This document shows, one piece after another, positions 1 through 64,000 of a DNA stretch of 64,000 bases. Position numbers and translations under genes: made by a program. The first letter of the stretch is position 1. Every line of letters starts with the position of its first letter. This DNA comes from Synergistaceae bacterium (GTDB taxonomy: Bacteria > Synergistota > Synergistia > Synergistales > Aminobacteriaceae). The stretch lies in contig JAFSSM010000032.1 in the NCBI GenBank assembly GCA_017451025.1, positions 1-64,000 on the forward strand, written 5' to 3'. The notes beneath the pieces were generated by a model that was not told where the DNA came from, made no database searches, and saw only the letters and a list, made by a program, of their open reading frames with translations.

Positions 1-1
1 A

Positions 2-265
2 GAGTACACTACGGAGGATAACCAGGAAGTGAACGTAGCGGCGTACATGGAAGCAGGAGTCGAGTATGCACCTGTAATCACGACCTCTGAGGTTGGGACG
101 GAAGAGCCTGGCACAGACCAGCCCGGCACGGACCAGCCCGGCAATAACAACGAGCCTGGCGGCGAAGACGGCGAGGACTGGAACGCGAGCGGCGGCGGAT
201 GCGACGCAGGATTTGGAGCGTTGGCGCTGGCGGCCCTTGCGGCAATGATAGCGAAAAAGCGTTAG
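2..265 (+). CDS. C-terminal end of a Synergist-CTERM surface protein (partial)
   Basis: The frame is open from the left edge to the stop at 263-265, so the GTG at 29 is not taken as the start; the gene begins upstream. The visible part has a short acidic segment, then a low-complexity linker rich in Pro, Gly, Asp and Glu with a repeated PGTDQ unit, then a Gly-Gly-Gly-Cys motif, a hydrophobic stretch of about 17 residues and a Lys-Lys-Arg end. This matches the Synergist-CTERM protein-sorting tail: spacer, GGC box, transmembrane helix, basic end. The mature protein is probably anchored at the cell surface after processing. Nothing can be said about the missing N-terminal domains. A hairpin terminator follows. 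Confidence 0.85.
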   Translation, partial: EYTTEDNQEVNVAAYMEAGVEYAPVITTSEVGTEEPGTDQPGTDQPGNNNEPGGEDGEDWNASGGGCDAGFGALALAALAAMIAKKR

Positions 266-293
266 GACAAAGCACAACATCCTATAGTAAAAA

Positions 294-321
294 CCCCCTC
301 GAACCTTGAGGGGGCTTTTTT
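294..321 (+). terminator. Rho-independent terminator after the Synergist-CTERM gene
   Basis: Perfect 7-bp stem CCCCCTC / GAGGGGG with a 7-nt loop, followed by C and six T. It ends the rightward transcript just before the convergent nifU gene. Confidence 0.9.
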
Positions 322-358
322 GTGTTTGTGTGCTTATTGATTGCTGGCGGGCTGTTCC

Positions 359-775
359 CTATTCTTCGTGGTGCTCCATAGGGATAATTTCCATCCCGTG
401 CTTGCCGCGATAGTCATTCAGTGCCTCGTGGATTGCCTCTTCCGCCAGAACTGAACAGTGCATCTTTATCGGCGGAAGTCCGTCCAGAGCCTCAGCTACT
501 GCGCTGTTCGTCAAGTTCCACGCATCTTCAATTGTGCGGCCCTTGATCATCTCTGTGGCCATGCTCGACGACGCAATTGCGCTCGCACAGCCGAACGTCT
601 TGAACTTCACATCATCGATAATCTTCGTGTCGGGATTGACCTTGAGATAAATCTTCATGATGTCCCCGCACTTGGGGTTTCCTGCTTCGCCGACTCCGTC
701 AGCATTCTTGATCTCGCCTACGTTGCGCGGGTTGATGAAGTGATCCATAACTTTCTGGCTGTAATCTAACGCCAT
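359..775 (-). CDS. nifU: Fe-S cluster assembly scaffold protein NifU/IscU
   Basis: A 138-residue stand-alone scaffold domain of the NifU-N/IscU family, which builds a nascent Fe-S cluster from sulfur delivered by the cysteine desulfurase and passes it to apoproteins in the cytoplasm. The three ligand cysteines are visible: C36 in NPKCGD with the conserved D38, C63 in FGCAS, and C107 in HCSVLAEEA. The length is that of the single-domain scaffold, without the ferredoxin-like or C-terminal Nfu domains of full NifU. It is the last gene of the iscR-nifS-nifU operon. About 85 nt containing a G-rich repeat separate it from nifS. The upstream sequence AAGGAAGG is a usable ribosome binding site. Confidence 0.95.
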   Translation of the reverse strand: MALDYSQKVMDHFINPRNVGEIKNADGVGEAGNPKCGDIMKIYLKVNPDTKIIDDVKFKTFGCASAIASSSMATEMIKGRTIEDAWNLTNSAVAEALDGLPPIKMHCSVLAEEAIHEALNDYRGKHGMEIIPMEHHEE

Positions 776-824
776 GATATATACCTTCCTTTCTCGTGAT
801 GTACTGGGGGTGTGTGTACTATCT

Positions 825-870
825 CCCTACCCCTACCCCCTACCCCCTAATCCCTAATCCCTAACCCCCT
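825..870 (-). repeat. Telomere-like G-rich repeat between nifS and nifU
   Basis: On the minus (sense) strand, seven runs of 3 to 5 G (5,3,3,5,5,4,3) are separated by TA, TTA or ATTA, giving GGGATTA / GGGGGTA units. It starts inside the last codons of nifS, includes its stop codon and ends about 50 nt before the nifU start. Four or more G-runs with short loops can form a G-quadruplex in DNA or in the mRNA. A short CCCCC stretch lies downstream on the same strand near 806-810 and could pair with a G-run instead. Confidence 0.75.
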
Positions 871-2039
871 ATATACTCTTCCCATAATGGCGACATTGCC
901 CTTCTTCTCGCTACTATCTCAGGCAGAACTTCAAGCACATAGTCTATCTGCTCGTCGGTCGTCAATCTCCCGAGCGTGAAGCGCAACGATCCGTGAGCCA
1001 TCTCGTGCTTCAGACCAAGTGCTAACAGTACGTGCGACGGGTCAAGGCTCTCCGAACTGCACGCACTACCTGTTGATGCGCTTATTCCCTTTGCGTCAAG
1101 GTCTAGCAGCAGAGTTTCTCCTTCAACTCCGATAAAGCTGAAGTTCACGTTGTTCGGAAGCCTTAGGTCTCCTGTGGCACCGTTGAGCTTTGCGTGCGGA
1201 ATGCGCTCGAGTATTCCCGCAATCAGCCTGTCCCTGCGCGCTGAGTTAATAGCTTTGTCCTCATCGAGCCTGCCCTTGAGAATCTCCATCGCCTCGCCGA
1301 AGCCCACTATTCCCGCAATGTTCTCCGTGCTTGCCCTGTGCTTGCGTTCCTGAGCTCCGCCGTGAACAAAATTCTCCGGGTTAATCCCCTTCCGAAGATA
1401 TAACGCTCCGACTCCTTTAGGGCCGTACATTTTGTGCGCACTCATTGAGAGCATATCGATGTTCATTGCCTTCACGTCAATATTGAGGTGTGCGGCCGCC
1501 TGCACTGCATCCGTGTGGAAGGGTATTCCCTTTTCCCTGCACAGTGCACCGATCTCCGCGACCGGCTCAATCGTTCCGACCTCGTTATTCGCGAACATCA
1601 CGGACACCAGTGCTGTCTTATCGGTTATCGCATTCCTCACGTCTTCAACGCTGACTCTGCCTTCGCTGTCCACTGGAAGATAGGTTACTTCGACTCCCCT
1701 GTACTTGTGCAGATATTCCGCTGTGTGAAGTATCGCGTGGTGCTCTATCTGTGTCGTAATCAGGTGGTTCTTGCCCTTGAGGAGTGCTTTGTCCATCGTT
1801 CCCTTCAGTGCCCAGTTGTCGGCCTCCGTGCCTGACCCTGTAAAGAATATCTCGGATGAATCCGCGTTCAGTGCACTTGCGACTTGGCCGCGTGCCTTCT
1901 CAATTGCGGCTCTGCTCTTGCGCGAAAATGAGTACACGCTCGACGGATTCCCGAACATTTCCCCGAAATACGGCATCATTGCCTGCAGAACTTCGGGGCT
2001 TGTCGGAGTTGTTGCTGTGTGGTCAAGATATACGAACAT
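861..2039 (-). CDS. nifS: Cysteine desulfurase NifS/IscS
   Basis: A 392-residue class V aminotransferase-fold enzyme that removes sulfur from L-cysteine as an enzyme persulfide, giving alanine, and supplies it to the adjacent scaffold NifU. The PLP lysine is K203 in SAHKMYGPKG, the cofactor-stacking histidine is H101 in EHHAIL, and the persulfide cysteine is C327 in STGSACSS. The mobile-loop context is that of the IscS/NifS group, not SufS. It begins 6 nt after the end of the regulator gene iscR, so the two are co-transcribed. The G-rich repeat overlaps its stop codon. Confidence 0.96.
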   Translation of the reverse strand: MFVYLDHTATTPTSPEVLQAMMPYFGEMFGNPSSVYSFSRKSRAAIEKARGQVASALNADSSEIFFTGSGTEADNWALKGTMDKALLKGKNHLITTQIEHHAILHTAEYLHKYRGVEVTYLPVDSEGRVSVEDVRNAITDKTALVSVMFANNEVGTIEPVAEIGALCREKGIPFHTDAVQAAAHLNIDVKAMNIDMLSMSAHKMYGPKGVGALYLRKGINPENFVHGGAQERKHRASTENIAGIVGFGEAMEILKGRLDEDKAINSARRDRLIAGILERIPHAKLNGATGDLRLPNNVNFSFIGVEGETLLLDLDAKGISASTGSACSSESLDPSHVLLALGLKHEMAHGSLRFTLGRLTTDEQIDYVLEVLPEIVARRRAMSPLWEEYIGG

Positions 2040-2045
2040 TTATGC

Positions 2046-2528
2046 TTATTCCTCCCTTAATGCTCTTGCCCGGTCTCTGGCCTCTTTGCGTTCTGGGTCA
2101 GAGTTTATTTTTTCCAGAAGGGTAATCTTTTCGTCAACTATATCTTCCAGTGTAGTGCTCTCCAGAATTTCGTCAACTGAGCCTTTCACCTTGCGCCAAA
2201 GATTGAACGTCGGGCAGGTAACAGCGTTCTCACAGCCTTTATCCGTCTGGCATGAACCGAAGATGAACGGCTCGCCGAGTGCCTGCAGAATGTCAGCAAT
2301 CGTAATTTCGTCTGCTCCCCTTGCGAGAATATACCCTCCCTGTGCTCCTCTGATGCTCTCGAGCAATCCGCCTCTGCGCAATTTCCCGAATAGCTGCTCG
2401 AGATAATTCACCGGAATATTTTGGCGTAATGCTATATCGCTTACCGGCACCGGCACAGAATTATGCGAGTGTGTGCACAAATCGGACATAGCCCGCAGAC
2501 CATAGCGTGCTGTTGATGAGAGCTTCAC
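2046..2528 (-). CDS. iscR: Rrf2-family Fe-S-sensing regulator IscR
   Basis: A 160-residue winged-helix repressor of the Rrf2 family. The start is taken as the GTG at 2528 (VKLSSTARYGLRAM), which matches family N-termini and has GGGAG upstream; a longer open frame to 2654 would run through the promoter. Three cysteines spaced C-x5-C-x5-C (CQTDKGC, ENAVTC) match the [2Fe-2S] ligands of IscR, so the protein should sense cellular Fe-S status and control its own operon iscR-nifS-nifU. It is divergent from the beta-helix surface protein gene. An acidic, charged C-terminal helix follows the cluster motif. Confidence 0.93.
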   Translation of the reverse strand: MKLSSTARYGLRAMSDLCTHSHNSVPVPVSDIALRQNIPVNYLEQLFGKLRRGGLLESIRGAQGGYILARGADEITIADILQALGEPFIFGSCQTDKGCENAVTCPTFNLWRKVKGSVDEILESTTLEDIVDEKITLLEKINSDPERKEARDRARALREE

Positions 2529-2562
2529 GAACAAATTCTCCCTTCTTGTGTGGATGGCGCAA

Positions 2563-2591
2563 AGAATAGTATATGCAACTTTTTTTGTCAA
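2563..2591 (-). promoter_or_regulatory. Sigma-70 promoter of the isc operon
   Basis: A -35 box TTGACA (2586-2591) and a -10 box TATTCT (2563-2568) are separated by exactly 17 bp on the minus strand. Transcription would start near 2556, about 28 nt before the iscR GTG. This also supports the shorter iscR start. Confidence 0.85.
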
Positions 2592-2617
2592 GATTAATGC
2601 GATTATGTTTATGTGAT

Positions 2618-2645
2618 TTGAATGGTCCTGATTGTTTGATATAAT
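2618..2645 (+). promoter_or_regulatory. Promoter of the beta-helix surface protein gene
   Basis: Extended -10 TGATATAAT (hexamer 2640-2645) with a -35-like TTGAAT at 2618-2623 and a 16-bp spacer. AGGAGG at 2665-2670 is the ribosome binding site for the ATG at 2681. The promoter is divergent from, and only about 30 bp from, the isc promoter. Confidence 0.7.
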
Positions 2646-2680
2646 CCTGGACAAATTCTTTTACAGGAGGTTATTTTGTC

Positions 2681-4621
2681 ATGAACACTAAGCGTTTTTT
2701 GGCGGCATTTGTTGTTTTCTGCGCGGTTTGCCTTGTCGGTTCTACGTGTTTTGCGCAAGGGGGGGGGGGGCATAAAATATTACGTTAAGACCCCTCAAAA
2801 CGGAGGCAGCGACTCTAACGACGGGTTGAGCTGGAACACTGCATTTGCAACATTCGGCCGCGCAATAGAAGCTGCATCATCAGGAGATGAGATTAACGCG
2901 GCGGCAGGCACTTACTACGAAAACCTTACCATTCCGAAGAAACTATCACTTTATGGCGGCTATCCTGCTTCTGGCGGGGACGAAAGAAACTTCACGAACA
3001 ATCCCACAAAAATTGACGGCAATGAAACTGACAGCGTTATAACTATTGAGGCACAGGCGGCAATAGATGCTTTCATCATCGCTAACGGCAGAGCTGAATG
3101 CAAAGATGAAGGCGATGGCGGCGGCGGAATTTCTGTCAAGGATACAGACAGCGTCACAATAACCAACTGCACAATAATCAACAATTCATCAATTGGAGCA
3201 GCTAATTTCAGCAATGGCGGAGGGCTGTATATCTATAATTGCAACGATGCTTCAATCATCGGGTGTACATTTTCGGGCAATTCTGCAGAGGGTTATGGAG
3301 GAGGAGTGTACCTTATTTCCTGCGATAAATTTTATGTAAGCGGCTGCACTTTTTCGGAAAATTCTGCCAGCGCGGACGGAGGAGCTATTCGCGGACGCAG
3401 ATTAACCGTCATTACACTCAAAGATAGTTCATTCTCGGGAAATGCAGCACATGAAGGCGGAGGAATTTGTTCTGAAGGAAATATTGCGCTTGCTAACTGC
3501 ACATTCTCTCAAAATTTGTCCCAAAATGACGGCGGAGCTGTTTATGCTTCAGGAAATCTTGAGGCTGTTGATTGCAGATTTTCCAAAAATACCTCAAATT
3601 TTGGTGCTGGAGCTGTTAAGGTTTTAGGGAATAATTTTACGGCGACTAACTGCACATTCTCCGAGAATACAGCAAAATTTGCAGGCGGAGCTATTGATGA
3701 CTATAGAGAAACCGTAAGCATAGTTACAAATTGTGCGTTCACGAAAAATTCTGCAGATGACAGCGGCGGAGCTATCAGTGCTTCGGGAAATTTCGCGGTT
3801 AATGAATGCACATTCTCTAAAAATTTTTCCAAAGAGGGCGGCGGTGCTGTAAGTAATCATGGCACAATTGCAATCACAAACTGCACATTCACGGAAAACT
3901 CTACGAATGATGACGGCGGAGCAATTTCTGACTACAATAACATTACGGTCAATAACTGCACATTTGCAGAAAATTCCGCAAAGAATCATGGTAAAGAAAT
4001 TCGTTTCACAATATTCACGAAGTATGCTGAACTAAACAACTCAATCATCTGGAACAATCAGGGCAAGTATATAGATGTGGATATAGTTTTTGACGTAGAG
4101 GATGAGAAGCGGCAGTTAATCATCAACAATTGTGCATTGAAGCGTGATGCGTTTGAAGATTTTGAGGCAGATAGCAATTTCCAGAACAATAATCCTGTTT
4201 ACATCGAAAATTTTGCGTCAAGACATCAAGTTTCTAACGTTACTGTTAGCAGTGTGACCACAAAGTTTTTTTGCTCAATGCGAGCGATACAGCCTTAATT
4301 AATGGAGGCACAAGCAAAAATGTTCCAGAAAAGGACCAGCTTGGAAAATCACGTAACACACAGAAGCCAAGTATAGGAGCAGTTGAATACTCTTCAGGCT
4401 CAGGCGATAACCCGGCACCCGACAGCGGGAACACAACTCCCGGTGCTCCGAGCAATGAGGACAACAGCAACACAACCCCAGAAACTCCGAGCGATGATAA
4501 CAACGGCAACACAACCCCAGGCACTCCAGACAGCGGAAACACTGTCGGAGGAGGCGGAGGCTGTAATTCATTTTGCAGTCTGCTCAACCTTGCAATACTC
4601 TTCACATTAAAACGCAGATAA
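2681..4621 (+). CDS. Pmp-like beta-helix surface protein, interrupted at a G12 tract and a T7 run
   Basis: The true start is the ATG at 2681 (good RBS), encoding a 26-residue signal peptide ending CFAQ. Right after it a run of 12 G throws the frame off and the signal-peptide frame stops within six codons. With 11 G the frame continues into a long right-handed beta-helix of repeats such as TNCTFSENSA and DDGGAI, like chlamydial Pmp proteins and other secreted parallel beta-helix proteins. A second break lies at T7 (4266-4272); one more T joins the helix to a Thr/Pro/Asn linker and a Synergist-CTERM tail (Gly-rich, Cys, hydrophobic segment, KRR). The restored product is 646 residues. As sequenced, neither the full nor the anchored form is made. 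This is either a phase-variable locus in the OFF state with an extra mutation, a pseudogene, or homopolymer assembly error. Confidence 0.8.
2759..2770 (+). repeat. Homopolymeric G12 tract at the signal peptide cleavage site
   Basis: Twelve consecutive G. As written the signal-peptide frame ends in HKILR-stop. Removal of one G (or addition of two) joins signal peptide and mature protein in frame through a Gly4 stretch. Tracts of this length are typical sites of slipped-strand mispairing. Confidence 0.9.
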
Positions 4622-4690
4622 ATTTATTCATGCCCTCTCTTTATGGATATATAATTTCAGCAAAACAATTCACAAGGAGAGGGTTCGTTT

Positions 4691-5989
4691 ATGATTTCAC
4701 GTGAGCTTTACGACAATTACACCGCTATTTTGCGTGAAGAACTCGTCCCGGCTATGGGATGTACTGAACCAATCGCAATAGCTTACGCCGCCGCAAAAGC
4801 ACGTTCAGTTCTTGGCGAGGAGGTTACGAGTCTTCGCGTGTCATGTTCCGGAAATATCATCAAGAACGTCAAGGGCGTAATCGTTCCCAATTCAGGAGGC
4901 CAGAAGGGAATAGAGGCAGCCGCAATTCTCGGTGCAGTCGGCGGCAATTCAGATAGAGAGCTTGAAGTTATAGCAGGAGCTGACGACAAAGCCAGAGCAC
5001 TCACACGCAAACTTGTGCGCGAAAAATTCTGCAATGTCTCCCTTGCTGAGGACGTGCCCAACCTCTACATTGAGGTTGCTGCTCAGGGAAAAGCCCACTC
5101 CTCAAGTGTCAGGATCGAGAACCACCACACAGAGATAACCCGGATTTCGCGCGACGGAGTCATCGTGTACGAACATGCTCCAGCAGAAGCAGAGTCCCCG
5201 TCATCCTCAGCGGACAGAAGCAAAATGAAACTCTGCACCATTCTGGAATACGCCGACAGCGTGAAGATTGAGGATGTCGAGGAAATGTTAGCCCGTCAGA
5301 TTGAGTACAATTCCCGCATATCTCAGGAAGGCATCGACAACAAATGGGGAGCGTGTGTCGGCAAGACCATTATCGAGACGTGGGGCAACGATGTACGTTC
5401 GTGTGCGTGTGCCCGTGCCGCCGCAGGAAGTGATGCCAGGATGAGCGGATGTCCTCTTCCCGTAATCATAAATTCAGGGAGCGGCAATCAGGGAATAACT
5501 GTAACGATGCCGGTAGTTGAATACGCAGAGCAGTGGAGAATTTCCAGAGAGAAGCTGTATCGATGTCTGGTTGTGAGCAACCTGGTGAGCATATACATCA
5601 AGCACTATATCGGGTCATTGTCGGCCTTTTGCGGAGCAGTGAGTGCCAGTGCCGGGGCGGGTGCGGCGATAACTTACATGGCTGGCGGAGATTATGCCAG
5701 TGTGGGACGGACAATCACGAACACTCTGGCGAACGTCGGCGGGATTGTCTGCGACGGGGCGAAGCCGAGCTGTGCGGCCAAGATAGCGTCGTCAGTACAT
5801 GCAGCGATTCTTGCGCACTACATGAGCATGAACGATGACGAATTTCGTGGCGGCGAGGGGTTCGTTGAGGACGACGTGGAGGAGACAATCAAGAATATGG
5901 GGTATATCGGCAAGATAGGCATGAAGGAGACCGACAGGGAAATTCTGAATGTGATGATAGATCGTGTTGATGTTGAGTCGTGTCTGTAG
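4691..5989 (+). CDS. cyuA: L-cysteine desulfidase (CyuA/UPF0597 family)
   Basis: A 432-residue member of the UPF0597/serine dehydratase alpha-like family that contains the Fe-S-dependent L-cysteine desulfidases, which convert cysteine to pyruvate, ammonia and sulfide. The N-terminal signature MGCTEP (C24) and the late Cys-containing motifs IVCDGAKPSC and SAFCGAV are present and fit cluster ligation. The length is normal for the family. AAGGAG lies ahead of the ATG. It stands alone between the surface protein and a weak terminator at 6000. Substrate is inferred from family; some relatives may act on other amino acids. Confidence 0.82.
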   Translation: MISRELYDNYTAILREELVPAMGCTEPIAIAYAAAKARSVLGEEVTSLRVSCSGNIIKNVKGVIVPNSGGQKGIEAAAILGAVGGNSDRELEVIAGADDKARALTRKLVREKFCNVSLAEDVPNLYIEVAAQGKAHSSSVRIENHHTEITRISRDGVIVYEHAPAEAESPSSSADRSKMKLCTILEYADSVKIEDVEEMLARQIEYNSRISQEGIDNKWGACVGKTIIETWGNDVRSCACARAAAGSDARMSGCPLPVIINSGSGNQGITVTMPVVEYAEQWRISREKLYRCLVVSNLVSIYIKHYIGSLSAFCGAVSASAGAGAAITYMAGGDYASVGRTITNTLANVGGIVCDGAKPSCAAKIASSVHAAILAHYMSMNDDEFRGGEGFVEDDVEETIKNMGYIGKIGMKETDREILNVMIDRVDVESCL

Positions 5990-5999
5990 GAAAAAACAT

Positions 6000-6027
6000 C
6001 CCCTGCCGTAATAGCGGGGGCTTTGTC
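6000..6027 (+). terminator. Probable terminator after cyuA
   Basis: CCCC(T)GC / GC(G)GGGG hairpin with a short loop followed by CTTTGTC, 10 nt after the cyuA stop. The stem is imperfect and the T-run short. Confidence 0.5.
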
Positions 6028-6189
6028 ATTATGTATCCTGCAGAGTGTCTACGGCTTGGGAATACGTCAGGCTGTGCTATAGCCTCCATTGCCGTGTTGA
6101 GACACTGGTAAACTTGAATGTCTCAGTATACTCTGCTGTCGAAGCCCTGAGTTATCCTAATGAACAAATCTTTATCTCCTCAATTGCTG

Positions 6190-6624
6190 TACGTATTAAT
6201 TCCTCTCTATCGTTCAAGCTAACCGCCTCCGCAAGTATTCTACCCTAATTTGTGGAGAAATTAGCCCGCACTTCGCGTCGAAATGCCTTCTCTCTATTGT
6301 CAGCTCATCAGCTCCGTCATCTGCTACCTCACGTATGGCGTTTATTCCTGTCATCTCGTCAAATAATAAAATTGACGGGTCTGACTTCGGGGCCTCAGAC
6401 GGAGATAAAGTTCACTTTGCTTTCAGTCCCTAATGCATCAGAAAGCAGAGTCTTTCCCGTTCCCGGCTTGCCCATTAAGAGAATGCCCCTCACCGGCGCA
6501 ATTTAGTCTCGAGGACTCTGAGGACTCTTGCGACTTCATTTCTGAGCCCGCCGATGTCCTCATAAGTTGCACTCACCTCTGGCTTCTTGAAGGCAGGGAT
6601 AATTTTTGCAAGCACGTTATTCAT
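6190..6624 (-). pseudogene. Decayed AAA+ ATPase (CDC48/FtsH-like)
   Basis: No single frame is open, but pieces in different frames read as one AAA+ domain. An ATG at 6624 starts 44 codons containing YEDIGGL, typical before the ATPase core of CDC48-type proteins. After a frameshift come the Walker A segment GKPGTGKT and NFISV, then an in-frame stop before GPEV. After another shift comes a Walker B-like ILLFDEM. The pieces are too close together for an intact domain, so internal sequence has been lost. The stretch 6028-6190 shows no convincing gene. The gene lay directly downstream of the interrupted membrane protein at 6628-7443. Confidence 0.75.
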
Positions 6625-6627
6625 ACA

Positions 6628-7443
6628 CTACATCTTCGATAAGGGATTCCGGCCAAGTACGAGGTATATCGTTGCTCCGGCCATTATCACGGAAACAAGA
6701 CACGTGAACACTCCGGCGAGCTGTGTAACGAACGGGCTGAAGATTCCATTGATGGCGAATATCGCGGGCATTCCGCAGAACGAGAAGCCTCCCATGTAGC
6801 AGAACGGCATCAGCAGAAGGATGAACACGCTGTGCCAGCCGTTGAACCAGTTGCGGAACCTGTAAGCTATTGTTACGCTTAGGAACAAGGACGCTACATT
6901 GACGAACAGCCACCAGCACGGGAAGTGTCTTATCAGGACGAGCGGCTGATTTCCGTAATAGGTGTATATTCCGCCGTAGCCCAGCAACAATTCTTCAACG
7001 ATAATATCTGCGATGCCTGAGAGTATGAGGCATATCCATAGTGTTCTGGTCTTGACCCTGCGAAGTAGTGCCGCATAAAGTGTGCAGCCTAAGATTGCAC
7101 CGAATGCCCACCATATTATTGCAACGTACTAGTCAAATTCGCGGCCCATCAGGACAAACATAATATCGCCTGGAATATGGGACTGCGACCAGTACACGCC
7201 GCCAAGATAATTATCAATGGCTTCTGGCACAACGCAGAAGGCAGCACCGAGAACCATACCGACGGGCACCCATGATTTGAACTTCCTGCTGTCGAAGATT
7301 GACACGACGAGAAAGAATAACGCTATAGCCAGCATGATTGACGTTGAGACTACGACATGTTCACGATTCTGCGAGAATATCTCGTTAGGCGGTATGAACG
7401 TCCCTAACACTTCATCAATTGTAATGCACCCTGAAATTTGCAC
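6628..7443 (-). pseudogene. Polytopic membrane protein interrupted by an in-frame TAG
   Basis: Two open segments, 7129-7443 and 6628-6990, lie in the same frame. The sequence between them is open from the TAG at 7129-7131 onward and encodes further membrane segments. One 271-codon gene is therefore cut by a single amber codon after GREFD. The protein has about six or seven hydrophobic segments, many Trp and Phe residues and the motif PGDIMFVLMGREF. The start near 7443 is a GTG without a clear ribosome binding site, so the 5' end may be missing too. The family is not recognised with confidence; the layout resembles spirocyclase AveC-like membrane proteins. It sits next to a decayed ATPase, so a nonsense mutation is likelier than readthrough. 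Confidence 0.65.
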
Positions 7444-7491
7444 TAGGGTGTAAACTTTCAGGAATACATTTTCACAGGAGGTAGTTGTCTC

Positions 7492-8691
7492 ATGAGCAGT
7501 AAAGGTTTCACCAGTTCATTGCCCTTCAAGCTGATAGTTGCCCTAGTACTGGGTATATTTGCCGGGCTTGGACTGGCCTCAATGGAGGAAAGTGCGCTGT
7601 GCACAGCCCTGCTTAACATCATAGTAACTATTCGCTTCATATCCGGACAGTTCATCAACTTCTGCGTCCCGTTAATCATCATTGGTTTTGTAGCTCCGTC
7701 AATCACACGACTGGGAAGCAACGCCTCAAGAATGCTTATTCTCGCGTTAATCTTGGCCTACGTGTCATCAATCGGGGCAGCATTTGCGGCAACTTTCGCA
7801 GGGTACTCGATAATTCCGTTCCTGAACATAGTTACCGAGTTCAACAGCCTGCAGAGTCTTCCTGATGTAGTCTTCAAGCTCAGTATTCCCCAGATTATGC
7901 CGGTAATTTCTGCGCTGTTCCTGTCAATCACCGTAGGACTTGGGGCAGCGTGGAACAGAAGCAAGTACATCATCAATGTGCTTGAGGAGTTCCAGAAAAT
8001 AGTGTTGAGCATCGTAACGAGATTCCTGATTCCTGTTCTGCCCTGGCTTATCGGGACGACGTTCTGCGGGCTTGCCTATGAGGGTTCAATTACTAAGCAG
8101 TTTCCGGTTTTCGTGATGATAATCATTACCGTAATGATCGGGCATTATATCTGGATGGCCCTGCTGTACTTCATCGCAGGTGTATATTCCGGCAAGAACC
8201 CCTTCAACATCATCAAGAATTACGGCCCTGCGTACATGACTGCTGTCGGAACGATGTCGAGTGCGGCGACTCTGTCGGTTGCTCTTGAGTGCGCGCGCAA
8301 GTCTGAACCTACTCTGCGTGATGACATGGTGAACTTTGGGATTCCTCTTTTCGCGAACATTCACCTTTGCGGCTCGGTAATGACGGAGACATTTTTCGTG
8401 ATGGCAATCTCCAAGATTCTCTACGGAACTTATCCGACAATCGGGAACATGGTTCTGTTCTGCCTGCTGCTGGGAGTTTTCGCGATCGGTGCGCCCGGAG
8501 TTCCTGGCGGTACGGTGATGGCTTCTCTCGGACTGATTACTGGAGTGCTTGGCTTCAATGAGGCTGGTACGGCATTAATGCTGACGATATTTGCGCTGCA
8601 GGATTCGTTTGGGACGGCGTGCAACGTTACGGGAGACGGAGCACTGACGCTGATACTGACGGGATATGCAGAGAAGCATAATTTCTGCTGA
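7492..8691 (+). CDS. Dicarboxylate/amino acid:cation symporter (DAACS family)
   Basis: A 399-residue inner-membrane transporter of the GltP/DctA/SstT family that imports acidic amino acids, serine/threonine or C4-dicarboxylates with Na+ or H+. The family core is visible: the serine-rich re-entrant loop SSAATL near residue 260, the transmembrane 7 segment where NMDGT is replaced by NIHLCG, the APGVPGG loop of hairpin 2 and a final conserved DSFGTACNVTGD helix. Changes in the NMDGT motif make the substrate uncertain. The RBS AGGAGG precedes the ATG. It is transcribed alone and ends at a strong terminator shared with the convergent LysR gene. Confidence 0.9.
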   Translation: MSSKGFTSSLPFKLIVALVLGIFAGLGLASMEESALCTALLNIIVTIRFISGQFINFCVPLIIIGFVAPSITRLGSNASRMLILALILAYVSSIGAAFAATFAGYSIIPFLNIVTEFNSLQSLPDVVFKLSIPQIMPVISALFLSITVGLGAAWNRSKYIINVLEEFQKIVLSIVTRFLIPVLPWLIGTTFCGLAYEGSITKQFPVFVMIIITVMIGHYIWMALLYFIAGVYSGKNPFNIIKNYGPAYMTAVGTMSSAATLSVALECARKSEPTLRDDMVNFGIPLFANIHLCGSVMTETFFVMAISKILYGTYPTIGNMVLFCLLLGVFAIGAPGVPGGTVMASLGLITGVLGFNEAGTALMLTIFALQDSFGTACNVTGDGALTLILTGYAEKHNFC

Positions 8692-8716
8692 AAATATTCT
8701 AGGCTGATAATCTTTG

Positions 8717-8750
8717 CCCGGAGTCTCTCACACTGGGAACTCCGGGTTTT
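8717..8750. terminator. Terminator between the symporter and the LysR gene
   Basis: Stem CCCGGAGT / ACTCCGGG (8 bp) with a 14-nt loop, followed by TTTT on the plus strand. The stop codon of the convergent LysR gene lies in the loop. Confidence 0.8.
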
Positions 8751-9615
8751 CGCTGTACATCTTTTGCAACAACCTCACAAAATCTCTCACAGATTCCCGC
8801 TTGTCGCTGGAATGAGTGCATAATACACAGCTTATCCTTTCCGGACAGTCGAACAGCGTCCACGCAAATTCACCGTTATGGTCGTTCAGGAAGCCAGGTG
8901 CAAGACATACACCCTTATGTGCCGCAATATTCGTTAAGGTAGTTTCACGGTCGTTGCTGTTGAAGTAGCTGACGTGAATATCCTCGATTATTCTCTGCTG
9001 AACTGCCCGCAATTCCGGAGGAGACCCTCCGCCAACCATCAGCACCCTTCCGGCCAAGTCCTCAGCCCTCACAATTTCCTTTCCCGCAAGTTCATCACTC
9101 CGCTCCGTAATCAGGTATATCCTGCTCTCGAACAGCGGGTGAATCTCTATATCAGGAATGTGCTCAATGTCCGACAGCCTGGCGAACAAAATATCCTCTT
9201 CGCCCTTCAGGAACGATGAAGTGTCGTACAGAGTCAGGAAATGAGGAGTAATCATTACGCCCGGATTGTCATGTTCGAATTTCTCTATGGCCTGCGGAAG
9301 AAAATATATCGCTGACCTCATCGGAAGTCCTATAGTGATATTCGTGCCGTAACGTGTGCTGAAATTCTGCCCCTGTTCAACCGCACGCTTTAGTTCGTCG
9401 CGAATATTCCGGAGCGTAACGCAGAACTGCTCGCCCGCCGGTGTAAGCACTGCTCCTCTTGGAGATCGTTCAAAGAGCGCAAAACCTATTTCCTGTTCCA
9501 GCATCTTGATTTGGTAGGTGAGGGCAGGCTGTGTGATAAACAGGCTTTCGGCGGCCCTGTTGAAGTTGCGGATTTTCGCGAGTTCCAGAACGTAATCTAT
9601 CTGCTTGGTATCCAT
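8728..9615 (-). CDS. LysR-family transcriptional regulator
   Basis: A 295-residue LTTR. The N-terminal winged helix-turn-helix is clear (FNRAAESLFITQPALTYQIK, then LFERSPRGAVLTPAGE). The rest is a periplasmic-binding-protein-like effector domain. It is divergent from the aldo/keto reductase at 9714 with a 98-bp gap that holds an inverted repeat at 9652-9673, so it probably controls that gene and the following acetyltransferase and hydrolase. The ligand cannot be predicted. Confidence 0.92.
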   Translation of the reverse strand: MDTKQIDYVLELAKIRNFNRAAESLFITQPALTYQIKMLEQEIGFALFERSPRGAVLTPAGEQFCVTLRNIRDELKRAVEQGQNFSTRYGTNITIGLPMRSAIYFLPQAIEKFEHDNPGVMITPHFLTLYDTSSFLKGEEDILFARLSDIEHIPDIEIHPLFESRIYLITERSDELAGKEIVRAEDLAGRVLMVGGGSPPELRAVQQRIIEDIHVSYFNSNDRETTLTNIAAHKGVCLAPGFLNDHNGEFAWTLFDCPERISCVLCTHSSDKRESVRDFVRLLQKMYSENPEFPV

Positions 9616-9651
9616 GATAAAAATTGTTGTCCGTCAATAGAATCTCTTGAT

Positions 9652-9673
9652 TTGAGGATTATAACACCCTCAA
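9652..9673. promoter_or_regulatory. Candidate LysR operator
   Basis: Perfect inverted repeat TTGAGG-N10-CCTCAA in the divergent gap between the LysR gene and the aldo/keto reductase gene. Size and spacing fit the interrupted dyads bound by LysR-type regulators. Confidence 0.5.
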
Positions 9674-9713
9674 CTAAGATTAGTGCATCCCATAAATAAG
9701 GAGTGTTTTATGA

Positions 9714-10709
9714 ATGAAGTATGTGAAGCTGGGCAATTCCGGCGTTGATGTTTCGCGTGTATGTTTGGGCATGATGAGTTTCGGCAAACCTGGCAGCGAG
9801 AACGGCGTTTTCCCTTGGGCAATGGAGTTTGAGGACGCAAAGCCGCTCTTCAGGAAAGCAATAGAGCTTGGCATAAACTTTTTCGACACTGCCAACGTCT
9901 ACCAGTTAGGCAGCAGCGAGGAAATTACCGGCAAACTTATTCGTGAGTTCGGCCTCAATCGTGATGAGATAGTTGTTGCAACAAAAGTAAATTTCGAGAT
10001 GAGAGCAGGCCGGCCTAACGGTGCAGGCTCAAGCCGCAAAAACATCATGAGCGAGATTGACCACAGCCTCAAGCGTCTTGGCCTGGATTACGTTGATCTG
10101 TACCAGATACACAGGCTTGACGCGTTCACCCCTATGGAGGAAATCATGGAGGCACTTCACGACGTGGTGAAGTCCGGCAAAGCAAGGTATATCGGAGCGT
10201 GCACGATGGACGCGTGGCAGTTCGAGCGTCTCCAGAACATCGCAGAGCGCAATCACTGGACGAAGTTCATCACCATGCAGAACCAATATAACCTGATTTA
10301 CCGCGAGGAAGAACACGAAATGATGCCCCTGTGCCTCGACCGCAAGGTAGGCGTGAATCCGTGGAGTCCTCTTGCCGGCGGAAGATGTGCTCACCCGTGG
10401 GGTACTCAGACAGCACGCACAAAGATTGACGCAGTTTCGCCGATGGTCTGGACGGACAAGACAGCAGAGCAGGATAAAGCTGTTGTCGACAATCTGGAGA
10501 AAGTTGCGCGTGAACATGGCCGCACGATGGCTCAGGAGTCGCTGGCGTGGATGCTCAGCAAGCCGTTTATCTGCTCGCCGGTCGTTGGAACTACCAGCGT
10601 AAAGCACGTCGAGGAAGCGGCCAGTGCGGTGGATATTGTGCTGAGTGATGAGGAGATTGCGGCACTGGAAGCTCCGTACGTAGCCCACACAAAGCAGCAC
10701 GCGTTCTAA
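9714..10709 (+). CDS. Aldo/keto reductase
   Basis: A 331-residue (beta/alpha)8 NADPH-dependent oxidoreductase of the AKR superfamily, YajO/YakC-like branch. The catalytic tetrad is D58, Y63 (FFDTANVYQLGSSEE), K91 (VATKV) and H133 (YQIHRLD). The C-terminal part keeps the cofactor-binding VVGTTSVKHVEE motif. AAGGAG precedes the ATG. It is followed 2 nt later by an acetyltransferase gene and then a secreted hydrolase gene, so the three form one operon opposite the LysR regulator. The physiological substrate is unknown. Confidence 0.93.
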   Translation: MKYVKLGNSGVDVSRVCLGMMSFGKPGSENGVFPWAMEFEDAKPLFRKAIELGINFFDTANVYQLGSSEEITGKLIREFGLNRDEIVVATKVNFEMRAGRPNGAGSSRKNIMSEIDHSLKRLGLDYVDLYQIHRLDAFTPMEEIMEALHDVVKSGKARYIGACTMDAWQFERLQNIAERNHWTKFITMQNQYNLIYREEEHEMMPLCLDRKVGVNPWSPLAGGRCAHPWGTQTARTKIDAVSPMVWTDKTAEQDKAVVDNLEKVAREHGRTMAQESLAWMLSKPFICSPVVGTTSVKHVEEAASAVDIVLSDEEIAALEAPYVAHTKQHAF

Positions 10710-10711
10710 CT

Positions 10712-11266
10712 ATGAGTGTGTTTGAGGACCTGCGCAACGGCATAGCTTACGACATAAGGGACGAGAATTATCTTAGGGAAGCTCACGGCGAGATGAAACG
10801 CTGCCGTCATCTATGCTGGAAGATTAACCAGACTGACCCCGACGACAGAAACAGCATCATCACTCTTGAACGCGAATTGTTCTGCGGAAATTTGCCTGAA
10901 GGCTCATTCCTGACCCCGCCGTTCCAGATTGATATAGCCTGCCGCTTTGAACTTGGCCGTAATGTTTTCGCCAATCACGGACTAACCGCAATGTCCATCG
11001 GCACAATTATTGTGGAGGACGGCGTAATGTTCGGCCCGGAAGTCGGATTGTTCACTGTGAATCATGAGCCGCATAATATCCGCGTAATCATGACGAAGGA
11101 GATTCATATCAAGCGCAATGCGTGGATCGGAGCAAGGGTGAATATTCTTCCAGGTGTAACCATAGGCGAGAATGCTATTATAGGCACCGGCTCGGTAGTG
11201 ACTCATGATGTGCCGGATAATTGTGTGGCTGTCGGAGTCCCTGCAAAAATAGTGAAGGAAGTGTAG
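10712..11266 (+). CDS. Maltose/galactoside O-acetyltransferase family protein
   Basis: A 184-residue left-handed beta-helix acetyltransferase of the Maa/LacA/NodL type, which moves acetyl from acetyl-CoA to a sugar hydroxyl. The N-terminal Mac domain (about residues 10-60) and the hexapeptide repeats (IGARVNILPGVTIGENAIIG) are visible. The catalytic histidine is in the FTVNHEPH motif. It starts 2 nt after the aldo/keto reductase and ends 2 nt before the next gene, so it is translationally coupled. The sugar acceptor is unknown. Confidence 0.92.
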   Translation: MSVFEDLRNGIAYDIRDENYLREAHGEMKRCRHLCWKINQTDPDDRNSIITLERELFCGNLPEGSFLTPPFQIDIACRFELGRNVFANHGLTAMSIGTIIVEDGVMFGPEVGLFTVNHEPHNIRVIMTKEIHIKRNAWIGARVNILPGVTIGENAIIGTGSVVTHDVPDNCVAVGVPAKIVKEV

Positions 11267-11268
11267 CT

Positions 11269-12333
11269 ATGAAGAGAGTGTTTGCTGTGTTGACGGTGTT
11301 GTGCGTAATGATTGTTCCTGCCTATTCCGGAGAGCCTATAGTGCTAGAATCGCAGGGCAGCTTCATGGTCGGCGGAACTACTGCCGCAAATCATGGAGAG
11401 TTCGTTTTTTCTGAGCTGTGGAGTCCGTCAGGACAGACAGCATACGGAGATCACGCCTATGTGTGGTATCAGATTCCGGTGAAGGCAAAGAAATATCCGA
11501 TGGTGTTTCTTCACGGCGGCGGCCAGTCAAAAAAGACTTGGGAGACAACACCAGACGGACGCGAGGGCTTTCAGAATATATTTCTGCGTCGCGGATTCAG
11601 CACATATCTTGTTGACCAGCCGCGCAGAGGTGAAGCAGGATTCTCGACTGTCTCGGGAGAACCTATTCCTCCAGCGTATTATGACCGCACAATGTTCACG
11701 CTGTTCCGTCTCGGACGCTGGCCGGAATTTTTCCCGGATACACAGTTTCCGCAAGACGAGGCCAGTCTCGAGCAGTTCTACAGGCAGGGCACACCAAACA
11801 CAGCTCCTCTCGATTTTGGTGTAGTCGCTGACGCAATGGCAGCACTCCTCGCGAAAACTGGCCCGGCAATTCTCGTAACACATTCACAGGGCGGCGGAGC
11901 AGGGTGGCTGACAGTTCTTCGCACCGAGAACATCAGGGCAATTGCGGCATATGAACCTGGAGGGAGTCCGAGACTATTTCCTGAGGGTGAAGTTCCGGAG
12001 CCTATAGCTACGTCGTTCGGAGTGATTGAGGGAACTGCTATTCCCCTCGAGGAGTTCAAGAAGTTCACGAAATTTCCCATCGTGATATTCTACGGCGACC
12101 ACATCGCTACAGAACCGACGGACAATTACGGCTCTGACCAATGGCGTGCGGAATTGGCACTAGGGAGAAAATTTGCGGAACTGGTCAACAAATACGGCGG
12201 AGACTGCACGGTTATTCACCTGCCAGAACTTGGAATAAAGGGCAACACACATTTCATGTTCAGCGACCTCAATAACATAGAGATTGCGGATTTGCTCTCA
12301 AAGTGGCTTTCGGAGAAAGGGCTTGACGAATAA
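11269..12333 (+). CDS. Secreted alpha/beta-hydrolase
   Basis: A 354-residue protein with an N-terminal signal peptide (MKRVFAVLTVLCVMIVPAYS) and an alpha/beta-hydrolase fold. The oxyanion region FLHGGGQSKKTW and the nucleophile elbow THSQGG are clear; the catalytic histidine is probably in the NTHFMF motif near the C-terminus. The start at 11269, rather than a longer frame, is set by the signal peptide and the tight spacing to the upstream acetyltransferase. It belongs to the operon 9714-12333. An esterase or lipase-like role in the envelope or outside the cell is likely; the substrate is not predicted. Confidence 0.85.
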   Translation: MKRVFAVLTVLCVMIVPAYSGEPIVLESQGSFMVGGTTAANHGEFVFSELWSPSGQTAYGDHAYVWYQIPVKAKKYPMVFLHGGGQSKKTWETTPDGREGFQNIFLRRGFSTYLVDQPRRGEAGFSTVSGEPIPPAYYDRTMFTLFRLGRWPEFFPDTQFPQDEASLEQFYRQGTPNTAPLDFGVVADAMAALLAKTGPAILVTHSQGGGAGWLTVLRTENIRAIAAYEPGGSPRLFPEGEVPEPIATSFGVIEGTAIPLEEFKKFTKFPIVIFYGDHIATEPTDNYGSDQWRAELALGRKFAELVNKYGGDCTVIHLPELGIKGNTHFMFSDLNNIEIADLLSKWLSEKGLDE

Positions 12334-12959
12334 TGAGAGAGATACTTTTTGCGTCGGCAATAGTTATAGCAATTGCTGGTTCGGCGTTTGCGCAGGAAGT
12401 GAAGTATATTGATGCTCCGACATCACACTTTCGGGAGCGGCGGTTATGAGGCTGCAGAATGGTTCAGGTCTCACTGAAGTACAGAGTTGAAATTACTCCG
12501 AGAGAGGAAGCGGATTATCAGGCTTATGTTGCCGAAAAGATGGCGGGCTATCGTGCAGGAGGACTCAGCGGCAATTACGCTCCGGCGACTCCGGATTACG
12601 CATACGAGGACATGAACGCGGCGGTTAAGCTGGTGCGCGAGAGAGCCTCAGAGTTTCATGTAAAGCCCGACAGAATCGGAATAGTTGGGTTCTCTGCGGG
12701 TGCTTTGATGGCTGTGTACAACGCAGAGTGTGCTCCTGCAGAGTGCAAGGCAGATTTCATCGGCTCAATCTATGGTCAGCTGGTTATGCGCGAAATGCCG
12801 GATAAGCTGCCTCCATTATTTGCGGCTATGTCGTCTGACGATGAGCTATCCGGACAGAGCGGCTTCGAGATAATCCAGGCATGGCAGAAGAGAGGAATTG
12901 CGGAGCTTCATCTTTACGGACAGGGCGGACACAATTTCGGGATGGGACATAGGCCGTAG
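12333..12959 (+). pseudogene. Decayed secreted acetyl-esterase-like hydrolase
   Basis: An ATG overlapping the previous stop (TAATG) begins a signal peptide, MREILFASAIVIAIAGSAFA, but this frame stops after 38 codons. In other frames the sequence continues with GYEAAEWFRS and, from 12459, LKYRVE, a DMNAAVKLVRERA helix, the nucleophile elbow GFSAGA and a terminal GGHNFGMG, all typical of the BD-FAE/axe esterase group. The oxyanion-hole region between signal peptide and LKYRVE has been lost. The gene was the fourth in the operon starting at 9714. Confidence 0.8.
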
Positions 12960-12967
12960 CGTCAATC

Positions 12968-13431
12968 ATTCTCAATAACGGCCTGACATTCCGCAATTCT
13001 GGATCAATAAAGCTCACGCCTACCAGAACGAGCGCGGCGTTGGTGCGGCAGTCCGTGAATCGGGAATACCGCGCGGAGAAATCTGGATAACCAGCAAGTT
13101 ATGGCCTACAGACTATAATTCCGGCAACGCAGAAGAATCCATCAACAAGATGCTCGAACGTCTGGGAGTGGAGTATATGGACTCTCGAGCTTCGACATGA
13201 ACGAGGCACTCTTTGACGACGTAATCTCTAAGACAGAGATTAAGCCCGCAATCGTCCAGATAGAGCTTCACCCTTAATTATCTTGCGCTGGCACGTTCAG
13301 GAACAGTGCTGGACTTCACTCTGTCTGATGAGGACATGGCTAAAATGCGATCGCTTGACGGTGAAAAGAGATTCTACACGGGAACTTTTGAGAGTTCGCA
13401 GAGATTTAATGAATGGAAACCGGAGGATTAA
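12968..13431 (+). pseudogene. Decayed aldo/keto reductase (diketogluconate reductase-like)
   Basis: Fragments in several frames read as an AKR: ILNNGL at the start, AYQNERGVGAAV, GEIWITSKLWP (catalytic lysine region), ESINKMLERLGVEYMD, SFDMNEALFDD, KPAIVQIELHP and a C-terminal DFTLSDEDMAKMRSLD ending at 13431. The active-site Asp/Tyr segment and part of the barrel are deleted and stops interrupt the frame. It is a different AKR subfamily from the intact gene at 9714, so it is not a simple duplicate. Confidence 0.8.
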
Positions 13432-13433
13432 TC

Positions 13434-14270
13434 ATGACGAAAAACACAGTTGTACTATTAGGGACAGGCTCAATCGGTCAGGCAATAGCCCGCAGAGTCT
13501 CAGCAGGTATGCACCTAGTTCTTGCTGACCTGAAGAAAGAAAACGCAGACAAAGCCGCCAAAATTCTCGAGGATGCTGGCTTCGAGACCAGCACCATCGC
13601 CGTTAATCTGGGTTCACGCGAGGACATCCTTGCACTGGTTGAACATGCACAGAGTTTCGGCCCGGTCAAGAACGTCATCAATGCCGCAGGAGTATCACCC
13701 TCTCAGGCATCGGTTCAGGACATTCTGCGGGTGGACATGTACGGTACTGCGGTACTGCTTGAGGAGTTCGGGAAGGTTGTTGCCGAAGGCGGCTCGGGAG
13801 TCGTAATTTCGTCGCAGTCCGGGCACAGGCTCGGGGCACTCACTGAGGAACAGAACACACAGCTTGCGACTTCGCCCGTCGATGAGCTGATGACCCTTCC
13901 CTTCATCACATCAATCACCGACACCCTCAAAGCCTATCAGTACTCCAAACGCTGCAACGTTCTGCGCGTAATGTACGAGGCTTCACGCTGGGCGAAGAGG
14001 GGCGCGACCATAAACTCCATCAGTCCAGGAATAATCATTACACCTTTGGCGAACGATGAGCTTCACGGTCCGCGAGGCGAGGGCTACAGGAAGATGCTGA
14101 GCATGAGTCCGGCTGGAAGGGCAGGGACTCCGGACGAAGTGGGGGACTTGGCCGAGTTCCTCATGAGCAGCAGGGGACGGTGGATTTCCGGTAGCGATTT
14201 CCTGATTGACGGAGGAACAACAGCATCCTACTGGTACGGAGACCTGCAGTACCTCAAAGCTACTCACTAA
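13434..14270 (+). CDS. Short-chain dehydrogenase/reductase (SDR)
   Basis: A 278-residue Rossmann-fold NAD(P)-dependent oxidoreductase. The start at 13434 is chosen because GGAGGA lies 7 nt ahead; a longer frame to 13413 has none. The cofactor loop reads LGTGSIGQ, and the C-terminal NSISPGIIITPLA and the closing SGSDFLIDGGT are SDR hallmarks. The catalytic Tyr-x-x-x-Lys is YQYSK. An insertion of about 40 residues lies between the catalytic serine region (VVISSQSGHR) and the Tyr. It stands just downstream of the two decayed genes. Substrate unknown. Confidence 0.92.
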   Translation: MTKNTVVLLGTGSIGQAIARRVSAGMHLVLADLKKENADKAAKILEDAGFETSTIAVNLGSREDILALVEHAQSFGPVKNVINAAGVSPSQASVQDILRVDMYGTAVLLEEFGKVVAEGGSGVVISSQSGHRLGALTEEQNTQLATSPVDELMTLPFITSITDTLKAYQYSKRCNVLRVMYEASRWAKRGATINSISPGIIITPLANDELHGPRGEGYRKMLSMSPAGRAGTPDEVGDLAEFLMSSRGRWISGSDFLIDGGTTASYWYGDLQYLKATH

Positions 14271-14277
14271 AAAATTA

Positions 14278-14312
14278 TCCCCCTTCAAGATTACTCCTGA
14301 GGGGGGATTTCG
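14278..14312. terminator. Bidirectional terminator between the SDR and ftsB-like genes
   Basis: Stem TCCCCCTTCA / TGAGGGGGGA with one mismatch. A-rich sequence lies on the left and ATTTCG on the right. The stop codon of the leftward gene (14291) lies inside the hairpin. Confidence 0.65.
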
Positions 14313-14608
14313 TTTGCCTCTTCGGGCTTTTCGTCAGGACTCTTCAGCAGTATCACCCTTTCTCCGTTCTCGACAAGGTTATACTGCTCACGCGCCAAAT
14401 GCTCCGCGCCTTCCTTTGTCCGGTAAAACGCTACCTTCTCCTTGTAGTTCCGAACAGACTCCCGCTTCTCCTTAAGCACTGCCTCACTTTTCCCTATGGC
14501 CTCCCGAATCTGCGCAATCCTCTCAAGCTCAAACCGGTAATAGCTCACAGTTATAGCCAGACCCAGAACAGCAAGTGCTATCAGGATAATCTGCTTCAGC
14601 GAGGGCAT
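14291..14608 (-). CDS. FtsB/DivIC-family septum formation protein
   Basis: A 105-residue bitopic protein: short N-terminus, one transmembrane helix at residues 7-25, a coiled coil to about residue 65, then the conserved YRTKEGAEHLAREQYNL and GERVILL motif of the septum formation initiator family. Such proteins join FtsL and FtsQ/DivIB in the divisome. It lies 14 nt after argS and ends in a Glu/Pro-rich tail. The family has low sequence conservation, so FtsB and DivIC cannot be told apart here. Confidence 0.82.
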   Translation of the reverse strand: MPSLKQIILIALAVLGLAITVSYYRFELERIAQIREAIGKSEAVLKEKRESVRNYKEKVAFYRTKEGAEHLAREQYNLVENGERVILLKSPDEKPEEANEIPPQE

Positions 14609-14622
14609 TTTTCCTGACCCGC

Positions 14623-16296
14623 CTACATTCTCTCAGGAGCAGTTACTCCCAGAAGTTCGAGGCACGACGCAATCACTAGCTTAACTGCCCGCGCAATGTT
14701 CAGCCTTCCCGCCCGGATATTCTCGTCGCTCTCATCGAGAATCCTGTTAGTGTTGTAGAACGAGTGAAACACTCCGGCCAAGTTCAGGACATATCCCGTG
14801 AGTGCCTGCGGTGCAAGATCATTAGAGGCTTCCCTCACAGCGTCGGGGTATTGCGCAAGAACATCGGCCAAGTCCTTAGCGTCCTTATTGCCGAAAATTT
14901 CTGCGGGTATGTTTTCGGGGTCAAGTGCATCAAGATTTCCGCCCCTGTTCACGTATTCACGAAGTATTCCTGAGATTCTGGCGTGAGCATATTGCACATA
15001 GTAGACGGGATTTTCGCTGCCCTGCTTCTTGGCCAGGTCCAGGTCAAAGTCCAACTGAGAATCGCTCCTCCTCATCAGGAAGAAGAATCTCGTTGCGTCA
15101 ACACCTGCCTCGTCGAGGACATCACTTAGCGTGATAAATTCTCCCTGCCTCGTCGACATGGTAACTATTTTTCCGTCGCGAAGCAAATTCACCAGCTGAA
15201 TCAGCAGTACAATGAAGTCGTCGGGATTTTTCCCCATTGCCTTAATCGCTGCTTTGACACGGGCAATATATCCGTGATGGTCAGCTCCCCAAACGTCAAT
15301 CACCCGCTCAAAATTCCGTGTGATGAACTTGTTGCGGTGATAGGCTATGTCCGAAGCGTAGTATGTAGGGATTCCGTTTGCCCTCACTAAAACCCTGTCC
15401 TTGTCGTCGCCAATTATGTCCTCTGTTCTGAACCACAAAGCTCCGTCCTGCTCATACGCATAGCCTTTCGCCTTCAGGTCATCCATTGCGGATTTGACGA
15501 GGCCGTTTTCGTGCAGATAGCCTTCCGGGAAAAAGTTGTCGAATTTTACTCTGAACTTCTCGAGATCCGCCCTTATGCCCTGCATTATTGTTGAGGCGGC
15601 ATATTTCCTGAAATAGTCCAGGCTATCGCTTTCAGGGACATCGAGGAAGCGTTCTCCTTCTTTGGCGATAATCTCACACGCAACATCGTAGATATATGCT
15701 CCCTTGTAGCCGTTCTCCGGAAAATTGGACTCTCTTCCCAGAAGCTCAAAGTACCTGGCCTGAGTTGACCTGCCCAGCGTGTCAATCTGCAGGCCCGAAT
15801 CGTTCATGTAGTACTCCCTCTGAACGTCCCAGCCCGTGAACGCCAGAATCCGCGCCACAGAATCACCGACTGCTGCTCCTCTTCCGTGTCCTATGTGCAA
15901 CGGCCCGGTCGGATTGGCACTCACAAACTCAACCTGTACTTTTCTGTTCTGCCCTAGATTTATTCCGCCGTAAGCTGTTCCCTGTTTGAGCACATCACTC
16001 ACAACATCAGCGTAGAATTTTCCTGACAGCCACACGTTCAGGAATCCCGGCCCGGCTATCTCCGTCTGAGTGATTACATCCTCATTCTTGAGGGACTCCG
16101 CAATTTTCTCCGCTATGTCGCGCGGCTTGGACTTCAGGGGTTTGGCGAGTCTCATCGCCGCATTCGCCGCTCTGTCTCCGTGTCCTTCGTGCTTGGGACG
16201 CTCAAATTCTGCGTTAATATCTTCAGCTCCGAGTGCCTTCACCGCATTGTTCAGAGCTTCATTCAGTCTCACAACCGCTGTATTTTCTCCGTACAT
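14623..16296 (-). CDS. argS: Arginyl-tRNA synthetase
   Basis: A 557-residue class I synthetase that charges tRNA-Arg. An N-terminal additional domain (about 1-110) is followed by the HIGH signature in ANPTGPLHIGHGRG near residue 130, the Rossmann catalytic core with YYASDIAYH, the loop VTMSTRQGEF in place of KMSKS (normal for many ArgS) and a C-terminal DALR anticodon-binding domain ending in a LLGVTAPERM-type terminus typical of ArgS. The length is normal. It is in a leftward run with secA and the secreted protein gene. Confidence 0.98.
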   Translation of the reverse strand: MYGENTAVVRLNEALNNAVKALGAEDINAEFERPKHEGHGDRAANAAMRLAKPLKSKPRDIAEKIAESLKNEDVITQTEIAGPGFLNVWLSGKFYADVVSDVLKQGTAYGGINLGQNRKVQVEFVSANPTGPLHIGHGRGAAVGDSVARILAFTGWDVQREYYMNDSGLQIDTLGRSTQARYFELLGRESNFPENGYKGAYIYDVACEIIAKEGERFLDVPESDSLDYFRKYAASTIMQGIRADLEKFRVKFDNFFPEGYLHENGLVKSAMDDLKAKGYAYEQDGALWFRTEDIIGDDKDRVLVRANGIPTYYASDIAYHRNKFITRNFERVIDVWGADHHGYIARVKAAIKAMGKNPDDFIVLLIQLVNLLRDGKIVTMSTRQGEFITLSDVLDEAGVDATRFFFLMRRSDSQLDFDLDLAKKQGSENPVYYVQYAHARISGILREYVNRGGNLDALDPENIPAEIFGNKDAKDLADVLAQYPDAVREASNDLAPQALTGYVLNLAGVFHSFYNTNRILDESDENIRAGRLNIARAVKLVIASCLELLGVTAPERM

Positions 16297-16306
16297 TCTC
16301 TCTCTC

Positions 16307-18157
16307 CTATCTTACGGGAATCTGCCGCGCAGAAAATGCCCTCCAGTTATCCAGATGCCTCTGCAACAACGGCATATTCCCCGACGTAATGCTGTTCATG
16401 TTCACCTCAAAACGAGAATCCGCAATCAACCTGTGCCGTTTGTTCAAGTAGCTTTCGGAATAATTTATCTTGTCGGGATTCTTGCTTACCTTGTTCTCAA
16501 CAAGAGCCTGCGACGCGTTTTTCGGGAAACCCAGCGTAATATTCTGGTCAACCACAAACGGGAATAACACCTCAACGGGAGCTTCATACCCTCCCAATTT
16601 TCGCATTGCCACAGGCTCAAAGAACGGCAATATCGCCAAAATTCCCCTGCCTGTCCCGCCAACACCGGGCTTGTTCTCGAGTTTGAACGAGACCTCCGGA
16701 ACTCCCTTAACACTCCTATATTTTACGTCCTTATAGTTCGTGAGGCCGGGAAACAGCGATAACAATGCTCCCCTAGCTGTCCCGTCTGTCGGGCTGTTCC
16801 CGAGCATAAGTGCCCCCCAGGCTCCGCGCATAAGAACCCTGACCGTACCGCTTATGCGCCCGCCTTCATCAAGCTGAAGTTCCATAATTGCGCTGAGTCT
16901 GTTATCGGTGGATTTAGATGAAGGTATTTTGCGTGAAAAGAACCTGCCGTCAGAATTTACGCTGAAGATTTTTGCACCTGCCAATAATTTTGGGTCGGTC
17001 ATGTCGTGAAAATCTATCCCCTTCACGCCCTGAACTTCAAGCACCGGATTCCTGAACATTCCGGCACACATCGGGGAGTTCTCGTCCGGCTCAAACGGCA
17101 GCTGCCACGCAACAGATGCCTCGACTTTCTGAGCGGCGAGCCACGAACGCGCAAGAAGCACTTTCTCCTCCTGAGTGAGTGCACCGTTGCCGGGAATTTT
17201 TCGGGGTGAACCTTCAGCTAACTCTATAGTCTCTCGATTCTTGAGCCAGTCTATCAGTTTGAGCGTTCCGTCCTTCTTTGAGCGTTTGAACCCCGACAGT
17301 GCTTCGCTGTCAGGATTAACATTGCCAACGTTCTCCGCGTCCTTGATGAGTCCTGCCGCTCCTGAAGTGCCCTTGCGTGAACCGAACACTACACCTGCTC
17401 TCTGAAGCCTTGCCAGTTCTCCGGCTGAAGTATACGGGTCGAGATTTATGCGCCTCCAAGTGTAAGATGTTCCGGTGCTGTCCTCGTCAATTTCTGGGGA
17501 TCTGATGTCGGGAAAAGTTTTGTACGCAAGCCGCTGGGGCGAATACACTTCAACGATGGATTCCCAAACCCTCAAGTCTTCCTGAAACCAGCACATTCCT
17601 TCTACACTGAGCTGTGAGGGCAAAGACTCCTTCCAGGCCACCGCCAAAATAAACGTCTCCGGCAATCCCTGAAAGTTCACCCGAATAATTCCGGCCTGTG
17701 AATCTTCTTCGGTTACGGCTTCGGAAATTTCCGCAAGGCTTGTGAAATCATAAGCGGTTGCTTCAAGAATCTCAGCACTGCCATTTGCTGGAACAGGAAT
17801 ATTCCAGTTGAGCCATTTTCCGCCGAGTCCTCTGCGGCCAAGTATCACATAAAGCCTCGTAATCTCCGTTCCGCCAGTGTCTGAACGCGAAACTAGAGAG
17901 TGTTTCAGCCAGATTATGCCCGTAGCTTCCTGGTAAGTCGTGAAGTCCGGGTTCATCTGCTTCATGCGCGACAAGTTATACTCTGGTGCTGCCGTCTCGG
18001 TGAACTTGCCATTGGTCTTGACGTAGGCGGGAAGAAGCCCTGACATGTTGAGCGATTCGACGGGCCGCATGTTGAGCTTTGAGCTGTCCATGAGGTCATC
18101 AGCGAAGGCAGGACTCACGAACAGCAGGAGTATCAGCCACAAAAATTTACGCTTCAA
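16307..18157 (-). CDS. Secreted protein of unknown function, possibly DUF3857/transglutaminase-like
   Basis: A 616-residue protein with a clear signal peptide (MKRKFLWLILLLFVSPAFA). The first half resembles proteins that carry an N-terminal DUF3857-like beta-sandwich (YNLSRMKQMNPD, VEVYSPQRLAYKTF, YTWRRINLDP). A helix-rich central segment around residues 330-360 could be a degenerate transglutaminase-like domain, but no Cys-His-Asp triad can be pointed out. It starts 3 nt after secA and ends 10 nt before argS, so it is part of that operon. The family assignment is tentative; only secretion is well supported. Confidence 0.6.
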   Translation of the reverse strand: MKRKFLWLILLLFVSPAFADDLMDSSKLNMRPVESLNMSGLLPAYVKTNGKFTETAAPEYNLSRMKQMNPDFTTYQEATGIIWLKHSLVSRSDTGGTEITRLYVILGRRGLGGKWLNWNIPVPANGSAEILEATAYDFTSLAEISEAVTEEDSQAGIIRVNFQGLPETFILAVAWKESLPSQLSVEGMCWFQEDLRVWESIVEVYSPQRLAYKTFPDIRSPEIDEDSTGTSYTWRRINLDPYTSAGELARLQRAGVVFGSRKGTSGAAGLIKDAENVGNVNPDSEALSGFKRSKKDGTLKLIDWLKNRETIELAEGSPRKIPGNGALTQEEKVLLARSWLAAQKVEASVAWQLPFEPDENSPMCAGMFRNPVLEVQGVKGIDFHDMTDPKLLAGAKIFSVNSDGRFFSRKIPSSKSTDNRLSAIMELQLDEGGRISGTVRVLMRGAWGALMLGNSPTDGTARGALLSLFPGLTNYKDVKYRSVKGVPEVSFKLENKPGVGGTGRGILAILPFFEPVAMRKLGGYEAPVEVLFPFVVDQNITLGFPKNASQALVENKVSKNPDKINYSESYLNKRHRLIADSRFEVNMNSITSGNMPLLQRHLDNWRAFSARQIPVR

Positions 18158-18160
18158 GCG

Positions 18161-20728
18161 TTACAGCCCCCTTCCATGACAATACTTGTACTTCTTGCCG
18201 CTCCCGCAAGGGCAGGGATCATTCCGTCCTACCTTCTGTATTTTCTTGGTCGGCATTCTTGCTTCAGCAGGAGCATTCGTATGAAATTCCTGCTTCTCCA
18301 TCGTGAGCTGACGTTCGGGCCTTGCCTTCTCCGTCAGAATCCTAATCCTGAATATCTGCTCGGTGAACGTATCCTTTACGCGTTCCATCATGTCCGTGAA
18401 CAGGTTGTACGATTCGAACTGGTACTCGATAAGCGGATCCTTCTGGCCGATTGCCCGCAGACCAATTCCGCGCCTAAGCTCATCCATTCCGAGCAGGTGT
18501 TCGCGCCACGACGAGTCTAATGTATTCAGCAGAAGGTGCCTGACGATATTTCCGGCTATGTTCATCTCGGAATTTGCGTTAAGTTCGGCGATTTTCGAGT
18601 CGTAACGGGATTTTACGCCGTCAAGTATTTCCTCGCGCATACCTTCCATGTCTAAATGAGTGTCAACGCTGGCGATTCTGCCCTCTGCTCCCTGACCGAA
18701 AAGTGAACGCAGTCTTGACGCGGCCCTCTCCGGTTCAGGCTCTCCGCTCTCCGGAAAATACTTGTCCAAAATTCCGTTCACCACGCCGTGAATCACGTCC
18801 CAGCCATAATCCGCCATTTCCTCAACAGGTGTCGTGAGAATGTCTGCTCTCTCGGCGTAAATTGCCTCTCTCTGCTGGTTCATTACGTTATCGTAGGCTA
18901 AAAGCTGTTTCCTGATGTCGAAGTGCATTTCCTCGACCTTTTTCTGCGAGTTCTCGATAATTTTCGTGAGCATCGGGGACTCTATTGCTTCGCCGTCCTT
19001 GAGGCCGAGTTTTCCCATCAATGGCTGTATTCTGTCTGAGCCGAAGAGTCTCAACAAATCATCTTCGAGAGACAGGTAGAACCTCGAGACCCCGGGGTCT
19101 CCCTGACGGCCGGAACGTCCGCGCAGCTGGTTATCAATGCGTCTGGATTCGTGGCGTTCCGTGCCGATAATCGCGAGACCTCCCAGAGACGCAACGCGGT
19201 CGTGTTCCTCCTGAGTTGACGGATTTCCGCCGAGCATAATATCTGTTCCGCGTCCGGCCATGTTCGTAGCTACGGTAACTGCTCCTTCGCGTCCGGCCTG
19301 TGCAACAATTTCCGCTTCCTTCTCATGGTATTTTGCGTTGAGGACGTTGTGGGGAATACGGCGGGCCTTCAGTAATTTGCTGACCCGTTCGGAGTTTTCG
19401 ATTGACGTTGTTCCGACGAGGACGGGCTGGCCGTTTTTGTGGCACTCTTCAACCTGGTCTGCAACGGCCTTGTACTTTTCGTGCTGGGTCGCAAAAATCA
19501 CGTCGGGCTGGTCATTCCTAATCATGGTTTTGTGCGTCGGAATGCTCACTACCTGCAGGCCGTAAATCTCCTTGAACTCTTCGGCTTCGGTTGCTGCTGT
19601 CCCGGTCATTCCCGCCAATTTATGATACATCCTGAAGTAATTCTGCAGGGTAATCGTTGCGAGTGTCTGGCTCTCGCGTCCAACCTTTACGCGTTCCTTT
19701 GCCTCGATGGCCTGATGCAGTCCGTCGGAATACCTTCTGCCTATCATGAGCCTTCCTGTAAATTCATCGACGATAATCACTTCTCCGTCCTTCACGACAT
19801 AATCAGTGTCGCGCTTGTAGAGCCTGTGAGCTTTGATTGCCTGAACGATTCTGTGTGCCAGTTCCGAGTGTGCCGCGTCGGAGAACAGGCCGGGCATCTT
19901 CAGGAAATCCTCTGCCTTCTGGATTCCGGAGTCGGTCATCGAGATTGAGCGTTCCTTCTCGTCCTTCTCATAGTCAGTGCCTTCCTTGAGGGTGCGGGCG
20001 GCGTTATCGGCCTTGATGTACAGTTCCGAATCGTCATCACTTGGCCCGGAAATTATGAGGGGAGTACGTGCTTCGTCGATGAGTATCGAGTCAACTTCGT
20101 CGACTATGCAGAATGAATGTCCTCTCTGCACCATGTCTGACGGACTAAGCACCATGTTATCGCGCAGATAGTCGAAGCCGAACTCGCTGTTTGTGCCGTA
20201 AGTTATGTCGGCGTTGTAGGCGGCAATGCGTTCGTCCTGCGGCATATATGGGTAAATCACTCCGACGGACAGGCCAAGAAAATTGTAGATGGGCTTCATC
20301 CACTCGGAGTCTCTGCGGGCCAAGTAATCGTTCACCGTTACGAGGTGCACTCCCTCGCCCTTCATCGCGTTCAACACAACTGCGAGGGTAGCGACTAATG
20401 TTTTGCCTTCGCCGGTCTTCATTTCGGCGATGCGTCCGTCATGCAGTGCCATTCCTCCGATAAGCTGAACGTCATAATGCCTGAGTCCTATAGTGCGTTC
20501 GCTGACCTCCCGGACAATCGCGAAGACTTCCGGCATAACGTCATCAAGAGCATCTTCGTCCTGAACCTGAGCCTTCAGTTCAAGGAAGCGGGCCTTAATT
20601 TCGTCGTCAGTCTTTGCGTGAATGTCCTGCGAATAGCTGTTGATTATGTCTGTCAGGCCGGAATAGTGCTTAATCGCCCTGTCGTTAGGGTCAAGGCCCA
20701 GCAGTTTTTTTACTCTGTCAAATATCAT
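18161..20728 (-). CDS. secA: Preprotein translocase ATPase SecA
   Basis: An 855-residue motor that drives unfolded preproteins through SecYEG. Walker A is MKTGEGKTL near residue 105, Walker B is IVDEVDSILIDEA, and the second nucleotide domain contains MAGRGTDIMLGG and the LRGRSGRQGDPG motif. The preprotein cross-linking and helical scaffold domains follow. The C-terminus carries the zinc-binding SEC-C motif CPCGSGKKYKYCHG, which contacts SecB or lipids. AGGAG precedes the ATG. It is the first gene of a leftward run with the secreted protein, argS and the ftsB-like gene. Confidence 0.99.
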   Translation of the reverse strand: MIFDRVKKLLGLDPNDRAIKHYSGLTDIINSYSQDIHAKTDDEIKARFLELKAQVQDEDALDDVMPEVFAIVREVSERTIGLRHYDVQLIGGMALHDGRIAEMKTGEGKTLVATLAVVLNAMKGEGVHLVTVNDYLARRDSEWMKPIYNFLGLSVGVIYPYMPQDERIAAYNADITYGTNSEFGFDYLRDNMVLSPSDMVQRGHSFCIVDEVDSILIDEARTPLIISGPSDDDSELYIKADNAARTLKEGTDYEKDEKERSISMTDSGIQKAEDFLKMPGLFSDAAHSELAHRIVQAIKAHRLYKRDTDYVVKDGEVIIVDEFTGRLMIGRRYSDGLHQAIEAKERVKVGRESQTLATITLQNYFRMYHKLAGMTGTAATEAEEFKEIYGLQVVSIPTHKTMIRNDQPDVIFATQHEKYKAVADQVEECHKNGQPVLVGTTSIENSERVSKLLKARRIPHNVLNAKYHEKEAEIVAQAGREGAVTVATNMAGRGTDIMLGGNPSTQEEHDRVASLGGLAIIGTERHESRRIDNQLRGRSGRQGDPGVSRFYLSLEDDLLRLFGSDRIQPLMGKLGLKDGEAIESPMLTKIIENSQKKVEEMHFDIRKQLLAYDNVMNQQREAIYAERADILTTPVEEMADYGWDVIHGVVNGILDKYFPESGEPEPERAASRLRSLFGQGAEGRIASVDTHLDMEGMREEILDGVKSRYDSKIAELNANSEMNIAGNIVRHLLLNTLDSSWREHLLGMDELRRGIGLRAIGQKDPLIEYQFESYNLFTDMMERVKDTFTEQIFRIRILTEKARPERQLTMEKQEFHTNAPAEARMPTKKIQKVGRNDPCPCGSGKKYKYCHGRGL

Positions 20729-20855
20729 ATTGTCTCCTGTGTAGAAAAATGGAATTTGCGTGAAAGATTATCATGAATTAATTTCAGGTACAACGCAAAA
20801 AGGAATGACCTGCATGTTTTGCGTGCAATGATACCGTCATAAATACAACAAATTG

Positions 20856-20888
20856 CCCTGCCGTCAACGCCACAGCCAGACAGCAGGG
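20856..20888 (-). terminator. Probable terminator after the Nif3-insert-like gene
   Basis: A 10-bp stem (CCCTGCTGTC / GACGGCAGGG on the minus strand, one G-T wobble) 5 nt past the stop of the gene at 20893, followed by CAATTTGTTGT. The T-run is interrupted, so efficiency is uncertain. It separates this operon from secA. Confidence 0.6.
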
Positions 20889-20892
20889 TTGT

Positions 20893-21219
20893 CTATATAC
20901 CTGTACGAAGTAACGGCAAAACGTTAATCACCGGCTCTTCATACGGGTGAATATTCTTCACCGCAGAAATTATCCTGTCAACATCATCCATGCGGCACGT
21001 TACCTCAACTTTAAGCTCCTCTTCCGTGCTGACACTGCCAATTTCCCCGCTGTAGGGATGTGTACCTTCAAGCGGCCTCCACGTGCCCGTTACACGCGAA
21101 TATGACAAACACGAGTCATACTTCCCGATATGTCCGGCATCACATTTACGAAGGACATCCTGCAGGATTTCGAGGTGTGATTCCGGAATGAATATCTCCA
21201 GTTTGCAGAACTCCGTCAT
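20893..21219 (-). CDS. Small Nif3-insert/CutA-like domain protein
   Basis: A 108-residue protein consisting of one domain like the insert of Nif3/YqfO proteins, which has a PII/CutA-like fold. The FCKLEIFIPESHLEILQDVL strand-helix start, GHIGKYDSC, the central GTWRPLEGTHPY and the terminal NIHPYEEPVINVLPL are the family signatures. Function of the stand-alone form is unknown; metal or small-ligand sensing has been suggested for the fold. The ATG overlaps the thpR stop by 4 nt (ATGA), so it is translationally coupled. Confidence 0.78.
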   Translation of the reverse strand: MTEFCKLEIFIPESHLEILQDVLRKCDAGHIGKYDSCLSYSRVTGTWRPLEGTHPYSGEIGSVSTEEELKVEVTCRMDDVDRIISAVKNIHPYEEPVINVLPLLRTGI

Positions 21220-21761
21220 AGCAGCTGAGAGTATATAGGCCCGCCCGGCGTAAGCTGACTCCTCATCAGGAACAATTCACTGCACTCAAAAGTTATCGGC
21301 GGAATTTCTCCCAGCTTCCTAACTACCGCTTCGGGCAATCTGTAATCGTCCTTCAGCCGAGCAAGGGTCAGATGTGCACGGAATTTCTTCGTTTCGTGCG
21401 GAAGCTCCATCTCCGAACACAGCACATCATCAACTTTATACGCAATGCGGCTGATTTCATAAGCCCCTTGTTTCCCTGAAAGCCACAATGTGCGCGGAAC
21501 ACTCAGGTTCGGAAATGCTCCGATATAGTCAAGCCTCATCGTGAAGGGGTCAAAATACTTCATAGGTTCCAGCAATTCCTTCACCTGCTCTATATCTTCA
21601 TGAGGAAGCTCGCCGAGAAATTTCAGCGTTATGTGGAACTGCTCGCGCCTAACCCAGCGGATTGGGGCAAGGGGCCGCAGTTCAGCAAGAAAATTCTCCA
21701 GCTCATCAGCCACATTGCCCGGCAATTTCACCGCAACAAAAGCACGTATCAGTTCAGGCAT
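21216..21761 (-). CDS. thpR: RNA 2',3'-cyclic phosphodiesterase ThpR
   Basis: A 181-residue 2H phosphoesterase (LigT family) that opens 2',3'-cyclic phosphates on RNA. The two catalytic motifs are H43-I-T-L (FHITLKFLGEL) and H130-L-T-L (AHLTLARLKD), at normal spacing. It sits between a nitroreductase gene and the Nif3-insert gene with minimal spacing on both sides. Confidence 0.94.
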   Translation of the reverse strand: MPELIRAFVAVKLPGNVADELENFLAELRPLAPIRWVRREQFHITLKFLGELPHEDIEQVKELLEPMKYFDPFTMRLDYIGAFPNLSVPRTLWLSGKQGAYEISRIAYKVDDVLCSEMELPHETKKFRAHLTLARLKDDYRLPEAVVRKLGEIPPITFECSELFLMRSQLTPGGPIYSQLL

Positions 21762-21762
21762 A

Positions 21763-22281
21763 CTACAAAAACTCCACCATTTCGGACTGAGCTTTGCGGA
21801 GAGTGTGGCGGTCTGATGGTGCCGCGTCTTCTGCGGGATAACCTACTGGGAACAGGGCGACCATATCCCAGCCCTTCATGTCGGGGAATGATTCCGCAAC
21901 TTTCGGTACATCGAAGAACCCTATCCACGTTGTGCCAAGCCCCAAAGCCTGAACCGCAAGCATCATGTGTGCAGCAACTATGCTCGCGTCAACGTCCTCG
22001 AAGTTCCGGTTGTCTGACGGTCTCACAAACGCTCCTTCGGCTTTTCCGCCCACAGCAAACACAACAGGAACGTTCTCTGTCCACTTGAACGGAGTGCAGG
22101 CTTTGATTTTTGCGAGGGCATCTTCACTCTTGATGACCCAGATTTTCACGGGCTGTATATTCTTGGCCGTCGGTGCAGATATTGCCGCCTCAAGAATTGC
22201 GTCAATCTTGCTGTCCTCGACCGGCTTATCGCTGAACTTCCTGCATGAATACCTTTCTTTTGCGAGCTTCAAGAAATCCAT
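21763..22281 (-). CDS. Nitroreductase-family FMN oxidoreductase
   Basis: A 172-residue nitroreductase-fold protein. The start at 22281 (MDFLKLAKERYSCRKF) is preferred because AGGAG is 9 nt upstream; the ATG at 22290 overlaps that site. The FMN-binding start YSCRKFSDKPV, the SAPTAKNIQPVKIWV segment and the late LGLGTTWIGFFD motif are typical. Members reduce nitro compounds, quinones or flavins with NAD(P)H; the substrate here is unknown. It lies after a terminator following rpsA and leads the operon with thpR. Confidence 0.9.
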   Translation of the reverse strand: MDFLKLAKERYSCRKFSDKPVEDSKIDAILEAAISAPTAKNIQPVKIWVIKSEDALAKIKACTPFKWTENVPVVFAVGGKAEGAFVRPSDNRNFEDVDASIVAAHMMLAVQALGLGTTWIGFFDVPKVAESFPDMKGWDMVALFPVGYPAEDAAPSDRHTLRKAQSEMVEFL

Positions 22282-22296
22282 AATTATCATCTCCTA

Positions 22297-22326
22297 CAAA
22301 AATACCCCGCCATATTTCAGACGGGG
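22297..22326 (-). terminator. Rho-independent terminator after rpsA
   Basis: Minus-strand hairpin CCCCG / CGGGG flanked by a G-C rich extension, followed by TATTTTTG. It lies about 18 nt past the rpsA stop. Confidence 0.8.
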
Positions 22327-22344
22327 CATAACGTCTTCACAAAA

Positions 22345-23973
22345 CTACTGCTGATTCTCCCACTCTGTGCCCTTGAAAGCCTCAGCAAACGGGTTGTACA
22401 TTCCTTCCTCCGAGTCGTCCTCATACCCCGCAGACTCCTTGAGGTTGCGCGAACGTGATTTGCCGCCCTTGCGCTCCCTGCGCTCGCCCTTCTCCGGACG
22501 CTCGCCCTTCTGCTCAGCACGCGGCGACTCCGCCTTGACCACTGGCTCCGGTTCCGGCTCAGGCTCAAGTGCACTCAACGACAGCCTCATTCTCCGCTGG
22601 CCAGGATCAACCTCGAGAATACGAGCTGTAACTTCCTGCCCTTCCGTTAGGACATCAGCAGGCTTCTCGACCCTCTTGCGGCTTAACTGGGAGATGTGGA
22701 TCAACGCCTCTACACCCTCCTCAAGCTCGACAAATGCTCCGAAGTCCGCAAGCCTTACTACCTTGACCTGTACGTCCTGTCCGGGCACGTAACGCTTGTC
22801 GATGTCCGACCAAGGATCATGGAGCTGTTTGCACCCTAAGCTGATTCTGCGCTTCTCCTGGTCTGCCTCAAGCACAAGCACTTCAAGCTCCTGGCCCCTG
22901 CGCAAAACATCACGCGGCTTCTTGATTCTTGCCCAGCTGATATCTCCGACGTGAACAAGTCCCTCAATTCCGGGTTCAAGCTCAACAAATGCTCCGAAGT
23001 CCGTTAAGTTCGTAACGACACCCTTCATCACGTCGCCCTTGTGAATGCGCTCGCTCATAGTGTCCCAAGGATCTCCGGTTACCTGCTTGATGCTGAGGGA
23101 AATTCTGTCCTTCTCGCGGTCAATTCCGATTACCTTAACAGTAACCTTGTCGCCCTTCTTGAACATGTCGCGAATCTTGATGTTGCGCTTCCACGTCAGT
23201 TCCGTAACGTGAACCAGTCCGTCAAGCTCGCCCAGAGACACAAACACTCCGAAATCCGTAAGGCTCGACACTTCGCCCTCCACAACGTCGCCCTCGTGGA
23301 CGCGCTCGTAGAACTTGGCCTTGCGCTCTGCCTCTGCCTCCTCGAGAAGTTCACGGCGCGAGAACACAAGCCTGTGCTTCCTCTTGTCGTGATCTAGGAC
23401 TTTTACCTTTATGTTCTGACCGACAAAATTTGACGGGTTTGCTCCTCTGCCTGCAAGCGTAAGGTGCGATACGGGAATAAAGCCTTCAAGCCCGAAGCTG
23501 TCCACCATGAGACCGCCCTTAACCCTGCTGACTCCTCTGACCTGCATAATCGGACTCTCCTTGACTGCCGCCTCCAGAGCGTCCCATCTCCTGTCGAACT
23601 CGTGCCTCCAACGTGAAAGCAATAACTGCGCTTCCTCGCCGTCCCTCACGCTGACGACCTCAACCTCAATTGAGTCGCCGGGCTTCGGCTCCGGGCCGGT
23701 CTCGATCAGGGCGTGATTGGTGTATTCCTTTTCGGGAAGGACACCCTCACACTTGAAGCCGACGTTCACGAGCCATCCGGCCTCATTCTTGCCGACAACT
23801 GTTCCGGTGAGAATCTGCCCCTTGCGGAGTCTTACCGTGCTGCCGTACTGGTCAAGAAGTTCCTGCATGGTCTCTGGCTCATGCTTGACTTCGGTTTCCT
23901 GTGCCTGCTCTGTCTGAACGGGCGCTGCTGCTTCCTGTGCAGCTTCCTGTGCTGCTAATTCCTGCTGATCCAT
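22345..23973 (-). CDS. rpsA: 30S ribosomal protein S1 (five S1 domains)
   Basis: A 542-residue protein with five recognisable S1 RNA-binding domains (about 36-105, 125-190, 205-275, 290-360 and 380-450), with motifs such as TDFGVFVSL, TDFGAFVELEPG and ADFGAFVELEEG. An Ala/Gln-rich N-terminus and a basic, Arg/Lys/Glu-rich C-terminal tail frame them. It acts in mRNA capture by the 30S subunit. It has fewer domains than the six of enterobacterial S1. It lies 26 nt after ispH, an arrangement known from Firmicutes and relatives, where IspH and S1 are neighbours or fused. Confidence 0.95.
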   Translation of the reverse strand: MDQQELAAQEAAQEAAAPVQTEQAQETEVKHEPETMQELLDQYGSTVRLRKGQILTGTVVGKNEAGWLVNVGFKCEGVLPEKEYTNHALIETGPEPKPGDSIEVEVVSVRDGEEAQLLLSRWRHEFDRRWDALEAAVKESPIMQVRGVSRVKGGLMVDSFGLEGFIPVSHLTLAGRGANPSNFVGQNIKVKVLDHDKRKHRLVFSRRELLEEAEAERKAKFYERVHEGDVVEGEVSSLTDFGVFVSLGELDGLVHVTELTWKRNIKIRDMFKKGDKVTVKVIGIDREKDRISLSIKQVTGDPWDTMSERIHKGDVMKGVVTNLTDFGAFVELEPGIEGLVHVGDISWARIKKPRDVLRRGQELEVLVLEADQEKRRISLGCKQLHDPWSDIDKRYVPGQDVQVKVVRLADFGAFVELEEGVEALIHISQLSRKRVEKPADVLTEGQEVTARILEVDPGQRRMRLSLSALEPEPEPEPVVKAESPRAEQKGERPEKGERRERKGGKSRSRNLKESAGYEDDSEEGMYNPFAEAFKGTEWENQQ

Positions 23974-23999
23974 TAGTGAATCAAACCCCCTATGACTAC

Positions 24000-24851
24000 C
24001 TATTTGTGCGCTATTGCTTTGGTTACTTTATCGATAAGCCATCCGGGCGTGCTTGCTCCGGCGGCAATACCAATCCTGTTTTTGCCGGTGAACCATTCCT
24101 GATTGTCGGCTAATTCCTTCTCGTCCTCAATCCACAGTACATTTACGCCTTCTGACGCGATTATGTCCCGGAGTTTGCCGGTGTTCGCACTCTGCTTTCC
24201 GCCGATTAGGACTACTCCGTCGATGTCGTTATTCCTCACTAAATCACGGGCTGCTTCCTGGCGTTCTGCTGTTGCCTTGCAGATTGTGTTGCACACGTGA
24301 AGCTCCGAGCATTTCACCGAGAGAATGCCCGCAACTTTCGCGAGCCTCTCCTCTCTCTGCGTAGTCTGCGAGACCAGCGCAATCCTGCCGTGCCGGGTTA
24401 CTTGCGAGGCTTCCTGCTCATCCGCAACTACCTCGACATCGCCGGGCTTTACCGTGTGGCCGAGTATGCCCTTAATCTCCGGGTGATTCTTGTCGCCCAG
24501 AAGCACAACGTGATAATTCTGGCGCGACAATTCCTCTGCCATATCCTGCGCCTTCTTCACGAACGGGCAGGTCATGTCCTCAACTTCAACGCCCTTAGCC
24601 TTCAGCCTCCCGAACACCTCCAGCGGCTCACCGTGTGCCCTAATCAGCACCCTTGCTCCGCCGGGAATATCTTCTGCTGACTCTGCAACTCTCAGGCCAA
24701 GTGCCTCAAGCCTCGCAACTTCCTGCGGATTGTGAATAGGCAGGCCGATCGTCCACACTTCGGGAGTTTTCGTGAGTGCACGCTCTATCGCGTCAACCGC
24801 ACGCTTCACCCCGAAGCAGAACCCGGCATGTTCAGCCATTACTGTTTTCAT
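24000..24851 (-). CDS. ispH: 4-hydroxy-3-methylbut-2-enyl diphosphate reductase
   Basis: A 283-residue IspH/LytB enzyme, the last step of the MEP isoprenoid pathway, making IPP and DMAPP through a [4Fe-4S] cluster. The three ligands are C12 (GFCFGVKRA), C95 (MTCPFVKK) and C191 (NTICKATAERQ). The substrate-binding HNPQEV and HPEIKGILGH motifs are present. The gene overlaps miaA by 4 nt (ATGA). Its requirement for Fe-S clusters links it to the isc operon at the left of the window. Confidence 0.97.
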   Translation of the reverse strand: MKTVMAEHAGFCFGVKRAVDAIERALTKTPEVWTIGLPIHNPQEVARLEALGLRVAESAEDIPGGARVLIRAHGEPLEVFGRLKAKGVEVEDMTCPFVKKAQDMAEELSRQNYHVVLLGDKNHPEIKGILGHTVKPGDVEVVADEQEASQVTRHGRIALVSQTTQREERLAKVAGILSVKCSELHVCNTICKATAERQEAARDLVRNNDIDGVVLIGGKQSANTGKLRDIIASEGVNVLWIEDEKELADNQEWFTGKNRIGIAAGASTPGWLIDKVTKAIAHK

Positions 24852-25807
24852 TCGTGAACGGCCTCGTTGTCTGCATGATTATTTATGTGATTCGTAATTG
24901 CCTCGATGATTTCTTCTTCGTGATTGGATTCTGCCATGTCAAACCATATCGCAGGCTCAAACTTCTTGAACCATGTCTGTTGTCTCCTGCAAAACGCCTT
25001 AGTACGCGAAATTGCCCCTTCAAGTGCCTGCTCGAGCGTCAATTTTCCCCTGTGATAGTCTACCAGTTCGCGATAGCCCAAGCCTTTTAGGGGATTGTGC
25101 CTGTCGTCGAAACCGTGCTCCATCAGCCAGCTTACTTCTTCAGGGAATCCCGACGAAAACTCCTGCTCAAGGCGTATCTCTATCCGCGAGAATAACTCCT
25201 CACGTGAGCGCGACAGCCCCACATACAGCACATCGAAGCCGTAATCCTTCTTTGTGCCTTCCTGATAAATTTTCGAGGGAGCTTTTCCCGTCAAGTCCCA
25301 TATCTCTAGGGCACGGGTTACTCTCTGTACGTCGTTCTTGTGGAGTTTTTCTGCGGTGTCCGGGTCAACTTCGGCAAGCCTCATGTGCAGCAGTTCCGCT
25401 CCCTGCGAATTGGCGAGCGTCTCGTACTTTTCCCGGATGTCGGAATCCGACGGCAATTCCTCGTTAAGCACAGCATGAAAGAGTGCGTTGTAGTAGAACG
25501 GTGTTCCGCCGACGAACAGGGGAATGCGTTTTCGCGCAAATATCCTCGCTGCGGCTTGGGCGGCTCTATCCGTGAAGTCCGAGACTGTGAATTTCTCGTC
25601 CGGGTCTGCAATGTCAATCATGTGATGTGGAATTTCGCGGCGGAGTGCAGGTGAAATCTTGTCGGTCCCTATGTCCATGTAACGATAGACCTGGCGGGAA
25701 TCCACCGAGATGATTTCAGCGTTTAATTTTTCTGCAATGGACAAGCTAAGCGCGGTTTTACCTACTGCTGTAGCTCCGATCAAAGCAACCACAGGCTGCC
25801 GGTTCAT
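24848..25807 (-). CDS. miaA: tRNA dimethylallyltransferase MiaA
   Basis: A 319-residue enzyme that adds dimethylallyl to A37 of tRNAs reading UNN codons, using DMAPP, a product of the adjacent ispH. The start is the ATG at 25807 (MNRQPVVALIGATAVGKT), with AAGAGG upstream; a TTG at 25834 also opens the frame but lies at the RBS side. The P-loop GATAVGKT, VDSRQVYRYMDIGTDK and VGGTPFYYNAL motifs are diagnostic. The gene overlaps ispH, coupling maker and user of DMAPP. Confidence 0.97.
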   Translation of the reverse strand: MNRQPVVALIGATAVGKTALSLSIAEKLNAEIISVDSRQVYRYMDIGTDKISPALRREIPHHMIDIADPDEKFTVSDFTDRAAQAAARIFARKRIPLFVGGTPFYYNALFHAVLNEELPSDSDIREKYETLANSQGAELLHMRLAEVDPDTAEKLHKNDVQRVTRALEIWDLTGKAPSKIYQEGTKKDYGFDVLYVGLSRSREELFSRIEIRLEQEFSSGFPEEVSWLMEHGFDDRHNPLKGLGYRELVDYHRGKLTLEQALEGAISRTKAFCRRQQTWFKKFEPAIWFDMAESNHEEEIIEAITNHINNHADNEAVHE

Positions 25808-25853
25808 ATAAATGCTAATGACCTCTTGACGCAAAATGATTTGAATGGCCTGA

Positions 25854-25862
25854 ATTATAGCA
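25854..25862 (-). promoter_or_regulatory. Extended -10 promoter of miaA-ispH-rpsA
   Basis: TGCTATAAT on the minus strand, 47 bp before the miaA ATG. TTGTAA lies about 15 bp further upstream as a weak -35. The downstream sequence TTCAGGCCATTCAAATCA resembles sequence in the iscR upstream region. Confidence 0.65.
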
Positions 25863-25925
25863 TAAGTTGAGAATTTACAAGTGTATAATTAGCGTATCCG
25901 AAGACAAGAAAGGAAATTCGTAATC

Positions 25926-26444
25926 ATGAAGAAATATCCTCCGCTTGAGATTGTTGCGCCGCTGGTGTTTGCGTTTGTGTTTGCGGTTACGCTGATATAT
26001 TCGAGGTTTGAGCCTCACGTAGAGGATGTGAACAGTGATTACGTAAAGCAGTATACCGGCAGGCCCGGGTATGTTCTTGTGGATGTGAGGCCGGAAGAAA
26101 ATTTCGAGGGACAGTCTCCGATGTTCGGAGTACCTGGCGGCCATATTCCGGGGGCAATAAATTTTCCGCTGGGGGACCTGAAGATAGCTGCACCTTCTGC
26201 GGCATTGTCCAAAGCCGGAATAGTGAAGGACAGGACGATAATACTTTACTGCAACACCGGCACAGCGGCGGGGAAGTTTGCTGATGCGCTGATAAGGAAC
26301 TTCAACTTTTCGCCGTCTAAGCTCAAAAATTACAGGGGCAGTGTTATAGACTGGGCATCATATCCGTCGAATAAACTTTTGCCGGAAGACCACGAGTCCG
26401 GATTCCCGGAGATTGCTCATCCTCTGGATTTCGGAGGAAAATAA
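25926..26444 (+). CDS. Membrane-anchored rhodanese-domain protein
   Basis: A 172-residue protein with one N-terminal hydrophobic segment (residues 8-25), then a single rhodanese domain: VLVDVRPEENFE, GHIPGAINFPLGDL and the active-site loop LYCNTGTAA with the catalytic cysteine. Such domains carry sulfane sulfur or bind thiols. The domain should face the periplasm or outside. It is 17 nt ahead of the DegT aminotransferase and probably co-transcribed, though no shared function is evident. Confidence 0.88.
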   Translation: MKKYPPLEIVAPLVFAFVFAVTLIYSRFEPHVEDVNSDYVKQYTGRPGYVLVDVRPEENFEGQSPMFGVPGGHIPGAINFPLGDLKIAAPSAALSKAGIVKDRTIILYCNTGTAAGKFADALIRNFNFSPSKLKNYRGSVIDWASYPSNKLLPEDHESGFPEIAHPLDFGGK

Positions 26445-26461
26445 CAGGAGATGATTCGTAA

Positions 26462-27625
26462 TTGACAGTACCGATATTAGACCTTAAGCGTTCGTTCAAC
26501 GAGATACACCCGGAAATTTCTGCGGCAGTGGAGAGAGTTTTTGCCACACAAGGCTTTGTGCTTGGCCGTGAGGTAGAACTTTTCGAGCGTCATTGCGCAA
26601 AATATTTAGAGCTTCCAGAAGATTCGTGCGTAGGCTGTGCGTCGGGAACTGATGCTCTGCTTCTCGCATTGATGGCAATTGACCTCAAGCCCGGCGACGA
26701 AGTAATCACGACACCGTTCACGTTTTTTGCGACCGCCGGAGCGATTGCGCGTCTGGGCGGAGTGCCTGTGTTCGTTGACGTTGACCCTGAGAGCTACAAC
26801 ATAGACATTCAGCATGTGATGGACAAAATTACGCCGAAGACCAGAGCGGTTTTGCCGGTGCACCTGTTCGGACAGATGACACCTCTTGAGGAAATTGCGC
26901 CTAAGCTCAAAGAACGAGGCATAGCGTTAATCGAGGATGCGGCACAGGCATTCGGAGCAGTGAGGGTTTTTCCTGACAGGATAGACCGTGCCGGAACAGT
27001 GGGGGATATTGGGTGCTACTCGTTCTTCCCGACGAAGAATCTCGGGGGATGCGGCGACGGCGGAATGGTGGTCTCGAAGGATAAGGCAATTGCTGACAGG
27101 CTGAGGAGGCTTCGCGTTCACGGAGCGGGCAAGACGTATTTCCACGACGAGATAGGCATAAATTCCAGGCTGGACGCATTGCAGGCCGCAATACTGGATA
27201 TTAAGCTGAGGCACCTTGACGAATGGAACGAGGAGCGCCGGAAAATTGCGGAGTTCTACAAGCTGCTGTTCAAGGCGAACGGGCTTCACGAGTACGTTAC
27301 TGTTCCGGAGGAGACGGCAGGGAACGTTCACATATGGCACCAGTACAGCGTGAGGGTGAAGGAAAGACGCGATGAGCTTATGGCATTTCTTGAGGGTAAG
27401 GGAATTGCTGTGAGGGTGTACTATCCGCTGAGCCTGCATCTTCAGCCGTGCTTCAGGTATCTCGGGTATCACGAGGGGGATTTTCCGCAGAGCGAGAGGT
27501 TATCGCTGGAAATTATGGCACTGCCTGTGTATCCTGGCCTCACGGAAGATGAACAGAAGGAAGTTGCCGAAAGTATAGCTGAGTTTTTCGTGAAGCAGGG
27601 TGAAAAATCGCAAAGGTATAGCTGA
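26462..27625 (+). CDS. DegT/DnrJ/EryC1/StrS-family sugar aminotransferase
   Basis: A 387-residue PLP enzyme that aminates nucleotide-linked keto-sugars for surface glycans. The TTG start at 26462 (MTVPILDLKR) has AGGAG upstream. GCASGTDALLLAL, TTPFTFFATAGAI, the IEDAAQAFGA motif and the PLP lysine in SFFPTKNLGG are hallmarks. The C-terminus is altered: a 43-bp tandem duplication shifts the frame so the protein ends early at 27625; without it the frame would run to 27683. The last residues are unlikely to be critical, so the enzyme is probably active. Confidence 0.92.
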   Translation: MTVPILDLKRSFNEIHPEISAAVERVFATQGFVLGREVELFERHCAKYLELPEDSCVGCASGTDALLLALMAIDLKPGDEVITTPFTFFATAGAIARLGGVPVFVDVDPESYNIDIQHVMDKITPKTRAVLPVHLFGQMTPLEEIAPKLKERGIALIEDAAQAFGAVRVFPDRIDRAGTVGDIGCYSFFPTKNLGGCGDGGMVVSKDKAIADRLRRLRVHGAGKTYFHDEIGINSRLDALQAAILDIKLRHLDEWNEERRKIAEFYKLLFKANGLHEYVTVPEETAGNVHIWHQYSVRVKERRDELMAFLEGKGIAVRVYYPLSLHLQPCFRYLGYHEGDFPQSERLSLEIMALPVYPGLTEDEQKEVAESIAEFFVKQGEKSQRYS

Positions 27626-27641
27626 GTTTTTCGAGAAGCAG
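27572..27641 (+). repeat. 43-bp tandem duplication at the 3' end of the aminotransferase gene
   Basis: The segment GTATAGCTGAGTTTTTCG followed by GAAGCAG occurs at 27573-27598 and again at 27616-27641, with a 43-bp period and few differences. Because 43 is not a multiple of 3, the second copy is read out of frame and the gene now stops inside it. Confidence 0.85.
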
Positions 27642-27679
27642 AGTAAGGGGCTGGCGGAGCAAAACTCTTTCAGCCCTAC

Positions 27680-28756
27680 CTAGTGCAGATTCGGGTAATT
27701 GTCAGTAAATTCCTCACAGCCAGTAAGCTCCTTGTACATGTAGAGCAAGTTTGTAGCGATGTCCTCGTCGTGGAACCTGTCGTCCTCGTAGTGCCTCTTG
27801 AACCCGTACGCAGTCATAACGGCCTCATCGTTTGCGTTGTGGGCCTTGCGTAATTCGGGGGGCATGGTGCGTTCGTCGTAGAGGTCGGCAAGTGAGCTTC
27901 GGGGGTAGAGTGCGCGAGCGTCGAGTATTGCCTGTGCGGTCTTCTCGATGGCCAGATGCTGGGGGTGTGTTTCAGGGATTTCCGGCCATGGAAAGCAGTT
28001 ATAGTCGATGGTGCTGCTGTAACTGTAATCACTCTTCAACCTCCCGCTTACTATCCGCACCCAAGCCATATAAACGGAGGACATCAGCACACCGAACTGA
28101 TACAGCGTAGAGTTCTCGCAGAAAAATATTTTATCGCCTGCTATAACATCAGTGGACAGCCAGCCAATAGGAATATACCTGCGTTTCTCTGAAGACACCT
28201 TCGGAATTGCAAGATAGTCTGCATTGCTGTAGCGCACCTCAGTAAACAGCATAGGAGTCTCTGCGCATTTTTTTGTTATCTTCCTCTTGCTCGCGAGCCG
28301 AAACTTCCGCACCCTCTCTATCCTCTCAAGGACGTGCGGGCATTTGCGAATGTCTGCAGGCTCTGCTCCAACCATCCACAGGCACCAGCGCGTTATTCTG
28401 TTGATGAAGTCCTTACCCATCATATATGGACGAATGAACTTCTCTGCAAGCGGGTCAGTTCTTAGAAGCTCGTTCTTCTCCTCATCAGTGAGAATGAGGT
28501 TGCCGTCATCACAAGGAGTTGCCCCTAGCCGAAGCTCCGGCACATCACACAGGGGCTTGCTCGCCGCCTCAACAAAGATATTCGGCCCCTCGAAGATATA
28601 CGGGTTGATGTTCCCCGCCCAAGGCGGTGCAGGCACCAACAGCTTACGGCCCCCGATAACCGCCCGGCACTCCCAATAATCCCCGTTCGCGTCCTGATAG
28701 AACTTTGACGGCACAAGAAAACGGTTGCCGTCTTTGTCCGTGTCATAAAGTCTCAT
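27680..28756 (-). CDS. C-terminal fragment of an MmeI-like type IIG DNA methyltransferase
   Basis: A 358-residue open frame that matches only the target-recognition and C-terminal regions of MmeI-type methyltransferase-nucleases, which are usually 900 residues or more. Diagnostic stretches are NINPYIFEGPN, IRPYMMGKDFIN, RWCLWMVGAEPADI, VSSEKRRYIPIGWL, GVLMSSVYMAWVR, DYNCFPWPE and SLADLYDERTMPPELRKAHNAND. The nuclease, SAM-binding (GxG) and NPPF catalytic parts are absent, so it cannot methylate or cut by itself. Its first codon lies 1 nt after the stop of the TIM44-like gene, so it may still be translated. Its first 45 residues are not typical of the family. Confidence 0.82.
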   Translation of the reverse strand: MRLYDTDKDGNRFLVPSKFYQDANGDYWECRAVIGGRKLLVPAPPWAGNINPYIFEGPNIFVEAASKPLCDVPELRLGATPCDDGNLILTDEEKNELLRTDPLAEKFIRPYMMGKDFINRITRWCLWMVGAEPADIRKCPHVLERIERVRKFRLASKRKITKKCAETPMLFTEVRYSNADYLAIPKVSSEKRRYIPIGWLSTDVIAGDKIFFCENSTLYQFGVLMSSVYMAWVRIVSGRLKSDYSYSSTIDYNCFPWPEIPETHPQHLAIEKTAQAILDARALYPRSSLADLYDERTMPPELRKAHNANDEAVMTAYGFKRHYEDDRFHDEDIATNLLYMYKELTGCEEFTDNYPNLH

Positions 28757-28757
28757 G

Positions 28758-29795
28758 TTACGCCGTTCTCTGCGAAATTCCGCGCATTCCGCAAATCGCC
28801 CAGTCTGTATTTACGTTTGTGATTACGCTTCCGCAGTACTCGCACTGTGCCGACGCATTCAGCTTCAACGGTGCCCCGCAGTGAGGACATCTCTCCGTGT
28901 GGACTCCCTCCGCCTCCTCCTGAGTGGTCATTCCCGACTTCCTGCATAACTCTATCTCGTACTCCATGAACTTCTCGCGCTTCTTGTCCCCTGAAATCAG
29001 CTCTCCCGTTCTGTCGTCGAGGGTGTAGCTCACAATCCGCGAGTTCAGCCCAACCGTAATGTAGTCCATTCCCGCAGACTGCCTCCATCCCCGCAGATCC
29101 GTGCTCAGCACAGCAATTCTCTCCGTGTAGTCCGTGCGTCCGGCCTTCCTGAACTGCTCAAGCTGCCTGTCCATCTGCGCAAAGAACTTGTCCGTCATGT
29201 ACGGCCTCAGGCTCGAAATGTCCTTTGCCTGCCACGTCTCCTGCATCTGCACGTACAGATTGCTCATCAGGGTCTTTATGCGTTCCTCGTCGAACTCCGG
29301 ATCAAGCTCAAGGTATTCGTCCATCGGGCGCAGGACTCTCACCGGCTCGTTGAGGTTGAGTTCTGTGTGCTGCTGCTTCTTGGCCTTGCGGTGGGTCATG
29401 AACCAGTACAGGAAGAATATCAGGAATACGAAGCCGACTCCCATGCACGTAGCGAGGTCGTCGTCGGAAAACTCCTCATCGCTTGTGCCCTGCCTGATTC
29501 CTGCAACACTTCCTGCAAGCGGAAGTACGTTGATGTTTCCGCCGGAACTTCTGGGAATGGGAATATCGTAGTTTGTGGTTGAACGCCGTGTGCTTGAATT
29601 TCCGGAGGAGTAGCCGCGCGTCGAGGAGCTTGACGATGTGGAACGTGAGGAACTTGATGAAGAACTTGAACGCGATGAACTGCGTGAAGTGCTGTAGTCT
29701 GAGTTGCCGGAGAAGCTCCCGAAATCAGGCCAGGCACTTCCGGCGAAAAGTATAATGCTCAAGATGAGCGTAACAGTCAAAAATTTCTGTCTCAT
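28758..29795 (-). CDS. TIM44-like domain protein with zinc ribbon
   Basis: A 345-residue protein. The start at 29795 has GGAGG 8 nt upstream. It has a signal peptide (MRQKFLTVTLILSIILFAGSA), a Ser/Arg-rich low-complexity stretch (about 25-75), a transmembrane helix near residues 115-135, a TIM44-like domain (NLYVQMQETWQAKDISSLRPYMTD) and a C-terminal zinc ribbon with CPHCG and CEYCG. Bacterial TIM44-like proteins of this type are envelope proteins of unclear function. The downstream methyltransferase fragment begins 1 nt after its stop. Confidence 0.85.
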   Translation of the reverse strand: MRQKFLTVTLILSIILFAGSAWPDFGSFSGNSDYSTSRSSSRSSSSSSSSRSTSSSSSTRGYSSGNSSTRRSTTNYDIPIPRSSGGNINVLPLAGSVAGIRQGTSDEEFSDDDLATCMGVGFVFLIFFLYWFMTHRKAKKQQHTELNLNEPVRVLRPMDEYLELDPEFDEERIKTLMSNLYVQMQETWQAKDISSLRPYMTDKFFAQMDRQLEQFRKAGRTDYTERIAVLSTDLRGWRQSAGMDYITVGLNSRIVSYTLDDRTGELISGDKKREKFMEYEIELCRKSGMTTQEEAEGVHTERCPHCGAPLKLNASAQCEYCGSVITNVNTDWAICGMRGISQRTA

Positions 29796-30049
29796 AATCA
29801 GACCTCCATTGTGTGAGTGAATGCGCTGATTATACACAAAAAGGGGAAGCCTGAAACCTTATACTTCAGCTCCCCGTGATGCCAAGTTTTTACCATGCGG
29901 GACTTCTCAGATTAATTTATCTCGGGAGGCGCAACAACCTTAAACATGCGCCGGAATAACGGATAACAGCAGGAATAACGCACAACCTTAACTATAAACA
30001 AAAGGAATGCAGTCAAAAGATTTGAGAATCCCGCACGGAAGGAAAATCC

Positions 30050-30550
30050 CTATATATCAATCTCAAACTTTACGCTGTTGTTCAGGACATCAAGGGCAGT
30101 CTGTGCACGTGCAAGCTCATCACTCACAGCCTCATAGTCCCGTTTTGCGGCCTCAACGTCATAGTTCGCATAGCTGTACTCGATAATTCCTGCCACACGG
30201 ATAATTTCGCGGGCCTTCGGGAGAACGTCCTTCATTCTGGAAAGTTTGCTGCGTTTCCTGGTGAGCTGAGGAATATACACCAGCATTTGGTCTATCGTCA
30301 TTCCGAAGCCGGGAACTTCATGCGTAAGGTTGAACGTGCTGATTGCGTGCTTGACCGTCCGAATCCTGGTATCTATTTCGTCAATGGCGGCCTGTGTTGC
30401 CGAATAGTCATAGCTTGGCCGGGCCTGCTCTATGTCCTCAGAAATTGCGGCCTTGAACGTTGAACTCTGGCCCTCATTCATCTCCAGCGATAACTTTTCG
30501 TCGTTGAGCCTCCGTAACAGTTTCGCCGCCTCTGCCGAAGTGTACAGCAT
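30050..30550 (-). CDS. Conserved coiled-coil protein of unknown function
   Basis: A 166-residue soluble protein, mostly helical and charged, with coiled-coil stretches at both ends and a central motif VPGFGMTIDQMLVYIPQL. No catalytic motif, signal peptide or membrane helix is seen. It has its own promoter (30586-30594), a GGAGG ribosome binding site and no partner genes. The pattern of helices around the Thr-Ile-Asp-Gln-Met-Leu motif suggests a defined family, but I do not recognise its function. Confidence 0.7.
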   Translation of the reverse strand: MLYTSAEAAKLLRRLNDEKLSLEMNEGQSSTFKAAISEDIEQARPSYDYSATQAAIDEIDTRIRTVKHAISTFNLTHEVPGFGMTIDQMLVYIPQLTRKRSKLSRMKDVLPKAREIIRVAGIIEYSYANYDVEAAKRDYEAVSDELARAQTALDVLNNSVKFEIDI

Positions 30551-30585
30551 AATTCATATCCTCCGTGAAAATTTTGATGGCTTGG

Positions 30586-30594
30586 ATTATAGCA
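30586..30594 (-). promoter_or_regulatory. Extended -10 promoter of the coiled-coil protein gene
   Basis: TGCTATAAT on the minus strand, 36 bp before the ATG at 30550. The sequence after it, CCAAGCCATCAAAA, resembles the same position of the miaA promoter. No good -35 is seen, as expected for an extended -10. Confidence 0.6.
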
Positions 30595-30642
30595 CTTGTT
30601 GACAAAATCGGGCGGGGGGCGTAAAATTCCCTTCGTTGTGTT

Positions 30643-30718
30643 TCCGCCATAGCGCAATCGGCAGCGCGGATGACTGTTAATCATTAGGTTCCAGGTTCGA
30701 GTCCTGGTGGCGGAGCCA
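30643..30718 (+). tRNA. tRNA-Asn (GTT)
   Basis: A full cloverleaf: acceptor TCCGCCA / TGGCGGA, D-stem GCGC / GCGC, anticodon loop CTGTTAA with GTT at positions 34-36, T-stem CCAGG / CCTGG with loop TTCGAGT, discriminator G and an encoded CCA at 30716-30718. Total length is 76 nt. Confidence 0.97.
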
Positions 30719-30749
30719 AATTTTTAGCCAGAGACAATTACAGATCCAG

Positions 30750-30777
30750 AGGGTTAATAGCCTTCCGGGTCTTTTGT
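30750..30777 (+). terminator. Probable terminator after tRNA-Asn
   Basis: An imperfect hairpin GATCCAGAGG / CCTTCCGGGTC with mismatches, followed by TTTTGTT, about 30 nt after the tRNA. Confidence 0.55.
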
Positions 30778-30809
30778 TATGTCTGGAGATGTGTCCTGAC
30801 AAAAAACAA

Positions 30810-30836
30810 AAAAAATGCCCTCCAATTCAGGAGAGC
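30810..30836 (-). terminator. Terminator at the end of the type IV pilus operon
   Basis: Minus-strand hairpin GCTCTCC-TGAATT-GGAGGGC (7 pairs with one G-T) followed by A and eight T. It lies about 20 nt past the stop of the second pilin gene. Confidence 0.85.
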
Positions 30837-30856
30837 GGAAGCATTTACGGAGACTG

Positions 30857-31348
30857 CTATCTCTCTTTCCGTATCAGGAGACACACGAAACTTTGATTGT
30901 TATATCCGGGCTTAGTACTGAGCGCAGGCAGTTTGCCGGGTTTCCTTTCACTGCTCCCTATCAGCCCGAGAGATGCTGCCCGTCCCTGCATTTTTGCCTT
31001 GAAGTTAGCTGTGTCGTCCTTGATGTAATACACTGCCCACCATGCTTTATTGTTGTCGATTACAACGTGGTAATAAGCCGGGTTAGGAACAGATGACCAA
31101 TTCTGCATATACCCTTTGACATCATCAATAATATCACCGTCAGTTGCACCTTCGCCGAAATTTTTGCCAGCATTGTCCGCGTAATATGCCAGTGCCGCCA
31201 CGCTCAGGTTGCGCATATTGTTGTAGAGGTTGGTAACCTCTGCGGAACGTCTGCTCTCTGCGGCGGACATAAAGAACATTGACGAGAGAATAGCTATTAT
31301 CGCCATCACTATCAGCAATTCCACCAACGAAAACCCTTTGTGTCTCAT
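30857..31348 (-). CDS. Type IV pilin-like protein (second pilin)
   Basis: A 163-residue prepilin. The leader MRHKG is followed by the prepilin peptidase site and hydrophobic helix FSLVELLIVMAIIAIL with Glu at +5, as in type IVa pilins and pseudopilins. The helical spine and ALAYYADN motif are shared with the pilin at 31440, so the two are paralogues. It ends IRKER instead of the first pilin's VALFVR. It is last in the pilus operon, after an internal terminator, so it is probably made in smaller amounts and may be a minor pilin. Confidence 0.9.
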   Translation of the reverse strand: MRHKGFSLVELLIVMAIIAILSSMFFMSAAESRRSAEVTNLYNNMRNLSVAALAYYADNAGKNFGEGATDGDIIDDVKGYMQNWSSVPNPAYYHVVIDNNKAWWAVYYIKDDTANFKAKMQGRAASLGLIGSSERKPGKLPALSTKPGYNNQSFVCLLIRKER

Positions 31349-31375
31349 GAAACATTCCTCCTTTTCAGCCTACAG

Positions 31376-31401
31376 AAAACCCCTCTCCGGTGAGAGAGGG
31401 G
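31376..31401 (-). terminator. Intercistronic terminator or attenuator between the two pilin genes
   Basis: Perfect 8-bp minus-strand stem CCCCTCTC / GAGAGGGG with a short loop, followed by TTTTC. It lies about 40 nt past the first pilin stop and 28 nt before the second pilin start. Partial read-through would give unequal pilin levels. Confidence 0.8.
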
Positions 31402-31439
31402 AACAACGATTGCTTAATCCTTATGTGCCGGACAGCAGG

Positions 31440-31943
31440 CTACCTCACGAATAGAGCTACTTTACCGTCTCCACCGTCGTAAACGTTCGCCGTCTTGTTG
31501 TAAGTACCAGCCTGCGTGTCAGCCGGAGCTTTTAACAGCCCTATCGACTTCGCACGTCCCTTGAGCTTGCTTCTGATACCAGTCTTCTCCGTCTCTGATC
31601 CCTGCACATCGTATGTTACGTACCACTCGCCTCCGGCTGTTATGATTGCATCGTAGCCTGGCTCATTGAGCTTTTTATCGTCGGTAAGGTACTTTGCAAT
31701 ATCCCCGCTGAAGCCAGAGGGTTTTGTGGTGTTCGTCAGATTGCTGACGTAGTCCATGCTGTCCACGTAATACGCCAGTGCCGCCGTCTTCAGGTTGCGC
31801 AAGTTGCTCACAACGTTGCTCGCCTTCGCACTCGTTACTGCCTCCGTGCTCGACATCATCATCATTGCCGACAAAATGCCGATTACCACGATTACTATCA
31901 ACAGCTCCACAAGCGTGAAGCCCTTACGCTTAATACTCTTCAT
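31440..31943 (-). CDS. Type IV pilin, probable major pilin
   Basis: A 167-residue prepilin with leader MKSIKRKG, cleavage before FTLVELLIVIVVIGIL and conserved Glu5. The globular part contains LRNLKTAALAYYVDSMD and a GGEWYVTYDVQG strand. It lacks a cysteine pair for a C-terminal disulfide loop. It follows pilC and has AGGAGG and its own candidate promoter carrying a C11 tract (32048-32081), so it can be expressed apart from the pilB-pilT-pilC genes. A terminator directly downstream fits a highly expressed single gene. Confidence 0.92.
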   Translation of the reverse strand: MKSIKRKGFTLVELLIVIVVIGILSAMMMMSSTEAVTSAKASNVVSNLRNLKTAALAYYVDSMDYVSNLTNTTKPSGFSGDIAKYLTDDKKLNEPGYDAIITAGGEWYVTYDVQGSETEKTGIRSKLKGRAKSIGLLKAPADTQAGTYNKTANVYDGGDGKVALFVR

Positions 31944-32047
31944 TCTTTTTCCTCCTATAGTTTTGTTTTACCGAACTGCTGCTCCTGATGCCCATAATAC
32001 CCGCAAAGTTTTATGCTTTACGACATTCCTCCCTTGTTTCCCGCCCC

Positions 32048-32081
32048 ATTATACTACTCAAAACTACTTAGGGGGGGGGGG
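32048..32081 (-). promoter_or_regulatory. Pilin promoter with a C11 tract at the -35 position
   Basis: On the minus strand a perfect -10 TATAAT (32048-32053) is preceded by 17 bp and then by eleven consecutive C (32071-32081), which occupy the place of the -35 box. TTTTG flanks the tract on the far side. The distance from -10 to the pilin ATG is about 105 nt. A change in tract length would move the flanking TTTTG relative to the -10 and could switch or tune transcription. Confidence 0.6.
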
Positions 32082-32097
32082 CAAAATTACTTAATCT

Positions 32098-33366
32098 TTA
32101 TGAGAGCTGAACGATTGATGATGTTATCGGTGCGAATATCGAGATCGCAATTACCGCTATGATCGCTCCGACGAAGACTATCATCATCGGTTCAAGCAAC
32201 GATACCGTAGCCTTGATCTGTTCGTCCAGTTCCTGATCGTACCACGCCGCCACACGCTCAAGCATTCCGTCGAGATGTCCCGTCTCCTCGCCGATCCTCA
32301 TCATCTGCGACACAAGAACAGGAAATATCTTCGCCTGCTTGGACGCTTCGCCAAGTGATACACCCCTCGTTACGGCAGTCCTCAAGTGTTCGTAGCCGTC
32401 CTCAACTGCCGCGTTGCCGGCCGTGCCCTTCGCCATCTCGATGCTCCGGATTATCGGTACACCTGATGCAGTAAGTGCCGCCAATGTCCTGCTGGAACGT
32501 GCCATCGCCGCCTTCAGCAGCAAGTCCTTCATCACAGGAATCTTGAGCTTCAATCTGTCCATAAAGGGGCGCGTGCTCTTGTTCCTGCACAAAAACTGCC
32601 AGCCGCCTATCGTACCGACAACAATTATCGCAATTATGTACCAGTTCTCCGAAAACCAGTCCCCCATCGCAAACATGGTCAGCGTTATTGCCGGAAGCTC
32701 TATGCTAAGCGTGGAAAACACTTCCTTGAATTTCGGCACCAGAAACACAAAGAAGAACACCAGTATCAACGCCGCGAACGTCATAACAAATCCCGGATAG
32801 AACAATGCACTGCGGATTTTTGTCCTCAAGGCTTCCTGCTTCTCTAGGAGAATTGCGGCCTGCTCGAGAGAACTTGCGAGAAGTCCTCCTTCTTCTCCCG
32901 CCTCAACCAGCGAAATTAACAGCTGGTTAAACACTTTCTGCTGGTTCATCGCCTGGCTGAGGGGCATTCCTCTATCGAGCCTGTTCTTGATGTCGTTCAA
33001 AGCCTTGCGCAGGGAAAAATTCTTCTCCTGTTCGGCTATGATGCTGATTGCGCTTGAGAGTCCCAAACCCGCGCTCTCCATTGTGGCGAGCTGGCGGAAA
33101 AACACCATCATGCTCTTCAACGGAACTTTTCCTCCGCCGAAGATTGCTCCTATGTCCATGCTTCCGAGTGCACTCAGCTTCTCCATAAAGCTGCTGCTTC
33201 CGCCGGACTTTTTCTTGCTGGCTGATGATAATTCTTGTGCTGCAAGGTTGATAACTACCATTCCCCGGCTGCGTAACGAACTCAGAGCATCTTTCTGGCT
33301 GGCCGCTTCTGTAAAGCCCTCCAGAATCTGACCGTCAGAGTTCCTTGCGCGGTACTTGAAGTTCAT
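32098..33366 (-). CDS. pilC: Type IV pilus inner-membrane platform protein PilC (GspF family)
   Basis: A 422-residue protein of the GspF/PilC family that links the cytoplasmic ATPases to pilin insertion. Two homologous four-helix cytoplasmic domains (about 80-200 and 285-390) are followed by membrane segments; FFRQLATMESAGLGL and LAALTASGVPIIRSIEMA are the paired signature stretches, with EEGGLLASSLEQAA and GEETGHLDGMLERVA matching each other. The N-terminus FKYRARNSDGQILEG is typical. It lies about 75 nt after pilT. Confidence 0.95.
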   Translation of the reverse strand: MNFKYRARNSDGQILEGFTEAASQKDALSSLRSRGMVVINLAAQELSSASKKKSGGSSSFMEKLSALGSMDIGAIFGGGKVPLKSMMVFFRQLATMESAGLGLSSAISIIAEQEKNFSLRKALNDIKNRLDRGMPLSQAMNQQKVFNQLLISLVEAGEEGGLLASSLEQAAILLEKQEALRTKIRSALFYPGFVMTFAALILVFFFVFLVPKFKEVFSTLSIELPAITLTMFAMGDWFSENWYIIAIIVVGTIGGWQFLCRNKSTRPFMDRLKLKIPVMKDLLLKAAMARSSRTLAALTASGVPIIRSIEMAKGTAGNAAVEDGYEHLRTAVTRGVSLGEASKQAKIFPVLVSQMMRIGEETGHLDGMLERVAAWYDQELDEQIKATVSLLEPMMIVFVGAIIAVIAISIFAPITSSIVQLS

Positions 33367-33440
33367 GAAGTTATCCTCCTTTAGCTATTTGGGATTCATT
33401 GTCCATTATAGAGCACAGATACTTAATTGCAAGCGTCAAG

Positions 33441-34520
33441 CTACATTCCGGACATCAGCATACGGTCAATTTCCGGCTGGTCATAGGCGAAATCTTTTGC
33501 TGTTGCCTTAGTGATTCTGCCTTCCCTGCACAGTCTGGCCAAATCCTGCTCCATCGTGTGCATTCCGAGAGACATTCCAGTCATGAGTGTGTTGCGGATG
33601 CTGCTGGTCTTGCCCTCGCGAACGCTTGCTCTTATTGCCGGGTTCGTAATAAGAATCTCGGTTGCGCAGACGCGGCCTTTAACATCTGCTGTAGGAATTA
33701 ACTGCTGAGAGCATATTCCCAGCAACGTATAGGCCAGCTGAAGGCGAATCTGGTTTTGCTGGTGCGGCGGGAACACGTCAACCATCCTCTCGATTGACTG
33801 TGAGGCATCCTGCGTGTGCAACGTCCCGAACACTAAGTGTCCTGTTTCTGCGGCGGTGATTGCCGCGCTGATGGTCTCGAGGTCGCGCATTTCGCCGATC
33901 ATTATTACGTCGGGGTCCTGGCGCAGTACGTGGCGGATACCTGACGCAAAATTCTCGGTGTCGTGTCCGATTTCGCGCTGGTGAATGACTGACTTGGCCG
34001 GAGTGTGAATGTACTCGATGGGGTCCTCGATCGTAACTATGTGTGCCTTGCGCTGGTGGTTAATCTCGCCGATGATCGCCGCGAGGGTTGAGCTTTTGCC
34101 GTGTCCTGTAGGTCCTGTCGCGAGGAATAAGCCTCTGTGTTTTCCGGCCATAGTCTTGAGGACTTCGGGAAGACCGAGCTCATCGATGGAGCGTATCACC
34201 GACGGAACAAGCCTGAATGTGAGTGATACGCCGTTCATCTCGCGGTAAAGGCTGCCCCTGAATCTCTGGGATTCATATGTGTATGCGAAGTCGAGGTCTC
34301 CGGTTCTGTCGAAGCGTTCGTACTGTTTTGCGTTGAGAATGCTGCTCGCGAAATTTTCCAGAACGTCGCGCGAGAACTTGCCGGTCTCCTGAATGTAGTT
34401 CAGGTCTCCGTGAACTCTGAGTGCGGCGAAATTTCCGGAGCTGAGGTGAATATCGCTGGCACCGGAACGAATTGCGAGCCTGATTAACTCTTCGAGGTTA
34501 GGGTTGTAGAAATTCTGCAT
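33441..34520 (-). CDS. pilT: Twitching motility retraction ATPase PilT
   Basis: A 359-residue secretion ATPase that depolymerises the pilus. The start at 34520 (MQNFYNPNLEELI) has AGGAGGG; a longer frame to 34589 does not. The PAS-like N-terminal domain with SDIHLSSG, the Walker A GPTGHGKSST (His where Ser is usual), the Asp box EDPIEYIH, Walker B DVIMIGEMRD and the AIRA-like C-terminus are present. It lies between pilB and pilC. Confidence 0.95.
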   Translation of the reverse strand: MQNFYNPNLEELIRLAIRSGASDIHLSSGNFAALRVHGDLNYIQETGKFSRDVLENFASSILNAKQYERFDRTGDLDFAYTYESQRFRGSLYREMNGVSLTFRLVPSVIRSIDELGLPEVLKTMAGKHRGLFLATGPTGHGKSSTLAAIIGEINHQRKAHIVTIEDPIEYIHTPAKSVIHQREIGHDTENFASGIRHVLRQDPDVIMIGEMRDLETISAAITAAETGHLVFGTLHTQDASQSIERMVDVFPPHQQNQIRLQLAYTLLGICSQQLIPTADVKGRVCATEILITNPAIRASVREGKTSSIRNTLMTGMSLGMHTMEQDLARLCREGRITKATAKDFAYDQPEIDRMLMSGM

Positions 34521-34648
34521 TAATGATCCCTCCTGATTAATTGTGTTAAAATTGCCCTGCCTCCTCAAAAATTCAGCAGGATAACCCACATTTTACAACT
34601 ACATTTACAACTACAAAAATCACACGCAAAACTAGATGACATGCTTAT

Positions 34649-36331
34649 TTACAGAGTTGCCGTGAGAACTTCCTCCAGCGATGTGTAACCCTGCAGTGCC
34701 GCGTTGATTCCTGCACGGCGGAGCGTCTTCATTCCGTTCTGGATTGCGGCCTCGCGAAGCTCCATATCGTCCGCACCCTTCAGAATCATTTCGCGGAGGC
34801 TGTCGTTCAGAACCATAAGCTCATAGATTCCGCGTCGGCCCTTGTAGCCGTTTCGGCAGTGCTGGCACCCCGAAGCGTGGAAGGCTGTGCTCCCTTCAGG
34901 CAGACCCAATTTTTCGCAGGTTGCCGCGTCAACTTCGTACTCCTCCCTGCAGTGCGGGCACAAACAGCGCACGAGTCTCTGGGCAATTATTCCGGACAGC
35001 GATGCGGACAGCAGGAAGGGCTGAATGCCCATGTCGATAATTCTCGTTGCCGCGCTTGGTGCGTCGTTTGTGTGCAATGTCGAGAGCACGAAGTGTCCGG
35101 TGAGTGCCGAACGTATAGCGATTTGGGCGGTGTCGGTGTCGCGAATCTCTCCGATCATGATTTTGTCGGGGTCCTGACGAAGGATTGAGCGCAGAGCTGC
35201 GTCGAAAGTCAGGCCGGCTTTTTCGTTGACGTTGACCTGATTTATGCCTGGAATGTAGAACTCGACGGGGTCCTCAACCGTAACAATATTGATGTCGGGG
35301 TGGCTGATTCGCCGGAGCATCGAGTAGAGAGTGGTGGATTTGCCCGAACCGGTAGGGCCTGTCGCGAGCAAAATTCCCCACGGCATCGTGCAGAAACGTT
35401 CGATGTGCTTCATGTCGTCGTCCTCGAAGCCGAGCTGTTCAAGTTCCACGAAGGAGTGATCCCTGTCGAGTATACGCATAACGATTTTTTCGCCGCTCAT
35501 TGTCGGGAGGGAGCTTACGCGCAAGTCTATGTGCCTGTTGTCAATTGTGGTGAGGATACGTCCGTCCTGCGGCCTGCGCTTCTCTGCAATGTCCATTCCG
35601 CTCATAATCTTTATACGGGATATTACGGTCGGATGAAGGCTCGCCGGGTACTCGAAGTGAATGTACAGCTGTCCGTCAACACGGTAACGTATTCTGCTCA
35701 TCTGCTCGTATGCTTCGACGTGAACGTCCGACGCTCCCTCCCTGACTGCCTGCTGAATCATGTCGTTGACGAGTTCGATTAACGGTGCATCGTCTGCGCT
35801 GGCTGTTGCTGTAGTTGCAGCGAGGGGAGTGTAGACATCTCCGGAGGTGTCGGTGTCGGTGAGAGCACTGGCCAAGTTCGTGGAGAAGTCGTACATGCGC
35901 GAGAGGTTGCGGGTGATGTCGTCCTTGCCGGAAGTTGCGACGCGTATATCGTGTCCGGTGATGAGCTTGACCTCGTCCTGGGCCGGAAGGTCGAGCGGGT
36001 CAGACATGGTGATTAGGAGTGTGCCGTCATCATCGAGGCTGAGGGGAATAAGTTTGAGGCGTTCAGCGGCGTGTTTTGGCACGAGCTTAATGGCTTCGTC
36101 GTTTGGCTGGAAGCGGTCAAGGGAAATGAACTGCAGGCCGAGCTGAACTGCGAGGGTTTCTGCGACCTGAGTGGGTGTCATGGCGTTGAGGGAGACGAGG
36201 ATTTCGCCGATGCGTTTATCTGATGTGCGCTGAATTTTGAGGGCATTATCGAGTTGTTCCTGGCTGATCAGGTCATATTCTCGTAGAATTTCGCCGAAGA
36301 GTTTTCGCTGGGTGAAGAAAATATCCTGCAA
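34649..36331 (-). CDS. pilB: Type IV pilus assembly ATPase PilB (GspE family)
   Basis: A 560-residue extension ATPase. It has an N-terminal MshEN-type domain (1-150, LFGEILREYDLISQEQL and LGLQFISLDRF), then SDVHVEAYE, Walker A GPTGSGKSTTL near residue 325, Walker B DKIMIGEIRD, and a zinc-binding tetracysteine loop (CLCPHC ... CQHC) in the C-terminal part. It starts 13 nt after the epsG-like gene, so the polysaccharide gene and pilus genes appear to be in one transcript. Confidence 0.96.
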   Translation of the reverse strand: MQDIFFTQRKLFGEILREYDLISQEQLDNALKIQRTSDKRIGEILVSLNAMTPTQVAETLAVQLGLQFISLDRFQPNDEAIKLVPKHAAERLKLIPLSLDDDGTLLITMSDPLDLPAQDEVKLITGHDIRVATSGKDDITRNLSRMYDFSTNLASALTDTDTSGDVYTPLAATTATASADDAPLIELVNDMIQQAVREGASDVHVEAYEQMSRIRYRVDGQLYIHFEYPASLHPTVISRIKIMSGMDIAEKRRPQDGRILTTIDNRHIDLRVSSLPTMSGEKIVMRILDRDHSFVELEQLGFEDDDMKHIERFCTMPWGILLATGPTGSGKSTTLYSMLRRISHPDINIVTVEDPVEFYIPGINQVNVNEKAGLTFDAALRSILRQDPDKIMIGEIRDTDTAQIAIRSALTGHFVLSTLHTNDAPSAATRIIDMGIQPFLLSASLSGIIAQRLVRCLCPHCREEYEVDAATCEKLGLPEGSTAFHASGCQHCRNGYKGRRGIYELMVLNDSLREMILKGADDMELREAAIQNGMKTLRRAGINAALQGYTSLEEVLTATL

Positions 36332-36344
36332 CAGTTATACCTCC

Positions 36345-37445
36345 TTAGAGTATGGATACGTACGGCCAAGTGCCAGCGGAGTTTTTGACGGCATTGACCA
36401 TGTAGAAGAACACCGCCGATACCAAGAAGACTGACACGAACGCCAAATTCCGCAGAGTTTTTTCCTTTATGAAGAAGGGAACAGCGGCGATGAGCATAAC
36501 GTTTATGAAGCTCAGGTAGTAAAACACTCTGATGTAGAAAACTCTGACGAAGACGGTATAGACCAGCTGAAAGGCGAGGTTGTACGTGAATAACTTGTAC
36601 ATTTCGCCATCAGCGAAGACTCGTTTCATGCCGTTGTAGTAGAGAGTACATGCCAACAGTTCGCCGAAGAGCATAATGTTAAGGCCGAGATTGCGGAATG
36701 GCGAATAATTATTGTTTTCGTAGCCGCTGTATGTTCCTAGAAAAGGGATAGAGCGTGTAACTATGCCGATGATTGGTCTTGCCGCGACTAATAGCAGGAA
36801 TATTCCGGCCAGCATTGCGGTTTTTGCCCAAGTGTAACGCGGCTTCCAAGTCAGGAGCATGTGGAACATCACGAAGTACGACACGACTATTACGGCCGAA
36901 GAATGGAAGGTTGCAGCAAAAACCACGTATACCATGAACTTGGCATATTTTTTCTTTTCCAGAGAGTCGATGCCCATGAAAATTATTGAGGCAGCAATTG
37001 CCTGGCGCATAACGTTGTAAGTTGTGTAGTAAGTGCCCAGAAGGAAGGTCAGCCACAGGAAAAACAGGGGAGCATATTTTCTGTGCTTGTACAGTGCAAT
37101 ATATGTGCAGGTTAAGGTAATGAGCTGATAAAAGAATAAATTCCAGTTCAGGCTGCCGAAAATTTTTGTTGAGAAATAAGTTACTGCGGCCCAGCCGATT
37201 TCGCGGCTCATTCTTCCTGAAATTCTAAGGAAGCTCGAAAAACTTGGAGCGATAGATGCAACGTGATATTGGGGTGCGGCGTATGTCATAACGTCTATGC
37301 CTACGCTTGTTGCTCTAAGTCCTCCCATTATGCAGGGCAAAAGAATACATATCGCCGAGTAGAAGATCATGACATCCCTGCTCTTTGCCTTTTGTGCGAA
37401 ATAAGCAAAGAAAGTAGACAGCGTGAAAACTGAGAAATATACCAA
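36345..37445 (-). CDS. EpsG-family polysaccharide polymerase-like membrane protein
   Basis: A 366-residue polytopic membrane protein with about ten hydrophobic segments. GLRATSVGIDVMTYA near residue 45 and YNVMRQAIAASIIFMG near residue 150 are the EpsG/Wzy signature motifs, which suggest polymerisation or export of a surface polysaccharide. The TTG start at 37445 has AGGAGG 8 nt upstream. It leads the pilus operon and is divergent from hisS. With the aminotransferase at 26462 and the glycosyltransferase at 38819 it points to surface glycan synthesis, although no complete capsule locus is present here. Confidence 0.85.
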   Translation of the reverse strand: MVYFSVFTLSTFFAYFAQKAKSRDVMIFYSAICILLPCIMGGLRATSVGIDVMTYAAPQYHVASIAPSFSSFLRISGRMSREIGWAAVTYFSTKIFGSLNWNLFFYQLITLTCTYIALYKHRKYAPLFFLWLTFLLGTYYTTYNVMRQAIAASIIFMGIDSLEKKKYAKFMVYVVFAATFHSSAVIVVSYFVMFHMLLTWKPRYTWAKTAMLAGIFLLLVAARPIIGIVTRSIPFLGTYSGYENNNYSPFRNLGLNIMLFGELLACTLYYNGMKRVFADGEMYKLFTYNLAFQLVYTVFVRVFYIRVFYYLSFINVMLIAAVPFFIKEKTLRNLAFVSVFLVSAVFFYMVNAVKNSAGTWPYVSIL

Positions 37446-37525
37446 AGCAAAATCCTCCTGAATTAAACCGTTAAAGCGGGTATTTGGTATTATATCCCAT
37501 AATATTTTGGCAGGGAGTGAACTTT

Positions 37526-38776
37526 ATGATCAGTGCACCAAGAGGAACAAGAGACATTCTGCCCGCCGAATCGTGGCAGTGGGCATTTATCGTCAGGACT
37601 GCCTCGCAAGTTATGGACTCGTTCGGTTTCAGAGAGATACACCTTCCGGTCTTCGAGCATACAGAATTATTCGCGCGAGGTGTCGGAGAGACAACAGACA
37701 TCGTGGAAAAGGAGATGTACACCTTCAACGACAGAGGAGGCCGGAGCATAACCCTTCGTCCGGAAGCCACCGCCGGAGTAATGCGCTGTGCAATAGAGAA
37801 TAACCTGTGCGTTCAGGGAGCGAGCGCAAAGCTGTGGAACTGGGGGCCGATGTTCCGGCACGAGAGACCCCAGAAGGGACGTTACCGCCAGTTCTACCAG
37901 ATTGACGCGGAATGTCTGGGGATAGCCGGGCCGATGGCTGATGTGGAGATTATCTCGCTGTCGCTGGAGCTGTTCCGGAGACTTGGCCTGAAGAATCTTG
38001 AAGTGGTGATTAATTCTGTTGGGTGCGAGAAGTGCAGGCCGGTTTACCGCCAGAAATTAATCGACTATTTCTCAGCGCACAAAGAGTCGCTGTGCGAGAC
38101 ATGCCTTGACAGATTGGAGCGTAACCCCCTCCGGATTCTGGACTGCAAGAAGGAAGAGTGCGGAAAAATTGCCGATGGTGCTCCGGACATTTTCGACTCG
38201 CTGTGCCCGGAATGCCGTGAACATTTTGCGCAGGTCAGGGCGGGGCTTGAACGTCTGGGCTTCCCCTACAGACTCAGCAAGAGGCTAGTTAGGGGGCTGG
38301 ACTATTACACGAAGACTGCCTACGAGATTCTTTCGGGGAATTTGGGAGCGCAGAACGCAGTAGCAGGAGGAGGACGCTACGACAACCTGGCCAGCGCGAT
38401 CGGCGGCGGGAAGATTCCGGGAGTAGGGTTTGCGTGCGGGCTGGACAGGGTTGCTCTGGTGATGGAGGAGCAGGGCTGCAGTTTCGGCGAGGCACCGGCG
38501 GTTCAGGTGTATTGCGCGGCACTCGATGAGGCTTCGCGTGGGGATGTTCAGGTGTTGACACACGAGCTGAGGAAGGCAGGAATTAGTGCGGAGTGCGACA
38601 CTGCGGGACGGAGCTTCAAGGTTCAGATGCGGAACGCGGGGAATTGCAGGTTTGCGTGCATTATCGGAGAGAGTGAGCGCGAGAATGGGAGCGTTGCCGT
38701 GAAGGACATGAAGGAAGGGTCGCAGGAAAGTGTGGCGGTGAGTGAGGCGGTGAGGTACATTCAGGATAGGGTGTAG
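37526..38776 (+). CDS. hisS: Histidyl-tRNA synthetase
   Basis: A 416-residue class II synthetase. The start at 37526 (MISAPRGTRDILP) has GGGAG upstream. Motif 1 (RGTRDILPAES), motif 2 (MFRHERPQKGRYRQFYQID) and the HisA region LVRGLDYYTKTAYEI and motif 3 (GVGFACGLDRVAL) are all present, followed by an anticodon-binding domain. A Cys-rich insertion (SVGCEKCRPVYRQK ... CLDRL ... CPECREH) may bind zinc; similar inserts occur in some bacterial HisRS. Confidence 0.97.
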   Translation: MISAPRGTRDILPAESWQWAFIVRTASQVMDSFGFREIHLPVFEHTELFARGVGETTDIVEKEMYTFNDRGGRSITLRPEATAGVMRCAIENNLCVQGASAKLWNWGPMFRHERPQKGRYRQFYQIDAECLGIAGPMADVEIISLSLELFRRLGLKNLEVVINSVGCEKCRPVYRQKLIDYFSAHKESLCETCLDRLERNPLRILDCKKEECGKIADGAPDIFDSLCPECREHFAQVRAGLERLGFPYRLSKRLVRGLDYYTKTAYEILSGNLGAQNAVAGGGRYDNLASAIGGGKIPGVGFACGLDRVALVMEEQGCSFGEAPAVQVYCAALDEASRGDVQVLTHELRKAGISAECDTAGRSFKVQMRNAGNCRFACIIGESERENGSVAVKDMKEGSQESVAVSEAVRYIQDRV

Positions 38777-38782
38777 AGCAGG

Positions 38783-38820
38783 AAAATTTCCCCTCAGTTC
38801 AGGACTGGGGGGGAAATTTT
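38783..38820. terminator. Terminator between hisS and the glycosyltransferase gene
   Basis: A long hairpin AAAATTTCCCC..AGT / ACT..GGGGAAATTTT around a short loop, closing with A/T on both sides, so it can act in both directions. The leftward glycosyltransferase stop (38819) overlaps its right edge. Confidence 0.8.
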
Positions 38821-39734
38821 ATTCTAAGTAGCTTCTGATGATGTGCGACATAAAACTTGACGGCAATGTTTCATTCAACGACGCGGTTTTCCAGACTAGT
38901 TTATGGATGCTGCTTACTTCCTCGAAATATTTCATGCGTTCTTCAGAGTAAACCTCATCATTTTGTATAGCACGGTGAAGTGCGAATGCATTTTCATGAG
39001 GAACAAAAGGCATATTATGCAATTCGTCTTTATACAGTTCTGCCGCTATATTGGCCAGCTTCCTGTACATAAAGTAGTGAATCAGGAAGTTATGCTTCTT
39101 CCAGTAAGCAAAATGCAAATCCCTTATAACCTGAAGTATATGACTGCCAGGATCAGAAACCATGAACCAGTTAGAGACTGATATATCGGTTTCACTATAG
39201 CGAAAAAAGAACAGCGGTAGATGCATAAGGTATTCATAATTGCGCCCGGTGCACAAAACGGTAGAGTCAATCCATGTTCCTCCGTGTTCAATCAATAACT
39301 GAAGCCTCACAATATCGCTGTAATGTGTGTGAGAGATTATGCCTTTCTCGTGTTTCCTGTCGATGTAGTCGGGAAGAGTTACCCACTGTTGAAGGTTATT
39401 TTTGTCGAGGGTGATAATTTCCTTGTCGGGATGCCAGCGTCTCAGCGATGCCAGGCAGGCCTTGCAAATGTCAGGAGCTTCGTCAACTCCCTGATACCAG
39501 AACCACCAGATGACGTTTTTATGCCCCCCCCCCCCCCTGTAATTTGTACTTATCCTTGAGTGCGTAAACAAGACTACCGTATTTGCGGCGAAGATACCAA
39601 TCCGTGAACCTATTGCCCATTCTGTTGAAAGCAGGTACAAAGCTGAATACCTTCCGCGTCAAATCCCAATATCTGCCTTCAGCTATCATCCTCTTTGCTT
39701 TACTGAGATACAGCATAAATTTCTGTACAGTCAT
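38819..39734 (-). CDS. Capsular-polysaccharide-type glycosyltransferase interrupted by a G14 tract
   Basis: The gene starts at the ATG at 39734 (MTVQKFMLYLSKAKRM). After 66 codons a run of 14 G (minus strand) puts the ribosome into a frame that stops within five codons. With 13 G the frame continues through Gly4-His-Lys into IWWFWYQGVDEAPDICKACL, SHTHYSDIVRLQLLIEHGGTWIDST and a C-terminal helix-rich region, giving a 304-residue protein of the capsular polysaccharide synthesis/GT32-like family. The SDIVRLQLLIEHGG stretch is the donor-binding signature. The tract separates a basic N-terminal region from the catalytic domain. As sequenced the enzyme is OFF. An internal start in the catalytic part is not supported by a clear RBS. 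Confidence 0.82.
39524..39537 (-). repeat. Homopolymeric G14 tract (C14 on plus) in the glycosyltransferase gene
   Basis: Fourteen C on the plus strand, the longest homopolymer seen in the window. Loss of one G (or gain of two) opens the full glycosyltransferase frame; the present length stops translation directly after the tract. Confidence 0.9.
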
Positions 39735-39797
39735 CGATTTATCACTTTACCTCTCGTGAAGAATTTTCCCCCTCACTTAACCGCAAGGGGGATTATC

Positions 39798-40652
39798 TTA
39801 CTCTTTCACCATTTCCGCCAGAAACGGCGGCAACACAAACGCAGCCCTGTGCACATCGTTCGTGTAGTACCTCGCAGGCTTAACGTCCCGTCTAGGTTCC
39901 GACGGATCATCGCCCATCGTCGCAACTCCATACGTCCACATTCCGCCCGGATACGTCGGAACAGCCCCCCAGTACGTCCGCACAACAGGAAACACCCTGT
40001 GCATCTCCCTCACCGCCTGAACCATCAGGTCAGCGTCCGTGAACGGCGACTCCGTCAGCTCACTCATCATTCCGTCGGGAGTCATCACACGTTTCACATC
40101 TCCGTAGAACCCCGACTGAAACAGCCCCGCCGCAAAATCCACAGGGTCAGTGCTGTCGATTATCACCACGTCGTAGCGTTCGCCAGTCTCGCGGATAAAT
40201 TTCATTGCGTCCATGCATTTCACATCAGCACGCTCATCACCAAACGCACACCCCGCAAACGGCAGATACTTTTTCGAGCACTCAATCACCCGCTCGTCAA
40301 TGTCTATCAGCGTACATTTCTTCACGCACTCATGCTTCAGGACCTCACGCATTATAGCACCGTCCCCGCCCCCGATGATTAACACCTTCTCAGGGTTTTT
40401 GTGGGCGCACAGAGGCACATGCGCCATCATCTCGGAGTACGTGAACTCGTCCTTCTCCGTCAGCTGGTATGCACCGTCAAGCATTAACACCCTGCCGTAT
40501 TCATGTGTGTCAGCAATCAGAAGTTCCTGGTAGGGGGTCTTCTCGGTGTGCAGTATGCCCTTAGCACGCATAGACAGCTTCAGGTTGTCGGTGCTGTACT
40601 CGGTTATCCATAACTCGTTCTGCCGCTTCGGGCGCGTAACGTATTCCGTCAT
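39798..40652 (-). CDS. speE: Spermidine synthase (polyamine aminopropyltransferase)
   Basis: A 284-residue aminopropyltransferase that uses decarboxylated SAM and putrescine. The start at 40652 overlaps the fprA stop (ATGA). The N-terminal beta domain with LWITEYSTDNLKLSMRAKGIL, the substrate residues in YQELLIADTHEYGRVLMLDG and the Rossmann motif VLIIGGGDGAIMREVLKH and VIIDSTDPVD are diagnostic. No decarboxylase (speD) or arginine/ornithine decarboxylase lies in the window. An inverted repeat CCCCCT / AGGGGG at 39768-39791 follows the gene. Confidence 0.95.
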   Translation of the reverse strand: MTEYVTRPKRQNELWITEYSTDNLKLSMRAKGILHTEKTPYQELLIADTHEYGRVLMLDGAYQLTEKDEFTYSEMMAHVPLCAHKNPEKVLIIGGGDGAIMREVLKHECVKKCTLIDIDERVIECSKKYLPFAGCAFGDERADVKCMDAMKFIRETGERYDVVIIDSTDPVDFAAGLFQSGFYGDVKRVMTPDGMMSELTESPFTDADLMVQAVREMHRVFPVVRTYWGAVPTYPGGMWTYGVATMGDDPSEPRRDVKPARYYTNDVHRAAFVLPPFLAEMVKE

Positions 40653-41839
40653 GCTATCGCCGCACCCAAATTCCTGCCCAGTTCCTCGCACTGCTTCAGG
40701 TCTTCGTCCGTCGCTGATGCGTACACCTCAACCGCAGGCCCGACGACTTCCAGCTTGCTCTTGGCCGCGTAGTCCTGCAGTGCCGTCAATGCTCCCTTGC
40801 TCCACGAATAGCTGCCCGCAACTCCGACTACCTTATTCTTGGGCATACGGTTAAGCAGTTTCGAGCAGAGTGCATCCATCGGCGGATAAAGCAGTGTGTT
40901 GTACGTGCAGGCCATCAGTGCAAATCCCTTGAACCTCCAAATATCACGCAGAATGTATGACGGGTCAGTCCTAGAGACATCGTACAGCCTAACGTCCTTA
41001 ATTCCTGACTCAGCCAGCCCGGTGCTAACTGCCTCTGCCATCATTCTGGTGTGCCCGTACATTGAGCCGTAAACTACAACTGCTCCGGCTTCCCCCTCGA
41101 ATTTGCTCCACTTGTCATAGAGCGAAATTACCTTCTTGGGATCTTCGCGGAACAGAGTACCGTGTGAAGGGAATATCTTAGTGATGGGAAGTCCTCCGAG
41201 TTTCTTCAAGGCCGTCTGCACAATGTTTGAGTACTTGGCCACGATGCAGGCATAATACCTGAGCATTTCGTCCTCCCAGCGCGCAGGGTTCTTCTGGTCG
41301 TCGAAAATTCCGCCCTCGTGTGCACCAAAACCTCCGAACGAGTCATTCGAGAATAACACTCCGGTAGTTGTGTCGAAAGTTACCATGCTCTCCGGCCAGT
41401 GAAGCATAGGCACAGCAAAGAATCTCAGAACGTGTCCGCCCAAATCCAGAGTGTCGCCGTCCTTCATGGCTATGATGTTCTCGTCGATACCGTGATAGCC
41501 CTTCAGCATAGGGACTGTTTTTGCGTTGCCGATGAACTTTAAGCCGGGCCAGCGGGTGCGCATCTGAGCAATCAGCCCTGCGTGGTCAGGCTCCATGTGA
41601 TTCACAACAAGGTAGTTGAGCTGACGGCCGCCGAGTGCCTGAGTCAGCTTGTCCATGTATTCGTCAAGGTAGGGGCCTTTCACCGTGTCGATTGCGGCTG
41701 TTGCTGTCGAACCGAGAACTGCGTATGCGTTGTAGGCGACTCCCTGAGGAAGAGGCCAGAGCGACTCGAACAGGTCAGTTTCGTAATCATTAACGCCGAC
41801 CCACCATGTATCTTTATCAGCAAGAATTGCCTTATACAT
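40649..41839 (-). CDS. fprA: A-type flavoprotein FprA (flavodiiron O2/NO reductase)
   Basis: A 396-residue two-domain protein: an N-terminal metallo-beta-lactamase-like domain with a diiron centre (NHMEPDHAGL, FFAVPMLHWPESM, FSNDSFGGFG, PSHGTLFRED) and a C-terminal flavodoxin domain (VVYGSMYGHTRMMAEAV). Flavodiiron proteins reduce O2 to water or NO to N2O and protect anaerobes. There is no fused rubredoxin. It shares an overlapping stop/start with speE. Confidence 0.95.
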   Translation of the reverse strand: MYKAILADKDTWWVGVNDYETDLFESLWPLPQGVAYNAYAVLGSTATAAIDTVKGPYLDEYMDKLTQALGGRQLNYLVVNHMEPDHAGLIAQMRTRWPGLKFIGNAKTVPMLKGYHGIDENIIAMKDGDTLDLGGHVLRFFAVPMLHWPESMVTFDTTTGVLFSNDSFGGFGAHEGGIFDDQKNPARWEDEMLRYYACIVAKYSNIVQTALKKLGGLPITKIFPSHGTLFREDPKKVISLYDKWSKFEGEAGAVVVYGSMYGHTRMMAEAVSTGLAESGIKDVRLYDVSRTDPSYILRDIWRFKGFALMACTYNTLLYPPMDALCSKLLNRMPKNKVVGVAGSYSWSKGALTALQDYAAKSKLEVVGPAVEVYASATDEDLKQCEELGRNLGAAIA

Positions 41840-41934
41840 AATTTATCATTCCGCCTTTTTCGAATTTGTTAGTTTAATTGTAATATAAGCATGTATAATT
41901 TGCACAATCCCACAAGGAAGGATTTTGTTCACTC

Positions 41935-42519
41935 ATGAAGAAATTAGCGTTGGTGTTGGTGTGCTTTGTGGTACTCTGCGCCGGAGCTTCTGACCCTGTA
42001 TATTATGAGGACTACAAGAGTATTCGTGCAGATGCCCAAAAAGGAGACCCGAACGCCCAGTACAACATGGGAGTTCTGTACAGCAGCGGGCACATAGTGA
42101 AGCAGGACTACAAGGAAGCCGTGAAATGGTACAGGAAATCCGCAGAACAAGGTTATCCTCTTGCGCAAAATAATCTTGGACTTGCGTATGACAGAGGTAC
42201 AGGAGTCAAGCAGGACTACAAAGAAGCCGTAAAGTGGTACAGGAAAGCGGCAGTTCAGAATCTTGCGATGGCACAGTACAACTTGGCCCTGATGTATGAC
42301 GAGGGGCATGGAGTCAAGCAGGACTACAAGGAGGCGGCCAAGTGGTACAGGAAAGCCGCAGAACAGGGACTTCCACAGGCAGAGTACAATCTGGGCTATA
42401 TGTACCTGAATGGTCAGGGAGTGTTCAAGGATATAGACGAGTCTGTGAAGTGGCTGAAGCTCTCTGCGGAACACGGGCACGAGACAGCGGCAACGTTGCT
42501 TAAAGAACTTGGAGAATAG
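41935..42519 (+). CDS. Secreted Sel1-repeat protein
   Basis: A 194-residue protein with a signal peptide (MKKLALVLVCFVVLCAGA) and four to five Sel1-like TPR repeats of 36 residues, each with AQYNLG and VKQDYKEAVKWYRKAAEQG. The central repeats are nearly identical at DNA level (108-bp period), so repeat number may vary by recombination. Sel1 proteins are scaffolds for protein contacts; no catalytic function is expected. It is 15 nt ahead of the alcohol dehydrogenase. Confidence 0.9.
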   Translation: MKKLALVLVCFVVLCAGASDPVYYEDYKSIRADAQKGDPNAQYNMGVLYSSGHIVKQDYKEAVKWYRKSAEQGYPLAQNNLGLAYDRGTGVKQDYKEAVKWYRKAAVQNLAMAQYNLALMYDEGHGVKQDYKEAAKWYRKAAEQGLPQAEYNLGYMYLNGQGVFKDIDESVKWLKLSAEHGHETAATLLKELGE

Positions 42520-42534
42520 GAGGAGAATTGCACT

Positions 42535-43701
42535 ATGAACAATTTTACGTGGCACAACCCGACGGAATTAATCTTCGGGCAGGATACGGTGAAGGAACTC
42601 GGGCCGAGACTCAAGGCTGACGGCATCAAGGGAGTGCTTCTCGTTTACGGCGGAAAGGGCACGTTCAAGAGCGGAGCGTATGAGCAGGTTACGGACATGC
42701 TCAGCGCGGCGGGAATAACCTTCTCGGACTTGAACGACGTGAAGCCCAATCCGTTAATCGGGAAAGTTCGCGAGGGAGTAGCGCGAGTGAAGGCCGGAGG
42801 GATTGACGCGATTCTGCCGATAGGCGGCGGAAGTGCATTCGACACTGCGAAGGCAATTGCAGCGGGGGCGTGTTATTCTGGCGACATCTGGGATTTTTAC
42901 GGGAGCAAGACGAAAATCACTAAGGCAATGCCGATTTACGGAGTGCTTACGGCTTCGGCATCATCGAGTGAGGTCAACTGTATTTCCGTAATCAGCAACC
43001 CGGAGACTCAGGATAAAATCTCGATGAGTGCACCGTGCCTTTATCCCAGAGTGTCGGTGATTGACCCGTCATTCCAGATTACATTGCCGCAGAAGCAGAC
43101 GGTGTACGGCGGTGTGGATATTATTGCTCACGTTCTGGAGAGGGTGCTTGACGGCGATGATAGCAGTGAATTGATGGACGGCCAGGGCTATGCGCTAATC
43201 CGGACGATGATGCGGGTGATCCCTACTCTGATTGAAGACCCGAAGAATTATGATGCACGGGCGGAATACGCTTTAGCCGGAGCGATGGCGCACTGCGGAT
43301 TCCTGTCGATGGGTCGTGCAACGAGAGGCGATTTCTCTTCGCACAAACTTGGACACTCGATAAGCCTGCTGTACGGAGCGGCGCACGGCGCTAGCCTGTC
43401 GGTGATTATGCCTGCGTGGTCAAGGTATCTGTACGAGGAGAATCCTGATCCGTTCGTGAGATTAGGCGAAGAGGTTTTTGGGATATATGACGGAGAAGAT
43501 GAGGACAGGGCACTTGAGTCGATCGAGTCTCTGGAGGATTTCTTCAAGGAGATTAACGCGCCTACGACTTTGCGTGAACTTGGTCTGAAGGAAGAGGACA
43601 TCGAGAAGCTGGCGGAAAATGCGAGCAAACTTTTACCGTTTGGGAGCCTGAAGGAACTTACGGCAGAGGACGTTCTGGAAATCTACAAGCTGGCGTATTA
43701 G
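42535..43701 (+). CDS. Iron-containing alcohol dehydrogenase (butanol dehydrogenase-like)
   Basis: A 388-residue group III metal-dependent ADH of the YqhD/BdhA type, which reduces aldehydes to alcohols with NAD(P)H. The nucleotide loop is PIGGGSAFDTAKAIA. The metal ligands are in YGGVDIIAHVLE (Asp, His), SHKLGHSIS and AAHGASL. AGGAGAA precedes the ATG. It ends at a strong terminator. It may serve fermentative redox balance or aldehyde detoxification. Confidence 0.94.
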   Translation: MNNFTWHNPTELIFGQDTVKELGPRLKADGIKGVLLVYGGKGTFKSGAYEQVTDMLSAAGITFSDLNDVKPNPLIGKVREGVARVKAGGIDAILPIGGGSAFDTAKAIAAGACYSGDIWDFYGSKTKITKAMPIYGVLTASASSSEVNCISVISNPETQDKISMSAPCLYPRVSVIDPSFQITLPQKQTVYGGVDIIAHVLERVLDGDDSSELMDGQGYALIRTMMRVIPTLIEDPKNYDARAEYALAGAMAHCGFLSMGRATRGDFSSHKLGHSISLLYGAAHGASLSVIMPAWSRYLYEENPDPFVRLGEEVFGIYDGEDEDRALESIESLEDFFKEINAPTTLRELGLKEEDIEKLAENASKLLPFGSLKELTAEDVLEIYKLAY

Positions 43702-43709
43702 TGATGAAG

Positions 43710-43742
43710 CCCTCCTGTTTTCGGCAGGAGGGAATTCTTTTT
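43710..43742 (+). terminator. Rho-independent terminator after the alcohol dehydrogenase
   Basis: Perfect 8-bp stem CCCTCCTG / CAGGAGGG with a 7-nt loop, followed by AATTCTTTTT. Confidence 0.9.
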
Positions 43743-43746
43743 GAGC

Positions 43747-44850
43747 TTAACGCTTCCAGAAGAACAATGAACACATAACTACAATGGTTACAGCTCCAAT
43801 TCCTGCGGTGCAACCTCCGGCGAGAAGCATGAGTATTGTTTTGAGAGCATACATCGCGAAGCTGCCTCCAGTGTTAGCCGTAAGCAATATCAAGGCTCGA
43901 CCTGGAACTGTATCTGCTAAGTCTCCCAGAAGATTGCGCAGTTCGTTTCCTGCCAAGAATCTATCGACCATAAGCGCAAGAGCCTGCGAGGATTGTACGG
44001 AGCTGCTGGTGTTTGTTGATGTGAAGTAGAATTTGAGGTCATTGACATTTGTTCCTACTAGTTCTTGAGGGAAGTCCACCTCGAACAGATAATAGCCTGC
44101 CTTGCTGAATGTAACTGTCTGGAACTTTGCGGCAAATTCTAGGTTTTCGTTAGAGGCATTGTCGCGCATAGCTTGAGTAGGTTCTGGAGCTTCGCTGATG
44201 TCCAACTGAGTGATGAAGTTGATATTGCTGACGGAGATACCTGCGGAAGCTGCTATTTTCTCTAGCACGCCCGACTGAAGGTCTGAGGATGCGATGGGAA
44301 TAATTCTTCCCTGAGGAAAGGCTGCCTGATTTTGGGGAGAGGGTGAGATGTCTGTAGAAGGTATATCTTCACTCAAGGATGGTAAGGGAGCTATAGGCGA
44401 AATGTCCTCGGAATCGTTGCCTTTACGGTTGAAATCAGCATCGTCAAACCATAAGAAATAGCTTACAGGTCCATTTTCGTCTAATGCTGTTATATCACAA
44501 GTCAGCCAGTGTGAATTAAGTGATAAAAATTTGCCGGTGAGTTGTGTAGTGTTCCCTATTAGGGATGAAAGACTGATATCCAATCCTTCTCCATTGATGT
44601 AAATATTGCCTTCACCGTCCGTATTAACAGAGTTACCCGTACCGTCAGACGCACTAAGAACCCATATAACATTTCCGATTGCATCATGTGCCGTGAATGT
44701 ATATGTGAAACTGTCCCCTTGATGGAGATATGTGAAGCCTTCTCCATCTGGGGTAAGGTCGGGCGCAAAATCCGCCGTAATTGACATAGCCTCCGCACTA
44801 CCTGCCCACACCGCAACTGCCATTAACACCGCCAAAAACTTCCGCGTCAT
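43747..44850 (-). CDS. Synergist-CTERM surface protein of unknown function
   Basis: A 367-residue exported protein. The start at 44850 (MTRKFLAVLMAVAVWAGSAEA, a signal peptide) has AAGGAG upstream; a longer frame to 44907 lacks this. The mature part starts with a beta-rich segment (FTYLHQGDSFTYTFTAHD) resembling polysaccharide- or Ig-like surface domains, a Pro/Ser linker near 155-185, and a C-terminal Gly-Gly-Cys, hydrophobic helix, Trp-Lys-Arg tail that fits the Synergist-CTERM signal. Function unknown; surface display is inferred. It lies downstream of the atpZ-like gene. Confidence 0.82.
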   Translation of the reverse strand: MTRKFLAVLMAVAVWAGSAEAMSITADFAPDLTPDGEGFTYLHQGDSFTYTFTAHDAIGNVIWVLSASDGTGNSVNTDGEGNIYINGEGLDISLSSLIGNTTQLTGKFLSLNSHWLTCDITALDENGPVSYFLWFDDADFNRKGNDSEDISPIAPLPSLSEDIPSTDISPSPQNQAAFPQGRIIPIASSDLQSGVLEKIAASAGISVSNINFITQLDISEAPEPTQAMRDNASNENLEFAAKFQTVTFSKAGYYLFEVDFPQELVGTNVNDLKFYFTSTNTSSSVQSSQALALMVDRFLAGNELRNLLGDLADTVPGRALILLTANTGGSFAMYALKTILMLLAGGCTAGIGAVTIVVMCSLFFWKR

Positions 44851-44908
44851 GTCTATTAATCTCCTTTCTGTGCTGTGCAACATTGTACCGCCCTCCTCCG
44901 GACACATC

Positions 44909-45133
44909 TCACTGCTTTTTCCGCTCCTTCGTCAGAAACAGCCATCCTTGCCACATCCCAAAACCAGCCACAACAGGAATCGCACACACCGCTCCAATCA
45001 CCGGCCACCCTTCCCTCACCAGCCACTCCGACAGCCACACTCCCAAGAACGCATACCCGGCAACCACCAATCCCGCAGACAGTACCCGCCCAAACATCAT
45101 AGCTTCACGTAATCCCTTCAGCTTCATCGTCAT
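44909..45133 (-). CDS. Small AtpZ/AtpI-like membrane protein
   Basis: A 74-residue protein with two transmembrane helices, a short basic N-terminus and the motif GVWLSEWLVREGWPVIGAV, as in the AtpZ/AtpI group that assists F-ATPase c-ring assembly. The ATG at 45133 overlaps the rsmG stop (ATGA), with GGGGGGA upstream. No ATP synthase genes are in the window; in many genomes atpI/atpZ lies near them, so the call is moderate. Confidence 0.6.
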   Translation of the reverse strand: MTMKLKGLREAMMFGRVLSAGLVVAGYAFLGVWLSEWLVREGWPVIGAVCAIPVVAGFGMWQGWLFLTKERKKQ

Positions 45134-45774
45134 TCCCCCCAAAAATGCCGCATCCCAGCCAAGCCCTCACGTCTCGGATAAACCTTCGGGCAAGGCTTCT
45201 CCTTCTCCCAGAGCACCATGCACTTGGACTCCCCGCCGTAAAAATTCACAGAAGGCCTTCCAAGCCCCAGCATTCCCCATTTATCCATGACCTCCGAAAT
45301 TTCCTCGTGAACCCTCTCTCCCTTGAACGTCAACACTCTTCCTCCCGCCTTCACCAGAGGCGCAAGCAGTTCCGCACACACTCCCGCAGATGCTAGTGCC
45401 CGCGCTCCGGCCAAGTCGAATTTCTCGCGGTGAGTCCTCGCAAACTCCTCGCTCCGTGAACACACCACCTCAACATTCGACACTCCAAGTTCAGCGACAA
45501 TGCCCCTGACCGCCTCGCACTTCTTGGCCACGCTGTCCAGAAGAGTTATGCTCAAATCCGGACGAAGCACCGCCCACACAATTCCAGGCAATCCTCCTCC
45601 GCTCCCGACATCAATAACTTTTCCTGATTCAGGCAGATATTCAGCTGAAGGCAGGCAGTCCTCAACCTGCAGGGCGTAAATTTCGTCAGCTCCTCTTGTG
45701 CCGGTCAGTCTTGCTCTGGTGCACGAAGCTAGTAACTCTGCGTACCTATATAGTGTGGATTTTTGCGGGTTCAT
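45130..45774 (-). CDS. rsmG: 16S rRNA (guanine527-N7)-methyltransferase RsmG
   Basis: A 214-residue SAM-dependent methyltransferase (GidB) that makes m7G527 in 16S rRNA. The SAM loop is VIDVGSGGGLPGIV, followed by LLDSVAKKCEAV and the GARALASAG region. The start at 45774 overlaps the end of the HEPN-nitroreductase gene by 29 nt and lacks a strong RBS, so translation is probably coupled. Confidence 0.95.
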   Translation of the reverse strand: MNPQKSTLYRYAELLASCTRARLTGTRGADEIYALQVEDCLPSAEYLPESGKVIDVGSGGGLPGIVWAVLRPDLSITLLDSVAKKCEAVRGIVAELGVSNVEVVCSRSEEFARTHREKFDLAGARALASAGVCAELLAPLVKAGGRVLTFKGERVHEEISEVMDKWGMLGLGRPSVNFYGGESKCMVLWEKEKPCPKVYPRREGLAGMRHFWGE

Positions 45775-46663
45775 AGCGGTCTTCTTGCGGGCGTTTGTTC
45801 ACCGGCCAGCCTACGGGAATAATCGTGAAGGCCTTGAAGTTTGCGGGCAGATGCAGAATTTCTCCGACGGCCTCCATCCGTTCAGGCAGAGGTGCAATCC
45901 CAATCATCACTGCTCCTAACCCCAGCTCCTCAGCCTCGAGCAAAATATTTTCAGTGCATATCGCCATGTCAATTTCGGCCATTTGGGCAACAGGAAGTCC
46001 TTCAGTGCGGTAACACGGGACAATAACGACGGGCGCATTATTCACCGGCCCGGCGTAAGGCGAGACTTGGGAGAGTCGGGCGATAATCTCCTTGTCGTCA
46101 GTTACCCAGAACTCCCAGGGCTGCTGGTTGCAGGCAGACGGTGCGGCCATTGCGGCGCGAAGAATCTTTATGATGTATTTGCTCTCGACCGGACGGGGTT
46201 CGAACTGGCGTGTACTTGTGCGGGTAAAAATTGCGCTCATTGGTAATTTTTCCTCCTCTATAATTTCTGCCCAGCGTTTCGCCAGGTAGGGTTCTATCAT
46301 GTTGATGATTCCTTCTGCGTTGTCTATTTGTTGTTGTGCGTCCCTTCTGCTGGCAAGGTAGAAGTCTTCGTAGTCTGCAGAACTTCTCAGATTGAAGGCA
46401 GATTCTACAAGTTTTGATGTGTTGCTCGGGAATATTCCAGTACCTACGTAATAGCGGTTGAAATAGGAAATTACGCCCTTATGTTTTTTAGAGTCGAAGC
46501 GGTCAAGAATAGTAACTGCTCTCAATGCGTTGAATATGGCATAATACGACCTGTTAAGCGAAAAATCCATCTCACCGGTGGCAAAACTAGTTTTCGATGC
46601 ACTAAGGCATTTCTTCGCCGTTTCAAGACGATATTTAGAGTAGTCTATGCGCATTTCTTCCAT
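45746..46663 (-). CDS. HEPN domain protein fused in frame to a nitroreductase
   Basis: A 305-residue open frame with two unrelated parts. Residues 1-130 are a HEPN domain (IDYSKYRLETAKKCL, FSLNRSYYAIFNALRA, a possible R-x5-H in RFDSKKH), the usual toxin partner of the MNT gene directly upstream. From M142 it is a full nitroreductase (SAIFTRTSTRQFEPRP, APSACNQQPWEFWV, ENILLEAEELGLGAVMIG). No stop separates them. A strong Shine-Dalgarno AGGAGG sits 11 nt before M142 inside the frame, so the nitroreductase may also be made alone. The HEPN part overlaps the MNT gene by 19 nt. The fusion could be functional or a recent loss of the HEPN stop codon. Confidence 0.88.
   Translation of the reverse strand: MEEMRIDYSKYRLETAKKCLSASKTSFATGEMDFSLNRSYYAIFNALRAVTILDRFDSKKHKGVISYFNRYYVGTGIFPSNTSKLVESAFNLRSSADYEDFYLASRRDAQQQIDNAEGIINMIEPYLAKRWAEIIEEEKLPMSAIFTRTSTRQFEPRPVESKYIIKILRAAMAAPSACNQQPWEFWVTDDKEIIARLSQVSPYAGPVNNAPVVIVPCYRTEGLPVAQMAEIDMAICTENILLEAEELGLGAVMIGIAPLPERMEAVGEILHLPANFKAFTIIPVGWPVNKRPQEDRYEPAKIHTI
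46238..46257 (-). promoter_or_regulatory. Internal ribosome binding site for the nitroreductase part
   Basis: AGGAGG (46252-46257) and ATG (46238-46240) with 11 nt between them, inside the HEPN-nitroreductase frame. The ATG opens exactly at the nitroreductase N-terminus. Confidence 0.75.
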
Positions 46664-46989
46664 AGTACTATTCCTTCTTTCTCAATATTCATGTAGAACG
46701 GCAAATCGTACTTGCCTGCAAAAAATTCATAGGCATCAATGGGCGTAATCTGGAACAGAGTATCATACTTCAGGCCATACTCCCACAAGTCCCCGAATGC
46801 GTCCCATCTGTAAGGTTTGGCGGTCAGCACAGCAATATCCACATCAGACTCCCAAGTGTTATCGCCACGTGCTACTGACCCGTACAGAATAATCTTCACC
46901 GCATCTTCGCCGACTACAGACAATATCGCCTTCACTATATCGTCGAACATTTCCTTATCATCAAGGGTCTTACGCGCAGGATGCTCCAT
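46645..46989 (-). CDS. MNT-type minimal nucleotidyltransferase (antitoxin)
   Basis: A 114-residue protein with the pol-beta NTase motif LYGSVARGDNTWESDVDIAV (GS-x-x-RGD and D-x-D). MNT proteins act as antitoxins that AMPylate or bind HEPN toxins. It starts 3 nt after hisB and overlaps the HEPN-nitroreductase gene by 19 nt, so the pair is translated in series as part of the his-rsmG operon. Confidence 0.92.
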   Translation of the reverse strand: MEHPARKTLDDKEMFDDIVKAILSVVGEDAVKIILYGSVARGDNTWESDVDIAVLTAKPYRWDAFGDLWEYGLKYDTLFQITPIDAYEFFAGKYDLPFYMNIEKEGIVLWKKCA

Positions 46990-46992
46990 CCC

Positions 46993-47589
46993 CTATATAA
47001 CTCCCTTCGTCGACGGCACTTCGTCCGCGTATTCAGGGTTAATCCTCACTGCCTGAGCTATTGCCCGCGCCGCAGACTTGAACGCCCCCTCGATTATGTG
47101 GTGAGCGTTCGTTCCGGCCATCTGCCTGAAATGCAGAGTGCATAGAGCATTTCTCGTGAACCCAAGCCAAAATTCTTGTGCTAATTCCGTGTCGAAATCA
47201 CCGACTTTCTGCGCAGTAATGTTCATCTCCCAGCCGAGATATGCCCTCCCGGAAAAATCTATTGCCGTCAGGATTAATGCCTCGTCCATCGGCAGAATAA
47301 AGCTACCGTAGCGGGTTATGCCCTTCTTGCTGCCAAGTGCCCGCGCAAATGCCTGACCGAGGCATATTCCCACATCTTCCGTAGTATGGTGAAAATCAAC
47401 GTGGTAATCTCCCCGACACTTTACGTTCAGGTCAAACCTTCCATGTGCCGCAAACAGAGTCAGCATGTGATCCAGAAACCCGCACCCCGTAGCAATTTCG
47501 CTCCTGCCTGTGCCGTCAAGCTCAAGCCGGAGTGTTATCTGCGTCTCCTTAGTGTTCCTGATGATTTCACCTGCCCTCACGCTCAACAA
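46993..47589 (-). CDS. hisB: Imidazoleglycerol-phosphate dehydratase HisB
   Basis: A 198-residue single-domain dehydratase of histidine synthesis. The Mn ligands are in GFLDHMLTLFAAHG, DYHVDFHHTTEDVGI and the second-half GTNAHHIIEGAFKS. It is the monofunctional form without a histidinol-phosphatase domain. It overlaps hisC by 23 nt. Other his genes are not in the window. Confidence 0.97.
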   Translation of the reverse strand: MLSVRAGEIIRNTKETQITLRLELDGTGRSEIATGCGFLDHMLTLFAAHGRFDLNVKCRGDYHVDFHHTTEDVGICLGQAFARALGSKKGITRYGSFILPMDEALILTAIDFSGRAYLGWEMNITAQKVGDFDTELAQEFWLGFTRNALCTLHFRQMAGTNAHHIIEGAFKSAARAIAQAVRINPEYADEVPSTKGVI

Positions 47590-48637
47590 CTCCCTTCAAG
47601 ACCTCCAAGAATACCTGCATCTGCTCGGCACTACCGATCGTGATTCTGTTCCAGTCGTCCAGAACAAACGGCTCGCTGAAATGACGGATAATTATCCTGT
47701 GCTTCTTCAGTGCATCGTAGATTTTCGGCCCGCCTATCGTTTCGTGCTTAGCGAACAGGAAATTTGTGCTCGAGTCCAGAACCTCAAATCCCATCTCACG
47801 CAGACGGCTCTTCGTGTTGTCGCGCACCCTGCAGATCATCGCAATGTTCCGGCGGGTATACTCCTCATCTTCGAGCGACCCTAAGGCCGCTGCCTGAGTC
47901 ATTGCGTTTACGTTGTAGGGGGCTATTGCGTTCTTGATGGTGCGTATATCTCTGGCTATTTCGTCGCAGCACATGCACCACCCTAATCTTGCGCCGGCCA
48001 GTGAGCGCGATTTCGAGAACGTCCGCACAATTATTACGTTGTCGTACTTGCGGATGAAGCGGACGGCACTTTTCCCCAAGAAGTCAGCATATGCTTCATC
48101 AATTACTATCAGGCTGTCGCGGTTCGACGAGATAATCAGTTCAAGCTCTCCTGAATCTAGTGCAAGGCTTGTAGGTGCGTTAGGGTTTGCGATGAAGATT
48201 GTGCGTCCGTTGAGGTCAGAGTAGTCCTCAGTGAGAATCTTGAAGCCCTCGCGCAGAGGAATAGTCTTGTACTTTACGCCGTGAAGGTCTGCAAGAATCT
48301 TGTAGAAGGAATAGGTGATGTCCGGGAAGGCAGCTCCACGCTCGCACAGGGCCATGAATATGAAGCTGAGTATTTCGTCGGAACCGTTGCCAAACACGAT
48401 GTTTGAGGGTTTGATGCCGTTTTTGGCGGCTAGTGCTTCGGCCAATTTGCGGCAGTCCGGGTCAGGGTAGTAGTTGAGGCCGGCTGAGGCTTTGTGCGCG
48501 TACTCTATGGCTTTGGGCGACGGCGGAAAGGGAGACTCGTTTGTGTTCAGGCGGATATAGCCCTTCATGCTCTCGACTTCTTCTGAAGTATCGTAGGGTG
48601 TAAGCGAGGTGAACTTAGAGTGCAAAAATCTGCTCAT
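47567..48637 (-). CDS. hisC: Histidinol-phosphate aminotransferase HisC
   Basis: A 356-residue class I/II PLP aminotransferase. GYIRLNTNESPFPPSP at the N-terminus, FGNGSDEILSFIF, NPNAPTSLAL, DEAYADFLG and the PLP lysine in RTFSKSRSLAGARLGW are typical of HisC. It leads the operon hisC-hisB-MNT-HEPN/nitroreductase-rsmG-atpZ-like. A minus-strand extended -10 TGCTATGAT lies about 40 bp upstream. Confidence 0.95.
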   Translation of the reverse strand: MSRFLHSKFTSLTPYDTSEEVESMKGYIRLNTNESPFPPSPKAIEYAHKASAGLNYYPDPDCRKLAEALAAKNGIKPSNIVFGNGSDEILSFIFMALCERGAAFPDITYSFYKILADLHGVKYKTIPLREGFKILTEDYSDLNGRTIFIANPNAPTSLALDSGELELIISSNRDSLIVIDEAYADFLGKSAVRFIRKYDNVIIVRTFSKSRSLAGARLGWCMCCDEIARDIRTIKNAIAPYNVNAMTQAAALGSLEDEEYTRRNIAMICRVRDNTKSRLREMGFEVLDSSTNFLFAKHETIGGPKIYDALKKHRIIIRHFSEPFVLDDWNRITIGSAEQMQVFLEVLKGVVEREGR

Positions 48638-48697
48638 GGATCATAAGGATTCCCTTCATGGAAAATTTTGCGTAATCATAGCACAAGGCTGCAGCAA

Positions 48698-48706
48698 TGC
48701 TATAAT
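48698..48706 (+). promoter_or_regulatory. Extended -10 promoter of the DNA methyltransferase gene
   Basis: TGCTATAAT on the plus strand, 33 bp before the ATG at 48740. No clear -35. A second extended -10 (TGCTATGAT, about 48674-48682) faces the other way towards hisC. Confidence 0.6.
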
Positions 48707-48739
48707 GACCAATCCCAATAACACAGAAGGCAAAGCAAG

Positions 48740-49504
48740 ATGTACGTTATCGATGAAATAAGGAACTCGATTATTTGCGGTGATGCTGTGCAGGAAATGA
48801 GGAAACTTCCTGACGAAAGCATTGACTTGGTAGTTACGTCCCCTCCCTACAACCTGAAGAACTCTACCGGCAACGGCATGAAGGACGGCAGGGGCGGAAA
48901 GTGGAGCAATGCCGCGCTGATTGGAGGCTACTCGACTTACGACGATAATATGCCCTACGATGAATATGTGCAGTGGCAGAGGGAGTGTCTCACTGAAATG
49001 ATGCGTGTTATCCATGAGGACGGGGCAGTGTTCTACAATCACAAGTGGAGGGTTCAGGACGGATTGATTCAGGACAGGCACGAGATAGTGGAGGGGTTTC
49101 CTGTGAGGCAGATAATAATCTGGAAGCGCAAGGGCGGAATTAACTTCAACCCCGGATACTTTCTGCCGACGTACGAGGTCATATACCTTATCGCCAAGCC
49201 TGGCTTCAGGCTCGTAAAGGGTGCAAATGCTCTCGGTGATGTCTGGGAATTTCCGCAAGAGATGAAGAATAAGCACCCTGCACCGTTTCCTGTTGCACTG
49301 GTAGAACGCATAATTTCGAGCACCACTGCACGGATAATTCTTGACCCGTTTATGGGGAGCGGGAGTACTGCGGTTGCGGCCAAGAAATTGGGGAGGGATT
49401 TTGTGGGGATAGAGATTTCGCGTGAGTACTGCGAGATGTCGAGGGAGAGGCTGACAGGATGCAGGTCATCAAGTACACAAAGCCGGCAATTATTGCTGTT
49501 CTAA
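48740..49504 (+). CDS. Type II DNA methyltransferase (N4-cytosine or N6-adenine, beta class order)
   Basis: A 254-residue methyltransferase with catalytic motif IV TSPPYNL near residue 35, ahead of the SAM motif I DPFMGSGSTAVAA near residue 210. SPPY favours N4-methylcytosine. The following broken gene resembles MvaI/BcnI nucleases, whose partners are N4-cytosine methyltransferases for CCWGG or CCSGG sites, which suggests but does not prove a similar site here. The frame looks intact. It overlaps the nuclease gene by 46 nt. Confidence 0.9.
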   Translation: MYVIDEIRNSIICGDAVQEMRKLPDESIDLVVTSPPYNLKNSTGNGMKDGRGGKWSNAALIGGYSTYDDNMPYDEYVQWQRECLTEMMRVIHEDGAVFYNHKWRVQDGLIQDRHEIVEGFPVRQIIIWKRKGGINFNPGYFLPTYEVIYLIAKPGFRLVKGANALGDVWEFPQEMKNKHPAPFPVALVERIISSTTARIILDPFMGSGSTAVAAKKLGRDFVGIEISREYCEMSRERLTGCRSSSTQSRQLLLF

Positions 49505-50024
49505 GGGCTGTACGTTCGGCGGGGTGGATTAAGAGCAGCAGAAACTCCAGCAACGACGGAGCAATCGGCAATACGCTTGAGGATCTGCTGGGCATCAGAG
49601 AGAATAACCTTCCTCTTCCGAATGCTTCAGAGTGGGAGCTGAAGACTCGGCGCAAAAATACTACGGCACTACTTACGCTGTTTCACCTTGAGCCGTCGCC
49701 GAGAGGACTTCATGTTGCGGAGTACCTATTGGCGAATTTCGGGTGGCCTCACAAGGATGCAGAGACAAAGTATCCAGCCAATGAGCGGAGCTTCTGGCAG
49801 ACTGTCAGCTATGGGAAGCCGACATCGCGGGGTTTCTTCGTGGACATTGAAGATAGTAGCGAGAGAGTAACCGTAAGATTTGACGATTTGCGCCTTCCAG
49901 CGTAAGCGATGAAATGTCTGACTGGAGGGAGGAACTGCCGGAATACGACGAAGATTATGGCTTTATTGATAGATTCTTCAATTTTGTGCATGATTCAGTT
50001 TTCCCCTGCTATTCCCAGATGTAG
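49459..50024 (+). pseudogene. Frameshifted MvaI/BcnI-family restriction endonuclease
   Basis: The first 148 codons (49459-49905) match the MvaI/BcnI fold: IGNTLEDLLGI, NNLPLPNASEWELKTRR (the ELK active-site segment) and ERSFWQTVSYG. At about 49900 the frame breaks at CTTCCAGCG; the next frame continues with VSDEMSDWREELPEYDEDYGF and ends at 50022. Family members are about 240 residues and have a longer conserved C-terminal part that is missing, so the gene is both frameshifted and truncated. The methyltransferase upstream is intact. 50025-50105 shows no gene. Confidence 0.78.
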
Positions 50025-50105
50025 GTATATCTAGCAAATTATTGACGGCGGAATTTTTTGCGTTATGATTTTGGACATTCCAACAAATGAAAGAGAATAT
50101 ACACC

Positions 50106-52739
50106 ATGCATTTAATCACTAGCCATCTCAATACAGATTTCGACTCTCTCGCGAGCATGATCGCCATTCAGAAGCTATATCCTGATGCCCTAATCTGCCC
50201 GCCAGGCTCTATGTCCCGCAAAGTCCGCGACTTCATGTCCAAACACGGCAGACAGTGGGCCGCAAAGATACTCAAGCCCAAAAAAATACCCCTCGACGAA
50301 GTTACCTTGATGGTCGTCGTGGATACCCGTTCTCGCTCACGCATCGGCCCCTTCGCCGCACTGGCAGGCCGCCAGGACGTTGCTGTTCACGTCTACGACC
50401 ACCACCCCCAGACTCCCGACGACATTCCGGCAGAAGAATTTGTGTATGAGCCGATCGGCGCGGCAACAACAATGATCCTCGAACACCTCCTCAACGAGCG
50501 CAAGGACATCACCCCCGAAGAAGCAACCCTCTTTGCACTGGGAATCTACGACGACACAGGAGCACTCACCTACGAGACCACAACCGAGCGCGACATTGCG
50601 GCGATAAGCTACCTGCGCGAACTCGGAGCAGACCTGTCCGGAATCTTGGCCCAAGTCGAAAATGATATGTCCCAGGACGACAGGATACTTCTTGACACAA
50701 TGGCAGAGAATGCCCGCGAAATTTACATCAACGGCGCAAAAGTCTATCTCACTTGGGCTGAGACGAAAGAGTATGTGCAGGGCCTCTCTGTGTTCGTGAA
50801 CAGGCTCAAGGAATATGTGGACTCTCACGTAACGATTGCCGTAGTCAACAATGGCGGCAAAAAGATAAACATCATAGCCCGAAGCGTTGAAGGGGTCCTG
50901 AACGTCAAAGAATTTCTCGCACCCTATGGAGGAAGCGGGCACTACCAGGCCGGAAGCGCAACGCTGGTTGACCGCGACGCAAAAGAACTCCTCGACGAGA
51001 TAGAAAGCCGTTTAGCCGGAGCAATTACCCCGATGGTAAAAGTCTCCGACATAATGACTTCACCAGTTATTGCTGTCGGAACTGATGCCAGAGTCGACGA
51101 GGGCTACCGCACAATGCTCCGTTTCGGCGTGAAATCCCTCCCGGTAATCAGCGAAGAGGGCGAAGTCGTCGGAATGATGACCCGCAAAGATCTCGACAAA
51201 GCTCACCTTCACGGCCTTGACCGCGCAAATATTTCCGACTTCATGACGCAGGGAATAATCAGCCTCAACGCAGAAGCATCGATTGACGAGGCTCACCGCA
51301 TGATGGCGACCTACGGCTTCGAGAAAATGCCCGTCCTCGACGACAACGGAAAACTCGTAGGAACACTTTCGCGGGCTGACTTGCTGAAGGCACTCTACCA
51401 TTCAGGACAGTACGCGGGCGAGGACACAGCACGTGATTCCACCGGGATGCTCTGGGTTGAGAACGTTGCGCACCTCATGGAGGAATCATTCAGCCTCAAG
51501 ACGTTATCGCTTCTCCGCAGGGTCGGAGCTAAGGCTCAGGAACTAGGAATGAAGGCATATCTTGTCGGCGGAACTGTCCGGGATATTTTGATGGGGGTCA
51601 GCAACACCGACATCGATATTTCAGTTGAGGGCGACGCTGAAAAGCTCGTAAGCTCGTGGGACGAGAAGGGATGCAAGGCAACTCTTCACGGACGCTACAA
51701 GACCGGCACAATCACCTTCCCTGACGGCGAGAAGGTAGATGTTGCGACGGCAAGGCGCGAGTTCTACGAGTACGCTGCGGCAACGCCGACGGTGCAGAAC
51801 AGCTCGTTGCGCCAGGATCTTGGCCGCAGGGATTTCACCGTTAATGCTATGTCAATTTCCCTGAGCGAGGATGACTGGGGTACATTGATGGACAATTTTG
51901 GAGGACGCGCTGACCTCAAGGACAAACAGCTAAAGATTCTGCACAACTTGAGTTTCGTGGAAGACCCTTCGCGTGTTCTGCGCGGCGTAAGATTGGAGCA
52001 AAGGCTCAACATGAAGTTCGAGGATAACACGCTCCGACTCCTTAAGAGTGCGGTTAGGGGCGGACTGCTTGAGCTGCTTTCGACGACAAGAATCCGTGCA
52101 GAACTTGAGCTTGACGCAAAAGAATCGGGTTTCCGGAAAATAGTGATGCGTATGCAGGAGTTAGGGGTATGGGAGTCGCTTTTTGCTGGAATGTACGTCA
52201 GTCCGGCAGCCTATCACCGCCTGAATATCCTTCAGCACTTCATGACGCAGATACGCCGGCACGGAATAGACTTCAAGGGGATGGAGTGGCTCGCAAAAAT
52301 GGCGGTAGTGTTCACGGACTCTAAGCCCGAAGTGAGATTCAGTGCTATGGACAGGATGAACCTCAACCCCAACGAGCGCGAACAGCTCACGAAATGCTTC
52401 CAGAGGTGGCCGGAAGTCGAGAAGTTCTGCTCCGGTAAAAAGGCCGTCAAGAACAGCGAGGCCTATTTGTTCTTCAAGGAGTACGGGCCTGTGCCGCTGG
52501 TGTACTGGCTGACCTGCTTAAAATCCCGCGAGGCCAGAAGGCTCATCATTGAACACATGGAGCTGTGGATGGGCTATAAGGGAGAACTTACGGGCAAAGA
52601 CCTTCAGGCTATGGGGCTCAAGGGTAAGACCATAGGCGACGCACTGAACACGATAAAGCTGGCGGTGATTGATGGTGAGATTAATAGCCGCGAAGATGAA
52701 GAGGAGTTTGTGCGTAACAAGATTTTGCCGCCGCTGTAA
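50106..52739 (+). CDS. DHH-CBS-CBS-tRNA nucleotidyltransferase (A-adding type)
   Basis: An 877-residue three-module protein. Residues 1-300 are a DHH/DHHA1 phosphoesterase with TDFDSLASM, VYDHHPQ and the closing GGSGHYQAGSA. Residues 310-430 are two CBS domains (VSDIMTSPVIAV, ISDFMTQGIISL). From about 470 it is a class II nucleotidyltransferase: YLVGGTVRDILMG, TDIDISVEG, GRRDFTVNAM and the RRG-like arginines. This architecture is known from Aquifex and other deep-branching bacteria, where the enzyme adds A to the tRNA CCA end with a separate CC-adding enzyme. The DHH part may degrade nanoRNA or cyclic dinucleotides; CBS domains suggest adenylate control. Confidence 0.93.
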   Translation: MHLITSHLNTDFDSLASMIAIQKLYPDALICPPGSMSRKVRDFMSKHGRQWAAKILKPKKIPLDEVTLMVVVDTRSRSRIGPFAALAGRQDVAVHVYDHHPQTPDDIPAEEFVYEPIGAATTMILEHLLNERKDITPEEATLFALGIYDDTGALTYETTTERDIAAISYLRELGADLSGILAQVENDMSQDDRILLDTMAENAREIYINGAKVYLTWAETKEYVQGLSVFVNRLKEYVDSHVTIAVVNNGGKKINIIARSVEGVLNVKEFLAPYGGSGHYQAGSATLVDRDAKELLDEIESRLAGAITPMVKVSDIMTSPVIAVGTDARVDEGYRTMLRFGVKSLPVISEEGEVVGMMTRKDLDKAHLHGLDRANISDFMTQGIISLNAEASIDEAHRMMATYGFEKMPVLDDNGKLVGTLSRADLLKALYHSGQYAGEDTARDSTGMLWVENVAHLMEESFSLKTLSLLRRVGAKAQELGMKAYLVGGTVRDILMGVSNTDIDISVEGDAEKLVSSWDEKGCKATLHGRYKTGTITFPDGEKVDVATARREFYEYAAATPTVQNSSLRQDLGRRDFTVNAMSISLSEDDWGTLMDNFGGRADLKDKQLKILHNLSFVEDPSRVLRGVRLEQRLNMKFEDNTLRLLKSAVRGGLLELLSTTRIRAELELDAKESGFRKIVMRMQELGVWESLFAGMYVSPAAYHRLNILQHFMTQIRRHGIDFKGMEWLAKMAVVFTDSKPEVRFSAMDRMNLNPNEREQLTKCFQRWPEVEKFCSGKKAVKNSEAYLFFKEYGPVPLVYWLTCLKSREARRLIIEHMELWMGYKGELTGKDLQAMGLKGKTIGDALNTIKLAVIDGEINSREDEEEFVRNKILPPL

Positions 52740-52794
52740 ATATCCGGAGCACACAGGGGAGCAGGTAGAACCGGCACAAGGGGAAAGCTCCCCT

Positions 52795-54003
52795 TCATTC
52801 CGAACTCCATAACGGGACAAAATCACGTTTAGGCATCTTCAGCTTCTCCTTAATGGAGGCTATGTGCTTTTTCTCTTCAGGACTAGTCGGGGTCAGACGC
52901 TTTCCTGCCGCAGAACGCAGTGCAGTAATAGATTTACTTGAGAGCCTGAACATCCTCAGGAGAATATTCACGCTGAAACAGCATGTTGAAGTAATCGCTG
53001 AAAATTTTTGTCTCAACGTGAGTCTCCGTAGGTCTCTGAACATGCCACGTAATCAACATTTTTCCCAGCACGCTTAGCTCAATAATGTGCGCTTTATTCT
53101 TGCTGAGGCCTGGCTTCTCTCCGCGCTTGGTGATGAACTGCCCGTCAGGATAGCAGTGTTCATACGCCTTCTTCAGTTCCAGAACCTTTTTGTCGTTGCT
53201 GCGTAAATCTCTGGCCTTTACAGTATTTTGCGAGTTCGTTGACAGGCTGATTGTGTCAGTCTCTCCACCGTTATCTATCTCGTAGAACCTGAACAAGATA
53301 TACCCTTCTCCGGATTTTTTGACCGTCTCGCTGTTGCCGAATATCGTAGTCAATGACTGGCACCCATTTACCACACTCAAGTTCTCTACGTGAAGGTTAT
53401 TACCATCGAGTTTTAGTGATGAGCATGTTGCTGTAATACCGTTGTACAGAAAAAAGAACTCACGCGGATGTTTCTTGAGCGACAGGGCTATTTCTTTGTT
53501 GACTTTGACCCTGTCCCCCAGAGACTGCCTGACATTTCTACGGAACAATGAGCCGTCCTGAATGCCTGGTATATTCAGGCACTCCCGCAGGGAAATAACC
53601 GCAATAACTGTCCTTTTCCCGGCAATTTCAACATGCATAAACATTCCTGGTTCAAGCGAAAAGTAGTGATTTATGCTTGCTCCTGTGCTGCTTACCGCTT
53701 CCATGTATCTGTTCTCGAGACCTTTAGCATCAATCACTGAGAGTGCAGCGTTCAATGTGTCATCGTTGGACATCTCCTGACGGTAACGTTCTGCATCTTT
53801 CTCTGCATATTTGGTGAGGCTCGAAGTCAATACCCGAATCAATCTTTGCCTTCTGCGTAAATTTGCCCTGAATGATAGATCGTCGTAATTGATATACACA
53901 GCATCGATCTGTTGGTCGTCTGCTCCGTCAGTTACACAGTCCTAGCGTCGAAAGGGTCAAGCCCGTAAATATTCCGCAAGTACCACGCTACGAATCTCTG
54001 CAA
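52795..54003 (-). pseudogene. AIPR-family abortive infection protein, frameshifted at both ends
   Basis: The long middle frame (52934-53899) matches AIPR proteins: LFRRNVRQSLGDRVKVN, FFFLYNGITATC, NLSVVNGCQSLTTI. Upstream in another frame, from a TTG at 54003 with AGGAG overlapping the previous stop, lies QRFVAWYLRNIYGLDPFDAR; it joins through a shift near 53943 to VTDGADDQQIDAVYIN, the typical AIPR N-terminus. At 52934 a second shift leads into 46 more residues ending WSSE at 52795. With two breaks the gene is probably inactive unless both are sequencing errors. AIPR proteins act in phage defence next to restriction systems. Confidence 0.78.
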
Positions 54004-54011
54004 AAATTCTC

Positions 54012-55370
54012 CTAGTTCCTCAGGCTATGTATAGGTGCAGGGATTCTTCCGCCCCTCGCAATAAATTCCTCGCTTCCTGCACCGTTCACACTCATCACAG
54101 GAGCATTCCCGAGCAGTCCGCCAAATTCCACGCTATCCCCTACCTTTTTTCCAGGAGCAGGAATTATTCTCACCGCCGTAGTCTTGTTGTTGATGACACC
54201 TATTGCTGCCTCGTCCGCAATTATTGCGCTTATCGTTTCAGCGCTGGTGTCGCCAGGAACAGCTATCATGTCCAGCCCGACAGAACACACACACGTCATA
54301 GCCTCCAGCTTCTCGATGTTCAGAACACCAGCCTTCACTGCCGCAATCATCCCTTCATCCTCGCTCACCGGGATAAACGCTCCGGAGAGTCCTCCTACAT
54401 GCCCTGAGGCCATAACTCCGCCCTTCTTCACAGCATCATTCAGCAGGGCAAGCGCGGCAGTTGTTCCGTGAGTCCCGCAGGTCTCAAGCCCCATTGCTTC
54501 GAGAATACGGGCTACACTGTCTCCTTTTGCGGGTGTCGGTGCAAGCGACAAGTCAACTATCCCAAACGGTACACCGAGTCTCTCCGACGCGGCATTCGCC
54601 ACAATCTGGCCCATTCGCGTAATCCGGAAGGCTGTACGTTTCACAGTCTCAGCTACAACATCGAAACTCTCGCCCTTCACTTCCTGCAATGCACGCCACA
54701 CAACGCCAGGCCCGGACACACCGACGTTGATTACGCATTCAGGCTCGCCGGCTCCGTGAAATGCTCCGGCCATAAACGGGTTATCCTCCACTGCGTTGGC
54801 GAACACTACCAGTTTCGCACAGCCGAGTCCCTCCTGAGAAGCTGTCCTGTAGGCGGTCTGCTTGATGATCCTTCCCATAAGGGCGACTGCGTCCATATTG
54901 ATACCGGCCTTCGTAGTCGCTACGTTGACGCTCGAACACACAAGCTCTGTTGACGAAAGAGTTTCGGGTATTGAGGCTATAAGCCTGCGGTCAGAATTTG
55001 TGAAGCCCTTGTGAACCAGAGCAGAGAACCCGCCGATGAAATTCACTCCGCATTCTTTTGCGGCACTGTCGAGGGCTTGGCCGATAACCGAATAATCTTC
55101 ACTCTCGCATGATGCGGCTGCCTGTGCAACCGGTGTTACTGAGATTCTCTTGTTGATGATTGGGATTCCGTATTCGCGCTCGATTTGCTCTCCTGTCTCG
55201 ACGAGGTGCTCTGCCTTCCTGCAAACCTTGTCGTGAATCTTCCGTGCACATTTCGTGATGTCCGAGTCTGCGCAGTCATAGAGAGAAATTCCGAGTGTGA
55301 TGGTGCGAATGTCCAGGTGCTGGTGGTCAATCATGCTGACCGTCTGCATTATGTCGCTTATGTTCAGCAT
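54012..55370 (-). CDS. PFL-like protein (UPF0210/DUF711)
   Basis: A 452-residue protein of the DUF711 family, which has a fold related to pyruvate formate-lyase. The N-terminal [30 protein letters not shown] and [28 protein letters not shown] stretches are typical. The function is unknown. It is 3 nt after a 89-residue ACT-domain gene; the pair is conserved in many anaerobes, so the ACT protein may sense an amino acid for it. Confidence 0.93.
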
Positions 55371-55373
55371 GAT

Positions 55374-55643
55374 TTACACCCTGTGCATCGCCGTGAAGAT
55401 GTCCTCACGCTGAATGTGTATCACTAAGTTTCCGGCCTCTCCCTTGCGGATAACTGCGTCGCGGATTTCGTCGAAAGTGTGTGATGATGTTGCTGTGTCG
55501 ACGAGAAGGGTCATCGTGAAAATTCCTTCCATTACGGTCTGGTTGAGGTCGAGGATATTCACGCCTAAGTCAGATAACAGGGTGCAGACATCGGCAATGA
55601 TTCCGACTCTGTCCTGCGCAGAAACGGTCATAATAGCTTTCAT
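55374..55643 (-). CDS. ACT-domain protein (UPF0237)
   Basis: An 89-residue single ACT domain: AIMTVSAQDRVGIIADVCTLL, then VNILDLNQTVMEGIFTMTLLVD. Such domains bind amino acids as regulators. AGGAG and an extended -10 (55672-55680) precede it. It is the first gene of a two-gene unit with the DUF711 protein. Confidence 0.95.
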   Translation of the reverse strand: MKAIMTVSAQDRVGIIADVCTLLSDLGVNILDLNQTVMEGIFTMTLLVDTATSSHTFDEIRDAVIRKGEAGNLVIHIQREDIFTAMHRV

Positions 55644-55671
55644 AATTAATTCTCCTTTGTGAAATGCTGAA

Positions 55672-55680
55672 AGTATAGCA
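55672..55680 (-). promoter_or_regulatory. Extended -10 promoter of the ACT-DUF711 operon
   Basis: TGCTATACT on the minus strand, 29 bp before the ATG at 55643. It lies just after the stop of the CDF transporter gene. Confidence 0.6.
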
Positions 55681-55685
55681 CCAGC

Positions 55686-56795
55686 TCAATCCGAAAAGTC
55701 CGAATCAAGCTGAACAGTAACAGCATACTCCGGGTAAAGTGCCTTCACAGCCTCGAGGACTTTGCTGTGTACTTCCTGAGTGTCCGTAGCGGCAAAATCA
55801 ATCACTATGTCGAAGCGTATTATCTTCTCCTGAACATCACAGTAGAACCCGTGAATCTGAAGCACATACTCCTGCGACATTACGGCTCTGGTTACAGCAC
55901 TGCGAATATCCTTCACCTCATCGTCGCCGGTGTTGCGGGAATATACACCTATTGCCGCGAGTGCAACATGATGCTTCGTGAATACCTTGTGCGCAATTTC
56001 ACGGCTCACCGTGTCAATCTTGTCCGCTGTCCACGTGTCTGGTATCTCAATGTGCACAGACCCCATCAATCGATCCGGGCCGTAATTCGTGAGGATGAGG
56101 TCATAAGCTCCGAAGACTCCGTCAGTTTCGCAGATAGTCTCCTTAATGGCCGTTGATATTTCGCTCTCTACGCGCTCACCGAGAATTTTGCTTGTGGTCT
56201 CCCTGAACATGTCGATACCTGCCTTGATGATAATGATTGAGATGAATGCTCCGAGCCATGCCTCGAGGTTCACACCGAGTCCCAAGAACACGAACGCTCC
56301 GATAAGGGTTGTAGCCGAGACCGCCGAATCCATCAATGCATCTTGACCTGAGTCCTTGAGGGCATCAGAGGATAACGAGCTGCCCTTGCTGCTGACGTAC
56401 CGGCCAAGCACAAATTTCACGATTACACCTGCCGCAACAACAACGAGAGTCGCGATCGAGTATTCCGGTTCTTCCGGAGTGATGAGCTTCTTCACCGACT
56501 CGATGAGTGCCGTAATTCCTGCGTAGAGCACGATTGCGGAAATTACTTCTGCTGTGATGTACTCGACGCGTCCGTGCCCGTAAGGGTGAGTCTTGTCTGC
56601 GGGGCGGCCTGCTAACTTTGTGCCGATAACTGTGATAACGGATGACAGGACATCGCTGGCGTTGTTGAGAGCGTCAATCATAATGGCGACCGAATTAGCC
56701 AGCATACCGACGACGAACTTGAAGCCTGCAAGAATGATGTTAGTGATGATGCCGATGAAGCTGACACGAATAATCTGCTGTTCCCTATATTCCAA
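55686..56795 (-). CDS. Cation diffusion facilitator (CDF) metal exporter
   Basis: A 369-residue CDF protein with six transmembrane helices. Metal-site motifs are ALNNASDVLSS in helix 2 (N-x-x-x-D; the first position is Asn where most Zn carriers have His or Asp) and DSAVSATTLIG in helix 5. Helix 2 ends in GRPADKTHPYGHGRVEYI, typical of the family. The C-terminal cytoplasmic ZT-dimer domain follows from about 215, with an extra segment to the end. The Asn change suggests a Mn or Fe rather than Zn substrate, but this is only inference. Confidence 0.93.
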   Translation of the reverse strand: MEYREQQIIRVSFIGIITNIILAGFKFVVGMLANSVAIMIDALNNASDVLSSVITVIGTKLAGRPADKTHPYGHGRVEYITAEVISAIVLYAGITALIESVKKLITPEEPEYSIATLVVVAAGVIVKFVLGRYVSSKGSSLSSDALKDSGQDALMDSAVSATTLIGAFVFLGLGVNLEAWLGAFISIIIIKAGIDMFRETTSKILGERVESEISTAIKETICETDGVFGAYDLILTNYGPDRLMGSVHIEIPDTWTADKIDTVSREIAHKVFTKHHVALAAIGVYSRNTGDDEVKDIRSAVTRAVMSQEYVLQIHGFYCDVQEKIIRFDIVIDFAATDTQEVHSKVLEAVKALYPEYAVTVQLDSDFSD

Positions 56796-56858
56796 AGTTT
56801 ACCCCTCCTTGTGAAACATTAAGCAGAAAGTATATCATTGAATAAGAGGTGATTAGAG

Positions 56859-58082
56859 ATGTATGCAGATAAAGTTATTGAGCAGGTAATAGGCTGGAGG
56901 CGGGACATTCACGCACACCCCGAACTGAGCAAGCATGAGGAACGCACTGCCTCACTTGTTGCAGGAGTGCTTGAAGGTTTAGGGCTTGAGGTCCGGCGCA
57001 ATGTAGGCGGTAATGGAGTAGTGGGGCTGTTGAAGGGTCTCAGGCGTGGCTCCCACCCGCCCGCCCCCGCCACGCCTGAGACAAGGGGAGATTTAGGGGG
57101 GTCGATTAAATACAAAACTGTCGGACTACGTGCAGACATGGACGCTCTGCCACTGAATGAGGATACCGGACTCCCGTTCGCAAGCCAGACTCCCGGGGTG
57201 ATGCACGCCTGCGGACATGATGCACACACCGCAATGCTCTTAGGTACTGCGTGTGTCTTGGCCGGAATGCGCGACGAGTTAAAGGGCAACGTGAAATTCA
57301 TCTTTCAGCCAGCAGAGGAACTTAACCCTGAGGGCGGAGCACCCGGAATGATTCGTGAGGGTGTGCTTGATGATGTTGAGGGAATGTTCGCGCTTCACGT
57401 GTGGCCTGCCTGCGAGACAGGAAAGATAGCGATACGTTCGGGTTCCGTTATGGCTGCTTCGGACAGAATTTTTCTGACGGTGAGGGGAAGGAGTGCACAC
57501 GGATCTAGGCCGGATCAGGGAGTTGACGCAATAGTTATTGCCGCAAACGTTATCACTGGCCTGCAGAGCATAATATCTCGCTCAGTTTCGCCGCTGGACT
57601 CTGCCGTCGTTACTATCGGGACGATTCACGGAGGCTACCGCTACAACGTGATACCTGACTGCGTGAAACTTGAGGGAACTGTGAGAACGCTGAATCCCTC
57701 AGTTCAGGACAGGATGCCCGAAATGATTACGAGGACTGCCAGGGGAATCGCTGAGGCAATGGGCGGGACGTGCGAGGTTGAGTATGTTCGCGGCTATCCT
57801 CCGCTGGTGAATGACGCAGAGCTTGCCGGTGCTGCGCGTGAGGCTGTGAAGGACAGCATGGAGGTAATTATCCCTGAACAGCCGGATTTGACGGCGGAGG
57901 ACTTTGCGTTTTTCGCGCGTGAACGTCCTGCGGTGATGGCGTGGCTTGGGTGCCGTGCTGAAGGTATGCCGCTTGAGGGTGCTCCTATGCTGCACAACAC
58001 TAAATTCTGCCCTGACGAGGGATGTTTTGCGTACGGGATAGAGTATTTCGTGAGGAGTGCTTTAGCTTTCCTGAACAAGTAA
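56859..58082 (+). CDS. M20-family amidohydrolase/peptidase with an in-frame palindromic insertion
   Basis: A 407-residue metallohydrolase of the M20D group (IAA-amino acid/N-acyl amino acid hydrolases). Metal and active-site motifs are MHACGHDAHTAMLLG, QPAEELNPEGGAPGMI, and the late MLHNTKF. Between VVGLLKG and VGLRADMDALPL, where relatives have only a few residues, about 25 extra residues (about 60-85) are encoded by a 46-nt palindrome plus G-rich sequence (57036-57112). The frame is preserved, and the insert lies in a loop before the first strand of the core, so the enzyme may still fold. Confidence 0.9.
   Translation: MYADKVIEQVIGWRRDIHAHPELSKHEERTASLVAGVLEGLGLEVRRNVGGNGVVGLLKGLRRGSHPPAPATPETRGDLGGSIKYKTVGLRADMDALPLNEDTGLPFASQTPGVMHACGHDAHTAMLLGTACVLAGMRDELKGNVKFIFQPAEELNPEGGAPGMIREGVLDDVEGMFALHVWPACETGKIAIRSGSVMAASDRIFLTVRGRSAHGSRPDQGVDAIVIAANVITGLQSIISRSVSPLDSAVVTIGTIHGGYRYNVIPDCVKLEGTVRTLNPSVQDRMPEMITRTARGIAEAMGGTCEVEYVRGYPPLVNDAELAGAAREAVKDSMEVIIPEQPDLTAEDFAFFARERPAVMAWLGCRAEGMPLEGAPMLHNTKFCPDEGCFAYGIEYFVRSALAFLNK
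57037..57082. repeat. Palindromic element inside the M20 hydrolase gene
   Basis: Perfect 14-bp inverted arms GTCTCAGGCGTGGC (57037-57050) and GCCACGCCTGAGAC (57069-57082) around an 18-nt C-rich loop. It is followed by G-rich sequence up to about 57112 that also has no counterpart in typical family members. It is much more GC-rich than the gene around it. No second copy was noticed in the window. Confidence 0.85.
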
Positions 58083-58113
58083 AGCATGTTTACAGAGAGA
58101 GCCTTACCTGAAG

Positions 58114-58145
58114 AAAAAAGCCCCATCGCATCACAGCGGCGGGGC
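58114..58145 (-). terminator. Terminator at the end of the alpha-galactoside operon
   Basis: Minus-strand hairpin GCCCCGCCGC / GCGATGGGGC followed by six T. It may also serve the convergent M20 gene on the plus strand, where the T-run is poor. Confidence 0.85.
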
Positions 58146-58158
58146 CTTCGTCTTCCTG

Positions 58159-60309
58159 TTACACCCTCTCAAGCCGGAACGTGAACGCCTCGCAATCTCC
58201 CTTAGGCATCTCCAGCGGAAGCCCCGCATCCATCAGCGCATCAGAAGGATAAATTTTTCCTGTCCCGATGTCCCTGTAGAACGTCCCGCCCGACAGTCCC
58301 CGAAGCACTACATACACCAGCGGCATATTTCCGTGATTGTAGGGTATCACTGCATTAACTAGTGCCTTGCTACCGTTCCTCGAGACATATTCCCACGCAC
58401 AATAACTCTCCTCAAACGGATTGCTCAGCCGGTAATACATTCCTTCGGTGATAATTTCCCGGTCTGTCCTGTACTGCAAGACCTGACCCGCAATTTCACG
58501 CCTCTCCTCTTCCGTCAGCGTTAAGGGGTTAAGCTCATACCCGAACCCTCCGGCCATCGAGACAGTGTAACGCGTCTTCAGCGGGGTAGTCCTTCCGGTC
58601 TGGTGGTTAGGGCACGTCGATACATGTGCGGCAATTGTGCTCACAGGATACCCGAACGACGTACCATAGTGTATGTTCATTCTGTCCAGAGCGTCGGTGT
58701 TGTCGCTGCACCATATCTGCGGAGTGTAGTAGAGCATTCCCGCGTCGAAACGTCCGCCTCCTCCTGCACAGCCCTCAATAAGAACTTCAGGATACTTTTC
58801 GTGAAGCCTCTCCAGAACCTCGTAAAGCCCGAGCATGTAGTCGTACATCACTTTTCCCTGACTGTCCGAAGTTCGCGAGTACACCGCCGCTATCGACCGG
58901 TTATAGTCCCACTTGAGATATTCTATATTTCCCTGAGAGAGAATACCCGCAATAGCACCATACACATATTCACGGACTTCACGCCTCGACATGTCAAGCA
59001 CTAACTGATTACGGCCAAGTACAGGCCGCTCGTGCGGAACTGTCATTGCCCAATCAGGATGTGCACGGAATAAATCGCTGTCCTCGCTTATCATCTCAGG
59101 CTCAACCCAAAGCCCGAACTTCAGGCCGAGCGAGTTCACGTCCCTCACCAGTTCACCGAGAGTGCACCCCAATTTCGCCTCATCTGCAGTCCAATCACCG
59201 AGTGCCCTGTTGTCGTCGTTGCGGTTCATGAACCATCCGTCATCGAGCACCAGCATATCGACGCCTAAGCCTTTTGCGCTCTGTGCAACCTCCAGAATCT
59301 TCCTGCCGTCAAAGTTGAAGTACAATGCTTCCCAAGTGTTAAGGACTATCGGACTTGGCCGGGTGTCCCTGCATACATTCTCCCTTATACAGGCGTGGTA
59401 ATTATGGCTGAGTTTTCCGAGCCCCTCACTGCTGAAAGTCATAATCACTTCCGGCCCGGCTAGTTCCTCTCCTGGCTTCAGAGGATACGCGAACTTTTCT
59501 TGAGCAAGCCCCATCATAAGGCGAGTCTGGCTGTACTGGTCAAGCTCCGCCTCAGCAAGAAATCCGCCGCTGTACACAAACTGCATTCCCCAGCACCGTC
59601 CGGCAGTCTCCGTTGCGTCATGGTCCGCCAGAATCACGAACGGGTTGAACTGGTGCGAGGACATCCCCCGGCGGCTTCCGACCGTGAATTGTCCGTGAGA
59701 GAGACTCTGACGCTGAAACTGCCTCTCCATTGTGTGGCGGCCCTGAAACGTAATCAGGTCGAATTTCCCGTGCGTGAAGTCCAGACAGGAACTAGCCAGC
59801 TTCATCACCGTAACAGGCTTGCTGCCGTCATTCCTGACTATTACGCTCCGTGTGATTATGTCCTTCTCCGGCAAAACTCCGTACAGCAGCTTCACCGTCA
59901 GGCCGATACGCTTATCCTCAAGAGTTATCGCGAGTGTCTGTGCATCTTCCGCGTGAACAGCAGGAAGTCCCTTGAGCGAATACTTGCCTTCCAGAATCTC
60001 GAAGCCCTTGTAGTGCAGAACTACACCGTAAATTCCTTCCGAGTCCCTCACTATGAGTCCTGGAGTACGGTAATCTCCTGTTCCCTGAGTCGGAAATTCC
60101 TGCGGCAGAACATCAAGCGAGTATGTCCTGTCAGGTGTCGGGTTGCCGGAAAATCCCCTGTCCATGAACTTCAAGCCCCAGCTGGTTACGCCTTCAGTCC
60201 GTCTCCCATAATACAGGTGAAGCAGACAACCGAAGCTGTCTGCCTGCATCTGATACGTACTATTCTTTGTGTTAAGGGTGAATATCCCTTTATCGTGCGT
60301 TATCGCCAA
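58159..60309 (-). CDS. Alpha-galactosidase, GH36
   Basis: A 716-residue GH36 enzyme that removes terminal alpha-galactose, for instance from raffinose-type sugars. Nucleophile D468 is in YLKWDYNR, acid/base D536 in IWCSDNTDA, with the family motifs VLDDGWF, WVEPEMISEDSDLF and EGCAGGGGRFD. There is no signal peptide, so the enzyme is cytoplasmic and acts on imported oligosaccharides. It starts with TTG directly after the permease stop. It is the last gene of the ABC transporter operon. Confidence 0.95.
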   Translation of the reverse strand: MAITHDKGIFTLNTKNSTYQMQADSFGCLLHLYYGRRTEGVTSWGLKFMDRGFSGNPTPDRTYSLDVLPQEFPTQGTGDYRTPGLIVRDSEGIYGVVLHYKGFEILEGKYSLKGLPAVHAEDAQTLAITLEDKRIGLTVKLLYGVLPEKDIITRSVIVRNDGSKPVTVMKLASSCLDFTHGKFDLITFQGRHTMERQFQRQSLSHGQFTVGSRRGMSSHQFNPFVILADHDATETAGRCWGMQFVYSGGFLAEAELDQYSQTRLMMGLAQEKFAYPLKPGEELAGPEVIMTFSSEGLGKLSHNYHACIRENVCRDTRPSPIVLNTWEALYFNFDGRKILEVAQSAKGLGVDMLVLDDGWFMNRNDDNRALGDWTADEAKLGCTLGELVRDVNSLGLKFGLWVEPEMISEDSDLFRAHPDWAMTVPHERPVLGRNQLVLDMSRREVREYVYGAIAGILSQGNIEYLKWDYNRSIAAVYSRTSDSQGKVMYDYMLGLYEVLERLHEKYPEVLIEGCAGGGGRFDAGMLYYTPQIWCSDNTDALDRMNIHYGTSFGYPVSTIAAHVSTCPNHQTGRTTPLKTRYTVSMAGGFGYELNPLTLTEEERREIAGQVLQYRTDREIITEGMYYRLSNPFEESYCAWEYVSRNGSKALVNAVIPYNHGNMPLVYVVLRGLSGGTFYRDIGTGKIYPSDALMDAGLPLEMPKGDCEAFTFRLERV

Positions 60310-61161
60310 TTATTTCACTGCTCCGTTTATTACGCCATTTATGATTTGCTTTTGAGCTACCAGGTAGAATATTAGCATAGGCAGCAAGGCCAATAAATAC
60401 GACGCAAACGCAAGGTTATAGTTAGTGCCGAACTGAGTCTGGAACGTCAGCTGTGCAAGAGGAAGCGTAGTCATTCCGGAGCCGGACATGATTACGAGCG
60501 GGGTCATAACGTCGTTCCACGTGCCTAACGCTGTAAGGACAGCAACAGTTGCGTGCATCGGCCACATCAGCGGGAAAATTATCTTCCAGTAGGTCGTCCA
60601 CGTTGAAGCACCGTCAACATGTGCCGCTTCCTCAAGCGCAATCGGTATGTTCTTCAGGTAGCCGGCATAAAGCAGTACGTTCATCGGCATGTAGAACACC
60701 ACGTACAGGATGATTACTCCGAACATGTTATCGATGTGGAGCTGTGCGGTCTGCTTTACCAGCGGCATCATCAGAATCGCGAACGGCACGAACATTCCGC
60801 TGACGATGTAGAAGTAGCTGAACCTGTAGAACTTGTTCGTATTCATGTTGCGGGCGACTGCATAACCCATCAGCGAGTGAATGATTATCGAGATTACCAT
60901 TGTGATGCCCGTGATTAAGAAGCTGTTGAACAGCGACCGCCAGAAGTCCGTAACCCTCATTGCCTCGCGGAAATTGTCGAGGCTCCATTCTTTCGGGAAG
61001 GACAGAAGACCGATTACGCTGTTGGTCATCTCGCTTGGCTGCTTGAAGGCAATGATGACCGTCATGTACAGCGGGAAAAGAACCGTGAACAGTCCCAGCA
61101 GCAGCAATATTGTTATGGGCCAGTTGAAGCGTTCAGTGGCCTTGATTTCCTGATTAGCCAT
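60310..61161 (-). CDS. Carbohydrate ABC transporter permease, MalG type
   Basis: A 283-residue permease with six transmembrane helices. The coupling motif is LEEAAHVDGASTWTTYWKIIFPL near residue 180, typical of binding-protein-dependent sugar transporters of the CUT1 class. It overlaps the previous permease gene by 1 nt. Confidence 0.94.
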   Translation of the reverse strand: MANQEIKATERFNWPITILLLLGLFTVLFPLYMTVIIAFKQPSEMTNSVIGLLSFPKEWSLDNFREAMRVTDFWRSLFNSFLITGITMVISIIIHSLMGYAVARNMNTNKFYRFSYFYIVSGMFVPFAILMMPLVKQTAQLHIDNMFGVIILYVVFYMPMNVLLYAGYLKNIPIALEEAAHVDGASTWTTYWKIIFPLMWPMHATVAVLTALGTWNDVMTPLVIMSGSGMTTLPLAQLTFQTQFGTNYNLAFASYLLALLPMLIFYLVAQKQIINGVINGAVK

Positions 61162-62015
61162 TATAGCTGTTCCTCCTTCTTGTTGAGATACTTGAGCTGA
61201 AGCACCGAGATTATCACTATCACGATGAAGAATATTACTGCGTTTGCGCTCTGGAAGCCGAACTGCCCGCCTGCCATTCCGTTATTGTAGATGAGGAACG
61301 AGATGGACTCCGTGCTCTGTGCCGGGCCTCCCTTAGTCAGTGCCATAATCTGGTCAAACACCATCAGGTTATTCTTCATGCACAGCACCATGTTAATCGT
61401 GAAGAACGGCATAATCAGCGGGAAGGTGATATAGCGGAATCTGTTCCACCCTGTAGCACCGTCAAGAGATGCCGCCTCGTACACATCCTCCGGTACTGTC
61501 TGAAGCCCTGAGATGTAGATTAACGTGTTCATTGCGATTGACTGCCACGCGCAGACTATCACGATTGCAACCCAAGCCCACGTCTGGCTGGCTAACATGC
61601 TTGCGGCGTGAGTTATTGCCGGAAGAATGTACGTGAATATGTAGCTGAAGATATAGCCCACAACCAGCGCGCCGAGAATGTTCGGGACAAAGTACATGCC
61701 GCGAAGGAAACTCTTGAAGCGGATTTTTGCGTTGAGCGCGAGTGCCATTGCGAGGCTGATAATGTTAATCAGTATCGTAGCCACAAGTGCCAGCTTGAAC
61801 GTGAACCAGTAGGAATTGCCGACGCGTGTATCGGTGAACAGGTCGATGTAATTCCTCCAGCCTACCCAGTCATATTTTGTGCCGTAGCCCCTGAAGTTGG
61901 TGAAGCTGTAGATAAATCCCTTGATGAGGGGCAGAGTGTTGAAGCAGAAGAACAGCAGCAGTATCGGTACTGCTATCATCATAAACGTGCGAGACCTCTC
62001 GTTCTGACTCTTCAT
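61161..62015 (-). CDS. Carbohydrate ABC transporter permease, MalF type
   Basis: A 284-residue CUT1 permease with six transmembrane helices and the coupling motif VYEAASLDGATGWNRFRYITFPLI near residue 180. It pairs with the MalG-type permease to form the channel. The start is preceded by AAGGAGGAA. Confidence 0.94.
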   Translation of the reverse strand: MKSQNERSRTFMMIAVPILLLFFCFNTLPLIKGFIYSFTNFRGYGTKYDWVGWRNYIDLFTDTRVGNSYWFTFKLALVATILINIISLAMALALNAKIRFKSFLRGMYFVPNILGALVVGYIFSYIFTYILPAITHAASMLASQTWAWVAIVIVCAWQSIAMNTLIYISGLQTVPEDVYEAASLDGATGWNRFRYITFPLIMPFFTINMVLCMKNNLMVFDQIMALTKGGPAQSTESISFLIYNNGMAGGQFGFQSANAVIFFIVIVIISVLQLKYLNKKEEQL

Positions 62016-62031
62016 GAATGATTCCTCCTTC

Positions 62032-63273
62032 CTAGTGTGAAGCGTTGTACTTCTGGACCTTGCTGATTAAGTCCCTGTTGTAGCGTATCCAGTCCTTATC
62101 GAACTTGGCCAGGAACTCGTCAACGTTGCCGTTAATCAGGAATGTCTGTATTATCGCGCTAACCGACATTTCAGACGGATAATGATGGTCGTGGTAGTCC
62201 GCCATTTTTCCAGCGTCAATGTAGGTCTTCATTCCGTCAAGCATAGGTGCGAGCCTGAACTCTCCCTTAACGCACGGTACGCCGTTCTGTGCGTCAACGT
62301 ACAGCTGGATGTTCTCCGGCTCGAGCAGGAAGTCTATAACCTTGTAGGCTGCTTCTTTATGCGGGCATTCCTCGAGCACGCAGAACATGAGGTCAACTCC
62401 GCTGTTGAGGGTCTGTGCACCCGGCTCATCCCTTGCCGGGAAAACGAAAGAGTCGATGTTCATGTTGGGGTTGACCGAGCGGATCTGCGGGACTGCATAG
62501 CTCCCGATTGTGTACATTGCGGACTCTCCGCGCGCAAAGGCCGTACACGCATCATTGTAGCCGTAAGCGAACGGTCCTTCCTCTCCGTACTTAAGGAGGG
62601 CAAGCACCTTCTCGGCAACTTCACGGTACTGTTCGGTGAAGGTAGTCTTTCCGGCGTTGACCTGCTGGCAGACATCAGCGGGAGCAATTCCTACCGCGAG
62701 TGCATTCCATGGAGCAAGTGTTGTCCACGTGTCGCGGTAGCCGAAATACAGCGGACGTATCCCTGCGGCCTGAATGTCATCACACAGCTTGACGAACTCC
62801 GGCCAAGAGTCCGGAATCTTCCATCCGTGCTCGTTGAACATGTCGCGGTTGTAGAGTATTCCTGCGGCGTTTGCCATGAAGGGCACTCCGTAAGTCCCGG
62901 GCTCAGGAAGGAACTTCAAGCCGTTGATGATGTCGATATACGCGGGCTTAATCTTCGAGAGGCCCGGATAGTCTGACACGTCGGCGAGGAGTCCTGCGTC
63001 CTGGAAGTTCGAGAAGTCCATATCTCCGCCTATCCCGATAATGTCAGGGTAATTCTCGCGGATAAATCTCGTCTTCATGATGGTAACTGCATCTGCAGGC
63101 GACAAGAACCGCACGTGAATATCCGTGTGTGAAGCGTTGAATTTTTCCTCGAGCTGCTTGAAAGTCTCGTAGGCTTCCTGCTTGTAGTGCACTAACTCAA
63201 TCTCAACAGGTGCTGACCATGCCATACCCGCGAGGCACAGCATCAGCACTAATCCTGATACTAAGCGTCTCAT
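62032..63273 (-). CDS. Extracellular sugar-binding protein (solute-binding family 1)
   Basis: A 413-residue binding protein with a signal peptide (MRRLVSGLVLMLCLAGMAWS) and no lipobox cysteine, so it should be periplasmic rather than lipid-anchored, consistent with a diderm cell. Family 1 stretches are NFQDAGLLADVSDYP, VPFMANAAGILYNRDMFNEHGW and a C-terminal helix. With GalA downstream, the ligand is probably an alpha-galactoside. Confidence 0.93.
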   Translation of the reverse strand: MRRLVSGLVLMLCLAGMAWSAPVEIELVHYKQEAYETFKQLEEKFNASHTDIHVRFLSPADAVTIMKTRFIRENYPDIIGIGGDMDFSNFQDAGLLADVSDYPGLSKIKPAYIDIINGLKFLPEPGTYGVPFMANAAGILYNRDMFNEHGWKIPDSWPEFVKLCDDIQAAGIRPLYFGYRDTWTTLAPWNALAVGIAPADVCQQVNAGKTTFTEQYREVAEKVLALLKYGEEGPFAYGYNDACTAFARGESAMYTIGSYAVPQIRSVNPNMNIDSFVFPARDEPGAQTLNSGVDLMFCVLEECPHKEAAYKVIDFLLEPENIQLYVDAQNGVPCVKGEFRLAPMLDGMKTYIDAGKMADYHDHHYPSEMSVSAIIQTFLINGNVDEFLAKFDKDWIRYNRDLISKVQKYNASH

Positions 63274-63284
63274 GTTTCCGCCTC

Positions 63285-64000
63285 CTAGTGGATGATTGCC
63301 TGCTCAGTCTCTTTGTCGAACACGTGAATCTTGTCCACATCGAACGCAAAGCTCATTGTGTCGCCCACTGCGGCCTGGCTGGACTGGCCTACTTTTGCGG
63401 ACATTGATGCTCCTGCGAAGTCGAAGTACAGCTGAACTTCAGCACCCAGAAGCTCGAACACGGTTATCTTTGCGCTGAAGGGGGCGGTGAGTTTGCAGAG
63501 AGCTTCTGCCTTAGCGTCGTAGACGTTCTCGGGCCTGACACCCATAACTACAGTTTTTCCGACATAGCCTTTATCCCTGAGCACGTCGACTTTCTCTCTG
63601 GGAAGCTCAAAGCTGGTTCCGCCTGCTATAAGGTCGTTGCCGTCGAACCTTGCGTCGATGAAGTTCATCTGCGGCGAGCCGATGAACCCTGCAACAAAAA
63701 GATTATTCGGTCTGTTGTACAGTTCTGTGGGGGTTGCTACCTGCTGGACGATTCCGTCCTTCATGACGACGATTCTTGTTCCGAGCGTCATTGCTTCGGT
63801 CTGGTCGTGGGTAACGTAAATCACAGTTGCGCCGAGCCTGTCGTGGAGTTTTGCGATCTCTGCCCTCATCTGAACGCGGAGCTTAGCGTCAAGGTTGGAG
63901 AGCGGCTCATCCATCAGGAACACCTGCGGACTGCGGACGATTGCACGGCCCATTGCTACGCGCTGCCTCTGTCCGCCGGAGAGCTGGGAGGGTCTGCGGT
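63285..64000 (-). CDS. Sugar ABC transporter ATPase, MsmK/UgpC type (partial)
   Basis: The gene runs off the right edge; the visible 238 codons start in the [10 protein letters not shown] signature. Walker B is [13 protein letters not shown], the H-loop is [12 protein letters not shown], and the TOBE regulatory domain follows ([23 protein letters not shown]). It powers the CUT1 transporter encoded downstream. Such ATPases may serve several transporters. Walker A lies outside the window. Confidence 0.95.

Follow-up and report, generated by a model that had tools for sequence, protein, structure and literature searches.

A poly-G tract as a probable phase-variation switch of a secreted beta-helix protein in a Synergistota genome, and a sequence element shared by the tracts of its genus

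Introduction

Contingency loci built on poly-G tracts are known chiefly from Chlamydia and a small number of Gram-negative pathogens. The poly-G/C tracts of Neisseria lie in coding regions or in promoter spacers, with porA and opc as examples, and the Pmp genes of Chlamydia contain poly-G tracts. Surface-glycan genes are prominent among the phase-variable genes of Campylobacter, in which MutS and MutL are not intact as they are in the genome described here. An analysis of Campylobacter with PhasomeIt found that poly-G dominates, with ~77% of the tracts within open reading frames (ORFs) and 5% carrying C on the coding strand, that strains have 5-81 phase-variable genes each, and that tract length peaks at 9-10 (PMC6321876). 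Slippage in C. jejuni has been reported to be unaffected by the flanking sequence (PMC4965091). For the Synergistota, our search of the open-access literature returned no description of poly-G tracts and one paper on invertible DNA, from a species of the Synergistetes (PMC5903667).

Here we analyse a G12 tract in the window, that is, the whole 64,000-nucleotide stretch of DNA from a Synergistaceae bacterium that was studied. Its genome carries 59 poly-G tracts, which are like the Campylobacter phasome in the dominance of poly-G, in the location of most tracts within ORFs and in having G on the coding strand. However, this set belongs to another phylum, its tracts are longer (median 12, maximum 23), mutS and mutL are present and the tracts have an upstream motif in common. 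As in Neisseria, there are both coding and promoter-region tracts, for instance at C35:1561, but the tract flanks share a motif. The beta-helix gene that harbors the G12 tract resembles the Chlamydia Pmp genes in its Pmp repeats (Pfam and TIGR models) and in having a G run in the gene, whereas it has no autotransporter barrel match and its tail ends in a choice-of-anchor Q-like form. We consider it probable (roughly 85%) that the G12 tract is a real poly-G contingency locus that acts as a translational phase-variation switch and is one of many in this genome.

Results

The G12 tract and its gene

The tract consists of exactly twelve G in the context A-G12-C, preceded by CAA (Gln, codon 26) and followed by C (Table 1). 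In the G12 state, translation from the ATG at 2681 reads MNTKRFLAAFVVFCAVCLVGSTCFAQGGGGHKILR-stop and ends after 35 codons, the stop at 2786-2788 being six codons past the tract. Frames computed from the same ATG run for 537-540 codons when the tract has 8, 11, 14 or 17 G, while the remaining lengths tested between 7 and 16 G meet a stop at codon 29-36. A preliminary description of this DNA had placed G12 after the signal peptide of a secreted beta-helix gene and had noted that the present length stops translation six codons on, and our reading of the sequence agrees on both points. Its statement that the tract follows the promoter, ribosome-binding site and signal peptide and precedes the mature domain is right, and the orthologue in the congener G024 has G7 at the same junction.

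Table 1. Features of the window, with positions counted from its first nucleotide
Feature	Position	Strand	Remarks
Candidate sigma-70-like promoter, TTGAAT-16-TATAAT	2618..2645	+	Consensus scan: 10/12, TG before -10; a match is not equal to function
Ribosome-binding site AGGAGG, 10 bases upstream of ATG 2681	2665..2670	+	Read from sequence
Start and signal peptide MNTKRFLAAFVVFCAVCLVGSTCFA, cleaved before Q; 26 codons	2681..2758	+	Translation; cleavage site by eye
Upstream element TACGTGTTTTGCGCAA abutting G12	2743..2758	+	2 mismatches to TACGTAATTTGCGCAA, found before a tract of the congener G051; post hoc comparison
G12 tract, probable switch	2759..2770	+	On: 8, 11, 14, 17 G; off otherwise
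Mature right-handed beta-helix domain, Beta_helix and Chlam_PMP repeats	2772..4295	+	At G12, not in the frame of the start
T7 run at second frameshift, between beta-helix and C-terminal tail	4266..4272	+	Continuous in G024 orthologue
C-terminal tail, other frame: choice-of-anchor Q-like segment, Pro/Asn-rich linker, GGGGGCNSF...LKRR end	4271..4621	+	
Intergenic G11, C on gene strand, 127 bases upstream of pseudopilin start	32071..32081	+	
Caps_synth glycosyltransferase frame downstream of G14	38822..39523	-	Pfam PF05704, E 2.8e-61
Intragenic G14, early in capsular-polysaccharide glycosyltransferase	39524..39537	-	Off in assembly

Downstream of the tract, 508 codons are open and the domain has no other break. 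Because of the frameshift at the T7 run, 11 G restores the beta-helix domain and not the C-terminus at 4621. The earlier claim that 11 G opens the frame therefore holds for the domain but not for the natural end of the protein, and a change of one unit in the tract toggles the domain but not the tail, which makes the view of one single switch incomplete. This second frameshift, overlooked previously together with the G11 and G14 tracts of the window, may be another slippery site, an error or decay, and the window copy of the gene may be decaying. The G11 tract has a TATAAT-like box 17 bases further on, and G024 also has G11 at the same site.

Pmp repeats of the GGAI and FxxN type are present in the protein (PF02415, E 3.4e-24; TIGR01376, E 3.3e-16). 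A C-terminal autotransporter beta-barrel was matched neither in the window tail nor in the full 649-aa orthologue of G024, and the gene product is not a Pmp autotransporter; the earlier designation as Pmp-like thus applies to the repeats only. Although the tail end, GGGGGC...KRR, resembles the end of Synergist-CTERM proteins, the model for this 27-position C-terminal signal (TIGR04564) gave no match at 4550-4621 even at E 1. This genome has 10 Synergist_CTERM matches over the cut-off, while 14 control genomes have 0; together with the preliminary description, these counts are the basis for placing the genome in the Synergistota. Matches of equal score lie at window positions 188-262, at C7:188-262 and at C55:122638-122712, the first two sharing their offset near a contig start, and these are probably one repeated sequence where the assembly broke. 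Searching genome contigs with the beta-helix protein returned only distant beta-helix proteins from unrelated phyla and no named relative, and a search of viral contigs with the tract flank returned no match.

Poly-G tracts across the genome

The window tract has 58 companions. The genome of 2.35 Mb contains 59 G runs of 9-23, as opposed to 7 A runs with a length of at least 9. In 464 kb sampled irrespective of tracts, G/C runs of lengths 5 to 10 number 255, 54, 6, 3, 0 and 0, respectively; past the gap at 9-10, this sample has only three further G/C runs (11, 12 and 14), and its A/T runs reach at most 8. Tracts of up to 19 G are found within contigs.

We extracted the stretches round all 59 tracts and examined the reading frames on both sides. 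About 41 of the 59 are intragenic, in genes backed by Pfam or homology, and G is on the coding strand for every coding tract with a Pfam-assigned gene. The majority of the intragenic tracts lie in glycosyltransferases and other glycan-modifying enzymes. The families comprise glycosyltransferases (GT2, GT4, GT6 and GT11), Caps_synth, LicD, FkbM methyltransferases, GNAT, hexapeptide and membrane acyltransferases, a CDP-alcohol transferase, ketoacyl-ACP synthase III, AMP ligases, ATP-grasp and radical SAM enzymes and epimerases, as well as two sensor kinases, two beta-helix proteins and an amino-acid permease with its tract near the C-terminus. Judged from this family list, the tract set appears to be concentrated in genes for surface structures. 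Of the 75 two-piece coding tracts in three genomes, 27 (36%) are in frame, where about one third would be expected if length drifts.

Among the genes with a non-coding tract in front of them are those of three secreted proteins that are paralogues, of a pseudopilin, and of proteins resembling a flagellin and a lipoprotein. At C35:1561 (L081) of this genome (G000), the sequence before the lipoprotein-like gene reads TTGACA-G13-ATAGGGTAGAAT, with the poly-G between TTGACA and TAGAAT, and at C40:43464 (L087) the poly-G lies 39 bases upstream of the flagellin-like start. Both of these tracts are likely transcriptional switches. The three paralogous genes for secreted proteins, at C1:2073, C52:4308 and C53:2046, each have a G12-G13 tract 150-230 bases ahead of the start, and the flanks of these tracts are almost the same.

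Six of the 59 tracts lie ≤42 bases from a contig end, where 0.3 would be expected within 100 bases (P ~1e-6), as if the length were mixed or hard to read there. Against reading the tracts as switches, the contig breaks can also be explained by sequencing difficulty at long G runs, and this genome has intact genes for MutS (876 aa) and MutL (575 aa), although slippage is not forbidden thereby. The intact pair also rules out that the tracts stem from a loss of mismatch repair.

Tract lengths and selection in related genomes

Our comparison covered 43 genomes of this genus. In G024, a syntenic orthologue of the beta-helix gene occupies the corresponding position, with rrf2 on one side and the next gene on the other; its G7 is off and its downstream frame of 649 codons is open. 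The orthologue was found in G024 only, with both copies off; several other congeners with a readable site have no beta-helix gene there, or other cargo. The interval from rrf2 to the gene at 4691 (2534-4691) is a cargo spot in the genus: depending on the species, it is empty or contains the beta-helix gene, a methylase-like gene or small genes.

At the site of the window glycosyltransferase, the species differ in having G14 (off), G10 (off), G11 (on), GGGGTGGGGG or no tract, and at the orthologous tract the assembly of the congener G056 is interrupted by an N gap. Further same-site pairs between species are G12/G11 (twice), G12/G10 and G12/G9. Such differences between species are no proof of switching. 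That the tract could be a large inserted cassette found no support, as the tractless glycosyltransferase orthologue of G047 is similar in length.

Purifying selection acts on the frames that follow off tracts. For the doubly off glycosyltransferase pair (G14/G10), the downstream frame gave dN 0.39 vs dS 1.41, doubly off radical SAM paralogues gave dN 0.21 with dS saturated, and the beta-helix (Pmp) pair gave dN 0.64 vs dS 1.78. The constraint on the frames of doubly off genes implies that these are expressed often enough to be selected.

A shared element upstream of the tracts

Many of the tracts are preceded by a palindrome-like element, approximately TACGTAAWTTACKTAC-Gn, with a consensus of about TRCGTAA-WW-TTAC-K-TAC-Gn. 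Among 163 tracts from six congeners, TACGTA was counted 43 times within 30 bases upstream of the tract and 2 times in the 30 bases beyond; CGTA(A) has its peak between -16 and -13 and TTAC between -9 and -7. In three genomes, TACGTA stands in front of coding tracts 25 times (88 tracts, 0.36 expected) and in front of non-coding tracts 13 times (40 tracts, 0.25 expected). The element is carried by 0-2% of runs of 4-8 G versus 33-78% of runs of 9 or more.

A matrix of the element trained on G000, G022 and G024, with a threshold score above 6, recognised 89% of the tracts in the held-out genome G049, 80% in G005 and 54% in G017, against 2-6% of control stretches; in G037, a member of another family, 0 of 21 tracts scored above the threshold. 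In the genome of the window the element is weaker, with 25% of tracts above the threshold and TACGTA at 14 of 59. Among 185 Synergistota genomes, ACGTA was found 3-14 bases before G9 in 34 of the 43 genomes of the genus versus 4 of the 142 others, in a count that took minus-strand match positions at more than one start, and the reversed pattern was rare.

Since the element falls in each of the three reading frames (16, 10 and 4 cases) and in non-coding flanks, it is a DNA feature rather than a peptide feature, which rules out that it is a by-product of amino-acid composition. The idea that it is a common genomic neighbour was likewise rejected, as 464 kb held 13 strong matches, compared with 3-16 for column-permuted matrices, and none before a G run.

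Discussion

The preliminary description had interpreted the tract as a contingency locus, and this interpretation gains from the set of 59 tracts, their surface-glycan gene classes, the G on the coding strand, the share of about one third in frame, the lengths that differ between species and the purifying selection downstream. We hypothesize that replication slippage would add or remove one G in the tract, and that cells of one population would pass at random and reversibly between one on frame (8, 11, 14 or 17 G) and two off frames. In the on frame, the signal peptide would be joined to an exported beta-helix protein, which may be exposed at the surface, while in the off frames translation would stop within about six codons past the tract. 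Genome-wide, a poly-G phasome in this Synergistota genus would vary surface glycans, pili, flagella and secreted proteins, presumably to the benefit of the cells.

A chance homopolymer in a GC-balanced genome is refuted by the counts. The G9 runs of the more G+C-rich relative G037 do look like background, being nearly all exactly 9, and they lack the motif, so the G9 runs of other families were not pooled as the same system; but the gap in run lengths, the 59 G runs against 7 A runs and the lengths of up to 19 inside contigs are not those of chance. Very improbable, too, is an artefact of assembly or sequencing in which the true length is fixed, for example at 11, and the count of 12 stems from a homopolymer error. 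Errors are frequent in long G runs, and the six tracts at contig ends and the N gap of G056 fit such errors. However, an error of one base cannot create a long G run here, a wrong count leaves the locus standing, and the 59 tracts lie in specific gene classes, have an upstream element in common and show same-site lengths of 14, 10, 11 and interrupted in independent genomes.

It is unlikely, though a good deal less so, that the G12 frame and the T7 frameshift have broken the gene for good and that the tract is a relic. The second frameshift would fit a pseudogene, as would the sole orthologue found being also out of frame at its tract and the lack of the gene at this site in other congeners where it can be read. 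Against this stand the 508 open codons past the tract without another break in the domain, the 649 open codons of the G024 orthologue and the dN below dS of the pair, and other tract genes share the pattern of a single break with purifying selection. Long homopolymers can cause RNA polymerase slippage, and slippage in transcription or translation on the G run could give mixed products from one DNA length, without mutation. This would suit the conservation of off genes, but it leaves the non-coding tracts in promoter regions and the drift of length between species unexplained; we regard it as rather improbable as the explanation, and it could act additionally.

The element beside the tracts is, as far as we found, not mentioned in earlier work on such switches. 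We would guess that it determines the sites at which tracts form or the rate of their slippage. That it does not depend on the frame, on the gene or on whether the context is coding may point to a dedicated mechanism, and we tentatively raise the possibility, which we hold to be somewhat less than even, that each tract tends to be built with the element and that the window tract is a genus-specific unit of programmed hypermutation. A DNA-binding, nicking or polymerase activity would then seed, extend or destabilise G tracts at the element. Alternatively, the element may be a putative binding site that is selected because it marks phase-variable genes.

If the tracts are the switches that we propose, an entire poly-G phasome would be present in a genus of the Synergistota, a phylum for which we found no such description in the open-access literature. 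The most interesting result is the genus-wide element beside the tracts, which raises a question beyond plain slippage: does a DNA sequence or a protein decide where tracts originate and at what rate they change?

Follow-up and report, generated by a model that had tools for sequence, protein, structure and literature searches.

The question raised by this stretch of DNA, 64,000 nucleotides from an uncultured Synergistaceae bacterium (the window), is why the coding sequence of a surface-type glycosyltransferase should be divided by a run of 14 G residues, and whether that run is an error, a lesion or a switch. The features of the locus, all on the minus strand, are the following.

39524..39537, minus strand (C14 on the plus strand): G14 tract, candidate switch, read directly; tracts of G8–G15 stand at the same place in relatives
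39540..39734, minus strand: open frame of 65 codons beginning with the ATG at 39734, encoding the N-terminal half of the glycosyltransferase
38819..39523, minus strand: 234 codons and a stop, encoding the catalytic half of the enzyme; PF05704 Caps_synth (E 2.8e-61), PF04488 (3e-5)

A glycosyltransferase gene divided by a poly-G tract

The original prediction that the tract divides the gene and is one G too long agrees with direct reading, which gives exactly C14 on the plus strand. The first G of the tract belongs to a CAG codon that follows the 65 N-terminal codons, and the frame arithmetic confirms that removal of one G rejoins the halves exactly: with 13 Gs the 65 codons, Q, GGGG and the 234 catalytic codons form a single frame of 304 residues, while the 14 Gs of the assembly lead to an early end at KLQGGGGA-stop, after about 71 codons.

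In a family profile search the catalytic half scored 207.8 bits for Caps_synth (PF05704) against a curated cut-off of 24.5, matching positions 48–277 of the 278 in the profile, with a weaker match to the DXD-sugar-binding family PF04488. The N-terminal half alone (65 codons) had no family match in the profile scan; it ends in a [RK]KYxxF motif common to relatives. Comparison of the catalytic half with its homologue in a related genome (G005) gave differences per codon position of 0.33, 0.23 and 0.61, and coding constraint, judged from these sequences, is acting on this half. The description of the enzyme as capsule-type carries over as the name of the PF05704 family and no further, and a capsule role is putative. 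The divided gene stands alone, with no obvious capsule cluster around it; its neighbours are an upstream gene that we take to be spermidine-synthase-like and an adjoining tRNA-synthetase-like gene.

We consider the G14 tract to be, very probably, a phase-variable (contingency) locus operating by slipped-strand mispairing. Replication slippage would add or remove Gs and thereby generate mixed tract lengths within one population. One length class in three would yield the full 304-residue Caps_synth glycosyltransferase (ON) and the other classes would stop soon after the tract (OFF), the assembled G14 being an OFF allele. We infer that slippage is reversible and that switching would randomly alter a surface glycan. 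The locus would be one of several dozen switches in the genome, the majority of them acting on translation inside glycan genes and a minority on transcription, by altering the distance between two promoter boxes. An alternative TTG start at 39640 lies in frame with the catalytic half, and the OFF state may be leaky or may produce a different N-terminus.

Two further tracts occur in the window.

2681..4298, plus strand: split beta-helix surface protein gene, a 26-codon signal-peptide part and 508 codons
2759..2770, plus strand: G12 tract immediately following the signal-peptide part of this beta-helix/Chlam_PMP surface protein (PF13229, PF02415); one G fewer joins the frames
32071..32081, minus strand: intergenic G11 tract (C11 on the strand of the gene) preceding a prepilin-like gene, from sequence reading
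31440..31943, minus strand: prepilin-like gene (N_methyl, PF07963, 2.9e-8), likely target of the third tract

Two surface loci with the same type of tract, both off by +1, had been proposed for the window. Both are indeed present, since the frames of the beta-helix gene also join when its G12 loses one G, but the number of tracts is three, the G11 upstream of the pilin-like gene having been overlooked. This tract separates a T2SSF gene from the prepilin-like gene, the order being T2SSE, T2SSE and T2SSF (36331–32098) followed by the prepilin-like gene. A TATAAT hexamer lies at 32048–32053, 17 bases after the tract (spacing by eye), and no clear −35 box was found on its far side; a promoter role is suggested for the tract.

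The same locus in related species

Homologues of the divided gene were searched for within the genus, in 43 genomes. The closest have a run of Gs at the corresponding point, directly before a WWxWxQG-type motif. In four of them, from other species, the run is in frame (G9 in G005; G11 in G016, G038 and G031), and in three it is out of frame (G10 in G019, G15 in G041 and G8 in a paralogue from G031), as it is in the window's own allele. The occurrence of G8–G15 at one point, both in and out of frame, points to a tract whose position is conserved but whose length and phase are not. Similar behaviour is seen in a second gene: a GT6 gene (PF03414, contig 20) has G10 in the window's genome and G9 in G005, out of frame in both, and tract-free GT6 homologues read uninterrupted across the tract point. 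With the catalytic half as the query no relatives were found in the named genomes, and there was none by sequence among the solved structures.

In the homologue from G025 (L093) the tract has decayed to GGGGGGAGGGG and a stop codon is present; further relatives have an open frame with no tract. An interrupted tract with a stop is what lends some weight to the idea that the window's gene is a pseudogene, broken by an insertion in the G run and now decaying. We regard this as very improbable, given that both halves are open, that the catalytic half keeps its coding constraint, that four of the orthologous tracts are in frame and that the same pattern recurs in dozens of genes. Long homopolymers can also slip during transcription, and programmed slippage, transcriptional or ribosomal, could in principle restore the full-length enzyme from the G run as it stands. 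The tracts, however, bear no fixed frame relation, the homologues differing in both tract length and phase, and the promoter-spacer tracts described below are beyond the reach of such a mechanism, so that we give it equally little credence.

The tract repertoire of the genome

Enrichment of long G or C runs over the whole genome, with a bias towards surface genes, had been put forward as a check on the switch, and both were found. The window's genome contains 59 G/C runs of at least 9 against about 4 expected by chance, and 44 of at least 12 against about 0.04, the expectation being derived from shorter runs in the window. General inflation of homopolymers by the assembly is ruled out by the A/T runs of at least 9, which number just 7. 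The distribution of run lengths is humped at 10–16 with no steady decay, its mode being 12 and its maximum 19 away from contig ends.

By a fixed rule (at least 25 codons on each side of the tract and a summed span of at least 130), 35 tracts are intragenic. All 35 have G on the coding strand, 26 are out of frame as assembled, and their phases (9/15/11) do not differ from equal thirds. A LicD gene was added by eye, and so was a NeuB-like gene whose coding strand carries poly-C. Family scans of the tract-bearing genes returned a predominance of glycan enzymes: Caps_synth, GT2, GT4, GT6, GT11, LicD, FkbM methyltransferases and a sugar-nucleotide epimerase, and, in the same mostly-glycan list, GNAT, hexapeptide and membrane acyltransferases and ATP-grasp enzymes. 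The remaining targets are two beta-helix surface proteins, radical SAM enzymes, KAS III/AMP-ligase enzymes and a GHKL kinase. Tracts are present in 4 of the 23 GT2 genes (odds ratio about 10, P 0.0014, with background gene counts estimated and a gene total of 2150 assumed). The picture was replicated in G005, which has 49 runs, 22 of them intragenic with phases 4/7/11.

These counts bear on the simplest objection, namely that the tract is real, its true length open and the gene stably ON, the OFF state being an assembly or sequencing error. Homopolymers are error-prone, two-colour sequencing may generate false Gs, and the length of 14 could itself be an assembly error, as assembled lengths in general could be wrong by one base. 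Contig ends have six tracts within 60 bases of them, where 0.19 would be expected, and three of these are at the very end: contigs C25, C46 and C52 of the window's genome start or stop within poly-G (G23, G14 and G17), which may mean that the assembly broke at the tracts or that two-colour sequencing added false Gs. The six near-end tracts are perhaps artefacts of assembly or base calling and are better omitted from the count; the genome has about 55–59 such runs. Length error is nevertheless an improbable explanation, because 26 of the 35 tracts inside genes are out of frame and the phases are nearly equal, the same holds in the second genome, and a run of 13–14 Gs whose position is conserved is unlike ordinary coding sequence, whatever its exact length.

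The tracts not classed as intragenic point to a second, smaller class of candidate switches. Of 51 such tracts in the window's genome and G005 taken together, 10 are flanked by −35 and −10 boxes (consensus TTGACA and TATAAT) with at most 2 mismatches in 12 positions, as against 1 of 57 intragenic ones; for this count of near-perfect pairs P was 0.002 with a threshold picked after the scores had been seen, and promoter-box scores ranked over all tracts gave a non-significant P of 0.13. A perfect pair of boxes surrounds a G15 in one case, in G005. In the window's genome TTGACA-G13-ATAGGG-TAGAAT is the clearest case; it precedes the gene for a likely lipoprotein. In Neisseria poly-G/C switches are found both in genes and between the −35 and −10 boxes; this tract and the perfect pair in G005 resemble the latter, and may affect transcription. 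We propose that this minority class would act on transcription through box spacing.

Several individual loci deserve mention. At 222164–228224 of contig C7 (L011) four poly-G tracts lie within about 6 kb, all out of frame as assembled, in genes for KAS III, an AMP-ligase, KAS III and a hexapeptide-transferase; is this a combinatorially switched biosynthetic cluster? A G12 (L042:3005–3040; C50:27025) stands at the junction of two consecutive large genes, the second of which encodes a hybrid histidine kinase, and the GHKL kinase gene carries a G16 (C34:9170); sensor kinases may also be switched. Tandem radical SAM genes, 73% identical (L016:2294–4653), have a G12 at the same codon in each. A G11 (L039:8964–8975; C40:43464) is situated about 50 bases upstream of a gene for a flagellin-N/VWA protein. 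Two genes, for an amino-acid permease (L030, near 3159) and a ribulose-phosphate epimerase (L048, near 3428), have a tract close to the 3′ end.

Distribution in Synergistota and relation to known systems

All 43 genomes of the genus, most of them assembled from metagenomes, have one or more runs of at least 9; with a cut-off of G10 the number per genome is 0–58 over its 43 species. With 58 runs of G10 or longer the window's genome is the highest of 188 Synergistota genomes. Other genera have mostly 0–8 such runs, with a few exceptions of up to 45; two genomes outside the genus, G159 and G076, have 45 and 24, and may have gained the trait independently. MutS was found in 43 of 43 genus genomes and MutL in 39 of 43, the window's genome having both. 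Mismatch-repair loss is thereby ruled out as the cause, and the proposed slippage is not accounted for by it.

The genus apparently comes from ruminant guts. Relatives traced through the neighbour that we read as spermidine-synthase-like are Synergistaceae assemblies mainly from the gut of goat, sheep, deer and reindeer, and the same gene leads to a cultured relative, Fretibacterium fastidiosum. As a cultured model this species is a poor match, with few and short runs: there are 6, five of them of just 9 Gs, and at least one lies in frame within a gene that we take to be valyl-tRNA-synthetase-like. A G11 in a gene that is, on our own reading, methyltransferase-like is a possible candidate switch.

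Close parallels are found in Campylobacter and Helicobacter. In the Campylobacter phasome (PhasomeIt, PMC6321876) poly-G/C tracts dominate, are mostly genic with G on the coding strand (5% are poly-C there), and affect transferases for capsule, LOS and flagella; for one data set the paper discusses proportions of ON genes close to those under neutral drift. The Synergistaceae repertoire shares the dominance of poly-G, the coding-strand G and the surface transferases. It differs in its host, an uncultured member of Synergistota, in the presence of MutS and MutL, and in its longer tracts, with a mode of 12 and lengths of up to 19 away from contig ends compared with a peak at 9–10. In Helicobacter canadensis (PMC2823697) G8–G17 tracts are located in genes, in promoters and near 3′ ends, the targets including glycosyltransferases, methyltransferases and an acetyl-CoA synthetase. 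All three positions are also represented here, the 3′-end tracts of the permease and epimerase genes resembling the C-terminal switching of that species, although the H. canadensis length range comes from read data and ours from assemblies. The agreement in make-up with Campylobacter and H. canadensis indicates that the proposed switch is of an already known kind.

The mechanism is thus not new; the novelty would seem to lie in a repertoire that extends through a genus of uncultured Synergistaceae. Among open-licence full texts, no on-topic paper was found for phase variation together with Synergistetes, Synergistota or Fretibacterium. The apparent restriction of multi-locus phase variation to pathogens was described as an open question in a 2025 review (PMC11868660). 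In our opinion an uncultured, apparently non-pathogenic gut genus of Synergistaceae probably possesses, in its richest species, some 50 independent poly-G switches per genome, translational as well as promoter-spacer, including a four-switch biosynthetic cluster and histidine kinases. One practical consequence is a warning that gene calls and ON/OFF states at these loci are unreliable in such assemblies. The 43 species, with 0–58 runs of G10 or longer, form a natural series in which the drivers of such repertoires (phage, immunity, niche) may be sought, and a full phasome in such a genus, if true, would argue against phase-variable-rich genomes being confined to pathogens.
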